A stretch of DNA of 64,000 nt from Reyranella sp. CPCC 100927 (GTDB taxonomy: Bacteria; Pseudomonadota; Alphaproteobacteria; Reyranellales; Reyranellaceae), in the NCBI RefSeq assembly GCF_007859315.1, contig NZ_VOHA01000014.1:124001-188000 (forward strand), read 5' to 3'. The notes below the pieces were generated by a model. That model searched no databases and was not told the DNA's origin. It saw nothing but the letters and a program-made list of their open reading frames with translations. This document shows, piece by piece, positions 1 to 64,000 of this stretch; position 1 is the stretch's first letter, and each line of letters opens with the position of its first letter. A program made the position numbers and the translations under genes.

Positions 1-545
1 GCACGGTGGTGCACACCAGCCCGTTCGCGGCGGTCAGCCTGGGCGAACGCGACAAGGGCCGCGCACCGCGCCCGGTGGTGGCTGCCTTCGCCGAGGCGCT
101 GACGCGCGCCGGTATCGACGGCGGCCTGCACACCGACATCGTGCAGGACATGTGGGACAAGTGGGTGATGCTGGGCACCCTGGCATCGATGACATGCGTG
201 ATGCGTGGACCGGTCGGCGACATCCTGGCCGCCAACGACGGTGAAGCGATCGTGCGCGAGACCATCGAGGAGTGCCGCCGGATCGCGGCTGCGGCCGGTT
301 ATGAGCCGTCCGCCGGCGGCATCAAGACGGTCGAGAGTATCCTGCTGGCACGCGGCTCGATGTTCGCCGCATCGATGCTCTACGATCTGGAACGCGGCGG
401 CCAGGTCGAAGCCGATCATATCATCGGCGGCCTGCTGGCAGGCGCCCGTACCGCTGGCATCGCTGCCCCCAATCTGCGCTTCGCCTACGCCCATCTGCAG
501 GCCTACGAGCGCCGCCGCGCCCGTGAAAACATGAGCGATGCTTAG
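1..545 (+). CDS. Ketopantoate reductase-like protein (PanE/ApbA family), C-terminal part, cut by window edge
   Basis: The gene enters from the left edge; about 180 residues of the C-terminal helical domain remain and end at a TAG at 543-545. The segment with DMWDKWVMLGTLASMTCVMR and the following GDILA and ECRRIAAAAGY stretches match the ApbA/PanE C-terminal domain, which closes over the substrate in NADPH-dependent 2-dehydropantoate 2-reductases. The N-terminal Rossmann domain lies outside the window, so cofactor motifs cannot be checked. Many PanE paralogues act on other 2-oxo acids, so pantothenate synthesis is not assured. No operon partner is visible; a palindromic repeat follows it. Confidence 0.8.
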   Translation, partial: TVVHTSPFAAVSLGERDKGRAPRPVVAAFAEALTRAGIDGGLHTDIVQDMWDKWVMLGTLASMTCVMRGPVGDILAANDGEAIVRETIEECRRIAAAAGYEPSAGGIKTVESILLARGSMFAASMLYDLERGGQVEADHIIGGLLAGARTAGIAAPNLRFAYAHLQAYERRRARENMSDA

Positions 546-706
546 CTTCCCCTAGCGAAGCTGGAGAAGGTGGCCATTTCGGCACTTCGACGCTTTGCGG
601 CGAAGTGCCTGAGCCAGAAGGGGACCCGACGAGATCTTCATGACCGAGATCACGTCGGATCCCCTCCGCCCCTGCGGGGCACCTTCCCACTGCGTGGGGA
701 GGAAAT
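546..706. repeat. Intergenic palindromic mosaic repeat
   Basis: The 160 bases between two convergent genes are full of inverted repeats. GGCACTTCG at 581-589 pairs with CGAAGTGCC at 601-609 around an inner CGC-TTT-GCG hairpin. The right end (about 676-704), read on the minus strand, carries a core very close to CTCCCCACGCAGTGGG. A near-identical core occurs at about 47639-47660, so this is a dispersed element and not a chance hairpin. No protein-coding potential is supported. It may also act as a bidirectional terminator for the two converging genes. Confidence 0.6.
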
Positions 707-1378
707 TCACGGCAGGTGCTTGCTGAAGAACTCCAGCGTACGGCCATAGGCGATCTTGGCGGCGCTGGCGTCGTAGCTGCCGCGCTCGTCGCAATGGAAG
801 CCGTGGTCGGCCGGGTAGTCGTAGATCGTCACGTCCTTGTGCAGTTCGCGCAGTTCGTTGACGTGCGTCATCGGGATGTGCGCGTCCTTGTCACCGAAAT
901 GCAGCATGGTCGGGCATTTCGGATTCTCGGCCTTGGCGCCATGGATGCCGCCGCCGTAGTAGCCGACCGCGACGTCGACTGGCAGCCGGCAGGCGCTGAG
1001 CCAGGTGATGGTGCCGCCCCAGCAGAAGCCGGTGATGCCGACCTTCTTGGCGCCGCGTGCCTTGAGCGCGTCGATGGCGGACTGCACGTCGCTGAGCGGT
1101 CGGTCGACGCCCAGGCCCATCACGTGGTTGCGGCCTTCGGCGATGGTCTCGGCGGTGTAGCCCAGTTCGATGCCGGGTTTGATGCGATCGAAGAACTGCG
1201 GTGCCAGTGCGACATAACCGTCGGCGGCGAGGCGGTCGGTGACGGCCTTGATGTGGTGGTTGACGCCGAAGATCTCCATCACCACGATCACATGGCCCTT
1301 GGGCGTGCCTGATGGCGTGGCGAGGTAGCCGCCGATCTCGACACCGTCCTTGGCCTTCAGGCGAATGGTCTCAGCCAT
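707..1378 (-). CDS. Dienelactone hydrolase family protein
   Basis: Predicted 223-residue cytoplasmic alpha/beta hydrolase. The nucleophile elbow is GFCWGG with Cys119, followed by Asp165 in GDKDAHIP and His192 in DHGFHCDERG, which is the Cys-Asp-His triad of the dienelactone hydrolase family. Length is typical for the family. In aromatic catabolism such enzymes open dienelactones to maleylacetate, but many family members have other ester or lactone substrates. The ATG at 1376-1378 is chosen because AGGAGG lies just upstream; a longer open frame runs to about 1816 but has no family similarity and overlaps the divergent gene. It stands alone on its strand. Confidence 0.9.
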   Translation of the reverse strand: MAETIRLKAKDGVEIGGYLATPSGTPKGHVIVVMEIFGVNHHIKAVTDRLAADGYVALAPQFFDRIKPGIELGYTAETIAEGRNHVMGLGVDRPLSDVQSAIDALKARGAKKVGITGFCWGGTITWLSACRLPVDVAVGYYGGGIHGAKAENPKCPTMLHFGDKDAHIPMTHVNELRELHKDVTIYDYPADHGFHCDERGSYDASAAKIAYGRTLEFFSKHLP

Positions 1379-1480
1379 ACGTTCCTCCTCGAAAAGGGAC
1401 GCCGACAATAGGACAAGAATCTTGTCCCGCAACGCGCGAATCCATTTGAGCCGGGCAGGGCTGGCTCGCAAAAGGGCGCC

Positions 1481-2110
1481 ATGTACATACCTTCGCATTT
1501 CGACTTGAAGGATATCGAGGCGGCGCGGAACCTGATGCGCGCGCGGTCGTTCGCGACCCTGGTGACCACAGGCGAGGACGGTGCGCCGTTCGTCACCCAC
1601 CTGCCGCTGCTGTTCGAGGACGACGGCTCGCCGCACGGCAAACTGATCGGCCACGTGGCGCGGCCCAACCCGCACTGGACCTTGTTCGGGCGCGGTGTGC
1701 CGACGTTGGCCGTCTTCCACGGACCGCACGCCTATATCTCGCCCAACTGGTACGCCAGTCCCAATCTCGTGCCGACGTGGAACTACACCACCGTGCACGC
1801 TTACGGCACGCCGCACCTCATCACCGACAATGCCGTGGCGCTGACGGTGGTCGAGCGACTGTCGGCATATTTCGAAGCCTCGTTGCCGCAGCCCTGGAGC
1901 ACGGCGCGGCTGCCGGCGGGCAATGCGCTGGCGCAGATGAAAGGCATCGTCGCCTTCGACATGCCGATCGATCGGCTGCAGGCAAAATCAAAAGTCGGCC
2001 AGAACCGTCAGGCCACCGATCGACAGTCCGCCGCCACCGCGCTCGACGCGCAGGGCGGCGAGGACAATGTCGCGATCGCCGCGCTCATGCGCGATTGGAC
2101 GCCCGGATGA
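1481..2110 (+). CDS. FMN-binding negative transcriptional regulator, PaiB family
   Basis: Predicted 209-residue protein of the PaiB family, which has a split-barrel flavin-binding fold. Recognised from the N-terminal MYIPSHF, the ATLVT and THLPL strands, the GHVARPNPHW segment and the YISPNWY and VPTWNY motifs that are conserved in the family. PaiB proteins are usually annotated as FMN-binding repressors, although an enzymatic role for many members is equally possible. It is divergent from the dienelactone hydrolase gene, with about 100 bases between them. Its last 26 bases overlap the end of the convergent oxyR gene, so the two transcripts run into each other. Confidence 0.88.
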   Translation: MYIPSHFDLKDIEAARNLMRARSFATLVTTGEDGAPFVTHLPLLFEDDGSPHGKLIGHVARPNPHWTLFGRGVPTLAVFHGPHAYISPNWYASPNLVPTWNYTTVHAYGTPHLITDNAVALTVVERLSAYFEASLPQPWSTARLPAGNALAQMKGIVAFDMPIDRLQAKSKVGQNRQATDRQSAATALDAQGGEDNVAIAALMRDWTPG

Positions 2111-2987
2111 CGTCACCCAGCAGGCGGTAGCTTTCTTCCTGGGCGGAACTGGCGCGCCAGGCGAGACCGACGGTGCGGCTGGCGTCGGGGCCGGCGAGCG
2201 GCCGGGTCTCGATGCGGGTGCCGCGCAGCGCGCCGGCACGCGCCGCCATTGCCGGCAGCAAGGTGACGCCCAGGCCGGAGTCGACCATGTGGATCAAGGT
2301 CGACAGGCTGGTGGCTTCGACAGCGCGGCCGGTTGTGTTACGGCCCAGCCCGCACGCCGACAGCGCATGCTCGCGCAGGCAGTGGCCGTCAGCCAGCAGC
2401 AGCAGCGTTTCGCCTTTCAGTGCCGATGGGGCGATGGTCGCCTGCTGTAGCAGCGCATGGCCCGCGGGGGCTGCGACCAGGAACGGATCATCGAACAGCG
2501 CCAGCGTCGTGAGCCGCGGCAGGTCGTAGGGCAGGGCCAGCACCGCCACGTCGAGCGCGCCGGCCGACAGCCGTTCGACCAGCCGCGCTGTCTGGTCCTC
2601 GACCAGAAACGGCTGCAGCGCCGGGTAGCGCGCGCGCAGGGCCGGCACGAGGTCGGGCAGCAGATAAGGCGCGATGGTGGGGATGACGCCGATCTGCAGC
2701 GGCCCGCTCAGCGGTGCCGCCGCGCCGCGCGCCAGATCGACCAGGTCCTCGGCTTCGGCCAGCAGGCGGCGGGCGCGCACCACGATCTCGCCGCCGATCG
2801 GCGTCGGCGTGGCCGACCGCCGGTCACGCTCGATCAGGGGCATTCCCAGCGACATTTCGAGCTCCTTTAGCCCGGCGCTCAACGTCGACTGGGTGACGGC
2901 ACAGCGTTCCGCCGCGCGGCCGAAATGGCCGGTGTCGGCCACCGCGACGAGGTAGCGCAGCTGGCGCAGGCTGGGCAGTCCTTTCAT
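2085..2987 (-). CDS. oxyR: Hydrogen peroxide sensor-regulator OxyR (LysR family)
   Basis: Predicted 300-residue LysR-type regulator. The N-terminal winged helix-turn-helix (residues about 6-65, RQLRYLVAVADTGHFGRAAE) is followed by the substrate-binding-like domain. The redox cysteines are visible: Cys203 and Cys212 in ADGHCLREHALSACGLG are nine residues apart, as Cys199 and Cys208 are in E. coli OxyR. It is divergently transcribed from ahpC-ahpD-catalase, the classical OxyR regulon, which supports the call strongly. The 123-base divergent region contains a perfect palindrome suited to binding it. Expected role: disulfide-activated transcription of the peroxide-defence operon and autoregulation. 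Confidence 0.93.
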   Translation of the reverse strand: MKGLPSLRQLRYLVAVADTGHFGRAAERCAVTQSTLSAGLKELEMSLGMPLIERDRRSATPTPIGGEIVVRARRLLAEAEDLVDLARGAAAPLSGPLQIGVIPTIAPYLLPDLVPALRARYPALQPFLVEDQTARLVERLSAGALDVAVLALPYDLPRLTTLALFDDPFLVAAPAGHALLQQATIAPSALKGETLLLLADGHCLREHALSACGLGRNTTGRAVEATSLSTLIHMVDSGLGVTLLPAMAARAGALRGTRIETRPLAGPDASRTVGLAWRASSAQEESYRLLGDVIRASNRA

Positions 2988-3005
2988 CGAAAATTCCGAT
3001 CATGT

Positions 3006-3050
3006 CATCCAATTCAATTCATTGGATGATATATTGGATTGCGATTAATT
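3006..3050. promoter_or_regulatory. Candidate OxyR operator and ahpC promoter
   Basis: A perfect 8-base inverted repeat, CATCCAAT (3006-3013) and ATTGGATG (3021-3028) with a 7-base spacer, lies between oxyR and ahpC. A third half-site ATTGGAT follows at 3033-3039. TTGGAT at 3022-3027 with TTAATT at 3045-3050, 17 bases apart, would serve as -35 and -10 elements for ahpC. The region is much more AT-rich than its surroundings. The position fits a LysR-type site; the sequence is not the textbook E. coli OxyR pattern, so assignment to OxyR rests on context. Confidence 0.5.
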
Positions 3051-3110
3051 ATCAAGTGTCCCCGGTGGACACCGCCGGTGGACACACCTCACATCGAAGG
3101 AGACTGAATC

Positions 3111-3653
3111 ATGCTGACTGTTGGCGACAAGCTTCCCGCTTTCGACCTCAAGGCCGTCGTTTCGACCGATCCGAAGACGGCTTTCACCGACGTCACCGAC
3201 CGCAGCAACAGCGGCAAATGGCGCGTGATCTTCTTCTGGCCGAAGGACTTCACGTTCGTCTGTCCGACCGAGATCGCGGCCTTCGGCAAGCTCAACAGCG
3301 ACTTCGCCGACCGTGACGCGGTCCTCTACGGCGTCAGCACCGACAGCGAGTTCGTGCACCTGGCATGGCGGCAGAACCATGCCGACCTGAAGGCACTGCC
3401 GTTCCCGATGCTGGCCGACATCAAGCGCGAACTGTCATCGGCGTTCGGCATCCTGGACAAGCAGGAAGGTGTGGCGCTGCGTGCGACGTTCGTGGTCGAT
3501 CCCGAGGGCGTGATCCGCTTCGTGTCGGTCAACGACCTCAGCGTCGGGCGTAACCCGGCGGAGGTGTTGCGTGTGCTCGACGCATTGCAGACCGACGAAC
3601 TCTGCCCGTGCAACTGGCAGAAGGGCGACGCGGTGCTGAAGCCCGCCGCCTGA
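3111..3653 (+). CDS. ahpC: Alkyl hydroperoxide reductase C (peroxiredoxin)
   Basis: Predicted 180-residue thioredoxin-fold peroxiredoxin that reduces peroxides and peroxynitrite. The peroxidatic Cys51 sits in FTFVCPTE. The C-terminal tail [12 protein letters not shown] has two cysteines near residues 165 and 167, the three-cysteine arrangement seen in mycobacterial AhpC, which is recycled by AhpD and not by AhpF. That agrees with the ahpD gene immediately downstream and the absence of ahpF here. AAGGAG lies about seven bases before the ATG. It is the first gene of the probable OxyR-controlled ahpC-ahpD-catalase operon. Confidence 0.95.
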
Positions 3654-3726
3654 TGCCCCGGACGCCGGCTCCGATCTCCTTCGCGGGCCGGCGTCCACCT
3701 CTTGCTCGATTTCTCGGAGTGCTCCC

Positions 3727-4284
3727 ATGTCCCTAGAAGCTCTGAAGACCGCGCTGCCGGACTACGCGCGCGACCTGAAGCTGAACCTGTCGAGCCTGGC
3801 GGCCGAATCGTCGCTGTCGGTTCAGCAGCGCGCCGGCACCTTCGTGGCCGCTGCCTTGGCAAGCCGGCACGACGCGACGCTGCGCGCCATCGTCGCCGAG
3901 TTCGCGCCGCAACTGTCGGCCGAGGCGTTGAATGCGGCCAAGACCGCTGCCGCGATCATGGCGATGAACAACGTCTACTACCGCTTCGTGCATCTTGTCG
4001 GCGGCGACTACAAGACGTTGCCCGCCAAGCTGCGCATGAATGCCATGGCCAAGCCCGGTGTCGACAAGGCCGACTTCGAATTGTGGTCGCTGGCAGTCTC
4101 GGCGGTGAACGGCTGCGGCATGTGCCTGGAAGCGCACGAGCATGAACTGCGCAAGGCGGGCCTGGGCGCCGAGCAGATCCAGGCTGCAGTCCGCATTGCC
4201 GCGACCGTGCATGCGGTGGCCGCGACGCTGGAGGGCGAGCAGGCCTTGACCGCCGACACCTCGACGCTGTCAGCCGCGGCGTAA
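3727..4284 (+). CDS. ahpD: Alkylhydroperoxidase AhpD
   Basis: Predicted 185-residue all-helical protein of the carboxymuconolactone decarboxylase/AhpD fold. The active site is complete: Glu118, Cys130 and Cys133 in NGCGMC, and His137, the same numbering as in the characterised mycobacterial AhpD. In that system AhpD reduces AhpC using electrons from lipoylated dihydrolipoamide succinyltransferase and lipoamide dehydrogenase. It lies 73 bases after ahpC and 37 bases before the catalase gene, all on the same strand, so co-expression under OxyR is likely. Confidence 0.94.
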
Positions 4285-4321
4285 ACACATCGACAGTAGC
4301 AAGCCAACAGAGGAGCCAGCC

Positions 4322-5767
4322 ATGTCGTCGCCGAGCCAGACCAAGCTGACCACCGCCGCCGGGGCGCCGGTGGCCGACAACCAGAACTCCCTCTCGGCGG
4401 GTCCGCGCGGCCCGCTGCTGCTGGAGGATTTCTGGCTGATCGAGAAGCTGGCGCACTTCGATCGCGAGCGCATTCCCGAGCGCGTGGTGCACGCCAAGGG
4501 GTCGGGCGCCTACGGCACGCTCACGATCACCCATGACATAACGCGCTACAGCAAGGCGCGGATCTTTGAAAGCGTGGGCAAGAAGACCGACCTGTTCCTG
4601 CGCTTCTCGACGGTGGCGGGCGAGCGCGGCGCGGCCGATGCCGAACGCGACGTGCGTGGGTTTGCCATCAAGTTCTATACCGACGACGGCAACTGGGATC
4701 TGGTCGGCAACAACACGCCGGTGTTCTTCGTGCGCGATCCGCTGAAGTTCCCGGACTTCATTCACACCCAGAAGCGCGATCCGCGCACCAACCTGCGTAA
4801 TCCCACGGCAGCCTGGGACTTCTGGTCACGCCATCCCGAGAGCCTGCATCAGGTCACCATCCTGATGAGCGACCGCGGTCTGCCGCGCAACTATCGCCAG
4901 ATCGACGGCTTCGGCAGCCATACCTTCAGCTTCATCAACGCCGCCAACGAACGCTTCTGGGTGAAGTTCCACTTCAAGACCATGCAAGGTCACGCGCACT
5001 ACACGGACACCGAGGCGACAGGCGTTGTCGGCGGCGATCGTGAGAGTGCCCAGCGCGACCTGTTCGACAGCATTGAGCGTGGCGACTTCCCGCGGTGGCG
5101 GATGTGCGTTCAGGTCATGCCGGAGAAGGACGCGGCCACCTATCGCTATAATCCGTTCGACCTCACCAAGGTGTGGCCGCATGCCGATTATCCGCTGATC
5201 GACGTCGGCGTCATGGAACTCAACCGCAACCCGCAGAACTACTTCGCCGAGGTCGAACAGGCCGCCTTCACGCCGGCCAACATCGTGCCCGGCATCGGCT
5301 TCTCGCCGGACAAGATGCTGCAAGGTCGCCTGTTTTCGTATGGCGACACGCACCGCTATCGGCTCGGGATCAACCATCACCAGATTCCTGTCAACGCGCC
5401 GCGCTGCCCGTTCCACAGCTTCCATCGCGACGGCGCCGGCCGCGTCGACGGCAATCTCGGCGCCACCGAGAATTACGAGCCCAACCGTTTCGGCTCGTTC
5501 GCACAGACCGCCGCGGCAGCCGAACCGCCGCTGGCCCTCGACGGCGCCGCGGCGCGCTACGATCATCGGGTCGACGACGACTACTACAGCCAGCCCGGTG
5601 CCTTGTTCCGTCTGTTCGATGCCGCCCAGCGGCAACGGCTGTTCGACAACATCGCGCGGTCGATCGGCTCGGTGCCGGCCGACATCCAGGATCGCCAGAT
5701 CGAGCACTTCCGCCGTGCCGCCCCGGCCTACGCCGAGGGCGTGATCGCCGCTCTGCGCCGCAAGTAG
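4322..5767 (+). CDS. katA: Small-subunit haem catalase
   Basis: Predicted 481-residue cytoplasmic catalase (hydrogen peroxide dismutation), the length of clade 3 small-subunit enzymes. The distal haem-pocket residues are present: His57 in [12 protein letters not shown] and Asn130 in [11 protein letters not shown]. The proximal tyrosine lies in [13 protein letters not shown] near residue 340. FSTVAGERG and the [11 protein letters not shown] segment are also characteristic. GAGGAG lies shortly before the ATG. It is the third gene of the peroxide-defence group after ahpC and ahpD and is followed by a stem-loop. The katA name is used for the family type and not for proven orthology. Confidence 0.95.
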
Positions 5768-5790
5768 CCTGATTGACGTGTTGCAAGAGC

Positions 5791-5818
5791 CGGCCGCTGT
5801 CAGCGATGACAGCGGCCG
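5791..5818 (+). terminator. Stem-loop after catalase gene, likely terminator
   Basis: A perfect 12-base-pair stem, CGGCCGCTGTCA and TGACAGCGGCCG, encloses the tetraloop GCGA and begins 24 bases after the catalase stop codon. The following bases (CTTCGTGTTGG) are only moderately T-rich, so it is an imperfect intrinsic terminator, but it probably separates the oxidative-stress operon from the transporter genes. Confidence 0.6.
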
Positions 5819-5916
5819 CTTCGTGTTGGTTGACTGACCTGTGCAAACGTGGTTGTCCACTTGTTGCGATTAACGGCAAGTTCAACAAGACCGTTCGGGT
5901 GACGTGGAGGCAACGG

Positions 5917-6894
5917 ATGCAGCGCAGGCAGTTTGTGCAGCTTGGTATGGGCGCCGCGACAACGCTTTTGCCGGTACCGGCACTGGCACAAGCCAAGGAC
6001 TTTCCCAGCAAGCCGATCACCTTGATCATGCCGTGGCCGGCCGGCAGCGGCGTCGACCTGTGGCATCGCGCCATGGCCGAGGCGGCCGGCAAGCTGCTGG
6101 GGCAGCCGGTCATCGTCGACAACAAGACCGGCGGCTCGGGCACCAGCGGGCCGGCGGCCATGGCGGCCAGCGCGCGGCCGGACGGCTATACCATCGCGCA
6201 GATGCCGGTGACCTTGTTCCGCCTGCCGCACATGCAGAAGGCGCCGTACGATCCGCTGAAGGACTTCAGCTACATCCTCCACACGTCGGGCTACACCTTC
6301 GGTGTCGTGGTGCGGGCGGATTCGGAGTTCAAGGAATTCAAGCACGTCATCGCGTTCGCCAAGGCCAATCCCGGCAAGTTCACCTATGCGACGCCGGGTG
6401 CCGGCTCCTCGCTGCACATTGGCATGGAGCAGATCGCGCTGCAGGCCGGCGTGAAGTTCACCCATGTGCCGTTCAAGGGCGGTCCCGAGGGATGGGCGGC
6501 GCTGGAAGGCGGCCACGTGATGGCGGACGCCGATGCCACGGGATGGGCGCCCATGGTGGATGCCGGCAAGTTCCGCCTGTTGTGCATCTGGACGGAGAAG
6601 CGCAGCCCGCGCTGGCCCGACGCTCCGACGTTGCGCGAACTGGGCTTCAACATGGTGCTCGATTCGCCGTTCGGATTGGCGGGCCCCAAAGGGATGGACG
6701 CGGGCGTCGTCAAGAAGCTGCATGATGCATTCAAGGCTGCGCTCGATGACCCCAAGGTCCAGGAGCTGATGGCCAAGTACGACTATCCCAAGCGCTACAT
6801 GAACACCGAGGACTACATCAAGTTCGTGCATCAGCAGTTTGCCGAGCAGAAGGAGATCGTCGACAAGCTCGGCCTTGCCAAGAAGTCGGGCTGA
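5917..6894 (+). CDS. Tripartite tricarboxylate transporter substrate-binding protein (Bug/TctC), first copy
   Basis: Predicted 325-residue periplasmic solute receptor of the Bug family. The N-terminus has a twin-arginine-like start (RRQFVQLG), a hydrophobic stretch and an ALAQA cleavage site, so Tat export is plausible. FPSKPITLIMPWPAGSGVD is the typical family start, and the GYTIAQMP, FTYATPGAGSS and VPFKGG motifs follow. The ATG at 5917 is preceded by GGAGG with good spacing; the frame is open further upstream without similarity. The next gene is a clear paralogue, so one was duplicated from the other. The ligand cannot be read from sequence. Confidence 0.92.
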   Translation: MQRRQFVQLGMGAATTLLPVPALAQAKDFPSKPITLIMPWPAGSGVDLWHRAMAEAAGKLLGQPVIVDNKTGGSGTSGPAAMAASARPDGYTIAQMPVTLFRLPHMQKAPYDPLKDFSYILHTSGYTFGVVVRADSEFKEFKHVIAFAKANPGKFTYATPGAGSSLHIGMEQIALQAGVKFTHVPFKGGPEGWAALEGGHVMADADATGWAPMVDAGKFRLLCIWTEKRSPRWPDAPTLRELGFNMVLDSPFGLAGPKGMDAGVVKKLHDAFKAALDDPKVQELMAKYDYPKRYMNTEDYIKFVHQQFAEQKEIVDKLGLAKKSG

Positions 6895-6952
6895 TACGCC
6901 GCAAGAGCGTACCGCCGGGGTGACCAAAGGGGATCGTGAGGAGAGTCGATCA

Positions 6953-7936
6953 ATGCGTCGTAGACACGTCATCAAGGCCACTGCCAGCGTGGCGGCGGCC
7001 GGTTTGGGCATGCCGCTCTATCTGCCTGGTGCTCGCGCGCAGGCCTTCCCCAGCAAGCCGATCAACTTCATCGTGCCATGGCCGGCCGGCGGCTCCAGCG
7101 ACATCACGCTGCGCGCCTATGGCGAGGCGGCCTCGAAGGTGCTGGGCCAGCCGCTGGTGATCGACAACAAGGCCGGCGCGAGCGGTACGTTGGGCGCGGC
7201 AACGCTGGCAACGACGGCCAGACCGGATGGCTATACGATCGCGCAGTTGCCGATCAGTGTCTTCCGCCTGCCCGTGATGCAGAAGGTGGTGTGGGATCCG
7301 CTGAAGGACTTCACCTACATCTCGCACCTCAGCGGCTATACCTTCGGCGTCACCACCAAGGCCGACAGCCCGTTCAAGACCTTCAAGGACGTCATCGATT
7401 TCGCCAAGGCGAACCCCGGCAAGGTGACATATGCCACGCCGGGCGCCGGCACGTCGTTGCACCTGGGCATGGAGCAGATCGCGGCCAAGGCCGGCGTGAA
7501 GTTCACGCAGGTGCCCTTCAAGGGCGGCGCCGAGACCAATGCCGCGGTGCTGGGCGGCCACACCATGCTGCAAGCCGATTCGACCGGCTGGAAGGGCCTG
7601 GTCGATTCCGGCCAGCTGCGCCTACTTTGCGTGTGGACCGCCAAACGCGCCAAGAGCTGGCCCGATGTGCCGACCCTGAAAGAGGTGGGCTTCGACCTGG
7701 CGTTCGAATCACCTTACGGCGTCGGCGGTCCGAAGGGCATGGATCCGGCCATCGTCAAGAAAATCGACGAGGCTTTCAAAATCGCGGCCCAGGACAAGGG
7801 CGTGATCGAGACGCACGACAAGTTCGATATGCCGGTCACGTACATGGATCCCGCGGCATACGACAAGGCGGCGCGCCAGCTCTACGCCGATGAAAAAGCC
7901 GCGCTGGAGCAGCTGGGCCTGGCGAAGAAGACCTGA
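6953..7936 (+). CDS. Tripartite tricarboxylate transporter substrate-binding protein (Bug/TctC), second copy
   Basis: Predicted 327-residue Bug-family receptor, strongly similar along its length to the preceding one (FPSKPIN, PWPAGGSSD, ARPDGYTIAQ, YATPGAGTSLHLGMEQIA, VPFKGG). It also has a twin-arginine-like signal (MRRRHVIKA) and a cleavage site near GARAQA. It ends ten bases before tctB, so this copy is probably the cognate receptor of the downstream permease, while the first copy may supply a second ligand. Several segments differ between the copies, for example GSGVDLWHRAM against GGSSDITLRAY. Confidence 0.92.
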   Translation: MRRRHVIKATASVAAAGLGMPLYLPGARAQAFPSKPINFIVPWPAGGSSDITLRAYGEAASKVLGQPLVIDNKAGASGTLGAATLATTARPDGYTIAQLPISVFRLPVMQKVVWDPLKDFTYISHLSGYTFGVTTKADSPFKTFKDVIDFAKANPGKVTYATPGAGTSLHLGMEQIAAKAGVKFTQVPFKGGAETNAAVLGGHTMLQADSTGWKGLVDSGQLRLLCVWTAKRAKSWPDVPTLKEVGFDLAFESPYGVGGPKGMDPAIVKKIDEAFKIAAQDKGVIETHDKFDMPVTYMDPAAYDKAARQLYADEKAALEQLGLAKKT

Positions 7937-7945
7937 GGTGATCGC

Positions 7946-8416
7946 ATGATCCGCAGTGCCGAGCTCTGGGGCGGCCTGGTCTGGCTGGCCGGCGGGCTCT
8001 TCGTCGTGTGGTCAGGATACGATCTGGAACTCGGCACGCTCAGCGAACCCGGCACCGGCTTCATGATCTTCTGGCTCGGCCTGCTGCTCAGTGCGTTCGC
8101 CGCCGTCATCGTGGGCAAGGCCGTGCTGGCGGGTGGCCCGACGCTGGCCTCCCTGTGGGCCGGCACCCGCTGGCGCAAGATCATGATCGTGATTGTCGCC
8201 TTGGCCCTCTATGCCGTGCTGTTCGAGCGCCTGGGGTTCCTGGTCTGCACGCTGCCGCTGCTGATCCTGCTGATGCGCGCCATCGATCCGGTCGACTGGA
8301 AGATCGCCATCCCGGTGGCGCTGATCGGCTCGTTCGGCATCTGGGCCGTGATGGAAAAATGGCTGAAGATCCAGCTCCCGGCGGGAACGCTCTGGGATCA
8401 GCTGGGCCTGGTCTGA
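7946..8416 (+). CDS. tctB: Tripartite tricarboxylate transporter small membrane subunit TctB
   Basis: Predicted 156-residue membrane protein of the TctB family with about four transmembrane segments (around residues 8-25, 38-60, 80-98 and 118-140). It is the small integral component that works with TctA and a TctC-type receptor to import carboxylates using the ion gradient. It starts nine bases after the second receptor gene, with GAGGTGATC before the ATG, and ends 12 bases before tctA. Identity comes from size, hydrophobic pattern, the GTGFMIFWLG stretch and its place in the operon. Confidence 0.88.
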   Translation: MIRSAELWGGLVWLAGGLFVVWSGYDLELGTLSEPGTGFMIFWLGLLLSAFAAVIVGKAVLAGGPTLASLWAGTRWRKIMIVIVALALYAVLFERLGFLVCTLPLLILLMRAIDPVDWKIAIPVALIGSFGIWAVMEKWLKIQLPAGTLWDQLGLV

Positions 8417-8428
8417 GGAGCGCCACGG

Positions 8429-9937
8429 ATGGATATCCTTGCCGGCCTGGGCCACGGCTTCTTCGTCGCGCTGCAACCCGTCAACCTGCTCTACTGCTTC
8501 ATCGGTGTCTTCATCGGCACGCTGGTCGGCGTGCTGCCCGGCATCGGGCCGGTCTCCGCCATGTCGCTGCTGCTGCCGGTCACGCTGTCCGGCACGCCGG
8601 AGTCCGGCATCATCATGATGGCGGGGATCTACTACGGCTCGATGTACGGCGGCTCCACGACCTCGATCCTGGTCAACATCCCGGGCGAGGCGGCCTCGAT
8701 CGTCACCGCGATCGATGGTCATCAGATGGCCAGGCAAGGCCGCGCCGGCCCGGCGCTGGGCATCGCGGCGCTGGGGTCGTTCGTCGCCGGCACGTTCGCC
8801 CTGGTGGCGCTGATGCTGGTGGCACCCACCCTGGCGCGCGTCGCCGTCAAGTTCGGGCCGCCGGAGTATTTCAGCCTTATGGTGCTGGGTCTGACGGTGC
8901 TGACGTTCCTGACCCAGGGCTCGATGCTGAAGTCGCTGATGATGGCCTGCGTCGGGGTCATCATCGGCCTGATCGGGCTGGACTCGATCAACGCCATGCC
9001 GCGCCTGACCTTCGACCGGCTGGAGCTGGTCGACGGCATCGGTCTGGTGCCCATCGTGATGGGCCTGTTCGGCATCGCCGAGATCCTGACGAACCTCGAG
9101 CACGCGATGCGCCGCGACCTGGTCGAACAGCGGATCAAAGGCATCTGGCCGTCGTGGTCCGACTGGCTGGCCAGCCAGAAGGCGATCTATCGCGGCACCG
9201 TGCTCGGCTTCTTCCTCGGTATCCTGCCGGGCGGCGGCGCCGTGATCGGATCGTTCGCCAGCTACGCCATCGAGAAGAAGCTGTCCAAGACGCCCGAACG
9301 CTTCGGCAAGGGTGCCATCGAAGGCGTCGCCGGCCCCGAGGCCGCCAACAACGCCGCCGCCGGTGGTGCGTTCATCCCGCTGATGACCTTGGGCATTCCG
9401 CCCAACGTGGTGATGGCGTTGCTGCTGGGCGCCTTCGTGGTGCACGGGCTGCAGCCCGGCCCGCTGATGATGACGCAGAATCCCAACGTCTTCTGGGGCA
9501 TCGTCGCCAGCATGTATATCGGCAACGTGATGCTGCTGGTGCTCAACATGCCGCTGATCGGCGTCTGGGTGCAGCTGCTGAAGGCGCCCTACAACGTGCT
9601 GTTCCCGCTGATCGTCATGTTCTGCATCGTGGGCGTCTACGCCTCGAGCAACGCCGTGTTCGATGTCGGCGTGATGGTGCTGTTCGGCATCGTGGGCTAC
9701 CTGATGCGCAAGTTCGGCTACGAGGCCGCCCCGCTGGTGCTGGCCTTCGTGCTGGGTCCGATGCTGGAGAACAACCTGCGCAAATCGCTGATCCTGTCGC
9801 AGGGATCGTTCGAGATCTTCGTGACCCGGCCGATCTCGGTGGTCTGCCTGGTCATCGCCGCTGCCGTGCTGATTGCGCCGCTCGTGCCGGTGCTGCGGCG
9901 CAAGCGGGACGCGATCCCGCTGGAGGAGGCGAACTGA
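8429..9937 (+). CDS. tctA: Tripartite tricarboxylate transporter large permease TctA
   Basis: Predicted 502-residue polytopic permease. The family signature is clear: GTLVGVLPGIGPVSAMSLLL near residues 31-50, then YYGSMYGGSTTSIL, and the repeated half with FFLGILPGGGAVIGSF and GPEAANNAAAGGAFIPLMTLG. It forms the transport channel with TctB. It is the last gene of the tctC-tctC-tctB-tctA operon. Its stop codon directly abuts the stop codon of the convergent ychF gene with no base between them. Confidence 0.94.
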   Translation: MDILAGLGHGFFVALQPVNLLYCFIGVFIGTLVGVLPGIGPVSAMSLLLPVTLSGTPESGIIMMAGIYYGSMYGGSTTSILVNIPGEAASIVTAIDGHQMARQGRAGPALGIAALGSFVAGTFALVALMLVAPTLARVAVKFGPPEYFSLMVLGLTVLTFLTQGSMLKSLMMACVGVIIGLIGLDSINAMPRLTFDRLELVDGIGLVPIVMGLFGIAEILTNLEHAMRRDLVEQRIKGIWPSWSDWLASQKAIYRGTVLGFFLGILPGGGAVIGSFASYAIEKKLSKTPERFGKGAIEGVAGPEAANNAAAGGAFIPLMTLGIPPNVVMALLLGAFVVHGLQPGPLMMTQNPNVFWGIVASMYIGNVMLLVLNMPLIGVWVQLLKAPYNVLFPLIVMFCIVGVYASSNAVFDVGVMVLFGIVGYLMRKFGYEAAPLVLAFVLGPMLENNLRKSLILSQGSFEIFVTRPISVVCLVIAAAVLIAPLVPVLRRKRDAIPLEEAN

Positions 9938-11035
9938 CTACACGTTGAAGCGGAAGTGGAAGATGTCGCCGTCCTGGGTGACGTAGTCCTTGCCTTCCAG
10001 CCGCATCTTGCCGGCGTCCTTGGCACCCTGCTCGCCGTTGCAGGCGACGAACTCGTCGTAGCCGATGGTCTCGGCCCGGATGAAGCCCTTCTCGAAATCG
10101 GTGTGGATGGCGCCGGCGGCCTGCGGCGCCTTGCTGCCGCGTTTCACGGTCCAGGCGTGTGCCTCCTTGGGGCCGACCGTGAAGAACGTCACCAGATCGA
10201 GCAGGCCGTAGCCGGCCGCGATCACGCGGTTGAGGCCGGTGTCGTGCAGGCCCAGCGACTCGAGATAGTCGCCCTGGTCCGCGGCCGGAAGCTGTGCCAC
10301 CTCGGCCTCGATGGCGGCCGAGATGATGACATAGGGTGCGCCGACCGACGTGGCGTAGTCGGCGGCCTTGGCGCTGATGGCGTTGCCGCTAGCGGCCGAG
10401 CCCTCGTCGACGTTCAGCACGAACATCTGCGGTTTGGCGGTCAGCAGCTGCATGCGGCGAACGATCGGCAGTTCTTCGGCCGAAAGCTCGACCGTGCGCG
10501 CGGACTTGCCGTCGCGCAGCGCCGCCACGATGCGCTCCATGATCGGCACTTCGGCGGCGGCTTCCTTGTCGCCGCCCTTGGCCTTCTTCTGCAGGTTGGG
10601 CAGGCGCTTCTCGAGACTGTCGAGGTCGGCCAGCATCAGTTCGGTCTCGATGATCTCCGCATCGCGCACCGGATCGACGTTGCCCGCGACGTGGGTGACG
10701 TCGCCGTCCTCGAAGCAGCGCAGCACTTGGGCGATCGCATCGACTTCCCGGATATTGCCGAGAAACTGGTTGCCCAGGCCTTCGCCCCTGCTGGCGCCTT
10801 TGACCAGGCCGGCGATGTCGACGAATTCCAGCTGCGTGGGCACGAGCTTCGCGGACTCCGCGATCCTGGCCAGGACATCCAGGCGCGGGTCAGGCACCGC
10901 CACGCGACCGACGTTGGGTTCGATGGTGCAGAACGGATAGTTCGCCGCCTGGGCCGCCTGCGTGGCGGTCAGCGCATTGAAAAGCGTCGACTTGCCGACA
11001 TTGGGCAGGCCGACGATGCCGCAATTGAAACCCAT
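9938..11035 (-). CDS. ychF: Redox-regulated ATPase YchF (Obg-like)
   Basis: Predicted 365-residue member of the Obg/YchF translation-factor family, which binds ribosomes and prefers ATP. The P-loop is GLPNVGKSTLFNALT at residues 8-22; the switch region contains FVDIAGLVKGASRGEGLGNQFL, followed by the helical insertion and a C-terminal TGS domain. The DFEKGFIRAE and YVTQDGDIFHFRFNV segments are family hallmarks. It is on the same strand as pth, rplY and prs upstream, but an opposite-strand oxidoreductase gene now separates it from pth. Confidence 0.95.
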   Translation of the reverse strand: MGFNCGIVGLPNVGKSTLFNALTATQAAQAANYPFCTIEPNVGRVAVPDPRLDVLARIAESAKLVPTQLEFVDIAGLVKGASRGEGLGNQFLGNIREVDAIAQVLRCFEDGDVTHVAGNVDPVRDAEIIETELMLADLDSLEKRLPNLQKKAKGGDKEAAAEVPIMERIVAALRDGKSARTVELSAEELPIVRRMQLLTAKPQMFVLNVDEGSAASGNAISAKAADYATSVGAPYVIISAAIEAEVAQLPAADQGDYLESLGLHDTGLNRVIAAGYGLLDLVTFFTVGPKEAHAWTVKRGSKAPQAAGAIHTDFEKGFIRAETIGYDEFVACNGEQGAKDAGKMRLEGKDYVTQDGDIFHFRFNV

Positions 11036-11196
11036 GGCTGGAAAAGATCCGGATCGGGAGGGTGGTGAGGCCGATATAGGACGCGACGGTTGCGGTCAAC
11101 CCGTTCCGATACATGGTTTGCCCCTTACCGACGGTCACGTTTTGCGCGCACAATGCGCTACAGCTGGATGTCCCTGGATCACCAAAGGATTTTCGC

Positions 11197-12243
11197 ATGC
11201 GTGTCGCCACCACCGTGCCGCAAGACGATCTGCGCCAGACCGCCGCAGCTGCCCGCCGGGCGGAAGCGGCCGGGTTCGACAGCCTGATCACCTTCGAAAA
11301 CCGCAACGAGCCGTTCCTGGCCCATGCCGTGGCGGCCACGACGACCGATCGCATCGAATTGGGGACTGCGGTCGCGATCGCTTTCCCGCGCAGTCCGATG
11401 GTGGTGGCCAACGCCAGCTGGGATCTGCAGGTCGCCTCGCGTGGGCGCTTCGTGCTGGGTCTGGGGCCGCAGATCCGCCCCCACAACGAGAAGCGCTTCA
11501 GCGTACCGTGGACCGCACCGGCGCCGCGCATGCGCGACTATGTCGGCGCCCTGCGCGCGATCTGGACCGCCTGGGAGAAGGGCACCAAGCTCGACTACCA
11601 CGGCACGCACTATACCTTCACCCTGATGACGCCCAACTTCGTGCCGCCGTCGCACCACCTGCGCATGGTGCCGATCACATTGGCGGCGGTGGGCGAGCAC
11701 ACCTTGCGCCTGGCCGGCGAAGTGGCCGACGGTGTGCGGTTGCATTCCTTCTGCACGCGCCGCTACCTCGAGGAAGTGGTGCTGCTGCGCCTGAACGAGG
11801 GGCTTGCCCGGAAGGATCGCAACCGCGCGCAGCTCGAGATCAGCGGCGGCGGCTTCGTTGCCACGGGCGCCGATTCGGCGGCGGTCGCCAAGGCGGTCGA
11901 ATTCGTGCGGGCGCGCATTGCGTTCTATGGCTCGACACCGGCCTATTGGCCGGTCCTGGAATTGCACGGCCTGGGCGATCTCGGGCGCAAGCTCAACGCG
12001 ATGTCAAAGCAGGGCCAGTGGGCCGAGATGACGGCGTCCATTGCCGATGACGTGGTCCAGCTGTTCGCCGCCGTCGGCACGCACCGCGAGATCGCCGGCG
12101 AGGTGGCCAAGCGCTTCGGCGGCCTGGTCGACACGATCTACGCCAGCGCCACCCCCACGATGCCGTCGGACCTGCCGTCGGATGTGCTGCAGGACATCCA
12201 GAGACTGTCGACGCCGTTCACCGGCTACGCGACGCCGTGGTGA
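11197..12243 (+). CDS. LLM class flavin/F420-dependent oxidoreductase
   Basis: Predicted 348-residue luciferase-like monooxygenase-fold protein. The TIM-barrel start (VATTVPQDDLRQTAAAARRAEAAGFDS) and the segments ELGTAVAIAFPRSP, QVASRGRFVLGLG and FTLMTPNF are typical of the F420-dependent subgroup. The reaction is unknown; the family uses FMN or F420 for hydride transfer or monooxygenation. The ATG at 11197 matches the family start and has AAAGGAT upstream; the open frame extends to about 11113 without similarity. It is oriented against its neighbours and sits inside an otherwise one-strand translation gene group, which suggests later insertion. Confidence 0.85.
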   Translation: MRVATTVPQDDLRQTAAAARRAEAAGFDSLITFENRNEPFLAHAVAATTTDRIELGTAVAIAFPRSPMVVANASWDLQVASRGRFVLGLGPQIRPHNEKRFSVPWTAPAPRMRDYVGALRAIWTAWEKGTKLDYHGTHYTFTLMTPNFVPPSHHLRMVPITLAAVGEHTLRLAGEVADGVRLHSFCTRRYLEEVVLLRLNEGLARKDRNRAQLEISGGGFVATGADSAAVAKAVEFVRARIAFYGSTPAYWPVLELHGLGDLGRKLNAMSKQGQWAEMTASIADDVVQLFAAVGTHREIAGEVAKRFGGLVDTIYASATPTMPSDLPSDVLQDIQRLSTPFTGYATPW

Positions 12244-12267
12244 AGCCACCACCGCGCCGTCGGTCGA

Positions 12268-12879
12268 TCACGGCTGCTTTTTCTCGGGCTTCTCCGGTGG
12301 CGGACTGATCAGGTACGCCACGCGGCTCATGAACTTCTCGTCGTCGACCTTGGTGCCGCCGGCCATCAGCGGGGCCTCGGATGCCACCGCGTCCAGCACC
12401 TTGGGCAGCCAGCTCTCGCGTTCGGCCTTGCTGAAGTCCTGCAGCACGTAGCCGTGCACGAGGTCCTTGTGGCCGGGATGGCCGATGCCCATGCGCACGC
12501 GGCGGTAGTCGGGGCCCAGATGCGCATCGAGGTCGCGGATGCCGTTGTGCCCGCCGGCGCCGCCGCCGGTCTTCACCCGCACCTTGCCCGGCGCCAGATC
12601 GAGTTCGTCGTGGAAGACGATCACGTCGTTGAGGTCGAGCTTGTGGAACCGCACGGCCTCGCCGACCGACTGACCGGAATCGTTCATGTAGGTCATCGGC
12701 TTCAGCGCAAGCGCCCGCACGCCGCCGAGCGTGCCTTCGGCAACCTCGCCCTGGAAGCGCTTGCGCCACGTTGAAAAGCCATGGCGGCGGACGATGAGGT
12801 CCGCCGCCATGAATCCGATATTGTGGCGCTGCGCCGCGTGCCTGGGCCCGGGATTGCCGAGCCCGACGAGCAGAAGCAT
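12268..12879 (-). CDS. pth: Peptidyl-tRNA hydrolase
   Basis: Predicted 203-residue enzyme that recycles peptidyl-tRNA by cleaving its ester bond. The start [11 protein letters not shown], the catalytic-histidine region RHNIGF, the [10 protein letters not shown] motif, [11 protein letters not shown] and [12 protein letters not shown] are all conserved Pth features. It begins 27 bases after the rplY stop on the same strand, so it is very likely co-transcribed with rplY and prs. The last residues are a short charged Pro/Glu/Lys tail. Its stop lies 24 bases from the stop of the convergent LLM gene. Confidence 0.96.
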
Positions 12880-12906
12880 GACAGCGCCGGCGCCGCGTGG
12901 CGCCGC

Positions 12907-13608
12907 TTACTTCTTGGTCGGTGCAGCGGCGGCCTTGGCCGGTGCCGCTGCAGCAGCGCCCGCCGCCGGTGCGGCCGCACCCGACGCGGGAGCCGCGCCG
13001 GCAGCCGGTGCTGCGGCCGCTGCGGTTTCAGCCTCGCGGCCGACCGTCGGCGGTGCCACCGATGCGATGGTTGCATTCTTCTCGCGGCTGACCACACGCA
13101 CGCCCTCGGGCAGGTTCAGCGCCGACAGATGGACCGAATGCCCGATCTCCAGGCCGGTCAGATCGACCTCGAAGAACTCGGGGATCTGGTCGGCCCGCGT
13201 GCGCACCGTGATGGCGTGGCGGATGACGTTCAGGATGCCGCCGCGCTTGATGCCGGGCGATGCGGCTTCATTGCGGAAGTGCACCGGCACGTCGACCGTG
13301 ATGATCGAGCCGGCGCCCAGGCGCAGGAAGTCGAAATGCACGGGGCGATCGGTGACCGGGTCGAGCTGCACGTCGCGCGGCAGCACTTCAACCTTGGTGC
13401 CCTCGACGTCGATGGCCATGCGATGGGTCAGGAACCCCTCGCGGATCATGACGCGCAGCAACTGCTTGGGCTCCACCGAGATCGGCAGCGGGGGCTGTTT
13501 GTCACCATAAATCACGGCCGGGATCAGGCCGTCGCGACGCGCAGCCCGGGCGCCCCCTTTACCGGCCCGGTCCCGCTTCTTCGCGGCAATCGTTGTCAAC
13601 TCGGACAT
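12907..13608 (-). CDS. rplY: 50S ribosomal protein L25/general stress protein Ctc
   Basis: Predicted 233-residue long-form L25 (CTC type). The N-terminal L25 domain starts at AAKKRDRAGKGGARAARRDG and binds 5S rRNA; the C-terminal beta domain covers about residues 95-185. The last 45 residues are a low-complexity Ala/Pro/Gly tail ending in KK, common in alphaproteobacterial L25 but long here. The ATG at 13606-13608 is preceded by AAGGAG; a start 21 codons earlier adds no family sequence. Gene order prs-rplY-pth is the usual alphaproteobacterial arrangement. Confidence 0.93.
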   Translation of the reverse strand: MSELTTIAAKKRDRAGKGGARAARRDGLIPAVIYGDKQPPLPISVEPKQLLRVMIREGFLTHRMAIDVEGTKVEVLPRDVQLDPVTDRPVHFDFLRLGAGSIITVDVPVHFRNEAASPGIKRGGILNVIRHAITVRTRADQIPEFFEVDLTGLEIGHSVHLSALNLPEGVRVVSREKNATIASVAPPTVGREAETAAAAAPAAGAAPASGAAAPAAGAAAAAPAKAAAAPTKK

Positions 13609-13725
13609 TGTCCGTCTCTCCTTCGAGGCGCTGTCACGCCGTTCATTCGGACCGGGACTGTCCCGGTCCATCCATCGCGAGCCGGCCTCCAGGGGTGCCG
13701 CGCCCGCGCTGACGCTGGGACTGAC

Positions 13726-13749
13726 GGCCGCCGGCGCAAGCCGGCGGCC
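13726..13749. other. Strong GC hairpin between prs and rplY
   Basis: GGCCGCCGGC and GCCGGCGGCC form a perfect 10-base-pair stem around GCAA. There is no T-run on either side, so it is not a standard intrinsic terminator. It lies in the transcribed gap between prs and rplY and could attenuate, stabilise the prs mRNA end, or mark a dispersed palindrome. Confidence 0.4.
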
Positions 13750-13788
13750 ACCAGGTTACTACGCACGATGCTCTACGCTGCACAAACC

Positions 13789-14721
<933 letters not shown>

Positions 14722-14858
14722 CTCGGCTTCCCCCGACGCGCGCCGCGTCGAATTCGCGTAAGGGCTTGGAATTCCACGATTTTTTGCCCCCGGCCGGAGG
14801 CGGCGCGCGGAACATACCGGCCTTTGCGTCAACTCGCAACCGGCTCGGGTGACCACTT

Positions 14859-16010
14859 TCAGCGACGGGTCATGTCGATATGGCAGGACAGGCCGGTATT
14901 GGTGCGCCCACGGCCTGCCAGGCGCCCGTCCGCGATTTGAATATCGAACGTCGCTTCGTAGGGTTTGCCGGCGCCATCGACGCCATCGCCCCGCAGCGTG
15001 GCGCGGCCATCTGCCGCAACGGTGCCCGTGAGCAGGAAGCGGCGCGGGGAATCGGATGCCTGGCCCTGGAACCAGATGTCGCCGTAGCGCACCGTCAGGT
15101 TCTCGACGGATTCGAAACGGCCCGGGGCGTCGCAGCCGAAAACCCCCTTCCAGTTGCCGTCAAATGCGCGCACCGGGGGTGATGGCGGTCGCGCCGCCGC
15201 AGGGTCGGGTTTGGCCGCGTCGGCCGGCGGATTGGACGAGGGGGCCGGAGTCGCAGGGCCACCCGGCGAGGGCAGCCAACGCGCCCAGCGGGGCTTGGGG
15301 AATTCCTCCTCGCCCTGGGCCGCCGTGCCCGGCTCGGATGCCGAGTCGACGGGTGCGGCCCAGACAAAGACCTCCAGCGTGATTCCGAACGCGGCCAGGG
15401 CGGCCAGCGCGGCATGCCGCATCAACCGTGCCGGCGGCAACCGGCGCCGGTGCGCCACGCCAGCGGGGTCCTGATAAGGGCTGAGCACACGGTAAACCGG
15501 CGCCCGACCGATGTTCTTGAGATCGAACTCGCCGTGTAGCTCCAGTGTGAAACCCTGGGTTCGCTGCAGTTGCTGCGCGACGACATCGGACACGCAGACT
15601 TCACCCGGAATGCCGGCGCTCTGCACCCGCGTCGCCGTGTTCACCACGTCGCCGCGCAGGTCGCTGCCGAGCGAGATCACGGCACCGGCGTGCACGCCGA
15701 TGCGCAACGGCATCCTGTAGCTATCCGGTGCCTGCGCATCATAACCGCGGGCGTGGTACTGGATTTCCAGGGCGCATGCCGTTGCTTCGATCGCCGAACC
15801 GAAGGCGGCCAGGAAGCCGTCGCCCGTGGTATTGAAGATGACACCGCGATGGCGCGTCACGACCGGCGACAGATAGGACTCGCGCGCTTTCCAGGCGCGC
15901 ACCGTGCCGCGATCGTCGTGGCGTGCCATGGACGAATAGCCGACGACATCCAGCGACAATATTGCCGCCGTGCGCATCATGGTTGAAGTGGCCGAAGGCG
16001 GCGGAGTCAT
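14859..16010 (-). CDS. Class III adenylate/guanylate cyclase-like protein with transmembrane anchor and C-terminal domain
   Basis: Predicted about 383 residues. An N-terminal cyclase homology domain (residues about 14-180) has both metal aspartates (Asp21 in SLDVVGYS, Asp64 in TTGDGF) and the transition-state pair Asn124 and Arg128 in DVVNTATR. The residue matching the purine-selecting lysine of class III cyclases is Asn60; the partner Asp117 is kept. A transmembrane segment spans about 198-219, followed by a Pro-rich linker and a C-terminal region with a possible beta fold and a late cysteine. The topology (catalytic domain first, then one membrane span) suggests the C-terminus is periplasmic. 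The start is uncertain (ATG at 16010 or a nearby TTG). Product specificity is not predictable. Confidence 0.72.
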
Positions 16011-16102
16011 GTCTGACAATCAAACGGCGGTTGTCCGTCAATTCGGCTGACGTCCGCTTGATATAGTAGGATTGCCGCCTGCGTTAAGAGGGTCTCGCGT
16101 CA

Positions 16103-16582
16103 ATGGTCGTTCAGGCACAGCCGCACACGCCGCCGTCGGCCGGGTCGCAAGCCGACCGCAGTGCCTACGGCGGCTTCTGGCTGCGGTTCGCGGCCGCCGT
16201 GATCGATGTGGTCGCCACGTTCGTCCTGGTCGGCGTCGTTCTGCTGGGGGCCAAGCTCCTCAACATGGCCGTGGGGCGCGAGGTGTTGGGCGGCGACCGT
16301 TTCAGCAGCGTGCTGCTGATGAGCGTCGCATGGCTCTATGACGCCGGCCTCACGTCCTCCAACGCGCGGGCGACGCTGGGCAAGCTGGTTGTCGGGCTGC
16401 GCGTCGAGGATGCCGACACCCGGACGCGCGTCAATTTCCTGATCGCCTCGGGACGACACTTCGCCAAAGTGGTGTCGGTCACATTGCTGCTGCTGGGCTA
16501 CGTCCCGATGTTATGGGATCCGCAGCGGCGGGCCCTGCACGATTTTGCCGCCGGCACCGCCGTCGTGAAGCGCCGCGGATAA
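16103..16582 (+). CDS. RDD family membrane protein
   Basis: Predicted 159-residue inner-membrane protein of the RDD family. The pattern FWLRFAAAVIDVV at residues 24-36 carries the family arginine and aspartate positions, and the domain ends with DPQRRALHDFAAGTAVVKR, a standard RDD ending. About three transmembrane segments are visible (near residues 28-55, 70-88 and 118-136). Function in this family is mostly unknown, with some members implicated in ion or stress transport. It is divergent from the cyclase-like gene and may share that promoter region. Confidence 0.85.
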   Translation: MVVQAQPHTPPSAGSQADRSAYGGFWLRFAAAVIDVVATFVLVGVVLLGAKLLNMAVGREVLGGDRFSSVLLMSVAWLYDAGLTSSNARATLGKLVVGLRVEDADTRTRVNFLIASGRHFAKVVSVTLLLLGYVPMLWDPQRRALHDFAAGTAVVKRRG

Positions 16583-16712
16583 CGAATTTTCATCGCAACT
16601 GATACATCGCAGCATCAGTGTCACTGTTTGGACACTTCACGACGCGCGCGGCAGGTCGCGATACTGCGGCCATCGCTATGGCACTGCCTCATTGGGTGGA
16701 AGGAGCCACGAT

Positions 16713-16994
16713 ATGCGTCCGAAGTCAGACAAGTCAGATGCGTTGATCGAAGCCAGACGCCACTTTCTCGCCACGTGCGGCAAGTTCGCGGTGGCGACGC
16801 CACCCGCTGTTGCCTTGATGCTGTCGGCCGCCGAGCGGAACTATGCTGTCGCCGCGTCGGGCGGTGGTGGTGGTTCGCTCTCGCCGCCAGGCAACAACGG
16901 TTTCGGCAACGGTGGCGGTGACGGCGTGCCGGGCAACTCCGGCAACAACAATTCACCGAACGCCGGTGGTAAACGCGACGACACGACGCGCTGA
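16713..16994 (+). CDS. Small Tat-signal-like, Gly/Asn-rich protein; candidate substrate of the neighbouring kinase cassette
   Basis: Predicted 93 residues with no recognised family. The start is supported by AAGGAG seven bases before the ATG. The N-terminal half has a twin-arginine-like motif (ARRHFLATCGKF) and a short hydrophobic stretch (VATPPAVALMLSAA), then a change at AVAASGG to a tail rich in Gly, Asn, Pro and Ser, including NNGFGNGGGDGVPGNSG, ending in charged KRDDTTR. This resembles a leader plus core or an exported low-complexity protein. It is convergent with an operon encoding a PqqD-HprK fusion, a nucleotidyltransferase and a methyltransferase, so it is an attractive candidate for modification. 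The link is inferred from position only. Confidence 0.65.
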   Translation: MRPKSDKSDALIEARRHFLATCGKFAVATPPAVALMLSAAERNYAVAASGGGGGSLSPPGNNGFGNGGGDGVPGNSGNNNSPNAGGKRDDTTR

Positions 16995-17019
16995 TCACCT
17001 TCTCGGATCTCGGATTGCA

Positions 17020-17048
17020 GCACGGGCCGGCTGACTGCCGGCCCGTGC
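17020..17048. terminator. Bidirectional stem-loop between the small protein and the kinase operon
   Basis: GCACGGGCCGGC (17020-17031) and GCCGGCCCGTGC (17037-17048) form a perfect 12-base-pair stem with loop TGACT. It lies in the 69-base gap between two converging genes and probably ends or insulates both transcripts, although no T-run follows on either strand. Confidence 0.55.
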
Positions 17049-17063
17049 CCGTGATGGCGACAG

Positions 17064-18188
17064 TTATTGACGCCAGCCGCCCGGGTGCGCCTGGCTTCGC
17101 AAAAGGCGACCGATCCACTCTTTGGCACCGCCCTTTCGCAGGTAGCGCGCCGCGTGGCGCAGTCGGCGGCGCAGCAAGGGGCCGTGATCGCCGTAGATCG
17201 CGTCCATGCGATGGGGCGCGAACGCTGACCGGATGTTGGCCACCGGCGTTCTTAGCGGCGCCAGCATCGGCACGCGCCACTGCAGCCGGCAATGTTGAAC
17301 GTAGCGGCGAACTGCCGGTGAGGCTGGTTCAGGTAATGTCCATGGTGCGCCCAGCCAGCGATGCGCCATCAAGGCGTAGGCATGCAGCGGTGCCCGCAGT
17401 CGGTGCTGCATCAGGCTGGTATCGATAAAAGGCCAATCAATAGCCGGTCCGTCGGAGCGGGCCAGCATGGTGAATTCATAGAGCTGGCGCAGTTCGAACA
17501 GGCCACGATAGTAGTTCGCCAGGAAGTGAATCTGTGCATGCAGTACGTTGTGCAGAACCCGATCGGTCGGTGATGGTACGAAGAACGGCGTATTCCGTAC
17601 GTTGATTTCGACGGCACGACGCCAGACGTCGCGTGCCGGCAAGACGTGCGGCGTATCGAGTAACTCGAAATGGAGATCAACCGCACCGGGGTCGCCCGGT
17701 CGGGCGAAATCGCCATAGGCGTGATGACCGTCGGCGTAACGGGCGATGATGCCGTAGCCCAGTTCATCCAGCACGGCGAAGACCCGGTCGGCGGCCTGCC
17801 GCGGGACCAGAACATCAAGATCGCGAATCATGCGACCGCTTCGTTCCGGCTCGGGATCTTGAAACAATGTGGCACCGCCCTTGAGCAGCATGCCTTGGAT
17901 ATCGGCCAGCGCCAGGGCGCCCATGAGTTCCAGTGCCTGCTGCCGTAATCTGGCATTGCGGCTCGCATTGCTTTCATACAGCAGCGCGAGATAGTCGCGT
18001 ACGTCGTCGGGGAGTTCGTCCAGGCGCCGGGCGCGGGCAAGGGCTGCGTGAAGCGTAGGGCCAACAAGATGGTCATTCGCCAGCGCCATCGCTTGCTGCC
18101 AGGTGGCATCGCTGACGCTGTTCAAGGGCGGACCATCCGGTCGCAGACCGTTGCAGACAATGTCCAGGGCGCGCAGCGATCGGATCAT
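17064..18188 (-). CDS. Nucleotidyltransferase family protein (NTP_transf_5 type)
   Basis: Predicted 374 residues. The nucleotidyltransferase core is recognisable from GMLLKGGATLF near residue 110 and MIRDLDVLVPRQAADRVFAVLDELGY at about 140-165, which supplies the lysine and paired acidic residues of the family, with DLHFEL further on supplying a third acid. The C-terminal half is alpha-helical with many His and Trp residues. The family is known near HprK-like kinases and PqqD-like proteins in peptide-modification and polysaccharide loci, but its reaction is undefined. Its ATG overlaps the kinase-fusion stop (ATGA at 18185-18188), implying translational coupling. Local GC is lower than in housekeeping genes nearby. 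Confidence 0.8.
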   Translation of the reverse strand: MIRSLRALDIVCNGLRPDGPPLNSVSDATWQQAMALANDHLVGPTLHAALARARRLDELPDDVRDYLALLYESNASRNARLRQQALELMGALALADIQGMLLKGGATLFQDPEPERSGRMIRDLDVLVPRQAADRVFAVLDELGYGIIARYADGHHAYGDFARPGDPGAVDLHFELLDTPHVLPARDVWRRAVEINVRNTPFFVPSPTDRVLHNVLHAQIHFLANYYRGLFELRQLYEFTMLARSDGPAIDWPFIDTSLMQHRLRAPLHAYALMAHRWLGAPWTLPEPASPAVRRYVQHCRLQWRVPMLAPLRTPVANIRSAFAPHRMDAIYGDHGPLLRRRLRHAARYLRKGGAKEWIGRLLRSQAHPGGWRQ

Positions 18189-19396
18189 GAATCGATGCGG
18201 CGTAACCGCTCCACGGCCGAATCGAGGGAACCATAGCGCAGTTCAAAGCATGGAATTGCAGCGATCCACTGCACCAGCCGGGTTACCTTCGCGGCATCGA
18301 GACTGTCGAGCGGGCAGCATTCTCCCAACAGACGGGTCAGCGCTTCCGTACGCGTGAGTTCGATCAACTCGGCGGCGGCCTGGTGCGTGCGGTGTGGAAA
18401 GACAATCCACCCCACGGGCGCATGCGTCTCAGGCGCTATCCGCGCGGTGCCCGGTGCCGGTTGCAGGTAGCGGACTCGCTTGCCGTCGGGGCGATGGTGG
18501 ATCGGTTGGCGAGAGAGCGTGGGGGATTGGGTGCGCAGCAGTCGCCAGGCGCCTGGTTTGAGGCAGATCGCAAAGGACAACGGGCGCGCGGCCAACGTGT
18601 CCTGTGCCAGGACGATGGTGTCGTCGCTGAGGAGACCGAAGCCGGCCATGACCAGGGCCGCAGTCAGCGTACTCTTGCCGCTGCCTGAAATGCCCGGCAG
18701 CAACAGGCAGCGGCCGCTGTGCTCAACGCCGGCGGCATGGAAGGCAAAGGCATCCTGGCTGTGCTGCAGGGCGCGGCGGACCAAGCCAATCTTCACCAAA
18801 GGCGCGATTTCGTTCCGGCGACATCGGGTGACCGTGCCGTCCGGTTCGTGCAAGGCGAACCCGTCGCTGTGCGGCGTGACATGCAGGACGAGCGCGTCCG
18901 CCGTCGAGGTCGTAATCAACGACTCGAGCAACGGCTTGAGATCGTGCATCGGCGCCGCAGGCGTAACCCGCAGTCTGAAGGTGGTATCGAGCAGCCGAAG
19001 ATGGATCGTTTCGGCATCCAGCGAGACGTCGCACTCGGCAGGCTGACGCAACAAACCCAGTGTGCGCCAGCGGTCAAGAATGTCGTGCAGGTGTGTGCGG
19101 GCAGCAGCGGTTTCGAAACCGAATGTCCGTTCCAAACCGTGCGCGATTTGCGCGAAGTCGAATCCTTCTTCCAGACAACACCAGATGTAGGTTGCCGCCG
19201 TATTGAGACTGTAGAGCCGATGCGTGTTGGCGTTGAAGAGCACACCAGCTTCATCCAGGAGATGCAGCGTGATGCCGGGGGCGGGGCCTTCTCGTACGGG
19301 CGCAGGCGGACACGTGGGTGCCCTGGACCCGGTGGTCAGGCCGTGCGATGCCTGGGCGTCGGCCGTTACAGTCTCTGGCCTGATAACGGCGGGCAT
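18185..19396 (-). CDS. PqqD-like domain fused to HprK-related kinase
   Basis: Predicted 403-residue fusion. Residues about 41-120 match PqqD-type peptide-binding domains (GVLFNANTHRLYSLNTAATYIW then TFGFETAAARTHLHDILDRW and LGLL). Residues about 205-400 match HPr kinase/phosphorylase-related kinases: FHAAGVEHSGRCLLLPG, Walker A GISGSGKST at 235-243, and LLSDDTIVL at 255-263 with the conserved acidic pair. The middle section (about 120-200) is a beta-rich linker. In known HprK-related (HPr-rel-A) systems the PqqD-like and kinase parts are usually described as separate proteins, so the fusion couples substrate recognition to phosphorylation. It lies 16 bases after fkbM and overlaps the nucleotidyltransferase gene by four bases. 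Confidence 0.85.
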   Translation of the reverse strand: MPAVIRPETVTADAQASHGLTTGSRAPTCPPAPVREGPAPGITLHLLDEAGVLFNANTHRLYSLNTAATYIWCCLEEGFDFAQIAHGLERTFGFETAAARTHLHDILDRWRTLGLLRQPAECDVSLDAETIHLRLLDTTFRLRVTPAAPMHDLKPLLESLITTSTADALVLHVTPHSDGFALHEPDGTVTRCRRNEIAPLVKIGLVRRALQHSQDAFAFHAAGVEHSGRCLLLPGISGSGKSTLTAALVMAGFGLLSDDTIVLAQDTLAARPLSFAICLKPGAWRLLRTQSPTLSRQPIHHRPDGKRVRYLQPAPGTARIAPETHAPVGWIVFPHRTHQAAAELIELTRTEALTRLLGECCPLDSLDAAKVTRLVQWIAAIPCFELRYGSLDSAVERLRRIDS

Positions 19397-19412
19397 GGCA
19401 GTTGATCCATGG

Positions 19413-20168
19413 TCAGGCCGTAGCGCTCCATCGGTGATCGGCGCGCAGTGGCGAATCGTCCTTTACGAACAACAGGTCGAGTTGTGCCAGTGCCCGGTCG
19501 AGTGGGCGGCGACCGCCACCCAGGACGTCGTAGACGACGAAACCTTGCTGGTGAAGATAGGCGACCACCTCGGCGATCTCCGGCCCGTTCTTGATGGTGG
19601 CAATCACACTGGCTTCGATCAGGATCGCATCAACGTCGTGGATCCGCTCGCCCATGCCACGCAGCACGCTCATCTCGGCGCCCTGCACGTCGATCTTGCA
19701 CAGGGCGGGCCGCTCGAAACCGTCGATCGCCTGATCGAAGCGCCGTACCGGCACGGTATAGCGGCGCGTCGGGCCCAGCGGGCCGATCTCTTCATAAAAG
19801 GTCGAACCGCCGATGTCGTTGGTGCGCACGCCGATTTCGAGCTCACCCTCCTTGTCGCCCAGCGCGACGTTGAGCACCTTGGCGTCCAGCCGCCGTGAGA
19901 TGTTCTCCATGTACGGCAACGACTCGCGGGTCGGATCGATCAGATAGTAGCGGGCGTCGGGAAAAGCCGCGTAGAGCTCGGGCGTCCCGTGGGCGACGCC
20001 GATGTCGAACACCGTCCGCGGCTCAAATCCCTGAGCGCGCAGGTTGCGCAGGACGAACGGCCATGCGGGCACGACACCGATCATGCGATGCAGCACCAGC
20101 GTCGAATAACTCATTGCGCGTTTGACCACGGCCTTCGCTGGATTACGCACCATCATGCTCGCCATCAT
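19413..20168 (-). CDS. FkbM family methyltransferase
   Basis: Predicted 251-residue SAM-dependent methyltransferase of the FkbM type. The SAM-binding start is TVFDIGVAHGTPELYAAFP (about residues 52-70); YYLIDPTRESLPYMENI follows, and the FkbM-typical LCKIDVQGAEMSVLRG lies near residue 165. Members usually methylate hydroxyl groups on sugars or secondary metabolites. It is the first gene of the three-gene minus-strand operon with the PqqD-kinase fusion and nucleotidyltransferase, so its target may be the glycan or peptide made or modified there. The exact ATG is uncertain because several lie close together. Confidence 0.85.
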   Translation of the reverse strand: MMASMMVRNPAKAVVKRAMSYSTLVLHRMIGVVPAWPFVLRNLRAQGFEPRTVFDIGVAHGTPELYAAFPDARYYLIDPTRESLPYMENISRRLDAKVLNVALGDKEGELEIGVRTNDIGGSTFYEEIGPLGPTRRYTVPVRRFDQAIDGFERPALCKIDVQGAEMSVLRGMGERIHDVDAILIEASVIATIKNGPEIAEVVAYLHQQGFVVYDVLGGGRRPLDRALAQLDLLFVKDDSPLRADHRWSATA

Positions 20169-20417
20169 GTCTCACTGCCCCGCGATGGAAAAAAAGAGGC
20201 AGCCCCGCACGGTCAGGTGTGAGGCTGTCATCAGATGTAATGGACCAGGCACGGGTTGGTCAGCAGGCCGAAACGTCAAAACACGGAATGATCACTGCGC
20301 TGTGACGGGCAGGTTTGCCGCTCTCGATCACGGCAACGTGCGCTTGATTGCTTCGAATCGCGTGTCCGCCTGCTGTCATCAGGCGCATGCTCAATGTTGA
20401 GCACAGGGGAGGGTGAC
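20169..20417. other. Divergent non-coding region upstream of fkbM operon
   Basis: About 250 bases between the fkbM start and the small coiled-coil gene. The part nearest fkbM has an A-run (GGAAAAAAAGAGG on the plus strand) and scattered AT-rich words, so the fkbM-operon promoter should be here, but no convincing -35/-10 pair or palindrome stands out. I see no coding potential in it. Confidence 0.4.
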
Positions 20418-20609
20418 ATGGACGAACGTGTAGCCAAGGCACTGATCGACGTCGCCGACGTGATCAAGAATGGCCAGCAGGCGGCCGCGGCGCAGGAATC
20501 TGCATGGTCAGGGTTGGAGCAATTGGCGGCTGCCATCGGCGTGTTGGCGACGCAATGCGCCGCGCTCGAGAAGCGCTTGCAGGCGGTTGAAAGCAAAGTC
20601 GCGCACTGA
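20418..20609 (+). CDS. Small coiled-coil protein of unknown function
   Basis: Predicted 63 residues, almost entirely helical, with heptad-like spacing of Leu, Ile, Val and Ala (VAKALIDVADVIK, LEQLAAAIGVLATQCAALEKRLQAVE). The start is supported by GGGGAGGGTGAC before the ATG at 20418. No domain is recognised. It is transcribed away from the fkbM operon and toward the lipoprotein gene end; it could be an accessory oligomeriser but nothing in the sequence assigns a role. Confidence 0.55.
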   Translation: MDERVAKALIDVADVIKNGQQAAAAQESAWSGLEQLAAAIGVLATQCAALEKRLQAVESKVAH

Positions 20610-20679
20610 GTACGCGGCGTTGTCGCTGTAGACGGCGGCAGAATGCGTTTGCCCTGGGATTTGGCCAGCGCTGATCGCG

Positions 20680-21789
20680 CTATCGGCTGCCGCCCTTGTT
20701 GCGGTCGCGGGCGATCAGGTCGGCAATACCGTCGGAAGCGGCCAGGGCGACGATCGGCGCCAGCCGTTCCCAGTTCCCGTCGAGGCTGCCGGCCCGCACC
20801 GTATTGGCCTGCTCCAGATCGCCGATCTGTGTGCCGTCGCCGCGACGGATCACCCAGCGGATGACGACACGCTGCCGGCCTTCGACCGGCGGTGCCAGTT
20901 CGACAGTGCCTTGGATCTGAAACGCATCCGACTCGGCACGATCCACCAGCACCATCTGGCTTTCGCCGAGCGCGCGGCGCATGGCGGATGTCATCGCCTT
21001 GCTGGCTTCCGGCACGCCGGTGACTGCCAGCACGCGCACGCGCGGGGCGTTGCTCGCCGCCGTCAGGACGGGCGCCGGTGTCGTGGGAGGCGGTGACGGT
21101 GTTGTCGCTGGCGGCGCCGGTGGCGTGACGGACGGCGGCGGTGATGGGGCTCCGGGGTAGTCCGGTGGTGTCGTTGGCGTGGGCGGATTGCCGCTGGCCG
21201 GGCCCGGATCGGCGCTGCTGGCGGGCAGCGGCGGCAAGGTGGCCGGTCCCAGAGCATCGGGCAACGCGTCGATCGGCACGTTGGCGAGATCGCCGCGGCC
21301 GAGCTGGCGGCCGATCCGGAATGCGGCCTGCGTGGCGATGCGGGAAATCAGGCGATCGTCGGCCTCGAACCAGTCCCGCGGCCTGCCGATCAGCCGCTGG
21401 TCATTGCCGCCGATCCGCTTGCCGCCCTCGTCATGCACGGTCCAGGTGATGTCGATCTGGACATCCTCGCCGGCATCGCGCGTGGCGACCGTGGCGCTGA
21501 TGCGCTTCAGGGCACGCGCCGGCGCCGGCGTGGCGACGATGCCGTAGTTGCGCAGCGCCAGGGCCAGCGAAGTCGCGATTTTGTTCGCCATTTCCGGGCG
21601 CGGCCCGACGGGTGGCGCGATGACGAACTCGGGTTCTTCGCTGACGGGATGGGCACCCGGCGGCACCGCCAATGCGGCGTCGATCTTGGCGTCGGGCTGG
21701 AACGGCTTCGGCGTGTCGGCGCACGCCGCCAGCGCCGCGATCAGGGCGCCGGCGGCCGCGGCGATGCGCGTCAGCTCAGGCCAGCGCAC
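20680..21789 (-). CDS. Proline-rich lipoprotein of unknown function
   Basis: Predicted 369 residues with a signal peptide and lipobox LAAC at about residues 20-23, so probably an envelope lipoprotein. Two similar domains flank a long Pro/Thr/Ser linker (about residues 195-240). The N-terminal domain contains NKIATSLALALRNYGI and DWFEADDRLISRIATQAAF; the C-terminal domain contains VRVLAVTGVPEASKAMTSAMRRAL. Both look like the alternating helix/strand pattern of proteins that pair a small-numbered gene family near pgeF in alphaproteobacteria. It follows pgeF on the same strand and is probably the last gene of the lgt-midA-pgeF operon. Function unknown. Confidence 0.75.
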   Translation of the reverse strand: MRWPELTRIAAAAGALIAALAACADTPKPFQPDAKIDAALAVPPGAHPVSEEPEFVIAPPVGPRPEMANKIATSLALALRNYGIVATPAPARALKRISATVATRDAGEDVQIDITWTVHDEGGKRIGGNDQRLIGRPRDWFEADDRLISRIATQAAFRIGRQLGRGDLANVPIDALPDALGPATLPPLPASSADPGPASGNPPTPTTPPDYPGAPSPPPSVTPPAPPATTPSPPPTTPAPVLTAASNAPRVRVLAVTGVPEASKAMTSAMRRALGESQMVLVDRAESDAFQIQGTVELAPPVEGRQRVVIRWVIRRGDGTQIGDLEQANTVRAGSLDGNWERLAPIVALAASDGIADLIARDRNKGGSR

Positions 21790-21844
21790 AGGTTGCCACC
21801 AGGCCGAGCAGGCAGAGAAAGCAGAAGATCACCAGATAGGGCAT
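21776..21844 (-). CDS. Possible 22-residue hydrophobic microprotein
   Basis: An ATG five bases after the pgeF stop opens a 22-codon frame, starting MPYLVIFCFLCLLGLV and ending in TGA, which overlaps the start of the lipoprotein gene by 14 bases. The peptide is a single hydrophobic segment long enough to span a membrane. It could be a real membrane microprotein or a leader that couples translation of pgeF to the lipoprotein gene; it could also be chance. No upstream Shine-Dalgarno sequence is obvious beyond the coupled position. Confidence 0.3.
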   Translation of the reverse strand: MPYLVIFCFLCLLGLVATCALA

Positions 21845-21849
21845 GCGTG

Positions 21850-22623
21850 TCACGCGACCAAGGCGATGGCCGACAGGCCACGACCGTAGTCGCGCACACC
21901 ATTGAGCGTGTTGTGGCGGAAGCTGAAGAATTGTCGCTGGTCTGACAGCGTGTCGTGACCGCTGGCCTCGGCGCTGGCGACGCCCAGCAGCTGCAGACGC
22001 CGCAGCAGATAGCCGGGCAGGTCGAACATGTGGTGGCCGGCCCGTTGCGCTGGCGTGAAGAAGGCGGCGTTGGCCGGATCCTGCGCCGTGAAGGGCCCCG
22101 GGAATTCGGGACCGACCTCATAGGACTGCCGCGCGATGCACGGGCCGATCGCGGCATGGATGCGCTCGCGTCGGGCGCCCAGGCGCTCCATGGCCGCGAC
22201 GGTCGCATCGACGATGCCGGCCAGGGCGCCGCGCCAGCCGGCATGCGCGGCACCGACGACGCGATGCTCGGTGTCGGCGAACAGGACCGGCGCGCAATCG
22301 GCCGAGAGCACGCCCAGCGCAATACCGGGCTTGTCGGTCACCAGGCCGTCGGCTTTGGGCGCGCCCGGTGAGCGCCACAGGCGCGTGCCGTCGACGGTCA
22401 GAACCTCGGTCGAGTGGATCTGGTGTACGGTCAGCAACCGTTCGGCCGCTAGTCCGAACTGTTGCGCGGCGCGGGCACGATTCTCGGCGACGTTGTCGGG
22501 TGAATCAGCCGAGCCGTAGCCGCAGTTCAGCGACGCGAACAGCCCGCTGCTGACGCCGCCCTCGCGCGTGAAGAAGGCGTGCTGGATATGGGGGATGCGG
22601 GCGAGAGTCGGCAGCGTGATCAC
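21850..22623 (-). CDS. pgeF: Peptidoglycan editing factor PgeF (laccase-domain, YfiH family)
   Basis: Predicted 257 residues of the YfiH/PgeF multicopper-laccase-like fold, which removes wrongly incorporated L-serine muropeptides. The metal-site residues are visible: His in QIHSTEV, Cys in LSADCAPVLFAD, and His in VGAAHAGWRGALAG followed by IGPCI. It uses a GTG start that overlaps the previous gene's TGA (GTGA at 22620-22623), so translation is coupled to the midA-like gene. Together with lgt this is a conserved alphaproteobacterial order. Confidence 0.92.
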   Translation of the reverse strand: MITLPTLARIPHIQHAFFTREGGVSSGLFASLNCGYGSADSPDNVAENRARAAQQFGLAAERLLTVHQIHSTEVLTVDGTRLWRSPGAPKADGLVTDKPGIALGVLSADCAPVLFADTEHRVVGAAHAGWRGALAGIVDATVAAMERLGARRERIHAAIGPCIARQSYEVGPEFPGPFTAQDPANAAFFTPAQRAGHHMFDLPGYLLRRLQLLGVASAEASGHDTLSDQRQFFSFRHNTLNGVRDYGRGLSAIALVA

Positions 22624-23756
22624 GGCATGGGTCCGGAACTCGGGTCGCAGGTCATGCCGGCCACGGCAAAGCCGGGCGCCGGCGGCGTCAGCGGGTCGCG
22701 TACGGCAAGCACGCGAAACAAGGTGCCCATTCGATCGGGCGCGATCAAGCGGGCCATGGCGGAGTCGATGTCCGCCGCTTGCTGCGGCGTGGCGCGCGTG
22801 CGCAACGCTTGTGCGCGCTGCTCGATGCCCAGCGCGCGCAGGAAATCGCCCTGGCCCGTCGGGCCGTCGACGGCGGCGCCGGCCTGCGTGACGGCCCGCG
22901 CCAGGGCGGCGATGTCGACATGGGCGGTCAGGTCGCTGTCGCCGATGCGGTCAAAGATGCCGATCTTGGTGTGGCGGTACATGGCCTGCAGTGTGTCGCC
23001 ATGACTGCTGTCGTCGTAGCCGTAGTCGACGATCAACGCCGCGCCGCGTTGTCGCATGATGCGCTCGGTGATGGCGTGCACCAGGGACAGCGCCGCAGGT
23101 GACACTTCGATGACGGCACCATCGGGTGGATCTGCAAGGACCGAGGCGTCGAGCAGGCGCGCCAGCGGCGACGGGCCGGGCGCCACGGCAAAGGCGAACG
23201 CTTCATCGTCCGCCAACCCGATCATGCGCTCGCACCAGCCGGGCGCCGCACGCACCAGCTGGCGGATCGGCAGGGCGTCAAAGAACTCGTTGGCGATCAG
23301 CAGCAAGGGCGCATCGTCGGGCACGTCCTCGAAGCGCGTGTGCGAGTGCGCCTGCCGGCCCGACGACGCCAGCGCCGCGTGCTGCAATGCCCGCAGGGTG
23401 TCGTCGATCTCGACCAGGTGCAGATCAAGGGCGGCATGGAAACCGGGCACCCCGCGCGTGGCGCGCAGCGCGTCGACCAGCAGCGTGCCGCGACCGGGTC
23501 CAAGCTCGACCAGCCGGATCCGCGCGGGCTGGCCGATCGCCATCCAGCGCTCGGCAAGCCAGGCGCCGACCAGCTCGCCGAACATCTGGCTGATCTCCGG
23601 CGCCGTCACGAAGTCGCCGGCGGCGCCGACCGCCGGTGCGCGGCGATAATAGCCGAGCGCCGGATGCGCCAGCGCCTCGAGCATAAAATCGGCAACGGTG
23701 ATCGGTCCGGTGAGCGCTATGCGCCGTCGCAGCCGATCGGCGAGCGCGGTGCTCAT
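22620..23756 (-). CDS. SAM-dependent methyltransferase, MidA/NDUFAF7 family
   Basis: Predicted 378-residue class I methyltransferase related to mitochondrial NDUFAF7/MidA, which methylates an arginine of complex I. The signature GPITVADFMLEALAHPALGYY is at the N-terminus; AGDFVTAPEISQMFGE and the SAM loop VELGPGRGTLLVD follow, and NEFFDALPIRQLV is the family DALP motif. It overlaps lgt by four bases (ATGA at 23753-23756) and pgeF by four bases, so the three are translationally coupled. A bacterial complex I target is possible but not shown. Confidence 0.9.
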   Translation of the reverse strand: MSTALADRLRRRIALTGPITVADFMLEALAHPALGYYRRAPAVGAAGDFVTAPEISQMFGELVGAWLAERWMAIGQPARIRLVELGPGRGTLLVDALRATRGVPGFHAALDLHLVEIDDTLRALQHAALASSGRQAHSHTRFEDVPDDAPLLLIANEFFDALPIRQLVRAAPGWCERMIGLADDEAFAFAVAPGPSPLARLLDASVLADPPDGAVIEVSPAALSLVHAITERIMRQRGAALIVDYGYDDSSHGDTLQAMYRHTKIGIFDRIGDSDLTAHVDIAALARAVTQAGAAVDGPTGQGDFLRALGIEQRAQALRTRATPQQAADIDSAMARLIAPDRMGTLFRVLAVRDPLTPPAPGFAVAGMTCDPSSGPMP

Positions 23757-24574
23757 GCCGTGGCGGCCACCGGTGGCCGGCGCAGCGCGCGCATCATCAG
23801 CCAGACTCCGAGCGCGATCAGCGGCAGCGACAGCAGCATGCCCATGGTGAGCCAGCCACCATACAGGTAGCCCAGCTGTGCATCGGGCTCGCGAAAGAAC
23901 TCGCCGGTGATGCGGGCCACGCCGTAACCGGCCCAGAAGGCGCCGCACAGGAAACCGGGACGTCGGCGCAGGCCGAACACCTTCCACAGCACCACCAGCA
24001 CGATGAAGAGCACCAAGCCTTCGAGGAAGGCTTGGTAGAGCTGGCTGGGATGGCGCGCCACCTGCTTCTCGTCGTGCGGGAACACCATTGCCCACGCGAC
24101 ATCGCTGGCGCGGCCCCACAGCTCGCCGTTGATGAAGTTGGCTATCCGGCCCAGCATCAACCCGATGGGTGTCGCCAGGCCCATGACGTCGGCGAAAGAG
24201 AAGAATTCGATCTTGTGCCGCCGCGCATACCACACGACGGCCAACGACACGCCCAGCAATCCGCCATGGAATGACATGCCGCCCTTCCAGATCGCGAGCA
24301 GCTGGTCGGGGTTCGCCAGGTAGAACCCGGGCTTGTAGAACAGGATGTAGCCCAGCCGGCCACCCAGGATGACCCCGAGCGCCGCATAGAACAGAAAGTC
24401 ATCGATCTGTTCCGGCTTCATCACCACCGGCGGCTGCGCCACGACGCGCCGCGCCAGCCACCAGGCGAAGACCAGGCCGGCGACGTAGGCAAGCGCATAC
24501 CAGCGGATCGCGAAGGGTCCGATTTCGTACAGGACCGGATCGATGGCGGGATAGGGGATGACCAGGGGACTCAT
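23753..24574 (-). CDS. lgt: Prolipoprotein diacylglyceryl transferase
   Basis: Predicted 273-residue inner-membrane enzyme with about seven transmembrane segments that moves diacylglycerol from phosphatidylglycerol to the lipobox cysteine of prolipoproteins. RWYALAYVAGL near the N-terminus, GGMSFHGGLLG, and the Lgt signature GRIANFINGELWGR are present; HPSQLYQAFLEGL follows. The ATG at 24572-24574 is preferred over a TTG two codons earlier. It is the first gene of the lgt-midA-pgeF operon. A lipoprotein gene lies in the same operon. Confidence 0.95.
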   Translation of the reverse strand: MSPLVIPYPAIDPVLYEIGPFAIRWYALAYVAGLVFAWWLARRVVAQPPVVMKPEQIDDFLFYAALGVILGGRLGYILFYKPGFYLANPDQLLAIWKGGMSFHGGLLGVSLAVVWYARRHKIEFFSFADVMGLATPIGLMLGRIANFINGELWGRASDVAWAMVFPHDEKQVARHPSQLYQAFLEGLVLFIVLVVLWKVFGLRRRPGFLCGAFWAGYGVARITGEFFREPDAQLGYLYGGWLTMGMLLSLPLIALGVWLMMRALRRPPVAATA

Positions 24575-24702
24575 GGGCAAGGGGTTTAACGAGCCGTTCG
24601 GCGGCTGTCATCAAACCGTGTGACGGCAAGGGTTTAGCCGGAGGAACACAAACGTCCCGCCGACCGTTGGCGCAGGCCAGTATGTCGCATCCTTTCTTGT
24701 AA

Positions 24703-24720
24703 ATCAATCGAATGATTGAT
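24703..24720. promoter_or_regulatory. Palindromic operator overlapping the CecR-type regulator start
   Basis: ATCAATC (24703-24709) and GATTGAT (24714-24720) form a perfect inverted repeat with a 4-base spacer in an AT-rich patch. The ATG assigned to the regulator (24712-24714) falls inside it. TetR-family repressors often bind such sites at their own promoters, so autoregulation is likely and the transcript start is probably very close to the start codon. Confidence 0.5.
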
Positions 24721-25467
24721 ACGATCTGGCTGGCGATAGGCGAGGAATGCCGGGCATTGACGACAGGGAAAAGTGAACGACCTCCGGTTTCGGAACGCAG
24801 CCGCGGCGGTGTCGACGGCGAGGCGACCCGACAGCGGCTGGTGCAGGTGGCGCTCGACAGCTTCGGCCGGCAGGGCTTCGAGGCGACGTCGACCCGCGCC
24901 ATCGCCCAGCAGGCAAAGGCCAACATTTCGGCGATCCTCTATCACTTCGGCGGCAAGCAGGGCCTGTACATGGCCGTCGCCGAGCACATCGCCGATTTCC
25001 TCGGCAGCCGTATCGCGCCGGTGCGTATGCAGATCGAGGCGGCGCTGGCCAGCGGCAGCGTCGATCCCGATGGTGCCATCCGCCTCGTGGAGGTAGCGAT
25101 CGCGCGCGCGATCACCCTGCTGGCGGAGCCCGAGAGCGAGGCCATTGCCCGCTTCATCGTGCGCGAGCAGCAGGAGCCCAGTGACGCCTTCGCGGTGATC
25201 TACGACCGCATGATGGGCGTCATGCTGCCGCTGGTGCGCCGTCTGGTCGCCATCGCCACGCACGACGATCCCCAGCGCGAGGAGGTCGGCCTGCGGACCT
25301 TCGCCATCCTGGGCCAATTCCTGGTCTTCAGGGTCGCGCGCGCCGCGGTGCTGCGCCAGATGACGTGGCACGACGTCGGCCCGGCGCAGGTGCAGGCGGC
25401 CATCAAGATCATTCAGCATTCGGTGCGCGCCATGCTGCTGGCCGCCCGGGCGGAGAATGCCAGATGA
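24712..25467 (+). CDS. TetR-family regulator, CecR/YbiH type
   Basis: Predicted 251 residues. The helix-turn-helix domain lies at about residues 38-85 (RQRLVQVALDSFGRQGFEATSTRAIAQQAKANISAILYHFGGKQGLY), and the C-terminal part resembles the CecR (YbiH) ligand-binding domain, including IARFIVREQQEPSDAFAVIYDRMM. E. coli CecR controls the adjacent ybhGFSR export genes; here too a HlyD-like gene overlaps the stop codon by four bases and an ABC ATPase and permease follow. The N-terminal 37 residues are not conserved in look and the start overlaps a palindrome, so the true start may be downstream. Confidence 0.85.
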   Translation: MIDTIWLAIGEECRALTTGKSERPPVSERSRGGVDGEATRQRLVQVALDSFGRQGFEATSTRAIAQQAKANISAILYHFGGKQGLYMAVAEHIADFLGSRIAPVRMQIEAALASGSVDPDGAIRLVEVAIARAITLLAEPESEAIARFIVREQQEPSDAFAVIYDRMMGVMLPLVRRLVAIATHDDPQREEVGLRTFAILGQFLVFRVARAAVLRQMTWHDVGPAQVQAAIKIIQHSVRAMLLAARAENAR

Positions 25468-26426
25468 TGTCCTTCCTGTGCGGCTGGGCCTTCGTCGCGT
25501 CGCTGTTCTCGAGCTGCGGCGACGCCAACACACCGACGGTGACCGGCTATGTCGAGGGCGACTATGTCTTCGTCGCGCCGGTCGAGAGCGGTCGCATTGC
25601 GCGCGTCGCCGTGCGCCGCGGACAGCGTGTCGTCGCCGGCGAGGTGCTGGTCGAGCTGGTGACGGATGACGTCGTGAACGCCCGCGCCGAAGCCGCCGGC
25701 AGATTGCGCGAAGCCGAAGCCAAGCTCGAGAACCTGCTGGTCGGTAAGCGCAAGGAAGAGATCGCGGTGACCGAGGCGACGCTGGCCGCCGCGCGCGCCG
25801 ACCTGGCCGAGGCCGAGGCCAACTACCGGCGCCAGATGGAACTGGTGGATCGCAAGGTCGTATCGGAAGCCGTCGCCGACCAGGCGCGCTCGCGGCGCAA
25901 CCAGGCCAAGGCGCGAGTCGACCAGATCGAAGCCGAGATCGTGGTATCCGGGCTCGGCGCTCGGCCGCAGGAGATCGAGGCGGCGCGTCGTGCCGTCGAG
26001 GCGGCGCGCGCTGCGCTGAGCCAGACCGAATGGCGCCTGGGCGAGCGCACGCTGAAAGCGCCCTCCGATGGTGTCGTCGATGACGTCGTGCGCCATATGG
26101 GCGAGACGGCCGGACCGACGGCGCCGGTGATCTCGTTTCTGCCCGACGGCGCGCGCAAGATCCGTCTCTACGTGCCCGAGCGGCTGCTGGCGCAGGTGCA
26201 GATCGGTGGTCGTCTGCCGTTTCACTGCGACAGCTGTGCGGCCGGCCTGGACGCCCGTGTCACCTACATCGCCAATACGCCCGAATACACGCCGCCGGTG
26301 ATCTATTCGGTCGAGACCCGGCAGAAGCTGGTGGTGCTGATCGAGGCGGCGCTGGACGGCGACGCGGCGCGGCTCGCACCCGGACAGATCGTCGATCTGC
26401 GCCTGCCGGCCGGGCGCAAGCCGTGA
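25464..26426 (+). CDS. HlyD-family periplasmic adaptor (YbhG-like)
   Basis: Predicted 320-residue membrane-fusion protein. A short N-terminal hydrophobic segment ends in SSC, so it may be a lipoprotein. The biotinyl/lipoyl-like barrel (GYVEGDYVFVAPVESGRIARVAV, then VVAGEVLVEL) is followed by a long coiled-coil hairpin at about residues 70-190 and the second half-barrel (LKAPSDGVVDDVVRHMGE). It links the inner-membrane ABC pump to an outer-membrane channel, which is not encoded here. Its ATG overlaps the regulator stop (ATGA) and its own stop overlaps the ATPase GTG (GTGA). Confidence 0.88.
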   Translation: MMSFLCGWAFVASLFSSCGDANTPTVTGYVEGDYVFVAPVESGRIARVAVRRGQRVVAGEVLVELVTDDVVNARAEAAGRLREAEAKLENLLVGKRKEEIAVTEATLAAARADLAEAEANYRRQMELVDRKVVSEAVADQARSRRNQAKARVDQIEAEIVVSGLGARPQEIEAARRAVEAARAALSQTEWRLGERTLKAPSDGVVDDVVRHMGETAGPTAPVISFLPDGARKIRLYVPERLLAQVQIGGRLPFHCDSCAAGLDARVTYIANTPEYTPPVIYSVETRQKLVVLIEAALDGDAARLAPGQIVDLRLPAGRKP

Positions 26427-27334
26427 GCGTCATCGCCGTCGAGGGGCTGACCAAGCGCTTCGGTACGCGCACGGTCGTCGACAATGTGTCGCTGACGGTG
26501 GAGGACGGCGAGATCGTCGGCTTCCTCGGTCCCAACGGCTCGGGCAAGACCACGACCATCCGCATGCTGTGCGGCCTGCTGACGCCGGACGCCGGCAGCG
26601 GCACATGCCTGGGCTACGACGTGCGCCAGCAATCGTGGAAGATCAAGCAGGCGGTGGGCTACATGACCCAACGCTTCTCGTTCTACGAAGACCTGACGAT
26701 CGCCGAGAATCTCGACTTCGTGGCACGCCTCTATGAACTGCGGCCGCGGCAGGAACACGTGCAACGCACGCTCGATGACCTCGGCCTGACGCATCGCAAG
26801 GATCAGCTGGCTGGTACGCTCTCGGGTGGTTGGAAGCAGCGGTTGGCGCTGGCCGCGTGCGTGATGCATCACCCACGGCTGTTGCTGCTCGACGAGCCCA
26901 CCGCCGGCGTCGATCCCAAGGCGCGGCGCGAGTTCTGGGACCAGGTCCACACCCTGGCCGGCAAGGGCGTGACGGTGCTGGTGTCGACCCACTACATGGA
27001 CGAGGCCGAGCGCTGCCACCGTATCGTCTACATCTCCGCCGGCAAGGTGATCGCGCGCGGCACGGTCGACGAAGTGGTCGCGAACTCGGGCCTGGTGACG
27101 TACGTCGTGCGCGGCGGTGATCTGCATGCGCTGCAGGCGAAGCTTGATGGGCTGGCCGGTATCGAACAGGTGGCGCCGTTCGGCACCACGCTGCATGTCG
27201 TCGGCGCCGACATCGACAAGCTGGAAGCCGCCATCGAACCCTATCGCCACGATCCGGCGCATACCTGGAGCCGAGGTGAAACCAGCCTGGAGGACGTCTT
27301 CATCCAGCTCATGGGCGGAAAGGACCGGCCGTGA
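26423..27334 (+). CDS. ABC transporter ATP-binding protein (YbhF-like, single domain)
   Basis: Predicted 303 residues. Walker A is GPNGSGKTTTIR at about residues 36-47, the signature is LSGGWKQRLALA, and Walker B with the catalytic glutamate is LLLLDEPTAGVD; the H-loop histidine is in VSTHYMDEAERC. The C-terminal 80 residues form the extra domain common to drug- and lipid-type exporters. E. coli YbhF has two ATPase halves; here there is one, so the working transporter is likely a homodimer of ATPase and permease. A GTG start overlaps the HlyD stop. Confidence 0.92.
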   Translation: MSVIAVEGLTKRFGTRTVVDNVSLTVEDGEIVGFLGPNGSGKTTTIRMLCGLLTPDAGSGTCLGYDVRQQSWKIKQAVGYMTQRFSFYEDLTIAENLDFVARLYELRPRQEHVQRTLDDLGLTHRKDQLAGTLSGGWKQRLALAACVMHHPRLLLLDEPTAGVDPKARREFWDQVHTLAGKGVTVLVSTHYMDEAERCHRIVYISAGKVIARGTVDEVVANSGLVTYVVRGGDLHALQAKLDGLAGIEQVAPFGTTLHVVGADIDKLEAAIEPYRHDPAHTWSRGETSLEDVFIQLMGGKDRP

Positions 27335-27339
27335 GGATG

Positions 27340-27473
27340 AACGTCATATCCCCCTCCCCCCTTGCGGGGGAGGGTCGGGGAGGGGGGTACCTCAAACGAG
27401 GCGCCTCGTCTGTAGACCCCCCACCCGTCGGCGCTGTGCGCCGCCGACCTCCCCCACAAGGGGGGAGGTGAAG
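27340..27473. repeat. Palindromic repeat within the exporter operon, supplying the permease ribosome-binding site
   Basis: The 139 bases between the ATPase and permease genes consist of GC-rich inverted repeats: CCCCTCCCCCC followed by TTGCGGGGGAGGG, then GTCGGCG-CTGTGCG-CCGCCGAC (27427-27448), and CCTCCCCCACAAGGGGGGAGG. The final GGGGGAGGTGAAG is directly upstream of the permease ATG, so the repeat has provided its Shine-Dalgarno sequence. Upstream genes of the operon overlap by four bases, which makes this interruption stand out. Confidence 0.6.
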
Positions 27474-28613
27474 ATGACCGGCATCTCGCTGGCGCGCATC
27501 GGCGCCGTGCTGGTGAAAGAGCTGATCCAGATGAAGCGCGATCGGCTCACCTTCGCCATGATGCTGGGCGTGCCGCTGATGCAGCTCTTCCTGTTCGGCT
27601 TCGCCATCAACACCGATCCCAAGAACCTGCCGACGGCGCTGGCGGTGGCGGACCAGAGCCGGTTTGCGCGCACCTTGACCACGGCGCTGCAGAATTCCGG
27701 TTACTTCGGCATCACGCATGTCGTGGACAGCCGCGCCGAGGTCGAGCGCCTGATCGCCACCGGCGCGGTGTCGTTCGCGATCACGATCCCCGACGGCTTC
27801 GGCCGCACCCTGCTGCGTGGCCAGCGGCCGCAGCTTCTGATCGAGGCCGATGCCACTGACCCTGCGGCGGCATCCAATGCGGTGTCGGCCGCCGTCCAGA
27901 TCGGCGAGAGCGCTCTGGCGCGCGACCTGATCGGTCCGCTGGCGGTGCTCAATGCCGGGCCGGCCTCGTTCGAGACGGTGGTGCACCGCCGCTACAATCC
28001 CGAAGGCATCACCCAGTACAACATCGTGCCCGGCCTGCTGGGTGTGATCCTGACCCTGACCCTGGTGATGATGACCGCGGTGGCGCTCACCCGCGAACTG
28101 GAACGCGGGACCATGGAGAACCTGCTGGCCATGCCGGTGAAGCCGGCCGAGGTGATGCTGGGCAAGATCGCGCCTTACATCGGTGTCGGTTTCGTGCAGG
28201 TGGTGATCGTGCTGTCGATGGCCTGGCTGGTGTTCGGCGTGCCGATGGCGGGTTCGCTGTCGCTGCTGCTGGCGGTGATCCTGCTGTTCATCGCCGCGCT
28301 CACCATGCTGGGCTACACGTTCTCGACCGTCGCCCGCACCCAGATGCAGGCGATGCAGATGTCGGTGTTCTTCTTCCTGCCGTCGCTCATGCTGTCGGGC
28401 TTCATGTTCCCGTTCCGCGGCATGCCGGGCTGGGCCCAGGCCCTGGGCGAGATCATCCCGCTCACCTACTTCCTGCGCGTGGTGCGCGGCATCATGCTCA
28501 AGGGCACGGGCTGGAGCGATATCGCGCAGGATGTCTGGCCGCTGGGTGTCTTCCTGGTGCTGGTTGCGTTCATTGCCCTGAAGCGATACCGCACGACACT
28601 CGATGCTGCCTAG
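27474..28613 (+). CDS. ABC-2 type permease (YbhS/YbhR-like)
   Basis: Predicted 379-residue exporter permease. A first transmembrane segment near residues 22-42 (LTFAMMLGVPLMQLFLFGFAI) is followed by a large periplasmic region and five more segments in the C-terminal half (from about residue 180), including PGLLGVILTLTLVMMTAVAL and FFFLPSLMLSGFMFPFRGMP, the conserved ABC-2 pattern. E. coli has two such permeases (YbhS, YbhR); here a single one implies a homodimer. The ATG at 27474 is preceded by GGGGGAGG and follows the repeat. Confidence 0.9.
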   Translation: MTGISLARIGAVLVKELIQMKRDRLTFAMMLGVPLMQLFLFGFAINTDPKNLPTALAVADQSRFARTLTTALQNSGYFGITHVVDSRAEVERLIATGAVSFAITIPDGFGRTLLRGQRPQLLIEADATDPAAASNAVSAAVQIGESALARDLIGPLAVLNAGPASFETVVHRRYNPEGITQYNIVPGLLGVILTLTLVMMTAVALTRELERGTMENLLAMPVKPAEVMLGKIAPYIGVGFVQVVIVLSMAWLVFGVPMAGSLSLLLAVILLFIAALTMLGYTFSTVARTQMQAMQMSVFFFLPSLMLSGFMFPFRGMPGWAQALGEIIPLTYFLRVVRGIMLKGTGWSDIAQDVWPLGVFLVLVAFIALKRYRTTLDAA

Positions 28614-28688
28614 CGCCGCACGATCCCCATGGACGGCGTGCGGTTGGCGCCCCATATAGCGTCTGTTGACGAGCCCGGAGTGCCCGCC

Positions 28689-28940
28689 ATGCAGACTCGA
28701 AACCCGATCCTCGACGACCTCGCCAAGGTCGCCACCGGTGCTGCCAGTGCCTTCAGTGGACTGCGCGACGAAATCGAGTCGCGCGTGCGCGATCAGATGG
28801 CCAAGCTGCTCGACGGCATGAACCTGCCCAACCGCGAGGAATTCGAGGTGGTCAAGGCCATGGCCGCCAAGGCGCGCGAGGAGAACGAGGAACTGCGTGC
28901 CCGCATCGCCGAACTGGAGGCCAAGCTGGCGCAGCGGTGA
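28689..28940 (+). CDS. ubiK: Ubiquinone biosynthesis accessory factor UbiK (BMFP/YqiC family)
   Basis: Predicted 83 residues: a short N-terminal amphipathic part (NPILDDLAKVATGAASAFSGLRDEIE) and a C-terminal trimeric coiled coil ending in EELRARIAELEAKLAQR, the standard layout of the membrane-fusogenic BMFP family. In gammaproteobacteria UbiK assists the ubiquinone hydroxylase complex. The ATG at 28689 is the family start. In many alphaproteobacteria this gene sits divergent from lgt; here an exporter cassette lies between the two. Confidence 0.85.
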   Translation: MQTRNPILDDLAKVATGAASAFSGLRDEIESRVRDQMAKLLDGMNLPNREEFEVVKAMAAKAREENEELRARIAELEAKLAQR

Positions 28941-28944
28941 GATT

Positions 28945-29023
28945 GTCATTCCGAGCGAAGCGAGGAATCTCCTGCGACCAGGAACGCCGTTGCCAGGAGA
29001 TCCCTCGCTAGGCTCGGGATGAC
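28945..29023. repeat. Palindromic repeat of the CTCGGGATGAC type
   Basis: GTCATTCCGAGCG near 28945 and GCTCGGGATGAC ending at 29023 are the arms of an imperfect long palindrome between ubiK and the convergent MFS gene. The right arm GATCCCTCGCT-n-GGCTCGGGATGACGG is shared almost exactly with a second copy at 42032-42116. It may double as a terminator for both genes. Confidence 0.65.
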
Positions 29024-29031
29024 GGTGGACG

Positions 29032-30276
29032 CTACGCCGGCTGAGCGGCAAGCGCGGCATCAGCCTCCCGTCGTTCGGGGATGACCAGCACCAGAGCCGC
29101 CGCGATGGCGGCGAGCGCGATCGACGCGATCCAGACCCAGGCATATTGCGCGAAGAGGTCATACAGCCAGCCGGCCAGGAAAGCGCCGGCGGCGCCGCCC
29201 AGCGCATGTCCGGCCGCGATCAGGCCCATGGCCAGACCCATGCGGTTCAGTCCCAGGTGGCTGGCGGCGAGGCCGGCCGTTGCCGGGATGGTGGAATAGT
29301 CCACGACACCGAAGACGACCGCGAACACGAACAGTAGTTCGATGTCCTGGGTGACGAACAGCAGCAGCACGAAGCTCAGCGCGCGCCCGGCATAGATTGC
29401 GGCCAGCAGCGCCGGTCGGTTGACGCGATCGCACAGGTAGCCGGCGCCGATCATGCCCAGCAGGTTGACCGCCGACAGCACGCCATAGGCGGCGGCGCTG
29501 GGCAGCGGCGGGAACCCGCAGGCCGCGGCGTACGGCAGCAGATGCGTCTCGATCACGCCGGAGGTCGTGAAGCCGCAGATGGTGAAGCTCCAGAACAGCG
29601 CCTGGAACACACGATGACGCAGCAGGAAACCCAGCCGTTGGCGCAGCGGCGCCGACGGCGCTGACCGGGCGGCGGTGACGGTTTCCCCGCTCCGCCGCCG
29701 CAGCACGATCAGGGTCGTGACCGCGATGGCGGCGCAGCCGATGGCAATGGCGACAAAGCCGCCGCGCCAGCTGCCCTGCTCCATGATCAATGCCAGCAGG
29801 GGCACCACGAGCAGCTGGCCCGCTGTCGCCCCCGCGGTGGCGATGCCGATCGCCAGGCCACGGCCGCGGTCGAAGAGTTGCGCCACCGCCGTCGCCACCG
29901 TGTGCGTGGCAACCATGCCGAAGCCCAGTGCCGCTACGCCGGCGAAGCCGGCGAGGAACATCCACCGCGACTCCATGCCGGCGACCACCAGCAGACCGAT
30001 CGCGGTCAGCGCCATGCCGGCGGCCAGCAGCGAGCGCGGGCCGTGCCGGTCGATGAATCCGCCGGCCAAGGGGGCGACACCGGCCATGACCGTGAGGGTG
30101 ATGGCGCCGCCGAGCGAGACGAAAGAGCGCGGCCAGCCGAACGCGTCCTCCCACACCGGCATCACCAGGCCCAGGGCGGAGCGCGCCGAGAACGACAGGC
30201 TCAGCGCCAGGAAGCCGATCGCGACCACGATCCAGCCGGCCGACGCCAGGGTTGGCGTTCCGCGAGGGGTAGACAT
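29032..30276 (-). CDS. Major facilitator superfamily transporter
   Basis: Predicted 414-residue permease with about 12 transmembrane segments. The first helix begins at AGWIVVAIGFLALSLSFSAR, the MFS loop 2-3 motif appears as GGFIDRHGPRSLLAAG, and the repeat in the second half is GYLCDRVNRPALLAA. The substrate is not predictable; such monocarboxylate or metabolite carriers are common beside LysR regulators. It is divergent from a LysR gene with a palindrome in the shared gap, so that regulator probably controls it. GGAG lies nine bases before the ATG at 30276. Confidence 0.88.
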   Translation of the reverse strand: MSTPRGTPTLASAGWIVVAIGFLALSLSFSARSALGLVMPVWEDAFGWPRSFVSLGGAITLTVMAGVAPLAGGFIDRHGPRSLLAAGMALTAIGLLVVAGMESRWMFLAGFAGVAALGFGMVATHTVATAVAQLFDRGRGLAIGIATAGATAGQLLVVPLLALIMEQGSWRGGFVAIAIGCAAIAVTTLIVLRRRSGETVTAARSAPSAPLRQRLGFLLRHRVFQALFWSFTICGFTTSGVIETHLLPYAAACGFPPLPSAAAYGVLSAVNLLGMIGAGYLCDRVNRPALLAAIYAGRALSFVLLLFVTQDIELLFVFAVVFGVVDYSTIPATAGLAASHLGLNRMGLAMGLIAAGHALGGAAGAFLAGWLYDLFAQYAWVWIASIALAAIAAALVLVIPERREADAALAAQPA

Positions 30277-30367
30277 TATGGCCAACTCCGTTTAGCCGAA
30301 CTGTTGCCTTCTCTCCCGGGTTAGTGCCGCTTTGAGCGGCAGACAAACCAGTTCCATCTCTCTTTGC

Positions 30368-30384
30368 GTTTAATTAAATTAAAC
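30368..30384. promoter_or_regulatory. Perfect AT-rich palindrome before the LysR gene
   Basis: GTTTAATTAAATTAAAC is a perfect inverted repeat (7-base arms, 3-base centre) ending one base before the ATG of the LysR regulator. It is far more AT-rich than its surroundings. No Shine-Dalgarno sequence is present there, so the regulator may be translated from a near-leaderless message and the palindrome is a natural autoregulatory operator. Confidence 0.5.
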
Positions 30385-30385
30385 T

Positions 30386-31279
30386 ATGCGTGGATCACTG
30401 CCGCCGCTCGCGGCGTTGCGCGCCTTCGAGGCGGCGGCGCGCCACATGAGCTTCTCCCAGGGTGCCGCCGAACTGCGCGTCACGACCGGTGCCGTGAGCC
30501 TTCAGATCAAGGCGTTGGAGCGGGCGCTCGGTGTGTCGCTTTTCGAGCGGCGTCCGCGCACCATCACGCTGACACCGCAGGGCGCGCGCTACTTTCGGGC
30601 CGCCCGCTCGGCATTCCGCCTGCTCGAGGACGCGACGCGGGAGGTCGCGTGCGGCAGCCGGCCTGTCACGTTGACGGTGAGCTGCACCACGGGCTTTGCC
30701 GTGCAATGGCTGGTGCCGCGCCTGCCGCGCTTCCATGCCCTGTGGTCGCAGGTCGATGTGCGGATCAGCGCCAGCCAGCGCCTGGTCGACTTCGCGCAGG
30801 ACGGCGTCGATTTTGCCGTCCGTCACGGACTGGGCCGCTACCCGGGCCTGAAGAGCGAACGGGTGCTGGACGATGAGCTGGTGCCCGTCTGCAGTCCGCA
30901 GTACCTCGACGCCCAGGCGCCTCTGTCCATACCCGACGATCTCGCCCGATACACGCTGCTGCATGACGAGTATCGCGACGACTGGCGGCTGTGGCTGGAG
31001 GCCGTGGGAGCGACGGCGGTTGATGTACGGTCAGGACCAGTGTTCACCGACAGCAATGGCGCCATCCAGGCGGCGCTGCTGGGCAAGGGTGTGGCGCTGG
31101 TACGGGAGTCGTTTGCCCAGGCTGAACTGGTCGAGGGGCGGTTGGTGAAGCCGTTCGCCCAGCGGTTGAAGGTCGATTTCGCTTATCACCTCGTCTACCC
31201 CGGCTGGAGCCTGACCCGGCCGGAAGCGCGCGCTTTTCGCGACTGGATCCGGCGGGAGGCGGCGGGCGAGGACTCGTAG
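30386..31279 (+). CDS. LysR-family transcriptional regulator (GcvA-like)
   Basis: Predicted 297 residues with an N-terminal winged helix-turn-helix (LPPLAALRAFEAAARHMSFSQGAAELRVTTGAVSLQIKALE) and a C-terminal effector domain typical of the GcvA subgroup (WLVPRLPRFHALWSQVDVRIS, DFAVRHGLGRYPGL). It is divergent from the MFS transporter with about 110 bases between them, the classical LysR layout, so it probably regulates that carrier in response to its substrate. The start is fixed by the family length and by the palindrome directly upstream. Confidence 0.9.
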   Translation: MRGSLPPLAALRAFEAAARHMSFSQGAAELRVTTGAVSLQIKALERALGVSLFERRPRTITLTPQGARYFRAARSAFRLLEDATREVACGSRPVTLTVSCTTGFAVQWLVPRLPRFHALWSQVDVRISASQRLVDFAQDGVDFAVRHGLGRYPGLKSERVLDDELVPVCSPQYLDAQAPLSIPDDLARYTLLHDEYRDDWRLWLEAVGATAVDVRSGPVFTDSNGAIQAALLGKGVALVRESFAQAELVEGRLVKPFAQRLKVDFAYHLVYPGWSLTRPEARAFRDWIRREAAGEDS

Positions 31280-31498
31280 ACCGTATTTTGTCCCCATCAG
31301 AAAACGACAGAATCCACAGCCTAGATTCTTGCGCCCTGAATCCCAGCATGGCAGGCTGGCGCTATATCGAGTGGCGCCGACTTGGTTGTCCACAAGATAC
31401 GGGGAATTCAAACCATCCTGATGGGCCCTTCTCCGATCCTCGAACCGCCGGATACGGCGGGTGAGGGTCGCCATCGGGATTCCGGGGAGATCGGCTGC

Positions 31499-32005
31499 AT
31501 GGCGTTGTCGCAGCGGGAGCGTACCCGACCCAGGCCGGTCAATCCGCTGGATCTGATCGAGCGGGTCGTGCAAGCCAACGACTGGCCGTTCGACCGCACC
31601 AGCGAGCGCGAGATCGCGGCCGAGGTCGCCGGGCGGTGGTGCGACTATCGGCTGTTCTTCGCCTGGCGCGATGACGTGCACGCGCTGCATTTTACCTGCG
31701 CCTTCGACGTCCGGGTGCCGCCCGAGCGGCATCGTGATGTCTACGGCTTGCTGGCGCTGATGAACGAGAAGCTCTGGCTGGGACACTTCGACCTGTGGTC
31801 GGAGGAGAACCTGCCGATGTTCCGCCATTCCATCCCGCTGCGCGGGACGGCGGGACTGTCTGCCGAACAGCTCGAAGATCTTGTCGATGTCGCGATCGGC
31901 GAGTGCGAGCGCTTCTATCCGGCCTTCCAGTACGTGGTCTGGGCCGGCAAGACCCCGGGTGAGGCGCTGGCCGCCTCCATCCTGCAAACCGTGGGAGAAG
32001 CCTAG
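31499..32005 (+). CDS. YbjN domain-containing protein
   Basis: Predicted 168 residues. NPLDLIERVVQANDWPFDR and the later LLALMNEKLWLGHFDLWSEE and FRHSIPLRG are characteristic of the YbjN fold, related to type III secretion chaperone-like proteins; function is unclear, with links to stress and motility reported in enterics. The ATG at 31499 has GGGGAGATC upstream; the frame continues further without similarity. In many alphaproteobacteria ybjN is followed by proC. Here proC is about 24 kb away, with a metabolic region between. Confidence 0.85.
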   Translation: MALSQRERTRPRPVNPLDLIERVVQANDWPFDRTSEREIAAEVAGRWCDYRLFFAWRDDVHALHFTCAFDVRVPPERHRDVYGLLALMNEKLWLGHFDLWSEENLPMFRHSIPLRGTAGLSAEQLEDLVDVAIGECERFYPAFQYVVWAGKTPGEALAASILQTVGEA

Positions 32006-32110
32006 GGGTCAACCAGGATCCGACGCCCCCTCACGTCGGTGCGTAGTACGCGTAGCAGAGCATGGTGCGCGTAGTACGAAGTATAAGAAAGAAACGTCAG
32101 GTCCCCGACT

Positions 32111-32147
32111 CCGCGCCGGCTCCCTCTCCGGCGCGGTTTCGTTTTTT
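32111..32147 (+). terminator. Intrinsic terminator after ybjN
   Basis: CCGCGCCGG (32111-32119) and CCGGCGCGG (32128-32136) form a perfect 9-base-pair stem with an 8-base loop, followed by TTTCGTTTTTT. This is a textbook rho-independent terminator for plus-strand transcription from ybjN, and it stops just before the convergent flavoprotein gene. The 90 bases before it hold two copies of GCGTAGTACG (32041-32050 and about 32069-32078). Confidence 0.8.
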
Positions 32148-32149
32148 GA

Positions 32150-34588
32150 TCAGCCGCGCACCGCCTTGGTGTCGACCGGCGGCTTGAGCGACACCCGGCA
32201 GGGGAAACGGTCGCAGGCGATCTCGACCTCCCAGCGCCCGTCGGCCAGCCAGGCCGCGTCGACGCCGGCGTCGTGGTGCACGTAGCCCAGGCCGACGCTG
32301 CGGCCGACCGTATGGCCGAACATGCCGGATGACGTGATGCCCACACGCTGGCCGTCGCGCCACAGCGGCTCGTCATGCAGCAGGATCGGTGCCGGGTCAT
32401 CGACGGTGATGGAGACGAGACGGCGCGCCAGGCGTTGGCCGCGCTGTTTCAGCACCGCTTCGCGGCCGATGAAGTCCTTGTCGAAGGCAATGGCGAAGCC
32501 GAGGCCGGCTTCGAGCGGTGTCGTCTCGTCGGTGATGTCGTGGCCGAAATGACGGTAGCCGCACTCCAGCCGCAGCGAGTTCAGGGCATGATAGCCGGCG
32601 AGCTTCAGCTCGACCGCTTCGCCGGCCTCCAGCAGCGTGTCGAACACCTGGGCGGCGAACTCGGTGGGGACGTACAGCTCCCAGCCCAGGGTACCGACAT
32701 AGGTGACGCGCGATGCGCGAACGCGGGCATGGGCGAGATCGATCTCGCGTGATGTCATGAACGGGAAGGCTTCGGCGCCGAAATCCTCAGGTGACACGCT
32801 GGACAGCAGCCGGCGCGCCTGTGGTCCCATGACACCCAGAACGGCGTAGCCCGATGTCACGTCCGTGACGGTGCAATGCGCGTCGCCCGGCATGTGCCGC
32901 CTCAGCCATGCGAGATCGCGCGTCTGGCAGATCGCCGACGTGACGACCAGGAAGGCCGCCTCGTCCAGCCGTGTCACCGTGACATCGGCTTCGATGCCGC
33001 CGCGCGGGTTGAGCCATTGCGTGTAGACCACCTTGCCCGGCGCCACCGCGACATCATTGGCGCAGATGCGGTTCAACACCGCTTCGGCGTCGCGGCCCTG
33101 GACCAGGAACTTGCCGAACGAGGTCTGGTCGAACAGCGCCACGGCCTCGCGCGCGGCGCGGTGCTCGCTGCCCGAGGCGTCGTGCCAGTTCTGCCGTCCG
33201 TAGCTGTATTCATATTCGGCAACCGCGTCGGGGGCCGAGAACCAGTTGGCGCGCTCCCAGCCGGCCGTTTCGCCGAAGCAGGCTCCCAGCACCGCCAGCC
33301 GGTCGTACAGCGGCGAGCGGCGCACGCCGCGCGCCGTCTCGACCTGGCGGTACGGCCAGTGCATGGCGTAGAGCAGGCCCAGCGTTTCCTCGGTGCGTTC
33401 ACGCAGGTAAGCGCGGTTGGCCTGGAACGGCAGGACACGGCGGATGTCGACGTCCCACAGATCCATCGGCGGGTGACCGTCGACGATCCACTGTGCCAGT
33501 ACCATGCCGGCGCCACCGGATGACTGGATGCCGATGGAATTGAAGCCGCAGGCGACAAAGAAGTTGCGCAGCTCAGGCGCTTCGCCCAGCAGGTAGCGGT
33601 CGTCGGGCGTGAAGCTTTCGGGTCCGTTGAAGAACGTGCGAATGCCAGCCTCGCCGAAGCGCGGTACCCGGGTCGCGGCCAGCTCGAGCTGCGGCTGGAT
33701 GTGGTCCATGTCGACCGGCAGGGTGCCGAAGGCGAAATCGTCGGGCGCGGCGCGCTCGTCCCACGGCCGCGCCACCGGCTCGAACCAGCCGACCAGCAAT
33801 TTGCCGGCATCCTCCTTGAAATAATTGGCGTTGTCGGGATCGCGCAGCACCGGCGTGTCGGGCGACAGGCCGGCGATGGGCTCGGTGACGACATAGAAAT
33901 GCTCCGCCGCATGCAGCGGCACGGCGACGCCGGCCATGCGGCCGACGGCGTGGCCCCACAGGCCGGCGCAGTTGACGACGAACTCGGCGGCGACGTCGCC
34001 CGCCGTCGTGCGTACGCCGGCGACGGCGCCGTTGCGGGTGGTAATGCCGGTTACGCGTACGCCTTCGATGATGCGCGCGCCGCCGTTGCGGGCACCGCGC
34101 GCCAACGCCATCGCCGTGTCGACCGGATTGGTCTGGCCGTCCTTGGGGATGAACAGGCCGCCGACAAGGTCATCAGCGTTGAGCAGCGGCCACGCCTGCC
34201 TGGCCTCGGCCGGAGTCAGCAGGTGGGCGTCCAGCCCGAAATGGCGTGCCATCGAGGCACCGCGCTTCAGCTCGATCCAGCGGCCTTCCGTGGCCGCCAC
34301 GGCGAGCGAGCCGCGCTGCCGGAAGCCGGTGGCGACCTCGGTCTCCGCTTCCAGGCGCGCAAAAAGCTCGGCGGTGTACTTGGCCAGCCGGGTGAGGTTG
34401 TGCGTCGCGCGCAGCTGGCCGACCAGGCCGGCGGCGTGCCACGTCGTGCCACTGGTGAGCTTGTGCCGCTCCAGCACCAGCACGTCGCGCCAGCCCAGCT
34501 TCGTAAGGTGATAGGCCAGGCTCAGCCCGGCGATGCCACCGCCCACGATCACAACGCGGGCCTGTGTCGGCAGGATGGTATCGCTCAC
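32150..34588 (-). CDS. Dimethylglycine/sarcosine dehydrogenase-like flavoprotein (FAD oxidoreductase + aminomethyltransferase)
   Basis: Predicted 812 residues. An N-terminal DAO-type FAD domain starts with VVIVGGGIAGLSLAYHL and has LTSGTTWHAAGL, where the His is the usual covalent FAD attachment site in this family. After about residue 430 a folate-binding GcvT-like domain follows (SYGRQNWHDASGSEHRAARE, then DQTSFGKFLVQG, GYHALNSLRLECGYRHFGHD), ending with the GcvT C-terminal barrel. The enzyme oxidatively demethylates N-methyl amines and can pass the one-carbon unit to tetrahydrofolate. It uses a GTG start, 15 bases after the amidohydrolase stop, so the two are probably co-transcribed. Confidence 0.88.
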   Translation of the reverse strand: MSDTILPTQARVVIVGGGIAGLSLAYHLTKLGWRDVLVLERHKLTSGTTWHAAGLVGQLRATHNLTRLAKYTAELFARLEAETEVATGFRQRGSLAVAATEGRWIELKRGASMARHFGLDAHLLTPAEARQAWPLLNADDLVGGLFIPKDGQTNPVDTAMALARGARNGGARIIEGVRVTGITTRNGAVAGVRTTAGDVAAEFVVNCAGLWGHAVGRMAGVAVPLHAAEHFYVVTEPIAGLSPDTPVLRDPDNANYFKEDAGKLLVGWFEPVARPWDERAAPDDFAFGTLPVDMDHIQPQLELAATRVPRFGEAGIRTFFNGPESFTPDDRYLLGEAPELRNFFVACGFNSIGIQSSGGAGMVLAQWIVDGHPPMDLWDVDIRRVLPFQANRAYLRERTEETLGLLYAMHWPYRQVETARGVRRSPLYDRLAVLGACFGETAGWERANWFSAPDAVAEYEYSYGRQNWHDASGSEHRAAREAVALFDQTSFGKFLVQGRDAEAVLNRICANDVAVAPGKVVYTQWLNPRGGIEADVTVTRLDEAAFLVVTSAICQTRDLAWLRRHMPGDAHCTVTDVTSGYAVLGVMGPQARRLLSSVSPEDFGAEAFPFMTSREIDLAHARVRASRVTYVGTLGWELYVPTEFAAQVFDTLLEAGEAVELKLAGYHALNSLRLECGYRHFGHDITDETTPLEAGLGFAIAFDKDFIGREAVLKQRGQRLARRLVSITVDDPAPILLHDEPLWRDGQRVGITSSGMFGHTVGRSVGLGYVHHDAGVDAAWLADGRWEVEIACDRFPCRVSLKPPVDTKAVRG

Positions 34589-34603
34589 CGTTCGTTTCCC
34601 AGC

Positions 34604-36226
34604 TCAGGAGAGTTCAAAAGCCGTGGTGTTTCGACCGCCGACGACCGTGCCGAGCACCTTCAGCTCAAGCAGGCGATCGGGGTCGCACTGCTTGGGGTCA
34701 GCGCTCAAGATCGTAAAGTCGGCAAACTTGCCGATTTCAATACTGCCGATCCTGTCGTCCATTCTGAGTTGATAGGCGGCGTCGATGGTGAGGGCGCGAA
34801 GGGCTTCATCGATGCCGACGACCTGCTCCTGTCCGATAACGGCGCCCTTCAATGTGCGTCGTGTGGTGGCAACACTGAGGCAGACGAGAGCATCGGGCCA
34901 GGTCATCGGCGAGTCGCAATGGTATGACGTGCGCATACCTTTCCGGGTCGCCGAGCCCGAGGGAACGAACCGGGCCGCCGCTTCCTCTCCCAGCAAGTGG
35001 TCCCGCAACGCTTCGCCCCAGAAGTAGATGTAGGGGAGGAAGAAGCTGCAGACCACGCCGAGGTCGATGGCCCTGTCGATCTGGTCTTCGCGCATGAGGC
35101 CACAATGCTCGATACGAAGCGGGCCGTTCACGGCCGTCTGTTCCCGCAGGACACGTTCGTAAGCATCGAGGACCATGTCGATCGTTCGATCGCCGTGTGC
35201 GTGCACGGACATCTGCCAGCCTTCGCTGACATACTTGGCGACGAGCTCGTACAGTTTTTCTTCGGACAGGTTGGCGTGCCCCGTGCTGTCCGGCGGAAGT
35301 CCCATTCCCTTGAGTGTCATCTCGTTGTTGAGATACGGCTTGCTCGTCCAGACATTGCCGAGCAGAACCGATCCATCGGCATGGAGTTTGGTGCCGATGA
35401 CGCGATAGTCGTCGTCGCCGAAATTGAGCGGTACGGATACCTCTCCGCCTAAGTGCTTCGCTTCATATCCCACGATGCGCAACGGATTGGGACGCGACTT
35501 GATTGCCGCGTACAGCGTTTGAGAGGCACCCGGCTGGACCATGATCTCGGAGGTCGTGGTGTAGCCGGCGGCGACGAACTTGCCGATCCACTCCTCGAAG
35601 GAATTCTTCACCTTCTCCGGGCTGCGCAAACTATAAAAGCGTTCGCCGATCTCCCAAGCGGCGGTCTCGGAGAATTTCCACGGAAGCCCATCGGCGCCGT
35701 CTGCAACTCTTCCTCCCAGCGGTGCCTTGTACGTTCGGTCGATACCGAGTGCGGCGAGCGCCTGCGTGTTGATATAGACGCCATGAAAGTTGGCGGTCTG
35801 GATTGCGACGGGATTGTTCGGCGCGAGGTCGTCGAGGCTCTCGCGGGACGGCTCTTTCATTCCCGTATGGAGCTGTGGATCCAGCCCCATGAACCAGAGA
35901 AATTCCCCAGCGTCGGCCTTGGTTGCGCGCCGTCTGATCTTCTCCAAGACGGCTTGGTAGGTGGGAACGTGGACAGCGCGTACGTCAACGACGGGATCGC
36001 CCCAGGCCACGGCACTCATGAAAGGATGACTGTGGGCTTCGACGAAACCCGGCAAAAGCGTCCTGCCCTGCAGGTTTGTCCGTTCAGCATCCGCGGCGAG
36101 TGCCCGGCTGACCTCATCCAGCGAGCCGAGAGCTTCGATACGCCCATCCCTGATGCCCACGGCGTCGACGTGGGGGCGCTTGGGATCCATGGTCCGGATC
36201 GTGCCGCCGAAAAAAATCCGATCCAT
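34604..36226 (-). CDS. Metal-dependent amidohydrolase (YtcJ-like, amidohydrolase family 3)
   Basis: Predicted 540 residues. N-terminal composite-barrel strand FGGTIRTMD, metal motif GFVEAHSHPF near residue 63, MSVHAHGDRTIDMVLDAYE with the next histidine near residue 330, RIEHCGLM with a further histidine, and SYHCDSPMTWPD near the C-terminus, plus GSIEIGKFADFTIL, are all typical. Members hydrolyse amides or formamides; the substrate is unknown. Hand counts of single 60-base lines here give about 57 percent GC against about 73 percent in hyuA, so recent transfer is likely. It sits between cobW and the dehydrogenase gene. Confidence 0.87.
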   Translation of the reverse strand: MDRIFFGGTIRTMDPKRPHVDAVGIRDGRIEALGSLDEVSRALAADAERTNLQGRTLLPGFVEAHSHPFMSAVAWGDPVVDVRAVHVPTYQAVLEKIRRRATKADAGEFLWFMGLDPQLHTGMKEPSRESLDDLAPNNPVAIQTANFHGVYINTQALAALGIDRTYKAPLGGRVADGADGLPWKFSETAAWEIGERFYSLRSPEKVKNSFEEWIGKFVAAGYTTTSEIMVQPGASQTLYAAIKSRPNPLRIVGYEAKHLGGEVSVPLNFGDDDYRVIGTKLHADGSVLLGNVWTSKPYLNNEMTLKGMGLPPDSTGHANLSEEKLYELVAKYVSEGWQMSVHAHGDRTIDMVLDAYERVLREQTAVNGPLRIEHCGLMREDQIDRAIDLGVVCSFFLPYIYFWGEALRDHLLGEEAAARFVPSGSATRKGMRTSYHCDSPMTWPDALVCLSVATTRRTLKGAVIGQEQVVGIDEALRALTIDAAYQLRMDDRIGSIEIGKFADFTILSADPKQCDPDRLLELKVLGTVVGGRNTTAFELS

Positions 36227-36253
36227 CGTCTACCTCATCTCGATGGCGGTGGA

Positions 36254-37249
36254 TCAGGACACCGCGAGCACGTCTGTCGGCCGTTCGCCGTCGCTCTGCC
36301 CGAAAGGCACAAACCCTGGACAATGCGCCAGTGCAGTGTGCATCGCCGCACGATCAACATCGCCGGCGCGCGCGATAAAAACCAACTCGCTCAACGCGGG
36401 CGGTTGCCGCTGATCGCAGGCGAGATCGGCACGCTTGCCCACGCGCTGATAGACGGCGCGCTCGGCTGAACCGTTTCTCGGCGAACGTATCCGCAGCAGG
36501 CCTTTTGCTCGGAGGATGCCGACGGGCAGCGCCGCGTCGAGGGCCTGAAAATCCTGAAGTTCAATCGTCGTCTCTGACACATACGACCAGGTGTCAAAAA
36601 CGTCATCGTGACGATGGTCGGTCGGATGGCGCACGCTGCTGCGGCGGGCTCCTGCGCGCGGGCCGAGCAACACGGTCGCTGGAAGGGACGCATTGGCAAC
36701 GCGCAGTAGCCTCATGTGAGGCTGTGCACCAAGCAAGACCCGCTCAACGTCGGTTGCTGCTGTATCCGAAGCCATGTCCATCTTGTTCAGAAGAACGAGG
36801 TCGGACATGGCAGCCTGGTCGATGGCCAATTCGGTCGATGGGTAGTCCAAATCCATGAAACCGACGGTATCGACGACGCAAAACACACCATCGACATGGG
36901 CGCATGCAGCCACGCGGGGCGAGTCGAAAGCAGACAGGAAACCGGCAGGGTGCGAAACGCCACTGCATTCGACGACAAGGCGGCTCAAGGCGTCCCCTGA
37001 TTCGCACATGCGGACGATGGCTGCTGCAAAGTCATCCTGGATCGAGCAACAAATGCACCCATTGCTCAGTGCAATCTTCGACTCCGTCCGCGCGTCGATC
37101 AGATCGCTATCGATGTTCAGGGCACCAAAATCGTTGACCAGAATCCCCAAACGCTCGCCAGAAGGGCTGTTGATCAGGCGGTTGATCAGCGTGGTCTTGC
37201 CCGCGCCAAGAAAACCGCAGATGAGCGATGTGGGAAGGCTCGCTGGCAC
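36254..37249 (-). CDS. CobW/COG0523-family GTPase, putative metal chaperone
   Basis: Predicted 331 residues. Walker A is GFLGAGKTTLINRL, the family metal-site CxCC motif is NGCICCSIQDDF, Walker B-like ECSGVSHP follows, and the guanine motif is NKMD. The C-terminal CobW_C domain is shorter in features but present. These GTPases deliver zinc or cobalt to client enzymes. A GTG at 37247-37249 is taken as start; a further 43 codons are open but cross an AT-rich promoter-like stretch. The next gene in the operon, 27 bases away, is a metal-dependent amidohydrolase, a natural client. Confidence 0.85.
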   Translation of the reverse strand: MPASLPTSLICGFLGAGKTTLINRLINSPSGERLGILVNDFGALNIDSDLIDARTESKIALSNGCICCSIQDDFAAAIVRMCESGDALSRLVVECSGVSHPAGFLSAFDSPRVAACAHVDGVFCVVDTVGFMDLDYPSTELAIDQAAMSDLVLLNKMDMASDTAATDVERVLLGAQPHMRLLRVANASLPATVLLGPRAGARRSSVRHPTDHRHDDVFDTWSYVSETTIELQDFQALDAALPVGILRAKGLLRIRSPRNGSAERAVYQRVGKRADLACDQRQPPALSELVFIARAGDVDRAAMHTALAHCPGFVPFGQSDGERPTDVLAVS

Positions 37250-37260
37250 GTTTTCATCCC

Positions 37261-37320
37261 GGAATTTTCTATTTGTGTAATTTTCTGTAATTTCTTCACA
37301 AACAAATGTACTGTCAAGGC
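37261..37320. promoter_or_regulatory. AT-rich divergent promoter between cobW and the XRE-cupin regulator
   Basis: This stretch is unusually AT-rich. On the minus strand TTGACA (37317-37312) is a consensus -35 box for cobW. Two tandem near-identical 10-base words, TGTAATTTTC (37276-37285) and TGTAATTTCT (37286-37295), lie one helical turn apart, with TTTGTG (37272-37277) and CACAAA (37297-37302) as an outer inverted pair. These are good candidates for binding the adjacent regulator. No convincing -10 could be fixed. Confidence 0.45.
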
Positions 37321-37396
37321 ACTTTTCGCCAATGAAGTCTTTTCTGGGCGGTAGCGCGGGTATCGTGATACTGCCCATGAGGACTGCGAACCAGGA

Positions 37397-38032
37397 ATGT
37401 GCCGCTGCATGCCCGTACGTGCGCTGCGAAACGCCAAAGAGTGGTCAGTCAACGCTGCAGGCGAGAACGCCCCTGACCCGGAGGAGGCCATCGGCGGCCA
37501 GATCCGTGAACTGAGGAAACTCAAGCGCCTGACGTTGAACGAGGTCGCGAGCCGGGCCGGGATCTCGGTGAGCTATCTCAGTCAGATCGAACGAAATCGA
37601 TCCAGGCTCCCCATCGGAGTCCTGAAGAGATTGAGCGACGTATTCGGCGTGCACATGAACTGGTTCTTCCAGGCCAATGCGACCAGCACGCCCGAGGAGC
37701 GGGACATCATCGTGCGCAAGGGCAATCGTCGCCAGCTGACGTTCACGGGTCTTGGCATCGTCGAGGAACTTTTGTCGCCGAACCTCAGTGGCCCGCTGGA
37801 GTTGCTGCTCAGCACGATCGCGCCTGGCGCCGACAGTGGTGACTACAGTCACGACGGGGCGGAGGCAGGCATCGTGATCTCGGGGACGCTTGATCTGGTC
37901 GTGGGTGGCCGTTCCTTCCGGTTGGAGGAAGGCGACAGTTTCGCCTTCGACAGCACCAGTGTTCATCGCTGCAGTAATCCCGGAGAGCTGGCGACCAAAG
38001 TGGTCTGGGTCATCACCCCACCGCACTATTGA
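37397..38032 (+). CDS. XRE-family regulator with C-terminal cupin domain
   Basis: Predicted up to 211 residues. The helix-turn-helix is at about 33-87 (IGGQIRELRKLKRLTLNEVASRAGISVSYLSQIERNRSRLPIGVLKRLSDVFG), and the cupin ligand domain at about 130-205 (SHDGAEAGIVISGTLDLVVGGRSFRLEEGDSFAFDSTSVHRCSN). This type commonly senses amines or amino acids and controls adjacent catabolic genes. It is divergent from the cobW-amidohydrolase-dehydrogenase operon and is the likely regulator. The start is uncertain, with ATGs at 37397 and 37409 and no clear ribosome-binding site. Confidence 0.88.
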   Translation: MCRCMPVRALRNAKEWSVNAAGENAPDPEEAIGGQIRELRKLKRLTLNEVASRAGISVSYLSQIERNRSRLPIGVLKRLSDVFGVHMNWFFQANATSTPEERDIIVRKGNRRQLTFTGLGIVEELLSPNLSGPLELLLSTIAPGADSGDYSHDGAEAGIVISGTLDLVVGGRSFRLEEGDSFAFDSTSVHRCSNPGELATKVVWVITPPHY

Positions 38033-38226
38033 GGCGTTGCGCCAGGTGAGCGACGTGCTGCGGCGCCCCTGAGTCGCCGCATGCTTCAGCTTGATCCGCC
38101 GACCCTCCATGGCCGCGACAGCCAAGCTGCACCCTTCGATCAAGCCCGAACCATCGGTCGTCGTCGTCCGCGCTCGTGCGGTCCATATCCAGGGTCGCGA
38201 CGTCGTACCGACACGATGGAGATATT

Positions 38227-39207
38227 ATGCCGAGGTCAACCCATCCTCTCGATCCGCGGGAAGAACAGTTCCGGATCGCGAGCCCTCTGGATGGCTTGCA
38301 ACTGTTCCTGCGCTTCCTGCCGACTGCGCGAGCGCGGGCCGATGCACCGAAGGTCGTGCTCTATGTGCACGGTGCGACTTTTCCGTCGGCGCTCTCCATC
38401 GCGCATCGCTTTGACGGACACGCCTGGCGTGATGATCTGAACGATGCCGGCTTCGATGTCTGGGGCTTCGATTTCCTCGGTTTCGGCAATTCGGATCGAT
38501 ACCCGGAGATGGACGATCCGGCGGACCAGCATGCCGCCGTGGGCGACGCCGAGGCCGCGAGCCGCCAGATCGAGCAAGCCGTGCGCTTCATCTGCGATCG
38601 CCAGCGGGTGGCGCGCGTCAGCATTATCGCGCATTCCTGGGGCACGATCGCGGCGGGCCGGTTTGCCACGCAGTGCCCCGAACTGGTCGATCGCCTGGTC
38701 TTCTTCGGGCCGGTCACCTGGCGGCCACACCAGGCTGATCCGCCGCGCGCCCCTGCCTGGCGCCTCGTATCGATCGAGGATCAATGGAAACGCTTCGTCG
38801 AGGATGTCCCTGGGGGCGAGCCGGCCGTGCTGTCCCGGCGTCACTTCGATGCGTGGGCGCCGCTCTATCTCGACAGCGATCCACATGGCCGCGATCGCAC
38901 ACCGCCCAATGTAAAGATTCCCGGCGGTCCGTCGCAGGATATAGCCAATGCCTGGGCCGGCCATCTTGCCTATGATCCGGCGTTGATCCAGGCGCCGCTG
39001 GCGATCATTCGCGGCGAATGGGACAGTCTGGTGACGGATGCCGATGCGCGGTGGTTGTTCGACGCCCTGACGGCGTCGCCGGTGCGGCGCGATATCAAGA
39101 TCGCGCGGGCCACCCATCTGATGCATCTGGAGGAAAACCGTGTCGCGCTCTATCGCGAAGCGGAGACCTTTCTACGCGGTGACGACCGGCCACGGACGGC
39201 CGCTTGA
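38227..39207 (+). CDS. Alpha/beta hydrolase
   Basis: Predicted 326 residues of the alpha/beta-hydrolase fold. VVLYVHGATFPSAL gives the oxyanion region, the nucleophile elbow is AHSWGTIAAGRFA with its serine, and the catalytic histidine is probably in ATHLMHLEENR near the C-terminus; an acid near LAIIRGEWDSLV fits the third residue. The ATG at 38227 has GGAG upstream and the preceding open frame shows no similarity. It lies 16 bases before the ABM-domain gene, so they form a small operon. Substrate unknown; ester or C-C bond hydrolysis both occur in the family. Confidence 0.85.
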   Translation: MPRSTHPLDPREEQFRIASPLDGLQLFLRFLPTARARADAPKVVLYVHGATFPSALSIAHRFDGHAWRDDLNDAGFDVWGFDFLGFGNSDRYPEMDDPADQHAAVGDAEAASRQIEQAVRFICDRQRVARVSIIAHSWGTIAAGRFATQCPELVDRLVFFGPVTWRPHQADPPRAPAWRLVSIEDQWKRFVEDVPGGEPAVLSRRHFDAWAPLYLDSDPHGRDRTPPNVKIPGGPSQDIANAWAGHLAYDPALIQAPLAIIRGEWDSLVTDADARWLFDALTASPVRRDIKIARATHLMHLEENRVALYREAETFLRGDDRPRTAA

Positions 39208-39223
39208 TACGATGGAGGCACCC

Positions 39224-39889
39224 ATGTTCGCCGTCATCTTTGAGGTTCAGCCCCATAAGGAACGTTGGGACGACTATCTCGATCTCGCCAAGCTCCTGAA
39301 GCCGGAGCTCGAGAAAATCGACGGCTTCATCGACAACGAGCGCTTCGCCAGCCGGCGTACCGAAGGCCGGCTGGTGTCGCTGTCGACCTGGCGTGACGAG
39401 AAGGCGGTCGTCCGCTGGCGCACGCTGGCCATCCATCACGGCGTGCAGGAGAAAGGCCGCTTCGAGGTGTTCGCGGATTATCATCTGCGCGTCGGCGAGA
39501 TCACCGCCGACGACCGGGTCCCGCAGGGCCATCAGCTCGTGCAGCAGCGTCTGGATGAAACCGAGGTCGGTGCGGCCAAGGTCATCACGCTGAGCGAGCT
39601 GTCGCCGCCGACGGACGGGAGCCTCGGTGATGCTGATCAGGCGGTCCAACTGGGCCTGCCGACGCAGGGCGTCGTCGATCGCGAGGTGTTCGAGAGCATC
39701 TATACGCCTGGCAAGATCCTGCTGCTGGTGTCGTGGGCGAATGCCGCGGCGGCCAGCCGATGGACTCCACGCGTGCCGCCGGGCGGTACGCTGCGCCATC
39801 GCCATGTCAGGGTGATCCGCGACTATGGGATGTTCGACCGCCGCGAGGCGCCGCAATACTACCCCGACGCACCACGCCATCAGGACTGA
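39224..39889 (+). CDS. ABM-domain protein (antibiotic biosynthesis monooxygenase fold), two-domain
   Basis: Predicted 221 residues. The N-terminal half (MFAVIFEVQPHKERWDDYLDLAKLLKPELEKIDGFIDNERF then TWRDEKAVVRWRTLAIHHGVQE and YHLRVGEI) is a dimeric ferredoxin-like ABM domain. The C-terminal half repeats the pattern weakly (ESIYTPGKILLLVSW, RHRHVRVIRDYGMFDRREAPQYYP), so it may be a pseudo-dimer in one chain. GGAGG at 39214-39218 fixes the ATG at 39224. Members include cofactor-free monooxygenases, but many are not enzymatic. Operon partner of the alpha/beta hydrolase. Confidence 0.75.
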   Translation: MFAVIFEVQPHKERWDDYLDLAKLLKPELEKIDGFIDNERFASRRTEGRLVSLSTWRDEKAVVRWRTLAIHHGVQEKGRFEVFADYHLRVGEITADDRVPQGHQLVQQRLDETEVGAAKVITLSELSPPTDGSLGDADQAVQLGLPTQGVVDREVFESIYTPGKILLLVSWANAAAASRWTPRVPPGGTLRHRHVRVIRDYGMFDRREAPQYYPDAPRHQD

Positions 39890-39998
39890 TACCGTCGCGG
39901 CGGCGTTTTCTGGCAGCTTTGCAGGCACCGATACCGTTTGCACCGGCTGCCGACCTTGGCCACACTGAACGGCGGTTCACACCAGGGATGGGGCAGGC

Positions 39999-42011
39999 AT
40001 GCGCGTGGGCGTCGAAGTGGGCGGAACCTTCACCGATCTGGTCGCGGTCAGCGGCGGTCGCGTCGTCGTCACCAAAGTGCCCAGCACGCCCCGCAGTCCC
40101 GACATCGGCGCGCTCGACGCGTTGCGGGCCTCCGGCCTCGACCTCAAAAGTATCGCCGACCTCGGCCATGGCTCGACCGTGGCCACCAACGCCGTGCTGG
40201 AGCGCAAGGGCGCCAAGGTGGCGTTCATCACCACGGCGGGCTTTCGCGACCTGCTGTTCCTGCAACGCCACGACCGGCGCAACATCTACGACCTCGCCTA
40301 CCAGAAGCCGTCGCCGCCGCTCTATCGGCGCGATTGCTTCGAGGTGGCCGAGCGCACGCTGGCCGACGGCACGGCAGCGACGGCGCTGGACGATGCGGCC
40401 GTCCGCGCGCAGCTGGTGCCGGCGCTGAAGGCCGGCGGCTATCGCGCGGTCGCCGTCTGCCTGCTCAATGCCTATGCCAACCCGGCGCATGAGCTGCGTG
40501 TCGCCGAGCTGATCCGCGCCGAACTGCCCGACGTGCTGGTGACCTGCTCGCACGAGGTCGTGCGCGAGTTTCGCGAATACGAACGCGCCTCGACCACCCT
40601 GCTGTCGGCCTACGTGCAGCCGGTGATCGACGGCTACCTCGATCGCTTCGCCCGCACCCTGGCCGGGGACGGCTTCGTCGGCCGCTTCACGGTGATGCAG
40701 TCCAATGGCGGGCGCCTGCCGGCGGATGCCATGCGCAAGAGCGCGATCACGGCGCTGTACTCCGGGCCGGCTGCCGGCGTGGTGGGCGCCACGCGCCAGG
40801 TCGAGCGCTCGGGCTTTCGCAACCTCGTCACCTTCGACATGGGCGGCACCAGCACCGACGTGTGCCTGGTCGAGAACGGCCGGCCATCGCTTGCGTCGGA
40901 GACCGAGATCGACGGCCTGCCGATCCGCACGCCGGTGCTCGACATCGTGTCGGTGGGCGCCGGCGGTGGCAGCATCGCCTGGATCGATGACGGCGGCATG
41001 CTGCGGGTCGGCCCGCAGAGCGCCGGCGCCGAGCCCGGACCGGCCTGCTACGGCAAGGGCGGCCGCGAGGCGACCACCACCGACGCCCATGTCGTGATCG
41101 GCACCATCCGGCCGGGCTCGTTCCTGGGTGGGCGCATGATGCTCGACGCCACGGCGGCGCACGGCGTGTTCCAGCCCATCGCCACCAAGTACGACATGAG
41201 CATCGAGCAGGCGGCGTCGAGTGTACTGCGTCTGGCCGACGCCAACATCGTGCGCGCCATCCAGCTCGTGTCGACCGAGCGTGGGCGTGATCCGCGCGAT
41301 TTCGTGCTGGTGCCGTTCGGCGGCGCGGGGCCTTTGCATGCTGCCAAGGTGGCCGAGGATCTCGGCATCACCACCATCGTGGTGCCGCCCAACCCCGGCG
41401 TGATCTCGGCCTACGGCCTGGTGGCGTCCGACTACACCAAGTACGACACCATCACCCGCAAGATGCGCCTGGACGAGGCGGCGGCCGAGGATGTCAGCGA
41501 CCGCTTCTGCGAGATGCGCATCCGGCTCGCGGCCCAGTTCCGCGACATGGGGCTGGCGGGCGATCTCACCTACACGCATACCCTGGAGATGCGGTTCGTC
41601 GGCCAGGCGTTCGAGGTGCCGGTCGAGATCGAGCCGGCGCGCATCAAATCGTTGGACGCTGCCTACCTCGCGGAGCGCTTCGCCGATGCGCATCATCGCG
41701 TCTTCATGCACGGCGCCGGGCTCGACCGGCCGGTCGAGATCGTGGCGCTGCGCGTCGGCGCCACCCTGCCGATCGAATCGCTGCCGACCCTGGAGCGCGA
41801 GCGCCAGCCCGATCGCGCGCCGGAGACGGCACGCATTTTCGAGGGCGAGCGCTGGGTCGACTGCCGGCGCTACGCCGCCGAGGCGATGACCGCCGGCCAG
41901 GCGATCGCCGGACCCGCCGTCGTCGAAGGCTACACCGCCACCACGTACGTTCCATCCGGCTGGTCGGCCACGATCGATGCCGCGGACAACATGGTGGTGA
42001 CGAAGTCATGA
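39999..42011 (+). CDS. Hydantoinase/oxoprolinase family protein, HyuA-type subunit
   Basis: Predicted 670 residues. It begins with the actin-fold ATPase motif MRVGVEVGGTFTDLV, followed by HGSTVATNAVLERKGAKVAFITTAGFRDLL, the second phosphate motif FDMGGTSTDVCLV near residue 283, and DIVSVGAGGGSIAW and PFGGAGPLHA. With the downstream B subunit it should form an ATP-dependent enzyme acting on a cyclic imide or N-methylhydantoin, 5-oxoproline, or a ketone (acetone- or acetophenone-carboxylase-like). The exact substrate cannot be told. A palindromic repeat lies between this gene and its partner. Confidence 0.9.
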   Translation: MRVGVEVGGTFTDLVAVSGGRVVVTKVPSTPRSPDIGALDALRASGLDLKSIADLGHGSTVATNAVLERKGAKVAFITTAGFRDLLFLQRHDRRNIYDLAYQKPSPPLYRRDCFEVAERTLADGTAATALDDAAVRAQLVPALKAGGYRAVAVCLLNAYANPAHELRVAELIRAELPDVLVTCSHEVVREFREYERASTTLLSAYVQPVIDGYLDRFARTLAGDGFVGRFTVMQSNGGRLPADAMRKSAITALYSGPAAGVVGATRQVERSGFRNLVTFDMGGTSTDVCLVENGRPSLASETEIDGLPIRTPVLDIVSVGAGGGSIAWIDDGGMLRVGPQSAGAEPGPACYGKGGREATTTDAHVVIGTIRPGSFLGGRMMLDATAAHGVFQPIATKYDMSIEQAASSVLRLADANIVRAIQLVSTERGRDPRDFVLVPFGGAGPLHAAKVAEDLGITTIVVPPNPGVISAYGLVASDYTKYDTITRKMRLDEAAAEDVSDRFCEMRIRLAAQFRDMGLAGDLTYTHTLEMRFVGQAFEVPVEIEPARIKSLDAAYLAERFADAHHRVFMHGAGLDRPVEIVALRVGATLPIESLPTLERERQPDRAPETARIFEGERWVDCRRYAAEAMTAGQAIAGPAVVEGYTATTYVPSGWSATIDAADNMVVTKS

Positions 42012-42031
42012 TCCCCCGCAACGAACACACT

Positions 42032-42116
42032 GTCATCCCGAGCGCAGCGAGGGATCTTCGGCGAACGGCGCACTGTGCGCCTGCGTCAGAAGATCCCTCG
42101 CTGCGCTCGGGATGAC
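42032..42116. repeat. Palindromic repeat of the CTCGGGATGAC type between hyuA and hyuB
   Basis: GTCATCCCGAGCGCAGCGAG at 42032 and CTCGCTGCGCTCGGGATGAC ending at 42116 form a near-perfect 20-base inverted repeat, with a smaller GGCGCAC-TGTGCGCC hairpin (about 42068-42082) in the loop. It is the second copy of the element at 28945-29023. It interrupts the hyuA-hyuB pair without a strong T-run, so read-through is still expected. Confidence 0.7.
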
Positions 42117-42136
42117 GGTTTGAACGGAGTGCGTCT

Positions 42137-43801
42137 ATGTCCATGAACCCGATCGACTATGCCGTGATCAGCCAGGCGCTGGTGGCGGGCGCGCGCGAGA
42201 TGGGCGTGAAGCTGATCCGCTCGGCCTACTCGACCATCCTGCGCGAGGCGCGCGACGGCTCGGCCGGCCTGATGGACCGCCACGGCAACACCGTGGCGCA
42301 GGCCGAGCTGATCCCCATGCAGCTGGGCCCGATCGGCGAGACCCTGCGTGCCTGCCTCAAGCGTTATCCCGTCGAGACGCTGCAGGAAGGCGATTTCCTG
42401 ATCAACAACGATCCCTTCGAGGGCGGTCAGCACATCCCCGACGTCTTCATCTTCACGCCGATCTTCGTCGACGGCCAGGTCGTGGGCTTCGGCGCCAGCG
42501 TGGCGCACCACCTCGATCTCGGTGGCGGCGCGCCGGGGCTCAACATCCATGCCAGCGACGTCTATCAGGAGGGCCTGCGCATCCCGCCCTCGAAGTACAA
42601 TTTCGATCGCGACTGGAGCGGCGGCGCTTTCGAGCGCCTGGTGACCGCCAATGTGCGCGTGCCCGACCTCACGATCGGCGACTTCAACGCCCAGTTCGCC
42701 GCCAACCACATCGGCGCGGCACGCGTGAAGCAGCTCTGCGCGCGCTACGGCGCCGCCGTCGTGATGGACGTGATGCGCGAGATGCAGGACTACAGCGAGC
42801 GTCGCGTGCGTGCCGCCATCGCCCAGGCCCCCAAGGGCGTCTACTACGGCGAGGACGCCGTCGACGATGATGGGCTCAGCGACACGCCGCTGGTGATCAA
42901 GACCAAGGTCACCATCGCCGACGATGGTGTCGAGGTCGATTTCGAGGGCACCTGTGCCCAGGTCAAGCGCAACCTCAACTGCCCGTATTCGTCGACCCTG
43001 AGCGCCGTGCTGTCGTGCGTGAAGTCGGTGCTGACCAGCCCCGACATTCCCTACAACGAAGGCATGGCGCGGCCGATCAAGGTCAAGGTGCCGTACGGCA
43101 GCCTGATGAACCCCAGGCCGCCGGCGCCGGTGCGCGCCCGCATGGTGCCGGCCTTCCGCGCCTTCAACGCCGTCATGAAGGCGCTGGCCCAGGCCATGCC
43201 GGAGCGCGTGATCGCCTGCGGCTTCGACACCACGACGGCGCTCTGCCTGTCGCGGCTGAGCGAGGCGGGCTACTCGGTCTATCTCGAGATCTTCGGCGGC
43301 GGCTACGGCGGCTCGAAATCGGCCGACGGCTGCGATGCGGTCGACGGGCCGCTCAGCAACTGCTCCAACGCGCCCGTCGAGTCGCTGGATCTCGACTACG
43401 ACTGGTTCCGCGTCGCCGGTTACACCCTGGAGCCGGACTCCTTCGGCATGGGCGCCCAGCGTGGCGGCGCTGGCCTGCGCCGCCGCTATGAGATCCTGCG
43501 CGATGACGTGCAGCTCGCGATCTACTCCGACCGCTTCCGCCTGGCGCCTGAAGGCCTGTTCGGCGGCGAGCCTGCCAAGACCGGCGGCTGCGTGGTGGTG
43601 CGCACCGACGGCAGCACGCAGTCGCTGCGCTCCAAAGCCGCCGTCGACCTGCACAAGGGCGACGTGGTGGAGATGTCGGTCGGCGGTGGTGCCGGCTACG
43701 GCCACCCCAGCCACCGCAGCGACGCCCTGATCGACCGCGACCTGCAGGACGGCATTCTCACCCGCGATCCGCGGCTCGGACGACGGCTCGCGGCGGAGTA
43801 G
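42137..43801 (+). CDS. Hydantoinase/oxoprolinase family protein, HyuB-type subunit
   Basis: Predicted 554 residues of the hydantoinase B/oxoprolinase family. VISQALVAGAREMGVKLIRSAYSTILREARDGSAGL at the start, then LINNDPFEGGQHIPD, VHDLDLGGGAPG-like sequence (VAHHLDLGGGAPG), and the C-terminal AGYSVYLEIFGGGYGGSKSADGCD and RGGAGLRRRYEI are diagnostic. It partners HyuA in ATP-driven ring opening or a related carboxylation. It starts 125 bases after hyuA because of the intervening repeat. GGAG precedes the ATG. Confidence 0.9.
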   Translation: MSMNPIDYAVISQALVAGAREMGVKLIRSAYSTILREARDGSAGLMDRHGNTVAQAELIPMQLGPIGETLRACLKRYPVETLQEGDFLINNDPFEGGQHIPDVFIFTPIFVDGQVVGFGASVAHHLDLGGGAPGLNIHASDVYQEGLRIPPSKYNFDRDWSGGAFERLVTANVRVPDLTIGDFNAQFAANHIGAARVKQLCARYGAAVVMDVMREMQDYSERRVRAAIAQAPKGVYYGEDAVDDDGLSDTPLVIKTKVTIADDGVEVDFEGTCAQVKRNLNCPYSSTLSAVLSCVKSVLTSPDIPYNEGMARPIKVKVPYGSLMNPRPPAPVRARMVPAFRAFNAVMKALAQAMPERVIACGFDTTTALCLSRLSEAGYSVYLEIFGGGYGGSKSADGCDAVDGPLSNCSNAPVESLDLDYDWFRVAGYTLEPDSFGMGAQRGGAGLRRRYEILRDDVQLAIYSDRFRLAPEGLFGGEPAKTGGCVVVRTDGSTQSLRSKAAVDLHKGDVVEMSVGGGAGYGHPSHRSDALIDRDLQDGILTRDPRLGRRLAAE

Positions 43802-43822
43802 CGTGCGCCGCGCGTCGGAACG

Positions 43823-44347
43823 GTGAGCGCCGTGGGATTGCGACGCCTGGATCCAGTGCTGGGCGAGCTTGTCAGGCATGAACGTTACGATGGCCTCTGG
43901 CGTTCATCGCCGCTGCCGGTCCCTTTGTTCGATGGCGCACCCATCGGCTTCGAATTCGAAGATCTGTCTGGTGATGGCCCTCTGCCGCTCGAACTCTCGG
44001 CCGTGGTTGCGGCCTTCCTGAGACTGACGACGGCGGATCGTGCGGCCATGACGCTGCCGATCTGGCAGAATTACCAGGAGATCCTCGAGGCCGCCGGTGA
44101 TGACGCCAAGGTCGACGCCGCCCGTCCTGAAGATATCTGGCGCTTCATTTGGCCGACACACGGTGCCGTGCTGCGGTCCATCAGTGCCGCCGACAGAAAC
44201 GTCTATGTTCGCATCACGTGCGGTTGCGGCTGGGAGCCAGAGCACGGATTGCAGCTTGTTTTCAGGGCAGGATGCGAACTGAGCCGGGTCAGCGAATACG
44301 ATGGCCATGTCACGGAGGAGGATGCTTCCGGCATCACGACCACATGA
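43823..44347 (+). CDS. DUF6985-like protein of unknown function
   Basis: Predicted 174 residues with a GTG start. The last third, IWPTHGAVLRSISAADRNVYVRITCGCGWEPEHGLQLVFRAGCELSRVSEYDGH in sequence, resembles the DUF6985 domain, whose members have a WE-EHG-LQLVF motif. The N-terminal part is acidic and mostly helical. It follows hyuB by 21 bases and precedes an acyl-CoA dehydrogenase, so co-transcription is possible, though DUF6985 proteins are often seen in immunity-type or scattered contexts. Role unknown. Confidence 0.6.
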   Translation: MSAVGLRRLDPVLGELVRHERYDGLWRSSPLPVPLFDGAPIGFEFEDLSGDGPLPLELSAVVAAFLRLTTADRAAMTLPIWQNYQEILEAAGDDAKVDAARPEDIWRFIWPTHGAVLRSISAADRNVYVRITCGCGWEPEHGLQLVFRAGCELSRVSEYDGHVTEEDASGITTT

Positions 44348-44516
44348 TGAGGCGAGCCTGGTTGGTGCGCGTGCATGGTTCTCGCCGAGGCGGTGCTTGC
44401 TGACCTGACGGCGTTCGTTGCTTTGCAAAGCCGCCGGGCAGCTTTGCGTGGCCGGCGACTGGCCGGGCCGGGAGGGGCCGGATATACCCAGCGGCACAAC
44501 GCGTCAGGAGGAAGCC

Positions 44517-45683
44517 ATGCCGTTCGACCTGGTGGAAGAGCACCGCATGCTGCGGGACGTGGTGGCGAAGTTCGTCGACAACGAGCTGATGCCGCTGGAG
44601 AAGGCGGTGCTGGACCGCGAGATGTCGGGCGGCAAGGTCGGCCTCACCGAGGCCGAGGAAGCGCCGATCCTGAAGAAGTGCAAGGACCTCGGCCTGTGGG
44701 GCCTCGACGCGCCGGAGGAATTCGGCGGCGCCAACCTGCCGGCGGTGGCGCTGATGGCGGTGAACGAGGAGATCGGCCGCACCGTGGTGCCTTTCACGTT
44801 CCCGCCCGACTCGCCCAACATGCACATGCTGATGGCGACGGCGAGCCCGGTGCAGCGCCGGAAATATCTCGAGCCCTACGCGCGCGGCGAGGCGAAGTCG
44901 GCGATCGCGATCTCCGAGCCCGGCGCCGGCGGTGATCCCGCCGGCATGATCACGCGCGCCGTCCAGGACGGCGATGATTGGGTGATCAACGGCCGCAAGA
45001 TCTGGATCAGCCGCGTGCCGTCGGCCGACTTCACCATCGCGATGGCGCGCGTCGAGGGTTCGAGCGGCCGCCACTCGGGCATCACGGCGTTCATCATCGA
45101 CAAGGGCACCAAGGGCTTCGAGATCGCGCGCGAGATCAAGATGTTGGGTGGCCAGCGCACCTACGAGGTGGTGTTCGACGATTGCCGCGTATCAGGCGAG
45201 CAGATGCTGGGCCGCATCGGCCAGGGTTTCGCGCCCATGCAATTGCGCCTCACCGTGCGCCGCCTGCAGATGGGCGCTTGGTGCATCGGCATGTCACGGC
45301 GCGCGCTCGACATGATGTGCGAGCACGCCAAGCAGCGCGTCACCTTCGGCGCCAAGTTGGCCGATCGTCAGGCGATCCAGTGGTGGGTGGCCGAGGCCGC
45401 CACCAAGATCCACGCCTGCCGTCTGATGGTGATGGACGCCGCCGCCAAGCAGGACGAGGGCCGCGATGTGCGTACCGAGGCGTCGATGATCAAGGTCTTC
45501 GCCACCGAGATGGCGACCGAGGTGATCGACCACGCCATGCAGACCTTCGGCGCCATGGGTGTCACCAAGGAACTGCCGCTGCAGCTGATGGCCGCCAAGG
45601 TGCGCACCATGCGCGTCTACGAGGGCCCCACCGAGGTGCACCGCATGGTGATCGCGCGGCGCGTGATGGGGCTGGGGCGGTAG
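44517..45683 (+). CDS. Acyl-CoA dehydrogenase
   Basis: Predicted 388-residue FAD enzyme oxidising an acyl-CoA thioester. The N-terminal helical domain is followed by AISEPGAGGDPAGMITRA and WVINGRKIWIS (middle beta domain) and then the C-terminal helical domain with QRVTFGAKLADRQAIQWWVAE, QTFGAMGVTKELPLQLMAAKVRTMRVYEGPTEVHRMVIAR. The catalytic glutamate is expected in YEGPTEV. AGGAGG precedes the ATG at 44517. Substrate chain is unknown. It may act downstream of the HyuAB reaction. Confidence 0.93.
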   Translation: MPFDLVEEHRMLRDVVAKFVDNELMPLEKAVLDREMSGGKVGLTEAEEAPILKKCKDLGLWGLDAPEEFGGANLPAVALMAVNEEIGRTVVPFTFPPDSPNMHMLMATASPVQRRKYLEPYARGEAKSAIAISEPGAGGDPAGMITRAVQDGDDWVINGRKIWISRVPSADFTIAMARVEGSSGRHSGITAFIIDKGTKGFEIAREIKMLGGQRTYEVVFDDCRVSGEQMLGRIGQGFAPMQLRLTVRRLQMGAWCIGMSRRALDMMCEHAKQRVTFGAKLADRQAIQWWVAEAATKIHACRLMVMDAAAKQDEGRDVRTEASMIKVFATEMATEVIDHAMQTFGAMGVTKELPLQLMAAKVRTMRVYEGPTEVHRMVIARRVMGLGR

Positions 45684-45694
45684 GCTCTTTTCTT

Positions 45695-45754
45695 CCTGGG
45701 AGCGCGGGTGTCTCGCCCGCTTCATGATGCGGGCGGGACGCCCGCGCTCCCAGG
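45695..45754. repeat. Perfect-arm palindrome, CCTGGGAGCGCGGG type
   Basis: CCTGGGAGCGCGGGTGTCTC (45695-) and its partner GGGACGCCCGCGCTCCCAGG (ending 45754) form a long near-perfect inverted repeat with loop TTCATGAT. It sits between converging genes (acyl-CoA dehydrogenase and the D-aminoacylase-type gene). It is of a different sequence class from the other repeats here. Confidence 0.6.
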
Positions 45755-45779
45755 GTCGCTGCGCGATGACGATTAGTGA

Positions 45780-47504
45780 CTAAGCGGCCGTCTGCGCGCC
45801 GCGTACCAGGCGACCGGGCAGGGCGCCGTCGATCGCACTGCCGTCGCGCTGGGTGATCACACCGGAGACGACCGCGACATCGTAGCCCTCGGCGCGCTGC
45901 GTCAGGCGGCGTCCGCCGGTGGGCAGGTCGTAGGCCACCTCGGGCGCGCGCAGGGTGAGGCGGTCGAAGTCGATCACGTTGACGTCGGCCTTGTAGCCCG
46001 CCTTCAGCACGCCGCGGTCGCGCAGGCCGACCGCTTCCGCGGTTTCGCGCGCCTGGGCCGACACCACCCATTCGATCGGCAGGCGCGCGCCGCGCCGGCG
46101 ATCGCGCGCCCAGTGGGTCAGCAGGTAGGTCGAGAAGCTGGCATCGCAGATGATGCCGCAATGGGCGCCGCCATCGCCGAGGCCGGGGATGGTGTCGCGG
46201 TGCGTCAGCATGGCGCGCGCGACCTCGAGGTCGCCATCGCTGTAGTTCAGGAACGGCACGTAGAGCATGCCGGTGCCGTCGCGCTCCAGCATCGCGTCGT
46301 AGGCGACCTCTTCCGGCCGCCGGCCGGTGCGCCGCGCGATACCGCCCAGGCTGTTCTCGGCCGGCTGTTCGTAGTCGGGCGGATCGCCCAGCAGGAAGAT
46401 CTTGTCGTAGTTGGCGATGCGCATCAGCGCGTCGCGGTCATCGACCGGCTGCTCGGCCAGGATCGCGGCGCGTACCGCGGGCTTGCGCAGCTCCACCACG
46501 CGCGCCTTCAGTGGCAGGTGCGCCAGCTTCTGGTAGCTCGGGTGAGTGAAGAACGGATTGCGCGACAGTTCGAAGCCCAGCAGCAGGCCCACCGGGCGGC
46601 CGGCGACCTGCGCCTTGATCGGCAGGCCGTCGCTGGAGGCGCTCTCGATCAGGTCGAGCGTCTTGCGCCAGCGGTGCGGCGAGCGGTCGGTCTGCGCCAG
46701 CGAGATCGACAGCGGCCGGCCCGAGCGCTCGACCAGCCGGCGCAGCATGGCGAACTCGCCGTCGAGATCGCGCAGGTCGCTCACCACCTGCAGCACGCCG
46801 CGACCGGCATCCTTGAGGCCCAGCGCAATGTCGGTCAGCTCGGCCTCCTCGGCCGTCAGAGTCGGGATGTGGCGGCCGTCGCTGGCGCGGTGGTTGATGG
46901 TGCGCGAGGTGGCGAAGCCCAGCGCGCCGTCACGCACGGCCTGCGCCGCGATGCGGCGCATGGCGTTGCGGTCGGCCTCGGTCGCCGGCTCGCGATCGGC
47001 GCCGCGTTCGCCCATGACATAGACGCGCAGTGCCGCGTGCGGCAGCTGGGTGGCGATGTCGATGTCGTAGGACCGGGCCTCGAGCGCCGCGAGGTAGTCG
47101 CCGAAGCTCTCCCAGTTCCACGGCAGGCCGGCCGTGAGCACCGGTTCCGGGATGTCCTCGACGCCCTCCATGAGGCGGATCAGCAGGTCATGGTCGGTCG
47201 GCTTGCAGGGCGCGAAGCCGACGCCGCAATTGCCCATCACCACCGTGCTGACGCCGTGCAGCGAGGAGGGCGTGATGCGGTTCGACCACGTCACCTGGCC
47301 ATCGTAGTGCGTGTGGATGTCGACGAAGCCGGGCGCCACGACCTTGCCGCGCGCGTCGATCTCCTCGGCGCCACGCGTTGCGATCTTGCGATCGACCGCC
47401 ACGATGCGATCGCCTTCGATGGCGACATCGCCCTGGAAGGGCGCACCGCCGCTGCCGTCGACAATGGTGCCGCCGCGGATGATCAGGGTCGGATCGGTGG
47501 TCAT
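45780..47504 (-). CDS. N-acyl-D-amino-acid deacylase-type amidohydrolase
   Basis: Predicted 574 residues. LIIRGGTIVDGSGGAPFQGDVAIEGDRIVAV opens the family; the metal motif is APGFVDIHTHYDGQVTW, and GNCGVGFAPCKP has the cysteine that bridges the metal in D-aminoacylases. GLGDGGAHCGIICDAS near residue 455 supplies the catalytic aspartate. Length and motifs fit the N-acyl-D-amino-acid deacylase/D-aminoacylase group, but substrate could be another N-acyl or urea-type compound. GGAG precedes the ATG. It is isolated on its strand between repeats. Confidence 0.88.
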   Translation of the reverse strand: MTTDPTLIIRGGTIVDGSGGAPFQGDVAIEGDRIVAVDRKIATRGAEEIDARGKVVAPGFVDIHTHYDGQVTWSNRITPSSLHGVSTVVMGNCGVGFAPCKPTDHDLLIRLMEGVEDIPEPVLTAGLPWNWESFGDYLAALEARSYDIDIATQLPHAALRVYVMGERGADREPATEADRNAMRRIAAQAVRDGALGFATSRTINHRASDGRHIPTLTAEEAELTDIALGLKDAGRGVLQVVSDLRDLDGEFAMLRRLVERSGRPLSISLAQTDRSPHRWRKTLDLIESASSDGLPIKAQVAGRPVGLLLGFELSRNPFFTHPSYQKLAHLPLKARVVELRKPAVRAAILAEQPVDDRDALMRIANYDKIFLLGDPPDYEQPAENSLGGIARRTGRRPEEVAYDAMLERDGTGMLYVPFLNYSDGDLEVARAMLTHRDTIPGLGDGGAHCGIICDASFSTYLLTHWARDRRRGARLPIEWVVSAQARETAEAVGLRDRGVLKAGYKADVNVIDFDRLTLRAPEVAYDLPTGGRRLTQRAEGYDVAVVSGVITQRDGSAIDGALPGRLVRGAQTAA

Positions 47505-47574
47505 GGGCGGGCGGCTCCGTTGTTGCTGCCCGCTATCCTACGCGCGTTGCGCCGCAATGCATGTCCGCGCGCGC

Positions 47575-47799
47575 ATAGCTCCCCTGCCGGATGTCCCTCT
47601 CGCCCCGCGAGAGCGGGGCTGGGGAGGCATCTTCTTCCTCCCCACGCAGTGGGGAGGTGCCCCGATACGACGTTTCGATGCGAAGCATCGAAACGTCGGT
47701 GGGCGGAGGGGAGCTGACGCGGTTTATGTAACCGAGACCACGTGAACTCCCCCTCCGGCTTTCGGCCTCCTCCCCCAACTGTGTTGGGGGAGGGAACAA
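47575..47799. repeat. Large palindromic mosaic repeat between amidohydrolase and bacterioferritin
   Basis: Nearly the whole 295-base gap (47505-47799) is composed of inverted repeats: CTCGCCCCGCGAGAGCGGGG, CTCCCCACGCAGTGGGGAG (about 47639-47657), the perfect hairpin GACGTTTCGATGC-GAA-GCATCGAAACGTC (about 47669-47697), and CTCCCCCAACTGTGTTGGGGGAG. The CCCCACGCAGTGGG core also occurs at 546-706. No coding potential is seen. Both flanking genes are on the minus strand, so transcripts from bfr would run through it. Confidence 0.65.
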
Positions 47800-48264
47800 T
47801 TACATCGCGCTTTGCAGGTAATTCTGCAGGCCGACCTGGTCGATCAGGCCGAGCTGGGTCTCGAGCCAGTCGATGTGCTCCTCGGTGTCGTCGAGGATCT
47901 CGCGCAGCAGGTGACGGGAGACATAGTCGGTCGCGGTTTCGCTGGCGCCGATGGCGGTCAGCAGGTCGGTGCGGCCCTGGCGCTCCATCGCGAGGTCCGC
48001 CTTCAGCCCCTCGGGGATGTCTTCGCCGATGCGCAGCCGGCCGAGATCCTGCAGGTTGGGCAGCCCCTCGAGGAACAGGATGCGCTCGATCAGCTTGTCG
48101 GCGTGCTTCATCTCGCCGATCGACTCTTCGTATTCCTTCTTGGCCAGGCTGTTGTAGCCCCAGTTCTTCCACATGCGCGCGTGGAGGAAGTACTGGTTGA
48201 TCGCCGTGAGCTCGTTCTTCAGCACCGCATTCAGGTGCTGGATGATGATCGGATCGCCCTTCAC
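47800..48264 (-). CDS. bfr: Bacterioferritin
   Basis: Predicted 154-residue four-helix ferritin. With a GTG start at 48262-48264 the numbering matches E. coli Bfr: Glu18 in [16 protein letters not shown], haem ligand Met52 and His54 in EMKHADK, and the second half with [25 protein letters not shown] is the strongly conserved loop. It stores iron in 24-mers with haem. GGGAG lies about eight bases before the GTG. The bacterioferritin-associated ferredoxin gene is directly upstream on the same strand, 117 bases away. Confidence 0.95.
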
Positions 48265-48381
48265 GATCGGTACTCCCTGCTTCCGGTCGCACAGGCCGCG
48301 ACCGCATGCGGGGACAATCGTCGCTTCAGCGACCGATTGCAATATCCTTATTTATCAATGGGTTATTGCGAATGCGAGTGA
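48265..48381 (-). promoter_or_regulatory. AT-rich region between bfd and bfr, probable bfr promoter
   Basis: This 117-base gap contains an AT-rich patch (GATAAATAAGGATATTGC on the minus strand, about 48339-48356) expected for a promoter, and an imperfect inverted pair TGCGAAT with ATTCGGCA near 48366-48392. In alphaproteobacteria bfr is commonly controlled by iron regulators such as Irr or Fur, but I cannot match a known box exactly. Confidence 0.35.
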
Positions 48382-48591
48382 TTATTCGGCAGCCAATGGC
48401 CAGGGACTGTCGGATGATGTCTCACGCCGTTGCTGCTGGATGCAGCGGGCGATGTCGATACCGCATTTGCCGCATTGGGGACGGGCGCCGCAGCTGCGGT
48501 AGACTTCGCCAACGGTGCGGCAGCCCCGGCCGATGGCGTCGCGGACGGCACGTTCGTTTACGGCATTGCAGATGCAGACGTACACGATCAC
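48382..48591 (-). CDS. bfd: Bacterioferritin-associated ferredoxin (Bfd)
   Basis: Predicted 69 residues with the four [2Fe-2S] cysteines of Bfd: CICN at the start and CGARPQCGKC later (Cys at the first and last pair positions of the family). Bfd reduces bacterioferritin haem to release stored iron. The start is GTG, at 48589-48591 or at 48583-48585, where MYVCICN would match E. coli Bfd more exactly. A short Gln/Arg/Ser-rich tail extends beyond the domain. Same strand as bfr. Confidence 0.9.
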   Translation of the reverse strand: MIVYVCICNAVNERAVRDAIGRGCRTVGEVYRSCGARPQCGKCGIDIARCIQQQRRETSSDSPWPLAAE

Positions 48592-48785
48592 CTCGATGCG
48601 GCAGCCGGCAGGACAACACCCAAATTACCGCCGTGAGCTCCCTAGCCCATCGGAGCAAACGCGAATCAATCGCACTCGCTGCCCACTTTTTGGCCTATCC
48701 GGGCGACGAATGCAAGTGAGTCGCAGTTGCGTGATGTGGATGGCCGATGGAGCCCCGGTTCGGGGGCCCGGCAAGCCCCCGGACC

Positions 48786-49789
48786 TCAGCGCTGCGGCTG
48801 CTCGCCCGTCGCCGACAGGGGAGGGTGCAATGCCGACCAGCTGCCGGTGCGCGCCAGCAGCGGTGAGTAGTCGCCGAAGGACCAGCGCAGCGGCAGGCCG
48901 CCGCTGACGCGCCGGCCCTCGACGAGGTGGAAGCGCACCAGGCGCTGGGCGCCCGCGAAGCCCCGGACCTCGTCGCCGTCCCATACGATGTCGGTCGTGC
49001 CCGTGAGGTACACCAGGTCGCCGCTCTCGAAGTCGATGAACAGCAGGCCGGCACGCGGATTGATCAACAGGTTGCCGCAGGTGTTGAAGTACGAGTTGCC
49101 GGCGAAGTCGGGGATCACAAGGCTGCGGCCGTCGTCGATGCGCACGAAACCCGGCTTGCCGCCACGATGCGAGACATCGACGCCGCCCGTGGCGTCGTCC
49201 GTGAAGGCCGTGGCGATGAACAGCGTGTCGGCGGCCGCGATCAGGTCGCGGGTGGCATGGTCGAGCGTGTCGAACTGCGACAGTGGTCGCGGTGTGCCGG
49301 ATCGTCGATGTCATCGGTGACGTCTGATGCACGTGCCTGGATGTATTGCGGGCAGTTGCCGAAGCTCTGCGTGACGTGGATATCGATTGCTGCCGCGTCC
49401 AGCGCGATCACCTTGCCGTTGGCGCGGTTGCGGCGGCGCGTGTGCGGCTCGATGCCGAGCAGGCCGACATCGGCGCCGACCGCGAGCGTGGAGCCGAGCG
49501 GGTCGCCGAACAGCGGCGCGGCCGCGATCCGCATCGTCTTGTCGTCGGGCGTCGCGATGAAGCCCGGGCGACCGGCAAGCACCGACGCCCACGGTCGATT
49601 CTCGTCGTCGACCGAGCCGATCAGCAGCATCGGAAGCTGGGTGAAAAAGACGCGATGCTGCTCCGGCATGAAGTCGCGGATGGCACGCGCGCCCGCCTGC
49701 TCGGCACGGTCGCGCACGCCAGCCCGTCGCTGCGCTTCGCGCTCGCCGGCATGGAACGGTGACCCAAGGGGCGATTCCGAATCGACCAT
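48786..49789 (-). pseudogene. Pyridoxamine 5'-phosphate oxidase-like flavoprotein, frameshifted
   Basis: Two frames together make one gene of about 335 codons. The first part starts at the ATG 49787-49789 (AGGAGG upstream) with SPFHAGEREAQRRAGVRDRAE and IRDFMPEQHRVFFTQLPMLLIGSVDDENRPWAS, typical of PPOX-like FMN-binding oxidases, and runs to a false TGA near 49241. The second part, in another frame, contains DHATRDLIAAADTLF, DVSHRGGKPGFVR and IPDFAGNSYFNTCGNL. The frames join near 49283, where CAC-TG-TCG-CAG looks like the loss of one base. It could be a true inactivation or a sequencing error. Confidence 0.75.
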
Positions 49790-49905
49790 GACCGCCTCCT
49801 CGTCGCGGAACTCCGACTTGGACGTACAGCTCGTTTCGGTCAAGGCGCCGCGTCAGGCGCTTGCATGAAACCTCATCATGGGCGCCACGCGTTCGTTTAT
49901 GTGAC

Positions 49906-51486
49906 CTAGTTCTTCTTCACGTTCCAGAACACAGGCGCGGCGGCTTCGAGGAAGCCGGTGACGTTGCGGCGCTTGGCGACGGGAATGTTGAACTGGCCAA
50001 GATGCGCATGTGTTGGAAACTCGGCGATGCGCACCTGGATGGCCTCGGCCAACGCCTTCTGTTGCGTCGGATCCGTGGCGCGGGCGAAGGCGTCGCGCAG
50101 CTGCTCGATGCGCTGGTCGCACGGCCAACCGAAGGTCGCCTTGTCGCAGGCGGCGCCGACGAAGGCCGACATGATCGGATCGAGCAGGTCGGCCGACACC
50201 CAGGACGTCATGAAGCCGTGCCAGCCGCCGGCACTGGGCGGGTCCTTCTTGCCGCGACGCGAGACGACGGTCTGCCAGTCCATCGACTGCATGTCGACGG
50301 TGAAGCCGGCTTTCTCGAGCAGGGCTTTCACCACCGGCGTGAGCCGTCCGGTGTTGGTGTCGGTGGCGTAGAGCAGGACCACGGGCGTGCCGTCGTAGTT
50401 GGCTTCCTTGAGCAGCGCCCGGGCTTTGGCGACGTCGCCGTTCAGCTTGTCCTCGAAGCCCTTGTCGGTGGCGAGCGGCGTGCCGCAGACGAACAGCGCC
50501 TTGCACTCCTTGAAATACTGGGGATTGCCGATGCCGGCGACCAGGAAGTCCTGCTGATTGAGCGCGTAGAGCACGGCCTGGCGAATCCTGGGGTCGTCGA
50601 ACGGCTTGTGCAGCGTGTTGAAGCGGAAGTTGTACTGACTGCCCAGCGGATTGTAGTCACGGACCTCGATCTCCTTGTCGCCTTCGACCAGCGGCAGCAA
50701 CTCGATCACCGGCTGCTCGATCATGTCGATCTCGCCGTTGAGCAGGGCGTTCATCGCGGTCTGCGCATCGGGCATCGTCACCCATTCGACGCGATCCAGG
50801 TAGACGGTCTTGCCACCGGCCAGCCCGGCCGGTGGCTCGTTGCGCGGCCGGTACTCCTTGAACTTGTCGTAGACCGCCCGCTCGCCCGGCCGCCACAGGT
50901 CGCGGCGGAAGACGAACGGTCCCGAGCCGACGAACTCCGAGATCTGGGTCGTGCCCGGCGTGTCGGCGATGCGCTTGGGCATGATGAACGGCACCAGCGC
51001 ACTGGGCTTGGCCAGCGACTGCAGCACCAGCCCATACGGCTCCTTCAGCACCAGCTGAAACGTCCTGGCGTCGATGACGTTCAGTGCCTGCGTGAAGGCC
51101 ATCAGCTTCTGGCCCATGGCATCGCGCGTTCCCCAACGCTTGATCGACGCCACGCAATCCTCGGCCGTGACCGGCTTGCCGTCGTGGAACAGCAGGCCCT
51201 CGCGCAGAGTGAAAGTCCAGGTCAGCTTGTCGTCGCTGACCGTCCAGCCTTCCAGCATCTGCGGACGGATCTGCAGTTTGTCGTCCAGCGCCAGCAGCGT
51301 GTCGTAGACCATGTAGCCGTGGTTGCGCACGATGTAGGCGGTGGTCCAGATCGGATCGAGAATCTTCACATCCGAGTGCATCACCGCCTTCAGGGTCTGC
51401 GCTGCAGCCGGCGGCAGCGATCCCCAGGTCCATGCGCCGGCCAAAGCCATGGCGCCCGCCAGACGAGGCCAACGATTGTTGTGCAT
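49906..51486 (-). CDS. ABC transporter periplasmic substrate-binding protein, peptide/nickel family (family 5)
   Basis: Predicted 526-residue solute receptor of the DppA/OppA type. A Sec signal peptide ends near PAAAQ (about residue 29). The domain follows: WTFTLREGLLFHDGKPVTAEDCVASIKRW, then EFVGSGPFVFR, and PFDDPRIRQAVLYALNQQDF. The ligand may be a peptide, opine or other oligomer. No permease or ATPase genes for it lie in the window, so it is an orphan receptor here. The ATG at 51484-51486 gives the signal peptide; an upstream start adds 18 residues without similarity. Confidence 0.9.
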   Translation of the reverse strand: MHNNRWPRLAGAMALAGAWTWGSLPPAAAQTLKAVMHSDVKILDPIWTTAYIVRNHGYMVYDTLLALDDKLQIRPQMLEGWTVSDDKLTWTFTLREGLLFHDGKPVTAEDCVASIKRWGTRDAMGQKLMAFTQALNVIDARTFQLVLKEPYGLVLQSLAKPSALVPFIMPKRIADTPGTTQISEFVGSGPFVFRRDLWRPGERAVYDKFKEYRPRNEPPAGLAGGKTVYLDRVEWVTMPDAQTAMNALLNGEIDMIEQPVIELLPLVEGDKEIEVRDYNPLGSQYNFRFNTLHKPFDDPRIRQAVLYALNQQDFLVAGIGNPQYFKECKALFVCGTPLATDKGFEDKLNGDVAKARALLKEANYDGTPVVLLYATDTNTGRLTPVVKALLEKAGFTVDMQSMDWQTVVSRRGKKDPPSAGGWHGFMTSWVSADLLDPIMSAFVGAACDKATFGWPCDQRIEQLRDAFARATDPTQQKALAEAIQVRIAEFPTHAHLGQFNIPVAKRRNVTGFLEAAAPVFWNVKKN

Positions 51487-51636
51487 GGTCAGCCCCCAGC
51501 ATGCTTTTGAACCGCAACCAGCAGGCTCCCGGTTGAGCAAGGATCATGCCGGCTATGCGCCGATTGTACGGCGCGGCGCGGCGCGTTGACCACCATCAGG
51601 CGCGGCCCTAGCGTAGGCTCAACAAGGGAGGGTGCG

Positions 51637-52725
51637 ATGCCTGTGCGCGTCATTGGCATGATCGGTGTCACGCCGCCGGCCGGCGCCGCGTCGGTGCATG
51701 TGATCAAAGGCGGTATTTCGACCGACTATCTGCGCGCGTTTGCCCTGGCGCACGAGCAGTCCGGTTTCGACCTGGTCCTCGTCGGATACACGGCGTCCTC
51801 GGCCGAGGGCTTCCTGGTGGCGCAGTACGCCGCATCGCACACCACGACGCTGGGCTATCTCATCGCGCATCGTCCCGGCTTCGTGGCGCCGACCCTGGCG
51901 GCGCGCAAGATCGCGACCTTCGATCATCTCACCGGCGGTCGGCTGGCGCTGCACGTCATCGCCGGCGCCAGCGACGCCGAGCAGGAGGGCGACGGCGATT
52001 TCCAGCCCAAGGACGTGCGCTACCGCCGCGCCGCCGAATACATCGAGGTGATGAAGCGCGCCTGGTCCTCGCCGCGGCGGTTCGATTTCGAGGGCGAGTT
52101 CTATCGCATCAAAGGGGCACAGTCGGACGTGCGGCCGCTGCAGACGCCGCATCCGCCGCTCTTCTTCGGTGGCTCCTCGGACGGCGCGCTGGCGATGGGC
52201 GCGCAGCATTGCGACGTCTTCGCCATGTTCGGCGAACCGTTGGCGGCGACGCGCACGCGCATCGCTGAATTCCGCGCCCGCGCGGCCGCGTACGGCCGCA
52301 CGCCGACGTTCAACATGTCGTTCCGGCCGATCCTGGCCGCCACCGAGGGCGAGGCGTGGGACAAGGCCAAACGGATTCTCGACTCGATCCAGACACAGCA
52401 GAATCCGACCGGGTTCGGCGCCATCAAGAAACCGCTCGACCACTCGGCGCGCCGGCTGCTCGACTTCGCCGCCGAGGGCGACGTGCATGACGCGCGGCTA
52501 TGGATGCCGATCGCCGAAGCCACCGGCGCCGTCGGCAACACGTCGTGCCTGGTCGGCACGCCCGAGCAGGTGGCGCAGGCACTGCTCGAATACTACAAGC
52601 TCGGCGTTCATTCGTTCCTGATCCGAGGATTCGATCCGTTCAACGATGCTGCCGCATTCGGCCGCGAGCTGATCCCGCGGCTGCGCGCCGGGGCCGCCGC
52701 GCTCGACCGCGCCGCGGCGGCTTGA
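51637..52725 (+). CDS. LLM class flavin-dependent oxidoreductase (SsuD-like)
   Basis: Predicted 362 residues of the FMNH2-dependent alkanesulfonate/nitrilotriacetate monooxygenase group. FALAHEQSGFDLVLVGYTASSAEGFLVAQYAASHTTTLGYLIAHRPGFVAPTLAARKIATFDHLTGGRLALHVIAGA in sequence is typical, as is QTPHPPLFFGGSSDGALAMGAQHCDVFAMFGEP. GGGAGGG precedes the ATG at 51637. Its stop overlaps the start of the FAD monooxygenase gene by one base (TGATG), so the two are translationally coupled. It probably oxidises the pathway substrate with reduced flavin from a separate reductase not seen here. Confidence 0.88.
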   Translation: MPVRVIGMIGVTPPAGAASVHVIKGGISTDYLRAFALAHEQSGFDLVLVGYTASSAEGFLVAQYAASHTTTLGYLIAHRPGFVAPTLAARKIATFDHLTGGRLALHVIAGASDAEQEGDGDFQPKDVRYRRAAEYIEVMKRAWSSPRRFDFEGEFYRIKGAQSDVRPLQTPHPPLFFGGSSDGALAMGAQHCDVFAMFGEPLAATRTRIAEFRARAAAYGRTPTFNMSFRPILAATEGEAWDKAKRILDSIQTQQNPTGFGAIKKPLDHSARRLLDFAAEGDVHDARLWMPIAEATGAVGNTSCLVGTPEQVAQALLEYYKLGVHSFLIRGFDPFNDAAAFGRELIPRLRAGAAALDRAAAA

Positions 52726-54434
52726 TGTCGGCGCCGCCGCCGTATGATGTCGCCATCGTCGGCGGCGGGCCGGTCGGCCTGAGCGCGGCGATCATGCTGG
52801 GCGCCCTGGGCGTGCGCACGCTGCTGCTGGAGCGCAACGCCTCCACGTCGTTCCATCCCCGCGGCCACGTCGTCAATGCGCGCAGCATGGAGATCTTCCG
52901 CACATTGGGTGTCGAGGATGCGATTGCCGCCGCGTCGGTGCCGCTGGAACGGCATCAGGGCGTCGCCTTCGTGACACGGCTGGCGGGCGCCGAGATCGGC
53001 ACCTTGCGCTATCGCGGCGACAGCGATCTCGATGCACTGGAGGCCAGCTACAGCCCCAGCGTGAAGCGCTCGTGCCCGCAGGATGTGCTGGAGCCGATCC
53101 TGCGGCAGCATGCCGAGGGCTGCGCGTCGGTGCGGACGCGCTTTGGTGTCGAGGTTGTGGCGATCGACCAGGATGGCGATGGCGTGACCTTGCGTTGCCA
53201 GGGCGATGGCAATGCAGCGCCGGCCGTCCGGGCACGCTACGTCATCGCCGCCGATGGCGCGCGCAGTCCGCTGCGCCACATGCTGGATGTGCCGATGACC
53301 GGGCTGGGCCGCATGGGGCACCAGATGGGCATCCATTTCGAAGCCGATCTGTGGCCGTGGATCGCGCAGCGGCCCTATCTGCTGTGGTGGATCTACAATG
53401 CCGATGCCGCCGGGCTGTTCATCGCTCTGGACGGGCGGCATCGCTGGACCTTCAATTTCGCCTACGACCCGGAGCGCGCCGCGCCGTCCGATTTCACCGA
53501 GTCGCGTTGTATCGCGATGATCCGCGCCGCCGTCGGCGTGGCCGATCTGGACGTCCGGATCCGCAGCGTCCTGCCGTGGCGCATGCAGGCGCGCCTGGCC
53601 GAGCGGTTCCAGGTCGGCCGCGTCTTCCTGGCCGGCGATGCAGCCCACCCGCTGCCGCCGACCGGCGGCCAGGGCATGAACACCGGCATCGCCGACGTAC
53701 ACAGTCTCGCCTGGAAGCTGGCGCTGGTCCTGCGTGGCGCCGCGCCGCCGGCGTTGCTGGACAGCTACGAGGCCGAACGCCGGCCGGCGGCCCAGACCAA
53801 TGTCGATCAGAGCGTGAAGAACGCCACCAGCATGGCGTCGTCAGGCCTGGGCGGCATGCTGGCCAACGATCGTGCGCTGCTGGCGCGGATCGACGGACCG
53901 GACGGGGCCGAGGCGCGGGCGCAGCTCGCCGCGGCCATCCCGGCGCAGCGCGAGCATTTCGACTACCCGGGCCAGACCTTCGGCTACGCCTATGGATCGG
54001 CCTGCGTCATGGACGACGGCACGCCGCCGCCAGCGTTCTCGGTGCATCGTTACACGCCCAGTGCCCGTCCCGGCCATCGCGCGCCGCATGCCTGGCTTGA
54101 CCGCGGCGACCGGCGGATCTCGACCATCGACCTGTCGGTTCGTGACCGCTTCTGCCTGCTGGCCGGCCCCGATGGCGCTGCCTGGTGCGCGGCGCTGACG
54201 ACCGTCGCGGCCCGATCCGGCATTGATGCCACGGCCGACACCGTGGGGCCACGCGGCACGCTGGTCGACCGCGAGGACCGCTGGTGCGATCTCTATGGCG
54301 TCGGCCGCACCGGCGCCGTCCTGCTGCGGCCCGACGGACACGTGGCCTGGCGTGCCGCTGCGTCGGGCGGGGATCCCGTGCCGGAGTTGGCGGCCGTGGT
54401 GAACCAGGTGTCGTGCCGCGCCGCATTGCCGTGA
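52725..54434 (+). CDS. FAD-dependent aromatic monooxygenase (PheA/TfdB, MhpA type)
   Basis: Predicted 569 residues. The FAD fingerprint VAIVGGGPVGLSAAIML, the DG motif VIAADGARSPLRHML, and GRVFLAGDAAHPLPPTGGQGMNTGIADVHSLAWKLALVL place it in the group A flavoprotein hydroxylases. FHPRGHVVNARSMEIFRTLGV is typical of the PheA/TfdB-like subgroup. The C-terminal 150 residues have a thioredoxin-like domain often found in this subgroup. It hydroxylates an aromatic ring using NAD(P)H and oxygen. It is coupled to the LLM gene and followed 18 bases later by a VOC dioxygenase-like gene. Confidence 0.88.
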   Translation: MSAPPPYDVAIVGGGPVGLSAAIMLGALGVRTLLLERNASTSFHPRGHVVNARSMEIFRTLGVEDAIAAASVPLERHQGVAFVTRLAGAEIGTLRYRGDSDLDALEASYSPSVKRSCPQDVLEPILRQHAEGCASVRTRFGVEVVAIDQDGDGVTLRCQGDGNAAPAVRARYVIAADGARSPLRHMLDVPMTGLGRMGHQMGIHFEADLWPWIAQRPYLLWWIYNADAAGLFIALDGRHRWTFNFAYDPERAAPSDFTESRCIAMIRAAVGVADLDVRIRSVLPWRMQARLAERFQVGRVFLAGDAAHPLPPTGGQGMNTGIADVHSLAWKLALVLRGAAPPALLDSYEAERRPAAQTNVDQSVKNATSMASSGLGGMLANDRALLARIDGPDGAEARAQLAAAIPAQREHFDYPGQTFGYAYGSACVMDDGTPPPAFSVHRYTPSARPGHRAPHAWLDRGDRRISTIDLSVRDRFCLLAGPDGAAWCAALTTVAARSGIDATADTVGPRGTLVDREDRWCDLYGVGRTGAVLLRPDGHVAWRAAASGGDPVPELAAVVNQVSCRAALP

Positions 54435-54452
54435 TCGCGCCAGGAGAATCGC

Positions 54453-54977
54453 ATGACCAAGCCCGTCAAGCTCGCGCACGTGGTGTTCCGGACCAACCAG
54501 CTGCAGGTGATGGTCGAATGGTATTGCACCGTGCTGGAGGCACGGATTGTCCATCGCGACGAGGGGATCGTATTCCTGACCTATGACGACGAGCACCATC
54601 GCATCGCGCTGATCGGTGGTCGACCCCATCCCGGGAAAGCGACCGGCCAGCCCGTCGGCTTTGCGCATGTCGCGTTCACCTATGCCGGGCTGCCGGATCT
54701 GTTCGGCACCTACCGGAGGCTGAAGCAGGCCGGCATCACGCCGCATCGCGCGATCAATCACGGACCGACCACGTCGTTCTATTACAGCGACCCTGACGGT
54801 AATGATGTCGAACTGCAGGTCGACCGCTTCGCCGACGCCGGCGAGGCCATGGCCTGGATGCAGGGTGAGGCCTTTGCGCGCAACCCCATCGGCATCGAAT
54901 TCGATGCCGAGCAAATGATCGCTCGTCTGCAATCGGGCGAGTCGCATGCCGCCCTGATGCGCCGGCCTGACGAATGA
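54453..54977 (+). CDS. VOC family protein, extradiol dioxygenase-like
   Basis: Predicted 174-residue vicinal-oxygen-chelate protein. Metal ligands are expected at the His in KLAHVVFRT, the His in GFAHVAF, and the Glu in YYSDPDGNDVELQ, the classical His-His-Glu set of catechol 2,3-dioxygenase-type domains. A single two-repeat unit is short for a full extradiol enzyme, so it may be a small type or a glyoxalase-like accessory. GGAG precedes the ATG. Its place after an aromatic hydroxylase supports ring cleavage of the product. Confidence 0.82.
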   Translation: MTKPVKLAHVVFRTNQLQVMVEWYCTVLEARIVHRDEGIVFLTYDDEHHRIALIGGRPHPGKATGQPVGFAHVAFTYAGLPDLFGTYRRLKQAGITPHRAINHGPTTSFYYSDPDGNDVELQVDRFADAGEAMAWMQGEAFARNPIGIEFDAEQMIARLQSGESHAALMRRPDE

Positions 54978-55107
54978 CGCCGGTTGGTCTGCGAAACGTG
55001 ATCTCGCCGCCCGCGCATGCGCCTTTCCTTGGCGTGTGCGCCGGGAGTATGAATCCCGTCCTTGGCACGCCGGCCGCCGCCGGCCTGTAGACGGAGGGAG
55101 TCCTGTC

Positions 55108-55725
55108 ATGAAGCTCTACTATTCACCCGGTGCCTGCTCGATCGGCATCCACGTCCTGCTCAACGAGATCGGCAAGCCGTTCGAGATCGAAAGAGTCGAC
55201 CTCGCGGCGGGCAAGCAGTACCAGCCGCCGTTCACCGGTGTTAACCCCAAGTCGAAGGTGCCGACCCTGGCGCGCGACGACGGCTCGGTGCTGACCGAGT
55301 TCCCGGCCATCGCTACGTGGCTGGCGCGTACCAACCCGGACAAGAAGCTGCTGGCCGACGATGCCGAGGGCATGGCGCGTACGCTCGAGATGCTGGACTA
55401 CGTCGTGGCCTCCGTGCACATGCAGGGCTTCTCGCGCATGTTCCGGCCGGTGAACTACGCGCCCAGCGAGTCCGATCACGATGCGGTCAAGGCGCGCGGT
55501 CGCGAAATGGCGGAAAAGGCGTTCGCTCTCATCGACGAGAAACTGAAGGGCAAGGACTACGTCAACGGCACGTTCTCGATCGCCGATTGCGCGCTGTTCT
55601 ATGTCGAGCTGTGGGCGACGCGCTTCAAGATCGCCCTGCCGGCCAATGTGGCGGCGCACTTCGCCCGCATGCAGGCCCGTCCGGCCGTACAGAAGACGCT
55701 GCAGGCCGAAGGGCTGGCGGGCTGA
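55108..55725 (+). CDS. Glutathione S-transferase
   Basis: Predicted 205 residues. The N-terminal thioredoxin-fold domain MKLYYSPGACSIGIHVLLNEIGKPFEIERVDL and VPTL, with the glutathione-binding LTEFPAIATWLA, and a C-terminal helical domain (FSIADCALFYVELW) give the beta-class GST pattern; the cysteine near residue 10 is the beta-class position. GGAGGG precedes the ATG at 55108. In aromatic gene clusters such GSTs dehalogenate or isomerise intermediates; here it follows the monooxygenase-VOC genes by 130 bases. Confidence 0.9.
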   Translation: MKLYYSPGACSIGIHVLLNEIGKPFEIERVDLAAGKQYQPPFTGVNPKSKVPTLARDDGSVLTEFPAIATWLARTNPDKKLLADDAEGMARTLEMLDYVVASVHMQGFSRMFRPVNYAPSESDHDAVKARGREMAEKAFALIDEKLKGKDYVNGTFSIADCALFYVELWATRFKIALPANVAAHFARMQARPAVQKTLQAEGLAG

Positions 55726-55855
55726 CCCAAGGGCGGGACGGGCTCGCATGGCGCGGGCCCGTCCCGGCCGTCATATCAACCGACTGGCATGTCAGACCGC
55801 TTCGATCGCGCCCGCCGCCGTTGTAGTGTCGCCCCACGACGGCGCGGAGGATGCG

Positions 55856-56668
55856 ATGGCAGGGACGGGGAAGCTGCTGCTGGTGGGATGCGGCAAGATG
55901 GGCGGCGCCATGCTGGAGGGCTGGCTGGAGCAGGGGCTCAAGCCGGCTGATTTGGCCGTCATCGAGCCTGGCGAAGCGAGCCGGCCCAAGGTGGCGGGTG
56001 CCACCATTGTCGCGGCGGTCGAGCAGATTGTCGACGGCTTCGTCCCCGACATCGTGGTGCTGGCCGTCAAGCCGCAGACCATGGGCAACGTGCTGCCCGG
56101 TCTGCGCCGTTTTGCGGGCGCGTCCACTACATTTCTGTCGATCGCCGCCGGCAAGACCATCGCCACGTTCCGCGCCGGACTGGGCGAGGAAGCGCGCATC
56201 GTTCGCGCCATGCCCAACACGCCAGCCGCCGTTCGCCGTGGCGTCACTGTGTGCGTTGCCGGCGCCGGCGTCAGTGCAACCGCCAAGGCGCGCTGCGGCG
56301 AATTGCTGTCGGCCGTCGGTGATGTGCTGTGGACCGAGGATGAAGGTTTGATGGACGCGGTGACGGCAGTGTCGGGCAGCGGGCCGGCCTATGTGTTCCT
56401 GCTGGTCGAGGCGATGGCGGCCGCTGGCGTGAACGCCGGCCTGCCGGCCGACATGGCCATGACCCTGGCGCGCGCTACGGTCGCCGGTTCAGGCGAACTG
56501 CTTCGACGCTCCAGCGAAGCGGCCTCGCAGCTGCGGATCAACGTCACCTCGCCCGGTGGCACCACGGCCGAGGCGCTGAAAGTTCTGATGTCTGATATCG
56601 GCATGCAGCCGCTGTTCGACTCTGCGATCGCTGCTGCGACGCGCCGGTCGAAGGAACTCGCGGGCTGA
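55856..56668 (+). CDS. proC: Pyrroline-5-carboxylate reductase
   Basis: Predicted 270 residues; the last step of proline synthesis, NAD(P)H-dependent. The Rossmann start LLLVGCGKMGGAMLEGW, the segment VRAMPNTPAAVRRG, and the family signature VSGSGPAYVFLLVEAMAAAG with INVTSPGGTTAEALKVL are intact. GGAGG lies five bases before the ATG at 55856. A TetR-like gene starts 17 bases after it, so they share a transcript. It is usually near ybjN in alphaproteobacteria; here a 24 kb metabolic region separates them. Confidence 0.95.
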   Translation: MAGTGKLLLVGCGKMGGAMLEGWLEQGLKPADLAVIEPGEASRPKVAGATIVAAVEQIVDGFVPDIVVLAVKPQTMGNVLPGLRRFAGASTTFLSIAAGKTIATFRAGLGEEARIVRAMPNTPAAVRRGVTVCVAGAGVSATAKARCGELLSAVGDVLWTEDEGLMDAVTAVSGSGPAYVFLLVEAMAAAGVNAGLPADMAMTLARATVAGSGELLRRSSEAASQLRINVTSPGGTTAEALKVLMSDIGMQPLFDSAIAAATRRSKELAG

Positions 56669-56685
56669 AATCCCTGGAGACAGCC

Positions 56686-57336
56686 ATGGCCGACCGTGCG
56701 GCGATCCTGAGTGCGTTCCTGACGCTGCTGGCCGAGAAGGGCTGGCGCGGCTTCGCGTTGCGCGACGTGGCCGCGGCGGCCGACGCCAGCTTGGCAGACG
56801 TTTACGTGGCCTTTCCATCGCGCATGGCGTTGATCGAGGCCTTCCTGGCCGACATCGACCGTCAGGTCCTGGCGGGCGTCGCGCCGTCGCTGGATCCCGA
56901 CGAGACGGTACGCGATCGCCTGTTCGATGCCATGATGCGCCGCTACGACGCCCTGCAGCCGCACAAGGCTGCCGTCGCGTCGCTGTCGGAGGGACTGCTG
57001 CGCGATCCGCTGGCGGCATTGTCGCTGTCGCGTGCGCTGGGGCGTTCCATGGCGGCGGTGCTCGAGGCTGCCGGCGTGTCGGCCGACGGTGCGCACGGCG
57101 CGCTGCGCCAGCGGGCGCTGGCCGCCATCCACCTGGCCGTGATGCGGGTGTGGTTGAAGGACGACAGCGCCGATCAGTCCAAGACCATGGCGGCGTTGGA
57201 TCATCGCCTCAAGCGCGCCGAGCACTGGGCCCGGTCGCTCGACCGGTTCAGCCTGTCAGCCCGCCGGCGGCGGACGACGGCCGCTGACAGTGGCGATGCA
57301 CCGGAGGCCGGTGCCTCCGAGGCGGCGACACCTTGA
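56686..57336 (+). CDS. TetR-like regulator (possibly COQ9-related)
   Basis: Predicted 216 residues. The N-terminal helix-turn-helix-like region is ILSAFLTLLAEKGWRGFALRDVAAAADASLADVYVAFPSRMALIEAFL, typical TetR. The C-terminal part is helical (RDRLFDAMMRRYDALQPHKAAVASLSEGLLRDPL) and could equally be compared with COQ9-type lipid-binding TetR relatives. The tail is Arg/Ala-rich and of low complexity. It follows proC by 17 bases. A target promoter cannot be deduced; the phasin promoter immediately downstream is one option. Confidence 0.75.
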   Translation: MADRAAILSAFLTLLAEKGWRGFALRDVAAAADASLADVYVAFPSRMALIEAFLADIDRQVLAGVAPSLDPDETVRDRLFDAMMRRYDALQPHKAAVASLSEGLLRDPLAALSLSRALGRSMAAVLEAAGVSADGAHGALRQRALAAIHLAVMRVWLKDDSADQSKTMAALDHRLKRAEHWARSLDRFSLSARRRRTTAADSGDAPEAGASEAATP

Positions 57337-57690
57337 AGGGTTCGGGCGCTCGCCATTTACCGTGCCGCATGAGGCCGGCGGCATCGATACCCCGCTTCAC
57401 GTCGCTGCAATCAGAGCATGCTTAAGTCCGTTGTCCGCCTTGTGGGGTTCGCTGTGCGAAATCACACTGGCGGAGCGATTATAAATGCCACCAGGGCATA
57501 AGATTAGGTCTTCAAAGTCATGAGATGGAATCATTGTGCGCTGCACAACGCCCCTTGACTTCCCGCATCGCAACATACATCTTGTTGCAGTGCACCATAG
57601 TTGGTGCGGAGACATCCGGATAGAAGCGGCGCTCGCGCAGCCCCGGCAGTCGAGCGTCAAACCCGTTTTATGATTCAGTAGGAGACTCCC
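57337..57690 (+). promoter_or_regulatory. Phasin upstream region with TGC-rich elements
   Basis: This 354-base non-coding stretch precedes the phasin gene. TTGTGC (57534-57539) and GCACAA (57543-57548) form a perfect inverted repeat with a 3-base centre, followed by TTGACT at 57555-57560, a good -35. A second TGC-rich word, TTGTTGCAGTGCACC, lies near 57582-57596. PhaR-type repressors of alphaproteobacteria bind TGC-rich sites before phasin genes, so these are candidates. The -10 is weak. The first 150 bases hold nothing recognisable. AGGAG lies before the phasin ATG. Confidence 0.5.
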
Positions 57691-58125
57691 ATGACCGCTC
57701 CCTCATTCAAATTCCCGTTCGCCGACGTCGACTTCACCAAGGCGTTCGGTGAGTTCAAGGTGCCGAACTTCGACGTCGAGGCGCTGGTCGAGGCGCAGCG
57801 CAAGAACGTTGCGGCGCTGACGGCAGCCAACCAGACCGCCTTCGAAGCGGTGAAGTCGGTGGCCCAGCGCCAGGCCGACATGATCAAGATCGCTACCGAG
57901 GAGTTCTCGAAGGCAGCCAGCGAAGTGATGTCGGCCGCGACCTTCGAGGAGAAGGCCGTGAAGCAGGCCGACGTCGCCAAGAAGGCCTACGAGACCTCGG
58001 TCGCCAACCTGCGTGAGCTCGCCGACATCGTCGCCAAGGGCAACGCCGAGGCACTCGACGTCGTCAACAAGCGCATCACCGAGGCGCTGGACGAGATCAA
58101 GGTTGCCGTCGCCAAGAAGCACTAA
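57691..58125 (+). CDS. Phasin family protein
   Basis: Predicted 144-residue all-helical, amphipathic protein of the alphaproteobacterial phasin family. The patterns FEALVEAQRKNVAALTAANQTAFEAVKSVAQRQADMIK (here beginning FDVEALVEAQRKN) and YETSVANLRELADIVAKGNAEALDVVNKRI are typical. Phasins coat polyhydroxyalkanoate granules. No phaC or phaA/B gene lies in the window. It is monocistronic, with its own promoter region and a strong terminator. Confidence 0.92.
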   Translation: MTAPSFKFPFADVDFTKAFGEFKVPNFDVEALVEAQRKNVAALTAANQTAFEAVKSVAQRQADMIKIATEEFSKAASEVMSAATFEEKAVKQADVAKKAYETSVANLRELADIVAKGNAEALDVVNKRITEALDEIKVAVAKKH

Positions 58126-58183
58126 GCGCGACGCACGAGACAACGCCGGCGGCCATTTCTCCCTCGGCTTCCCCGGCGCATCC

Positions 58184-58212
58184 AAGGGCCGCTCTTCGGA
58201 GCGGCCCTTTTT
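58184..58212 (+). terminator. Intrinsic terminator after phasin gene
   Basis: AAGGGCCGCTC (58184-58194) and GAGCGGCCCTT (58199-58209) are perfect 11-base-pair arms around the loop TTCG, followed by TTT (a run of five T with the stem end). It is a textbook rho-independent terminator and isolates the highly expressed phasin gene from the next gene. Confidence 0.88.
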
Positions 58213-58257
58213 GCTGGTATCAGGGGCCGGTGTCGGAAGGCTCTTGTGGAGGCAGTG

Positions 58258-58623
58258 GTGAGCGAGTCGGCAGCCAGCACCGTGCGTGCGACGATTTCCT
58301 ACGACGATTTCGACAACGTCGACATTCGCGTCGGCACCGTGGTGGAGGCCAAGCCGTTCGAGGGCGCCCGCAAGCCGGCGATCCAGCTCTGGATCGATTT
58401 CGGTCCTGACATTGGCGTGCGCAAAAGCTCGGCGCAGATCACCAAGTACTACACCCCCGAGACTGTGATCGGTCGCCAGGTCGCCGCCGTCGTGAACTTC
58501 CCGCCGCGACAGATCGCCAAGTTCATGTCGGAAGTCCTGGTGCTGGGTTTTCCCGACGGCGATGGCAGCGTCGTGATGATCGGCCCCGACCGCAACGTGC
58601 CCAACGGCGGCAAGCTCTTTTAG
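58258..58623 (+). CDS. tRNA-binding domain protein (CsaA-like)
   Basis: Predicted 121 residues of the EMAP-II/Trbp111 OB-fold. ISYDDFDNVDIRVGTVVEAKPFEGARKPAIQLWIDFG is typical of CsaA-type proteins, followed by SSAQITKYYTPETVIGRQVAAVVNFPPRQIAKFMSEVLVLG. Bacterial CsaA binds tRNA and has chaperone-like activity. GTG at 58258 is chosen because GGAGG lies five bases upstream; earlier GTGs at 58246 and 58255 are possible. It is separate from the phasin transcript because of the terminator. Confidence 0.9.
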   Translation: MSESAASTVRATISYDDFDNVDIRVGTVVEAKPFEGARKPAIQLWIDFGPDIGVRKSSAQITKYYTPETVIGRQVAAVVNFPPRQIAKFMSEVLVLGFPDGDGSVVMIGPDRNVPNGGKLF

Positions 58624-58628
58624 CGATT

Positions 58629-58733
58629 GCAACCCCTTGGCTTCATGGTGAGCTTGTCGAACCATGAAGCCTCAGGCACCTGACGGTGGTGCGAATCGCT
58701 TCGTGGTTCGACAGGCTCACCATGAAGCTGCTC
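58629..58733. repeat. Inverted repeat of the GGTGAGC-TTGTCGAACCATGAA type
   Basis: TTCATGGTGAGCTTGTCGAAC near 58640 and its inverse GTTCGACAGGCTCACCATGAA near 58711-58731 are arms of an imperfect palindrome of about 95 bases with an extra internal hairpin (TCATGGTGAGC and AACCATGAAGC). It occupies most of the gap after the tRNA-binding protein gene. It is distinct from the other repeat types in this window. Confidence 0.6.
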
Positions 58734-58815
58734 CCATCGTCTGTTGCTTGGATTGCAACCCGCGCGGCTGTGGCGCGTTAACACAGGGGGCGCCACGGCC
58801 CCGCCGGAGCGCTCG

Positions 58816-59328
58816 ATGGTTGGCAGGCTGAGAAGTGTCGCGGCGGCGGCGACGACATTGATCGGGCTCGTTGCGGCAAGCCAGGCGCCGTTGGCGCAGA
58901 CGAGTCCGGACACACCGCCGGCGTCGCCGCCAGCGCCCAATGGGCCGTCGCCACCGCCGGCGCCGCCGGTCGGCGAAACGCCGAACACGCCATCGATTAC
59001 GGTTCTCGATACCCAGGACGTGCAGGGCATCCTCGGCCGCGACGTGCGCAGCGCGGCCGACGAGAACATGGGACGTATCGTCGACGTGATCGTCGACGGC
59101 GAAGGACGGCCGCGCGCGGCGATCATCGACTTCGGCGGTTTTCTCGGTGTCGGCAGCCGCAAGATCGCTGTCGACTGGAAGGCGCTCCACTTCGTGCCGA
59201 CGGCCACCAAGCGGTATCGCGTCATCCTCGAACTCACGCGCGATCAGGTGAAGCCGGCGCCTGAATACAAGGAAGGCAAGCCGGTCATCATCCTGGGACC
59301 ATCGGGCAGCCTGGAACCGTTCCCATAG
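58816..59328 (+). CDS. PRC-barrel domain protein, exported
   Basis: Predicted 170 residues. A Sec signal peptide ends near APLAQ (about residue 37), then a Pro-rich linker (about 40-65), and a PRC-barrel domain from about residue 78 (DTQDVQGILGRDVRSAADENMGRIVDVIVDGEGRPRAAIIDFGGFLGVGSRKIAVDWKAL in sequence). PRC-barrels bind RNA or membranes in photosynthetic reaction centres and elsewhere; periplasmic copies are common in rhizobia and relatives without known role. The MFS transporter gene follows at a short distance. Confidence 0.8.
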   Translation: MVGRLRSVAAAATTLIGLVAASQAPLAQTSPDTPPASPPAPNGPSPPPAPPVGETPNTPSITVLDTQDVQGILGRDVRSAADENMGRIVDVIVDGEGRPRAAIIDFGGFLGVGSRKIAVDWKALHFVPTATKRYRVILELTRDQVKPAPEYKEGKPVIILGPSGSLEPFP

Positions 59329-59353
59329 AAGCCATGGCTGACGGAGAACAGCA

Positions 59354-60664
59354 CTGTCGGTAGAGCCTTCTCTGCGCCCCACCGACGGGCCCGACGGCGC
59401 CATCGGGTCCACGACCACCCGCGACCACGCACCGCCGGAGGAGCCGCGTCGGCCCGATCCGCTGCCCCCGTCGCGGCGCAGCCAGCGTGGGCTCGACTGG
59501 TTCGTCTTCTGCGTCGCCGACGTGCAGACCGGATTCGGTCCCTTCATCGCGGTCTATCTCACGACCGAGAAATGGACGCAGGTCGATATCGGCCTGGTCC
59601 TGTCGGTCGCCGGGCTCGTCTCGCTGATCGGTCAGATGCCGGGCGGCGCCCTGGTGGACTGGGCCCGTGCCGAGCGGTTCGTCGCCGGTATCGCCGTGAC
59701 CATGATCGGCCTCAGTGCGCTTGCATACGCGACATGGCCGATCCTGCCGGTGGTGTTCTCGGCCGCGACCCTGCACGCTGTTGCCAGTTGCGTGCTGGGA
59801 CCGGCGATCGCGGCCATCAGCCTGGGCCTGGTCGGGCATGCCGCGATCGGCGAGCGGTTCGGCCGCAACGCGCGCTTCGCATCGATCGGTACCGGATTGT
59901 CCGCCGCCGTGATGGGCGCCTGCGGCTATTTTTTCTCGGCCCAGGCGGTCTTCTTTGTCACCGCGGCGCTGGTCGTGCCCACGCTGCTGGCGCTGCGCAT
60001 GATTGCGTCGGCCGAGATCGATGCCGAGCGCGCCCATGGGAACATGCCGCAACGGCAGCGCAACAAGGCCCCGGTCGACCTGCGCAGCCTCCTGCGCAAA
60101 CGGTCGTTGTTGATCTTCGGCGGCTGCATTCTGCTGTTCCATCTGGCCAACGCGTCCATGCTGCCGCTGATGGGCAGTGTGCTGACGACGCGCCTCAGCG
60201 AATGGGCGACGGTGCTGATCGCCGCCTGCATCGTTGGCCCCCAGCTGGTCGTCGCGGCGTTCTCGCCCTGGGTCGGCCGCCAGGCGCAACGATGGGGGCG
60301 TCGGCCGCTCTTGCTGGTCGGTTTCGCCGCCCTGCCGATCCGCGGGCTGCTGTTCGCCACCGTAAGCGATCCCTATCTGCTGGTCGTGGTCCAGCTGCTG
60401 GACGGGGTGACGGCAGCGGTGTTCAGCGTGTTGGTGCCGTTGACGGTGGCCGACCTGACGCGGGGCACGGGGCGGTTCAATCTCACACAGGGATTCGTCG
60501 GGACCATGATGGGTGTGGGTGCTTCGCTCAGCCCGACGCTCGGCGGCTATGTGAGTGACGCCTTCGGCAGCGGCGTTGCGTTCATGAGCCTGGCGGCGAT
60601 CGCCGCGCTGGGGTTGACGGTCGTATGGACGCTGATGCCCGAAACACGGCCGCGCGCCGACTGA
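59354..60664 (+). CDS. Major facilitator superfamily transporter; start codon problematic
   Basis: Predicted about 436 residues, about 12 transmembrane segments. The first helix RGLDWFVFCVADVQTGFGPFIAVYL lies mostly upstream of the first ordinary start (GTG at 59522), so translation must begin earlier. The only in-frame option with a ribosome-binding site is CTG at 59354 (GGAG seven bases before). An ATG at 59334 is in another frame and reaches a stop after nine codons; one missing base near 59350 would join it. The substrate is unknown; the family motif GGALVDWARAERFVAG is present. Confidence 0.7.
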   Translation: MSVEPSLRPTDGPDGAIGSTTTRDHAPPEEPRRPDPLPPSRRSQRGLDWFVFCVADVQTGFGPFIAVYLTTEKWTQVDIGLVLSVAGLVSLIGQMPGGALVDWARAERFVAGIAVTMIGLSALAYATWPILPVVFSAATLHAVASCVLGPAIAAISLGLVGHAAIGERFGRNARFASIGTGLSAAVMGACGYFFSAQAVFFVTAALVVPTLLALRMIASAEIDAERAHGNMPQRQRNKAPVDLRSLLRKRSLLIFGGCILLFHLANASMLPLMGSVLTTRLSEWATVLIAACIVGPQLVVAAFSPWVGRQAQRWGRRPLLLVGFAALPIRGLLFATVSDPYLLVVVQLLDGVTAAVFSVLVPLTVADLTRGTGRFNLTQGFVGTMMGVGASLSPTLGGYVSDAFGSGVAFMSLAAIAALGLTVVWTLMPETRPRAD

Positions 60665-60678
60665 ACCGGCCGGGATGG

Positions 60679-61476
60679 TCACGCAAACGGATACGGTCCG
60701 TCGAAATGCCCGATGTAGCTGGTGTGGGTGATCATCGCCGAGCCGGGCTGCCAGCGGTGCAGCAGGCAGGCAGGCGGCTCGCGATAGGATGCCGGCGCTG
60801 CATCCGGCCGCAGCCGCAACGCGATCTGCGTTGCGGTGCTGGGGCAGGTGCAAACGATCGTACCGGCCCAGCGCACTTGGATTGGCCGGTGCACATGCCC
60901 GCAGAGCACGCGCTCGATGTTGTCGAAGCGGGCGACGATTTCCTCCAGCCGCACCGCGTCCCGAAGCATGTAGTCGTCAAGGTAGGGTATGCCGCTGGCA
61001 AACGGCGGGTGGTGCATGATGATCACGGTCGGCTGCGTGCGCTCCCGTGCCAGCGTGTCGGCGAGCCAGGCCAGTCCGGTGTCGTCGATGGCGCCGTGGT
61101 GAGATCCCGGTACGGTCGTATCGAGGGCCACGATGCGCACGGGATGCGCGTCGTTGACATAGTGCAAGGGCCTGCCCCGAGCGGGCAGGTAGCTGTGTTC
61201 GGCGAAGGCGTCCCGCAGGGCGTCGCGGCTGTCGTGGTTGCCGGGAATGAGCAGATAAGGCGTCTCGCACGGCGCCAGCAGCGTCCGCAGCATGGCGTAT
61301 TCGGCGGGATCGCCTTCATCGACCAGATCGCCCGTCACCAGCACCAGGTCGGGGCGGGGATCGAGACCGTGCAAATGACTGATGGCGTCCTGCAGGAGGC
61401 GGTTCGAATCAACCACGCCTTTGTAAAGCTGCCCTCGCGGGCGGACGTGCAGATCGGAGATCTGAGCCAGCAACAT
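60679..61476 (-). CDS. Metallophosphoesterase (CpdA/phosphodiesterase type)
   Basis: Predicted 265 residues with the calcineurin-like metal motifs: QISDLHV at the start (DxH), VTGDLVDEGDPAEY (GDxxD), LIPGNHDSRDAL (GNHD/E), VIIMHHPPFA and GHVHRP near the C-terminus. CpdA-type enzymes hydrolyse cyclic nucleotides or other phosphodiesters. ATG at 61474-61476 starts the domain directly; the open frame upstream has no similarity. A class III cyclase-like gene is elsewhere in the window, but there is no direct link. Convergent with the MFS gene. Confidence 0.9.
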   Translation of the reverse strand: MLLAQISDLHVRPRGQLYKGVVDSNRLLQDAISHLHGLDPRPDLVLVTGDLVDEGDPAEYAMLRTLLAPCETPYLLIPGNHDSRDALRDAFAEHSYLPARGRPLHYVNDAHPVRIVALDTTVPGSHHGAIDDTGLAWLADTLARERTQPTVIIMHHPPFASGIPYLDDYMLRDAVRLEEIVARFDNIERVLCGHVHRPIQVRWAGTIVCTCPSTATQIALRLRPDAAPASYREPPACLLHRWQPGSAMITHTSYIGHFDGPYPFA

Positions 61477-61632
61477 CTGTCTTGCCTCGTTCGCAGCCTG
61501 CGCCGCTGCGTGCACAAAGCATGCCCACCGTCTTGGACATGGGAGTTCTTTTGAGTCGCGCCTGCCAGGCGGAGCGTCCAGGATTGCCCCGGTTTCCGTG
61601 CCGCGGGACGTTCCGCTCGATGCGATCGACTG

Positions 61633-62892
61633 ATGACTGAATTGGAACTCTTCAAGCGCCTTGCCGTGGCACTGGCGATTGGCTTGCTGGTCGGACTCGA
61701 ACGGGGCTGGCAGGCGCGCGAGGATGCCGACGGCGAGCGTACGGCGGGAGTGCGTACCTATGCGCTGGTCGGCCTGCTGGGCGGCGTCGCCAGTGCCTTG
61801 TCGCCCGACAACCCTATCGCGCTGGGCGTGTTCTTCACGGCCTTCACCGCCACCTTCGCGGCGTTTTATTGGCGCGAGGTCATTGCCGAGGGCAGGTTCG
61901 GCGTCACCAGTGTCGTGGCCGCCATGCTGACTTTTGCCAGTGGCGCCTATGCCGTGCGCGGCGAGCCGCAGGTGGCGGTGGCTGTTGCCGTCGTGATGAC
62001 CCTGCTGCTGGCGCTGAAACAGCCTTTGCATCGCTGGTTGCAGCGGCTGACGTGGCCGGAGATTCGGGCAGCGCTGATTCTGCTCGCCATGAGTTTTCTG
62101 CTGCTGCCGGTGCTGCCCGACCGCACGGTCGATCCCTGGGAGGCGCTGAATCCGGCGGAGGTCTGGCTGCTGGCCATCATCATCGCCGCGGTGTCCTTTG
62201 CCGGCTACGTCGCCATTCGCATCATGGGCGATCAGGCCGGCATCGCGATGGCGGCGCTGGCCGGCGGATTGGCATCATCCACGGCCGCCACACTGGCCTT
62301 CGCGCGTATGGCTCGCGAGAAGCCGGCCGCGGCGCCGCTGCTGGCCGGCGGCATCCTGCTCGCCAATGTGGTGATGGTCGTGCGCGTGATGGTGATTGCC
62401 GGCAGTCTCAATACGGCGCTGATCCTGCCCTTGCTGTGGCCGCTGGGCGCCACTGCCGTCGTGCTGGCATTGCCCGGCCTGATGCTGCTGCGACACCGCG
62501 CCGAGAACGCGGACGATGGACAGCACGAGCTTGCGATGCGCAATCCGTTCGAGCTCGGCACGGCGCTCAAGCTCGCCGGCTTCATTGCCGTCGTGATGCT
62601 GGTGGCCAAGATCGTGGTCGCCAAGGTGGGGGAACAGGCTGTGCTGATCGTCGCCGCCGTTTCCGGTCTGGCCGATGTCGATGCGTTGACGTTGTCGCTG
62701 TCGCGCATGGCCGACCACGGGATTTCGACATCGACCGCGGTGGTTGGCATTGCCATCGCCGTCGCCGTCAACACGATGGTCAAGGCGGGGTTCGCGACCG
62801 TGGTCGGCACACCCCGTACGGGTGTCATCGTCGGCGCGTCGAGCGTGGTGGCGATCGCCGTCGGCGCACTGGCCTGGGTCGTGATGGACTGA
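61633..62892 (+). CDS. MgtC/SapB family membrane protein with DUF4010
   Basis: Predicted 419 residues, many transmembrane helices. The N-terminal MgtC-like part is FKRLAVALAIGLLVGLERGW and VRTYALVGLLGGVASAL, followed by the DUF4010 part from about residue 200 (GDQAGIAMAALAGGLASSTAATLAFAR and LSLSRMADHGISTSTAVVGIAIAVAVNTMVKAGFA). MgtC-type proteins are involved in magnesium or membrane-potential adaptation; the fusion with DUF4010 is a common alphaproteobacterial form and its role is unclear. It is divergent from the phosphoesterase gene. Confidence 0.88.
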   Translation: MTELELFKRLAVALAIGLLVGLERGWQAREDADGERTAGVRTYALVGLLGGVASALSPDNPIALGVFFTAFTATFAAFYWREVIAEGRFGVTSVVAAMLTFASGAYAVRGEPQVAVAVAVVMTLLLALKQPLHRWLQRLTWPEIRAALILLAMSFLLLPVLPDRTVDPWEALNPAEVWLLAIIIAAVSFAGYVAIRIMGDQAGIAMAALAGGLASSTAATLAFARMAREKPAAAPLLAGGILLANVVMVVRVMVIAGSLNTALILPLLWPLGATAVVLALPGLMLLRHRAENADDGQHELAMRNPFELGTALKLAGFIAVVMLVAKIVVAKVGEQAVLIVAAVSGLADVDALTLSLSRMADHGISTSTAVVGIAIAVAVNTMVKAGFATVVGTPRTGVIVGASSVVAIAVGALAWVVMD

Positions 62893-62903
62893 GAAAGAGG
62901 TGA

Positions 62904-64000
62904 CTACACCGGCAGGCGCATGCGCGCGCGCAGACCGCCGATCGGCGATTCCTCCAGGTGCAGTTCGCCGCCGTGGCTGCGGACCACGTCGCGCGCGATG
63001 GTCAGGCCCAGGCCCACGCCGCCGGTCATGGGATTGCGAGACGCGTCGAGACGGAAGAACGGGCGGAACACCTCTTCGCGCCGGTCGGCCGGAATGCCCG
63101 GTCCGTCGTCGTCGACGATGATCTCGATCGCCGTCTTGCGCCGCTGCGCCCGCAGTTCGACCCGGCGGCCGTGGCGCAGGGCATTGCTGACCAGGTTGCT
63201 CAGGCAGCGTTTCATCGCTGTCGGGCGAAGCTTGATCCCAAGATCACCGGAGAACGCCACGACCACGGTGCCGCCGTCGCGGCGGGCGCCGCTGGCGACG
63301 TCTTCCAACAGTTCGCCGACGTCGACCGGCACCGGCTCCTCGTCACCCTCGCCGCGGGCAAAAGCGAGATAGCCTTCGATCATGCGCTCCATCTCGACGA
63401 CGTCGGCCTCCAACTCGCGCTTTTCCGGCCCGTCGTCCAGCATCGCCAGCCCCAGCTTCATGCGCGTCAGCGGCGTGCGCAGATCGTGGCTGACGCCGGC
63501 CAGCATCTCGGTGCGCTGCTGGATCTGGCGGCGCAGGCGTTCGCGCATGGTCAGGAAGGCGCGGCCTGCCTGGCGCGCCTCCAGCGACCCTTCGGGCTCG
63601 AAGTCGGCGATATCGCGGCCTTTGCCCAGGTTGTCGGCGATGCGGGCAAGCTTGCGGATCGGCTGCAGTTCGTGGCGCACGAACGCGGTGGCCAGGCCGA
63701 ACAGCACCATCGCCGCCCCGATCATGGCGGCGATGAAGGCCCAGCTCGACGTCGTGTACAGCCGGCTGAGCGGCGCCAGCACTTCGATCACGCCATCCGG
63801 CACCTGCACGGCGATCAGAACGCGTTTGTCGGTCGGCGCGGTGTCGAGGTAGTAGGGCAGCTTCAGGTCGTTCTCGAGCGCGTTGGTCAGCTCGCGCTCG
63901 AGGATGCTGTAGAAGGATGGGGAACGGCGCTCGGGCAGGGTGGCGCCGGGCTTGAACGACACCACCATGCGCATGTCCTGCCGCGCCCGCTGCACGATCC
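62904..64000 (-). CDS. Sensor histidine kinase (EnvZ/RstB-like), cut by window edge
   Basis: The C-terminal 365 residues are present, the N-terminus is beyond the right edge. A periplasmic part and a transmembrane helix (WAFIAAMIGAAMVLFGLATAFV) precede a HAMP domain; the H-box is MLAGVSHDLRTPLTRMKLGLAML, the N-box LSNLVSNALRHG, and the ATP lid motifs DDDGPGIP and GGVGLGLTIARDVVRSHGGEL are complete, so this is an active kinase. EnvZ-like proteins respond to osmotic or envelope signals. Its response regulator should lie beyond the edge. Confidence 0.9.
   Translation of the reverse strand, partial: IVQRARQDMRMVVSFKPGATLPERRSPSFYSILERELTNALENDLKLPYYLDTAPTDKRVLIAVQVPDGVIEVLAPLSRLYTTSSWAFIAAMIGAAMVLFGLATAFVRHELQPIRKLARIADNLGKGRDIADFEPEGSLEARQAGRAFLTMRERLRRQIQQRTEMLAGVSHDLRTPLTRMKLGLAMLDDGPEKRELEADVVEMERMIEGYLAFARGEGDEEPVPVDVGELLEDVASGARRDGGTVVVAFSGDLGIKLRPTAMKRCLSNLVSNALRHGRRVELRAQRRKTAIEIIVDDDGPGIPADRREEVFRPFFRLDASRNPMTGGVGLGLTIARDVVRSHGGELHLEESPIGGLRARMRLPV

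Follow-up and report, generated by a model that had tools for sequence, protein, structure and literature searches.

HPr-rel-A cassettes, already named in NCBIfam, combine an HprK-related kinase (TIGR04352) with a PqqD-family peptide chaperone (TIGR04353), and a PF14907-type nucleotidyltransferase forms part of the same cassette; the libraries that we searched yielded no family for their target. In the SynChlorMet cassette, ScmC is kinase-like and ScmD is PqqD-like. In the lasso peptide pseudomycoidin, the C-terminal Ser is reported to be phosphorylated by PsmK, a kinase, and to receive one or two hexoses in a step that requires PsmN, annotated as a nucleotidyltransferase (PMC9266682). Our literature search found no paper describing the fusion and small-protein system considered below.

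The locus lies in a 64,000-nucleotide stretch of Reyranella sp. CPCC 100927 DNA, all of which is referred to as the window. As listed in Table 1, a small-protein gene on the forward strand converges on three reverse-strand genes encoding an NTP_transf_5-type protein, a PqqD-HprK fusion, and an FkbM methyltransferase. The gene set and positions of the first-pass annotation were all recovered, including a 4-base overlap of the NTP_transf_5 and fusion genes (18185-18188) and a 16-base gap between the fusion gene and fkbM. A scan of 16500-20400 gave no sigma-70-like promoter; terminator-like sites in this interval numbered 4, versus 2.3 (SD 1.7) in shuffles. The hairpin between the converging genes, which is absent from the list of predicted terminator-like sites and has no T run, is possibly a two-way terminator. 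A defence system was set aside, as PADLOC gave no match at E 0.01 for any of the four proteins.

Table 1. Features of the locus, in window coordinates
Feature	Position	Strand	Basis
Small protein, candidate substrate/precursor	16713-16994	+	ORF, 93 aa; conserved, near fusion in other genomes
Leader, residues 1-49, R15R16xFLxxCGxFAxxTPP..., ending AVA/AS	16713-16859	+	Alignment of 10
Gly/Asn-rich tail, residues 50-93, motif NGxGNGxxDGxPGxS	16860-16991	+	Comparison of 23 leader-bearing proteins
12-bp perfect hairpin between converging genes	17020-17048	.	Folding of 17000-17062 (+): -36.9 kcal/mol, z -4.3
NTP_transf_5-type nucleotidyltransferase-fold protein	17064-18188	-	374 aa; PF14907 E 4.3e-43
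PqqD-HprK fusion	18185-19396	-	403 aa; PF05402 and TIGR04352 matches
HprK-like kinase part, residues 211-400	18197-18766	-	Alignment invariants; alignment to HprK 3tqf
PqqD/RRE-like part of fusion, residues 42-116	19049-19273	-	TbiB1/TfuB1 profile matches; Foldseek
FkbM methyltransferase, judged outside the system	19413-20168	-	TIGR01444 75 bits, above cut-off

The small ORF is preceded by a ribosome-binding-site-like AAGGAG at 16700-16705, and we regard it as a real gene because it is conserved as a protein at three other loci (76% identity in L009, 63% in L016, and 57% in L010). The small proteins gave no convincing match to a Pfam or NCBIfam family. Ten aligned leaders, including that of this locus, share invariant R15, R16, F18, L19, C22, G23, F25, A26, T29, P30, P31, L37, A47, and S49. 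The twin-arginine motif, hydrophobic stretch, and AxA site of a Tat substrate are all present, judging by the sequence together with a hydropathy scan whose cut-offs we chose ourselves, and the genome has a TatC gene; signal-peptidase cleavage is likely to occur after A47. A reading of C22 as a lipoprotein cysteine was dropped by eye, since this residue lies six positions past the twin arginine and is not preceded by a hydrophobic stretch. Among 23 leader-bearing proteins, the leader is kept and the tails differ; the tail motif is present in 13, including this one, and absent in 10. Furthermore, three loci (L013, L014, and L064) each encode a pair of small proteins whose leaders are alike but whose tails differ, which corresponds to the conserved leader and variable core among same-locus paralogues of RRE-dependent RiPP systems. 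Within the tail, S76 (16938-16940) is a candidate acceptor.

In the fusion, PF05402 (PqqD) matches residues 52-116 with an E value of 1.4e-7 and TIGR04352 matches residues 211-400 with 114 bits, under the family cut-off of 200; the whole fusion scores 23.2 bits against TIGR04353, for which the cut-off is 35. Profile comparison of the PqqD part with TbiB1 and TfuB1, two proteins whose structures have been solved with leader peptides, gave E values of 4e-8 and 7e-6, and a Foldseek search with its structure model returned leader-binding domains of lasso-peptide B1 proteins at a target TM of 0.88-0.92. This likeness in model fold and sequence, which places here the PqqD/RRE-fold leader-binding domain typical of RRE-dependent RiPPs, supports a leader-binding role for the PqqD part, as had been proposed from the sequence at first pass. 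The kinase part has invariant H220, a P-loop GxSGxGKST (235-243), and D258-D259, all aligned to HprK 3tqf and presumably catalytic. In a kinase tree with an arbitrary root, from which 17 of 55 input loci were left out because the P-loop pattern was not found in them and in which several fused-type rows have long branches, a supported branch separates the fused-type kinase from the canonical HPr-rel-A kinases. The NTP_transf_5 protein retains G104, D123, D125, and D171 in all 11 aligned sequences, and the nearest fold resemblance, a weak one, is to ANT(2'')-Ia and other nucleotidyltransferases.

As a test of the proposed partnership, the first-pass annotation had asked whether the fusion and the small protein consistently occur together in other genomes. 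Across 76 genomes of the order (thresholds of E<=1e-20 for the kinase and E<=1e-3 for the small protein), the same 6 carry both, adjoining, and 70 lack both (Fisher p 4.6e-9); thus, all 76 agree and the partnership passes. Plasmid loci fetched by the kinase alone gave the same picture, with a small-protein match within ~1.3 kb in 9 of 9. Among 385 genomes of the class, a fusion-type kinase was present in 8 of 11 small-protein-positive genomes versus 2 of 374 others, as counted by eye. Outside the genus, the kinase and NTP_transf_5 genes are the sole ORFs of the window matched at L011, L015, and L064, and one further match each, at 28-33%, was found at L010, L013, and L014. Chance neighbourhood through synteny was therefore rejected, because gene surroundings differ outside the genus. 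Free-standing copies also occur: 11 of 18 small-protein matches in the class search do not adjoin the kinase. In genome G188, which is rated 100% complete, the small protein is present and retains the Ser motif; PqqD and PF14907 matches were not found there, and its kinase-profile match covers just 50 residues of the P-loop region. No small protein adjoins the kinase of G432 (L073), and in G306, which has two kinases, one (L124) likewise lacks such a neighbour. A match in G116 (L082, E 7e-4) was judged by eye to be chance; L081, L082, and L126 were examined by profile only.

The separate PqqD and kinase cassettes cited at first pass were found as well, together with a Tat-leader partner of their own that had gone unmentioned. 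A Tat-leader ORF lies just upstream in 30 of 35 canonical HPr-rel-A loci examined; the other 5 showed none. Early motif scans for the leader were noisy in GC-rich DNA, with many false matches, and strict counts were made with a trained profile: built from 7 canonical loci, it found a Tat-leader ORF in 18 of 27 new canonical loci, and among 3683 ORFs no further one reached E 0.1. The canonical PqqD ORFs exceeded the TIGR04353 cut-off in 7 of 8 cases tested.

Gene linkage, co-distribution, and leader conservation, together with the RRE-like model fold, the active-site-type residues, and the TatC gene, suggest that the fusion, the NTP_transf_5 protein, and the small protein probably constitute one leader-guided protein-modification system with the small protein as its Tat-exported substrate. 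The PqqD part would bind the conserved N-terminal leader in the cytoplasm, and the HprK-like part would phosphorylate a tail hydroxyl residue, for which S76 in VPGNSG is the likeliest choice. A nucleotide or sugar might then be attached by the NTP_transf_5 protein, either on the phosphate or on a different residue of the tail, and the modified protein would exit via the Tat pathway, its leader being cut after AVA. Against this mechanism count G188, which lacks the machinery, the class matches away from a kinase, the kinases at L073 and L124 with no small protein adjoining, and the ten tails without the S76 motif, as well as the convergent rather than shared-operon position of the small gene here, the sub-cut-off scores of the fusion, and the five canonical loci without a leader ORF.

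The small protein could be a functional partner instead of a substrate, exported, for example, as a periplasmic carrier or acceptor for a small-molecule product of the kinase and nucleotidyltransferase; since G188 (L069) keeps the NGxGNGxxDGxPGxS motif, the tail may work unmodified. We consider this unlikely, however, as the kinase carries a fused domain of the leader-binding type, the leader is conserved more strongly than export by itself should require (C22, G23, T29, P30, and P31 are invariant in 10), and a similar arrangement of cassette and Tat-leader protein recurs, with other tails, in canonical cassettes. As the kinase part is an HprK relative, its target could also be a small molecule or HPr-like proteins from other loci, with the small protein a bystander; the joint patchy presence of both across the order, their proximity at loci whose surroundings otherwise differ, and the small-protein match at all nine plasmid loci fetched make this improbable.

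The four-gene pathway first proposed, in which FkbM would methylate the small protein, has in its favor the short gap here and the position of fkbM directly ahead of the fusion in L016. On the other hand, the stretches fetched for seven extra-genus loci (L010, L011, L013, L014, L015, L064, and L070) gave no fkbM match, and in L009 fkbM is ~1.7 kb from the fusion, with other ORFs in between. Since the kinase, the nucleotidyltransferase, the small protein, and little else are common to the neighbourhood outside the genus, fkbM beside the cassette looks like part of wider genus synteny; we rejected it as a member of the system, and this pathway is very improbable. The three-gene operon thus exists here, but with fkbM it is confined to the genus. 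Altogether, the earlier interpretation is supported in part: co-occurrence and a leader-binding role of the PqqD domain find support, and the methyltransferase role finds none.

With a Tat-leader protein adjoining both the canonical cassettes and the fused variant, each gains a concrete candidate substrate, and the question of their target becomes testable, for instance in Sinorhizobium meliloti, where two strains have the system on pSymB (locus as in CP090106.1). If the leader-guided system is as we propose, it would link leader-guided peptide modification with Tat export, with phosphorylation and nucleotidylation as its main chemistry. It is conceivable, although we lean against it, that HPr-rel-A and the fused variant form one widespread, unrecognised class in which RRE-guided kinases and nucleotidyltransferases put a phospho-nucleotide or phospho-sugar on Tat-leader proteins before export; periplasmic or surface proteins would then carry a modification new for such proteins.

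Compared with known systems, the kinase part shares its aligned P-loop, His, and Asp-Asp residues with HPr kinase/phosphorylase, but the fusion scores 22 bits versus a cut-off of 240 and carries a PqqD part, and no HPr gene was seen among the cassette genes. Both fusion parts match the SynChlorMet families weakly, with scores far under the cut-offs. Lasso tailoring (paeninodin PadeK and pseudomycoidin PsmK/PsmN, PMC9266682) resembles the locus in pairing a kinase with a protein annotated as a nucleotidyltransferase, the two working on a precursor peptide, and the PqqD part here matches lasso B1 proteins; however, the precursor here would be a protein bearing a Tat leader and a Gly/Asn tail, and no lasso B2 protease or C macrolactam synthetase matched among eight ORFs scanned in 14859-21789. 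HPr-rel-A cassettes share with it a PqqD-type domain, an HprK-related kinase, an adjoining PF14907-type gene, and, as found here and outside the NCBIfam naming, a Tat-leader small protein at the locus. The present locus differs in having PqqD joined to the kinase in one protein, in the scores of both parts, which fall below the family cut-offs, and in its partner, which has a CGxFAxxTPP leader and sits downstream, facing the operon.

All four genes described in the first-pass annotation of this locus were found where it had placed them, in a genome of 9.1 Mb: a 93-residue small protein with a Tat-like leader (residues 1 to 49) and a Gly/Asn-rich tail, a 374-residue NTP_transf_5-type protein (NTP protein), a 403-residue PqqD-HprK fusion, and FkbM. 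Family scans placed the kinase part of the fusion in the HprK_rel_A type at 114 bits, under the 200-bit cut-off. In the same scans, no convincing Pfam or NCBIfam family was found for the small protein alone or for ten homologues; NF041440 for the window protein (E = 0.11), TIGR04117 in two of the ten homologues (E = 0.014), and PF02738 in one of them (E = 0.008) were weak and were judged to be chance matches.

Coordinates of features at the window locus and at compared loci (L numbers)
Feature	Location	Strand	Basis or remark
Small protein	16713-16994	+	ORF
NTP_transf_5 protein	17064-18188	-	PF14907
PqqD-HprK fusion	18185-19396	-	PF05402 + HprK_rel_A-type kinase
FkbM	19413-20168	-	Family scan
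12-bp hairpin, strong, without a T run	17020-17048		Between the two converging genes
Second small paralogue	L013:10402-10737		Leader kept, tail different
Second small paralogue	L014:10872-11264		Leader kept, tail different
Second small paralogue	L064:5760-6158		Leader kept, tail different
L127, Sinorhizobium meliloti pSymB	CP090106.1:674362-685417		Kinase, nucleotidyltransferase, small protein side by side

The kinase, the NTP gene, and the small protein were found together in close relatives of the window organism. Among 76 genomes of its order, a kinase profile matched 6 at E = 1e-20, and a small-protein profile matched the same 6 at E = 1e-3 (Fisher P = 4.6e-9, which kinship makes too small); these profiles were partly built from rows of the six positive genomes, and the 70 shared absences are independent of that. 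Because the positives are patchy, covering 3 of 4 genomes in the window's genus with the remainder scattered over two other genera, the small protein and the kinase look to have been gained or lost as one set. At the class level, the small-protein profile matched 11 of 385 genomes, and a fusion-type kinase is present in 8 of these 11 versus 2 of the 374 others (G000, G003, G153, G161, G306, G385, G420, G432, G441, and G454, counted with weaker kinase matches omitted by our judgment); minus the three source genomes of the profile, the figure is 5 of 8 (P = 1.8e-8). Of 18 small-protein matches in the class, 11 are situated away from any fusion kinase, and one genome with the small protein, G188, gave no PqqD or PF14907 match. 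Such free-standing copies may be relics or imports, or else the protein may function unmodified in some hosts. Two of them, from two genomes of one genus (L066:8772-9071 and L069:8489-8785), are both close to a similar unknown ORF (MPSLPAAP...), with no fusion kinase in either stretch. In G153, a cluster of three small ORFs (L076:8430-9488) combines a leader like that of the small protein with Cys-rich tails and is on a different contig from the kinase. In G196, the genes for kinase, PqqD, and PF14907 are divergent and separate (L118, contig C179), and the small protein is on another contig (L068).

A plasmid protein search with the fusion alone as the query matched 29 records, and 9 loci were examined from the 10 matches listed; record H6 was omitted as a near copy of H5, judging by its row. 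A small-protein match was present in all nine, which represent fewer than nine independent lines (S. meliloti is the source of both L127 and L134, and the same small protein occurs at L130 and L135). Eight lie downstream of the NTP gene and one, a weak match (L129; E = 0.003), immediately upstream of the kinase, and no further match at E = 0.05 was found among the 1,518 ORFs of these loci. NNGxGNG was kept in the tails of the six strongest matches. In CP090106.1, from S. meliloti, a host well suited to laboratory work, the genes are annotated as serine kinase, nucleotidyltransferase family protein, and hypothetical protein. The conserved co-occurrence of small protein and fusion that would follow from the first-pass proposal was observed, both in the identical 6 of 76 order genomes and in 9 of 9 plasmid loci examined.

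Altogether, counting each locus once, 23 of 29 fusion-type loci, defined by profile score and not by an individual check of each PqqD part, have an adjacent small protein: the 9 plasmid loci and 14 genome loci (the window, L009, L010, L011, L013, L014, L015, L016, L064, L070, L074, L079, L115, and L116), with the more distant kinase loci L080, L081, L083, and L118 and the duplicates L012 and L067 left out. No adjacent small protein was found at L073, L117 (where one twin-arginine ORF is doubtful), or L124, nor at L077, L078, or L125, where the contig is short or the sequence stops close to the kinase. The genome holding L073 (G432) has small proteins elsewhere, at L071 and L072. The L074 kinase is truncated by the contig end. 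At L013:9282-10398 (G033), matches to the fusion kinase are divided between two overlapping frames, the reading frame apparently being interrupted by mutation or assembly error.

Mere synteny might also keep a small protein beside a kinase. We compared window ORFs of at least 150 residues with nine loci at E = 1e-25. On either side, the two loci from the window's genus (L009 and L016) have many neighbors in common with it; at L011, L015, and L064, the kinase and the NTP gene are the only shared ORFs; L010, L013, and L014 share these two and one 28 to 33% match each; and at L070 no cassette gene matched at this cut-off, the single match (37%) being unrelated. Mere synteny was rejected, since the surroundings differ in loci outside the genus. 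FkbM, previously proposed as a pathway member, is a genus neighbor instead, because outside the genus the loci share little beyond the kinase and the NTP gene; within the genus it is more conserved than the kinase (82 to 87% versus 57 to 65% identity). The small protein, the kinase, and the NTP gene are a real, conserved partnership.

In ten aligned small proteins, R15, R16, F18, L19, C22, G23, F25, A26, T29, P30, P31, L37, A47, and S49 of the leader are invariant. Since C22-G23 and T29-P30-P31 would not be required for export as such, the leader is, judging from this alignment, likely recognized by something besides the export machinery. Across 23 proteins the leader is kept, while the tails comprise 13 of the NGxGNGxxDGxPGxS type and 10 others; mean pairwise identity differs modestly (54% for leaders versus 43% for tails), which may reflect how readily low-complexity tails align. 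L013, L014, and L064 each carry two paralogues alike in leader and unlike in tail. The second tail in L013 and L014 is DTVCFDGPNGINCKS-like.

The structural model of the fusion had a mean pLDDT of 84 (below 50 at residues 1 to 34 and 121 to 125). Its PqqD part matched the lasso B1 proteins 5v1u, 5v1v, and 6jx3, solved with leader peptides, at target TM 0.88 to 0.92. The top-ranked matches overall were PEP carboxykinases (TM ≤0.43), with HprK, their kin, lower (E ~1e-3); a sequence search with the fusion also returned B1 proteins and HprK. The NTP model (pLDDT 86) was nearest, weakly, to nucleotidyltransferases (best E = 7e-4), and sequence comparison with its profile retrieved no relative of solved structure. 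H220, the P-loop, and D258-D259 of the kinase part (10 aligned sequences) and G104, D123, D125, and D171 of the NTP protein (11 sequences) are invariant, and we take them to be catalytic positions.

A leader-guided modification is well supported as the reading of this cassette. The PqqD part would bind the small-protein leader, the kinase part would phosphorylate a tail hydroxyl, preferably S76 in the tail motif, and the NTP-fold protein would then add to the phosphorylated tail. The small protein would be exported via Tat, and signal peptidase would cut it after AVA. A lasso precedent is offered by PsmK, a kinase, and PsmN, annotated as a nucleotidyltransferase, which act on one Ser; the review leaves undecided whether PsmN is a glycosyltransferase or a nucleotidyltransferase (PMC9266682).

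Canonical HPr-rel-A cassettes have a separate kinase (TIGR04352) and PqqD protein (TIGR04353). TIGR04352 scored above cut-off in 10/385 class genomes and 60/398 phylum genomes, and we examined 35 loci, 8 from the class and 27 further from the phylum (L084 to L091, L093 to L114, and L119 to L123). In 30 of the 35, the kinase is closely preceded, on its own strand, by an ORF with a Tat-like leader, which was accepted by eye at L095, L100, L111, and L112 (new loci) and L086 (first eight); none was seen upstream of the kinase at L101, L102, L108, L113, and L122. Seven class loci served to build a leader profile, which was then run against 34 loci not used in building it. Of the 27 canonical loci among these 34, 18 gave a match at E ≤0.0012, a few test loci being near training loci (L119 and L090 are of one genus). 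All 18 are on the kinase strand within ~450 bases upstream, that of L096 overlapping through frame extension, and no other among the 3,683 ORFs of the test loci reached E = 0.1. Over 12,457 ORFs of the loci examined, training loci included, the profile gave 26 matches at E = 0.01, all ≤2 kb from a kinase. In 8/8 selected loci, a PqqD protein is encoded between the leader protein and the kinase (TIGR04353; 7 above cut-off). Among the 29 canonical leader proteins scanned (all but that of L093), no Pfam or NCBIfam family occurred in more than one at E = 0.01. [ST]CWxS occurs in the C-terminal part of 14 of the 30, often at the extreme C terminus, and [ST][PH]Gxx plus an aromatic residue (SPGxW-like) in five; both motifs are candidate acceptor regions.

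Among the papers listed by full-text searches of the open-licence literature, none describes the cassette by title or abstract; no paper was found for HPr-rel-A or for six family names and accessions, and none joining a Tat signal, a RiPP recognition element (RRE), and a kinase. The main texts of two RRE-domain papers (PMC7470986 and PMC12710340) do not contain "kinase," nor does that of the latter contain Tat; it does describe RREs that pair with precursors bearing Sec signals, the closest parallel in these papers. In a kinase tree from which 17 of 55 loci were dropped (P-loop pattern not found) and in which several fused rows are long-branched, all 14 fused rows separated from all 24 canonical rows (support 97/95; root arbitrary), the canonical HPr-rel-A kinases thus lying on the other side of the branch from the window-type fused kinases. 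The window cassette is a variant of the HPr-rel-A kind, and its comparison with the canonical cassettes suggests that Tat-leader proteins are the general substrate type of HPr-rel-A.
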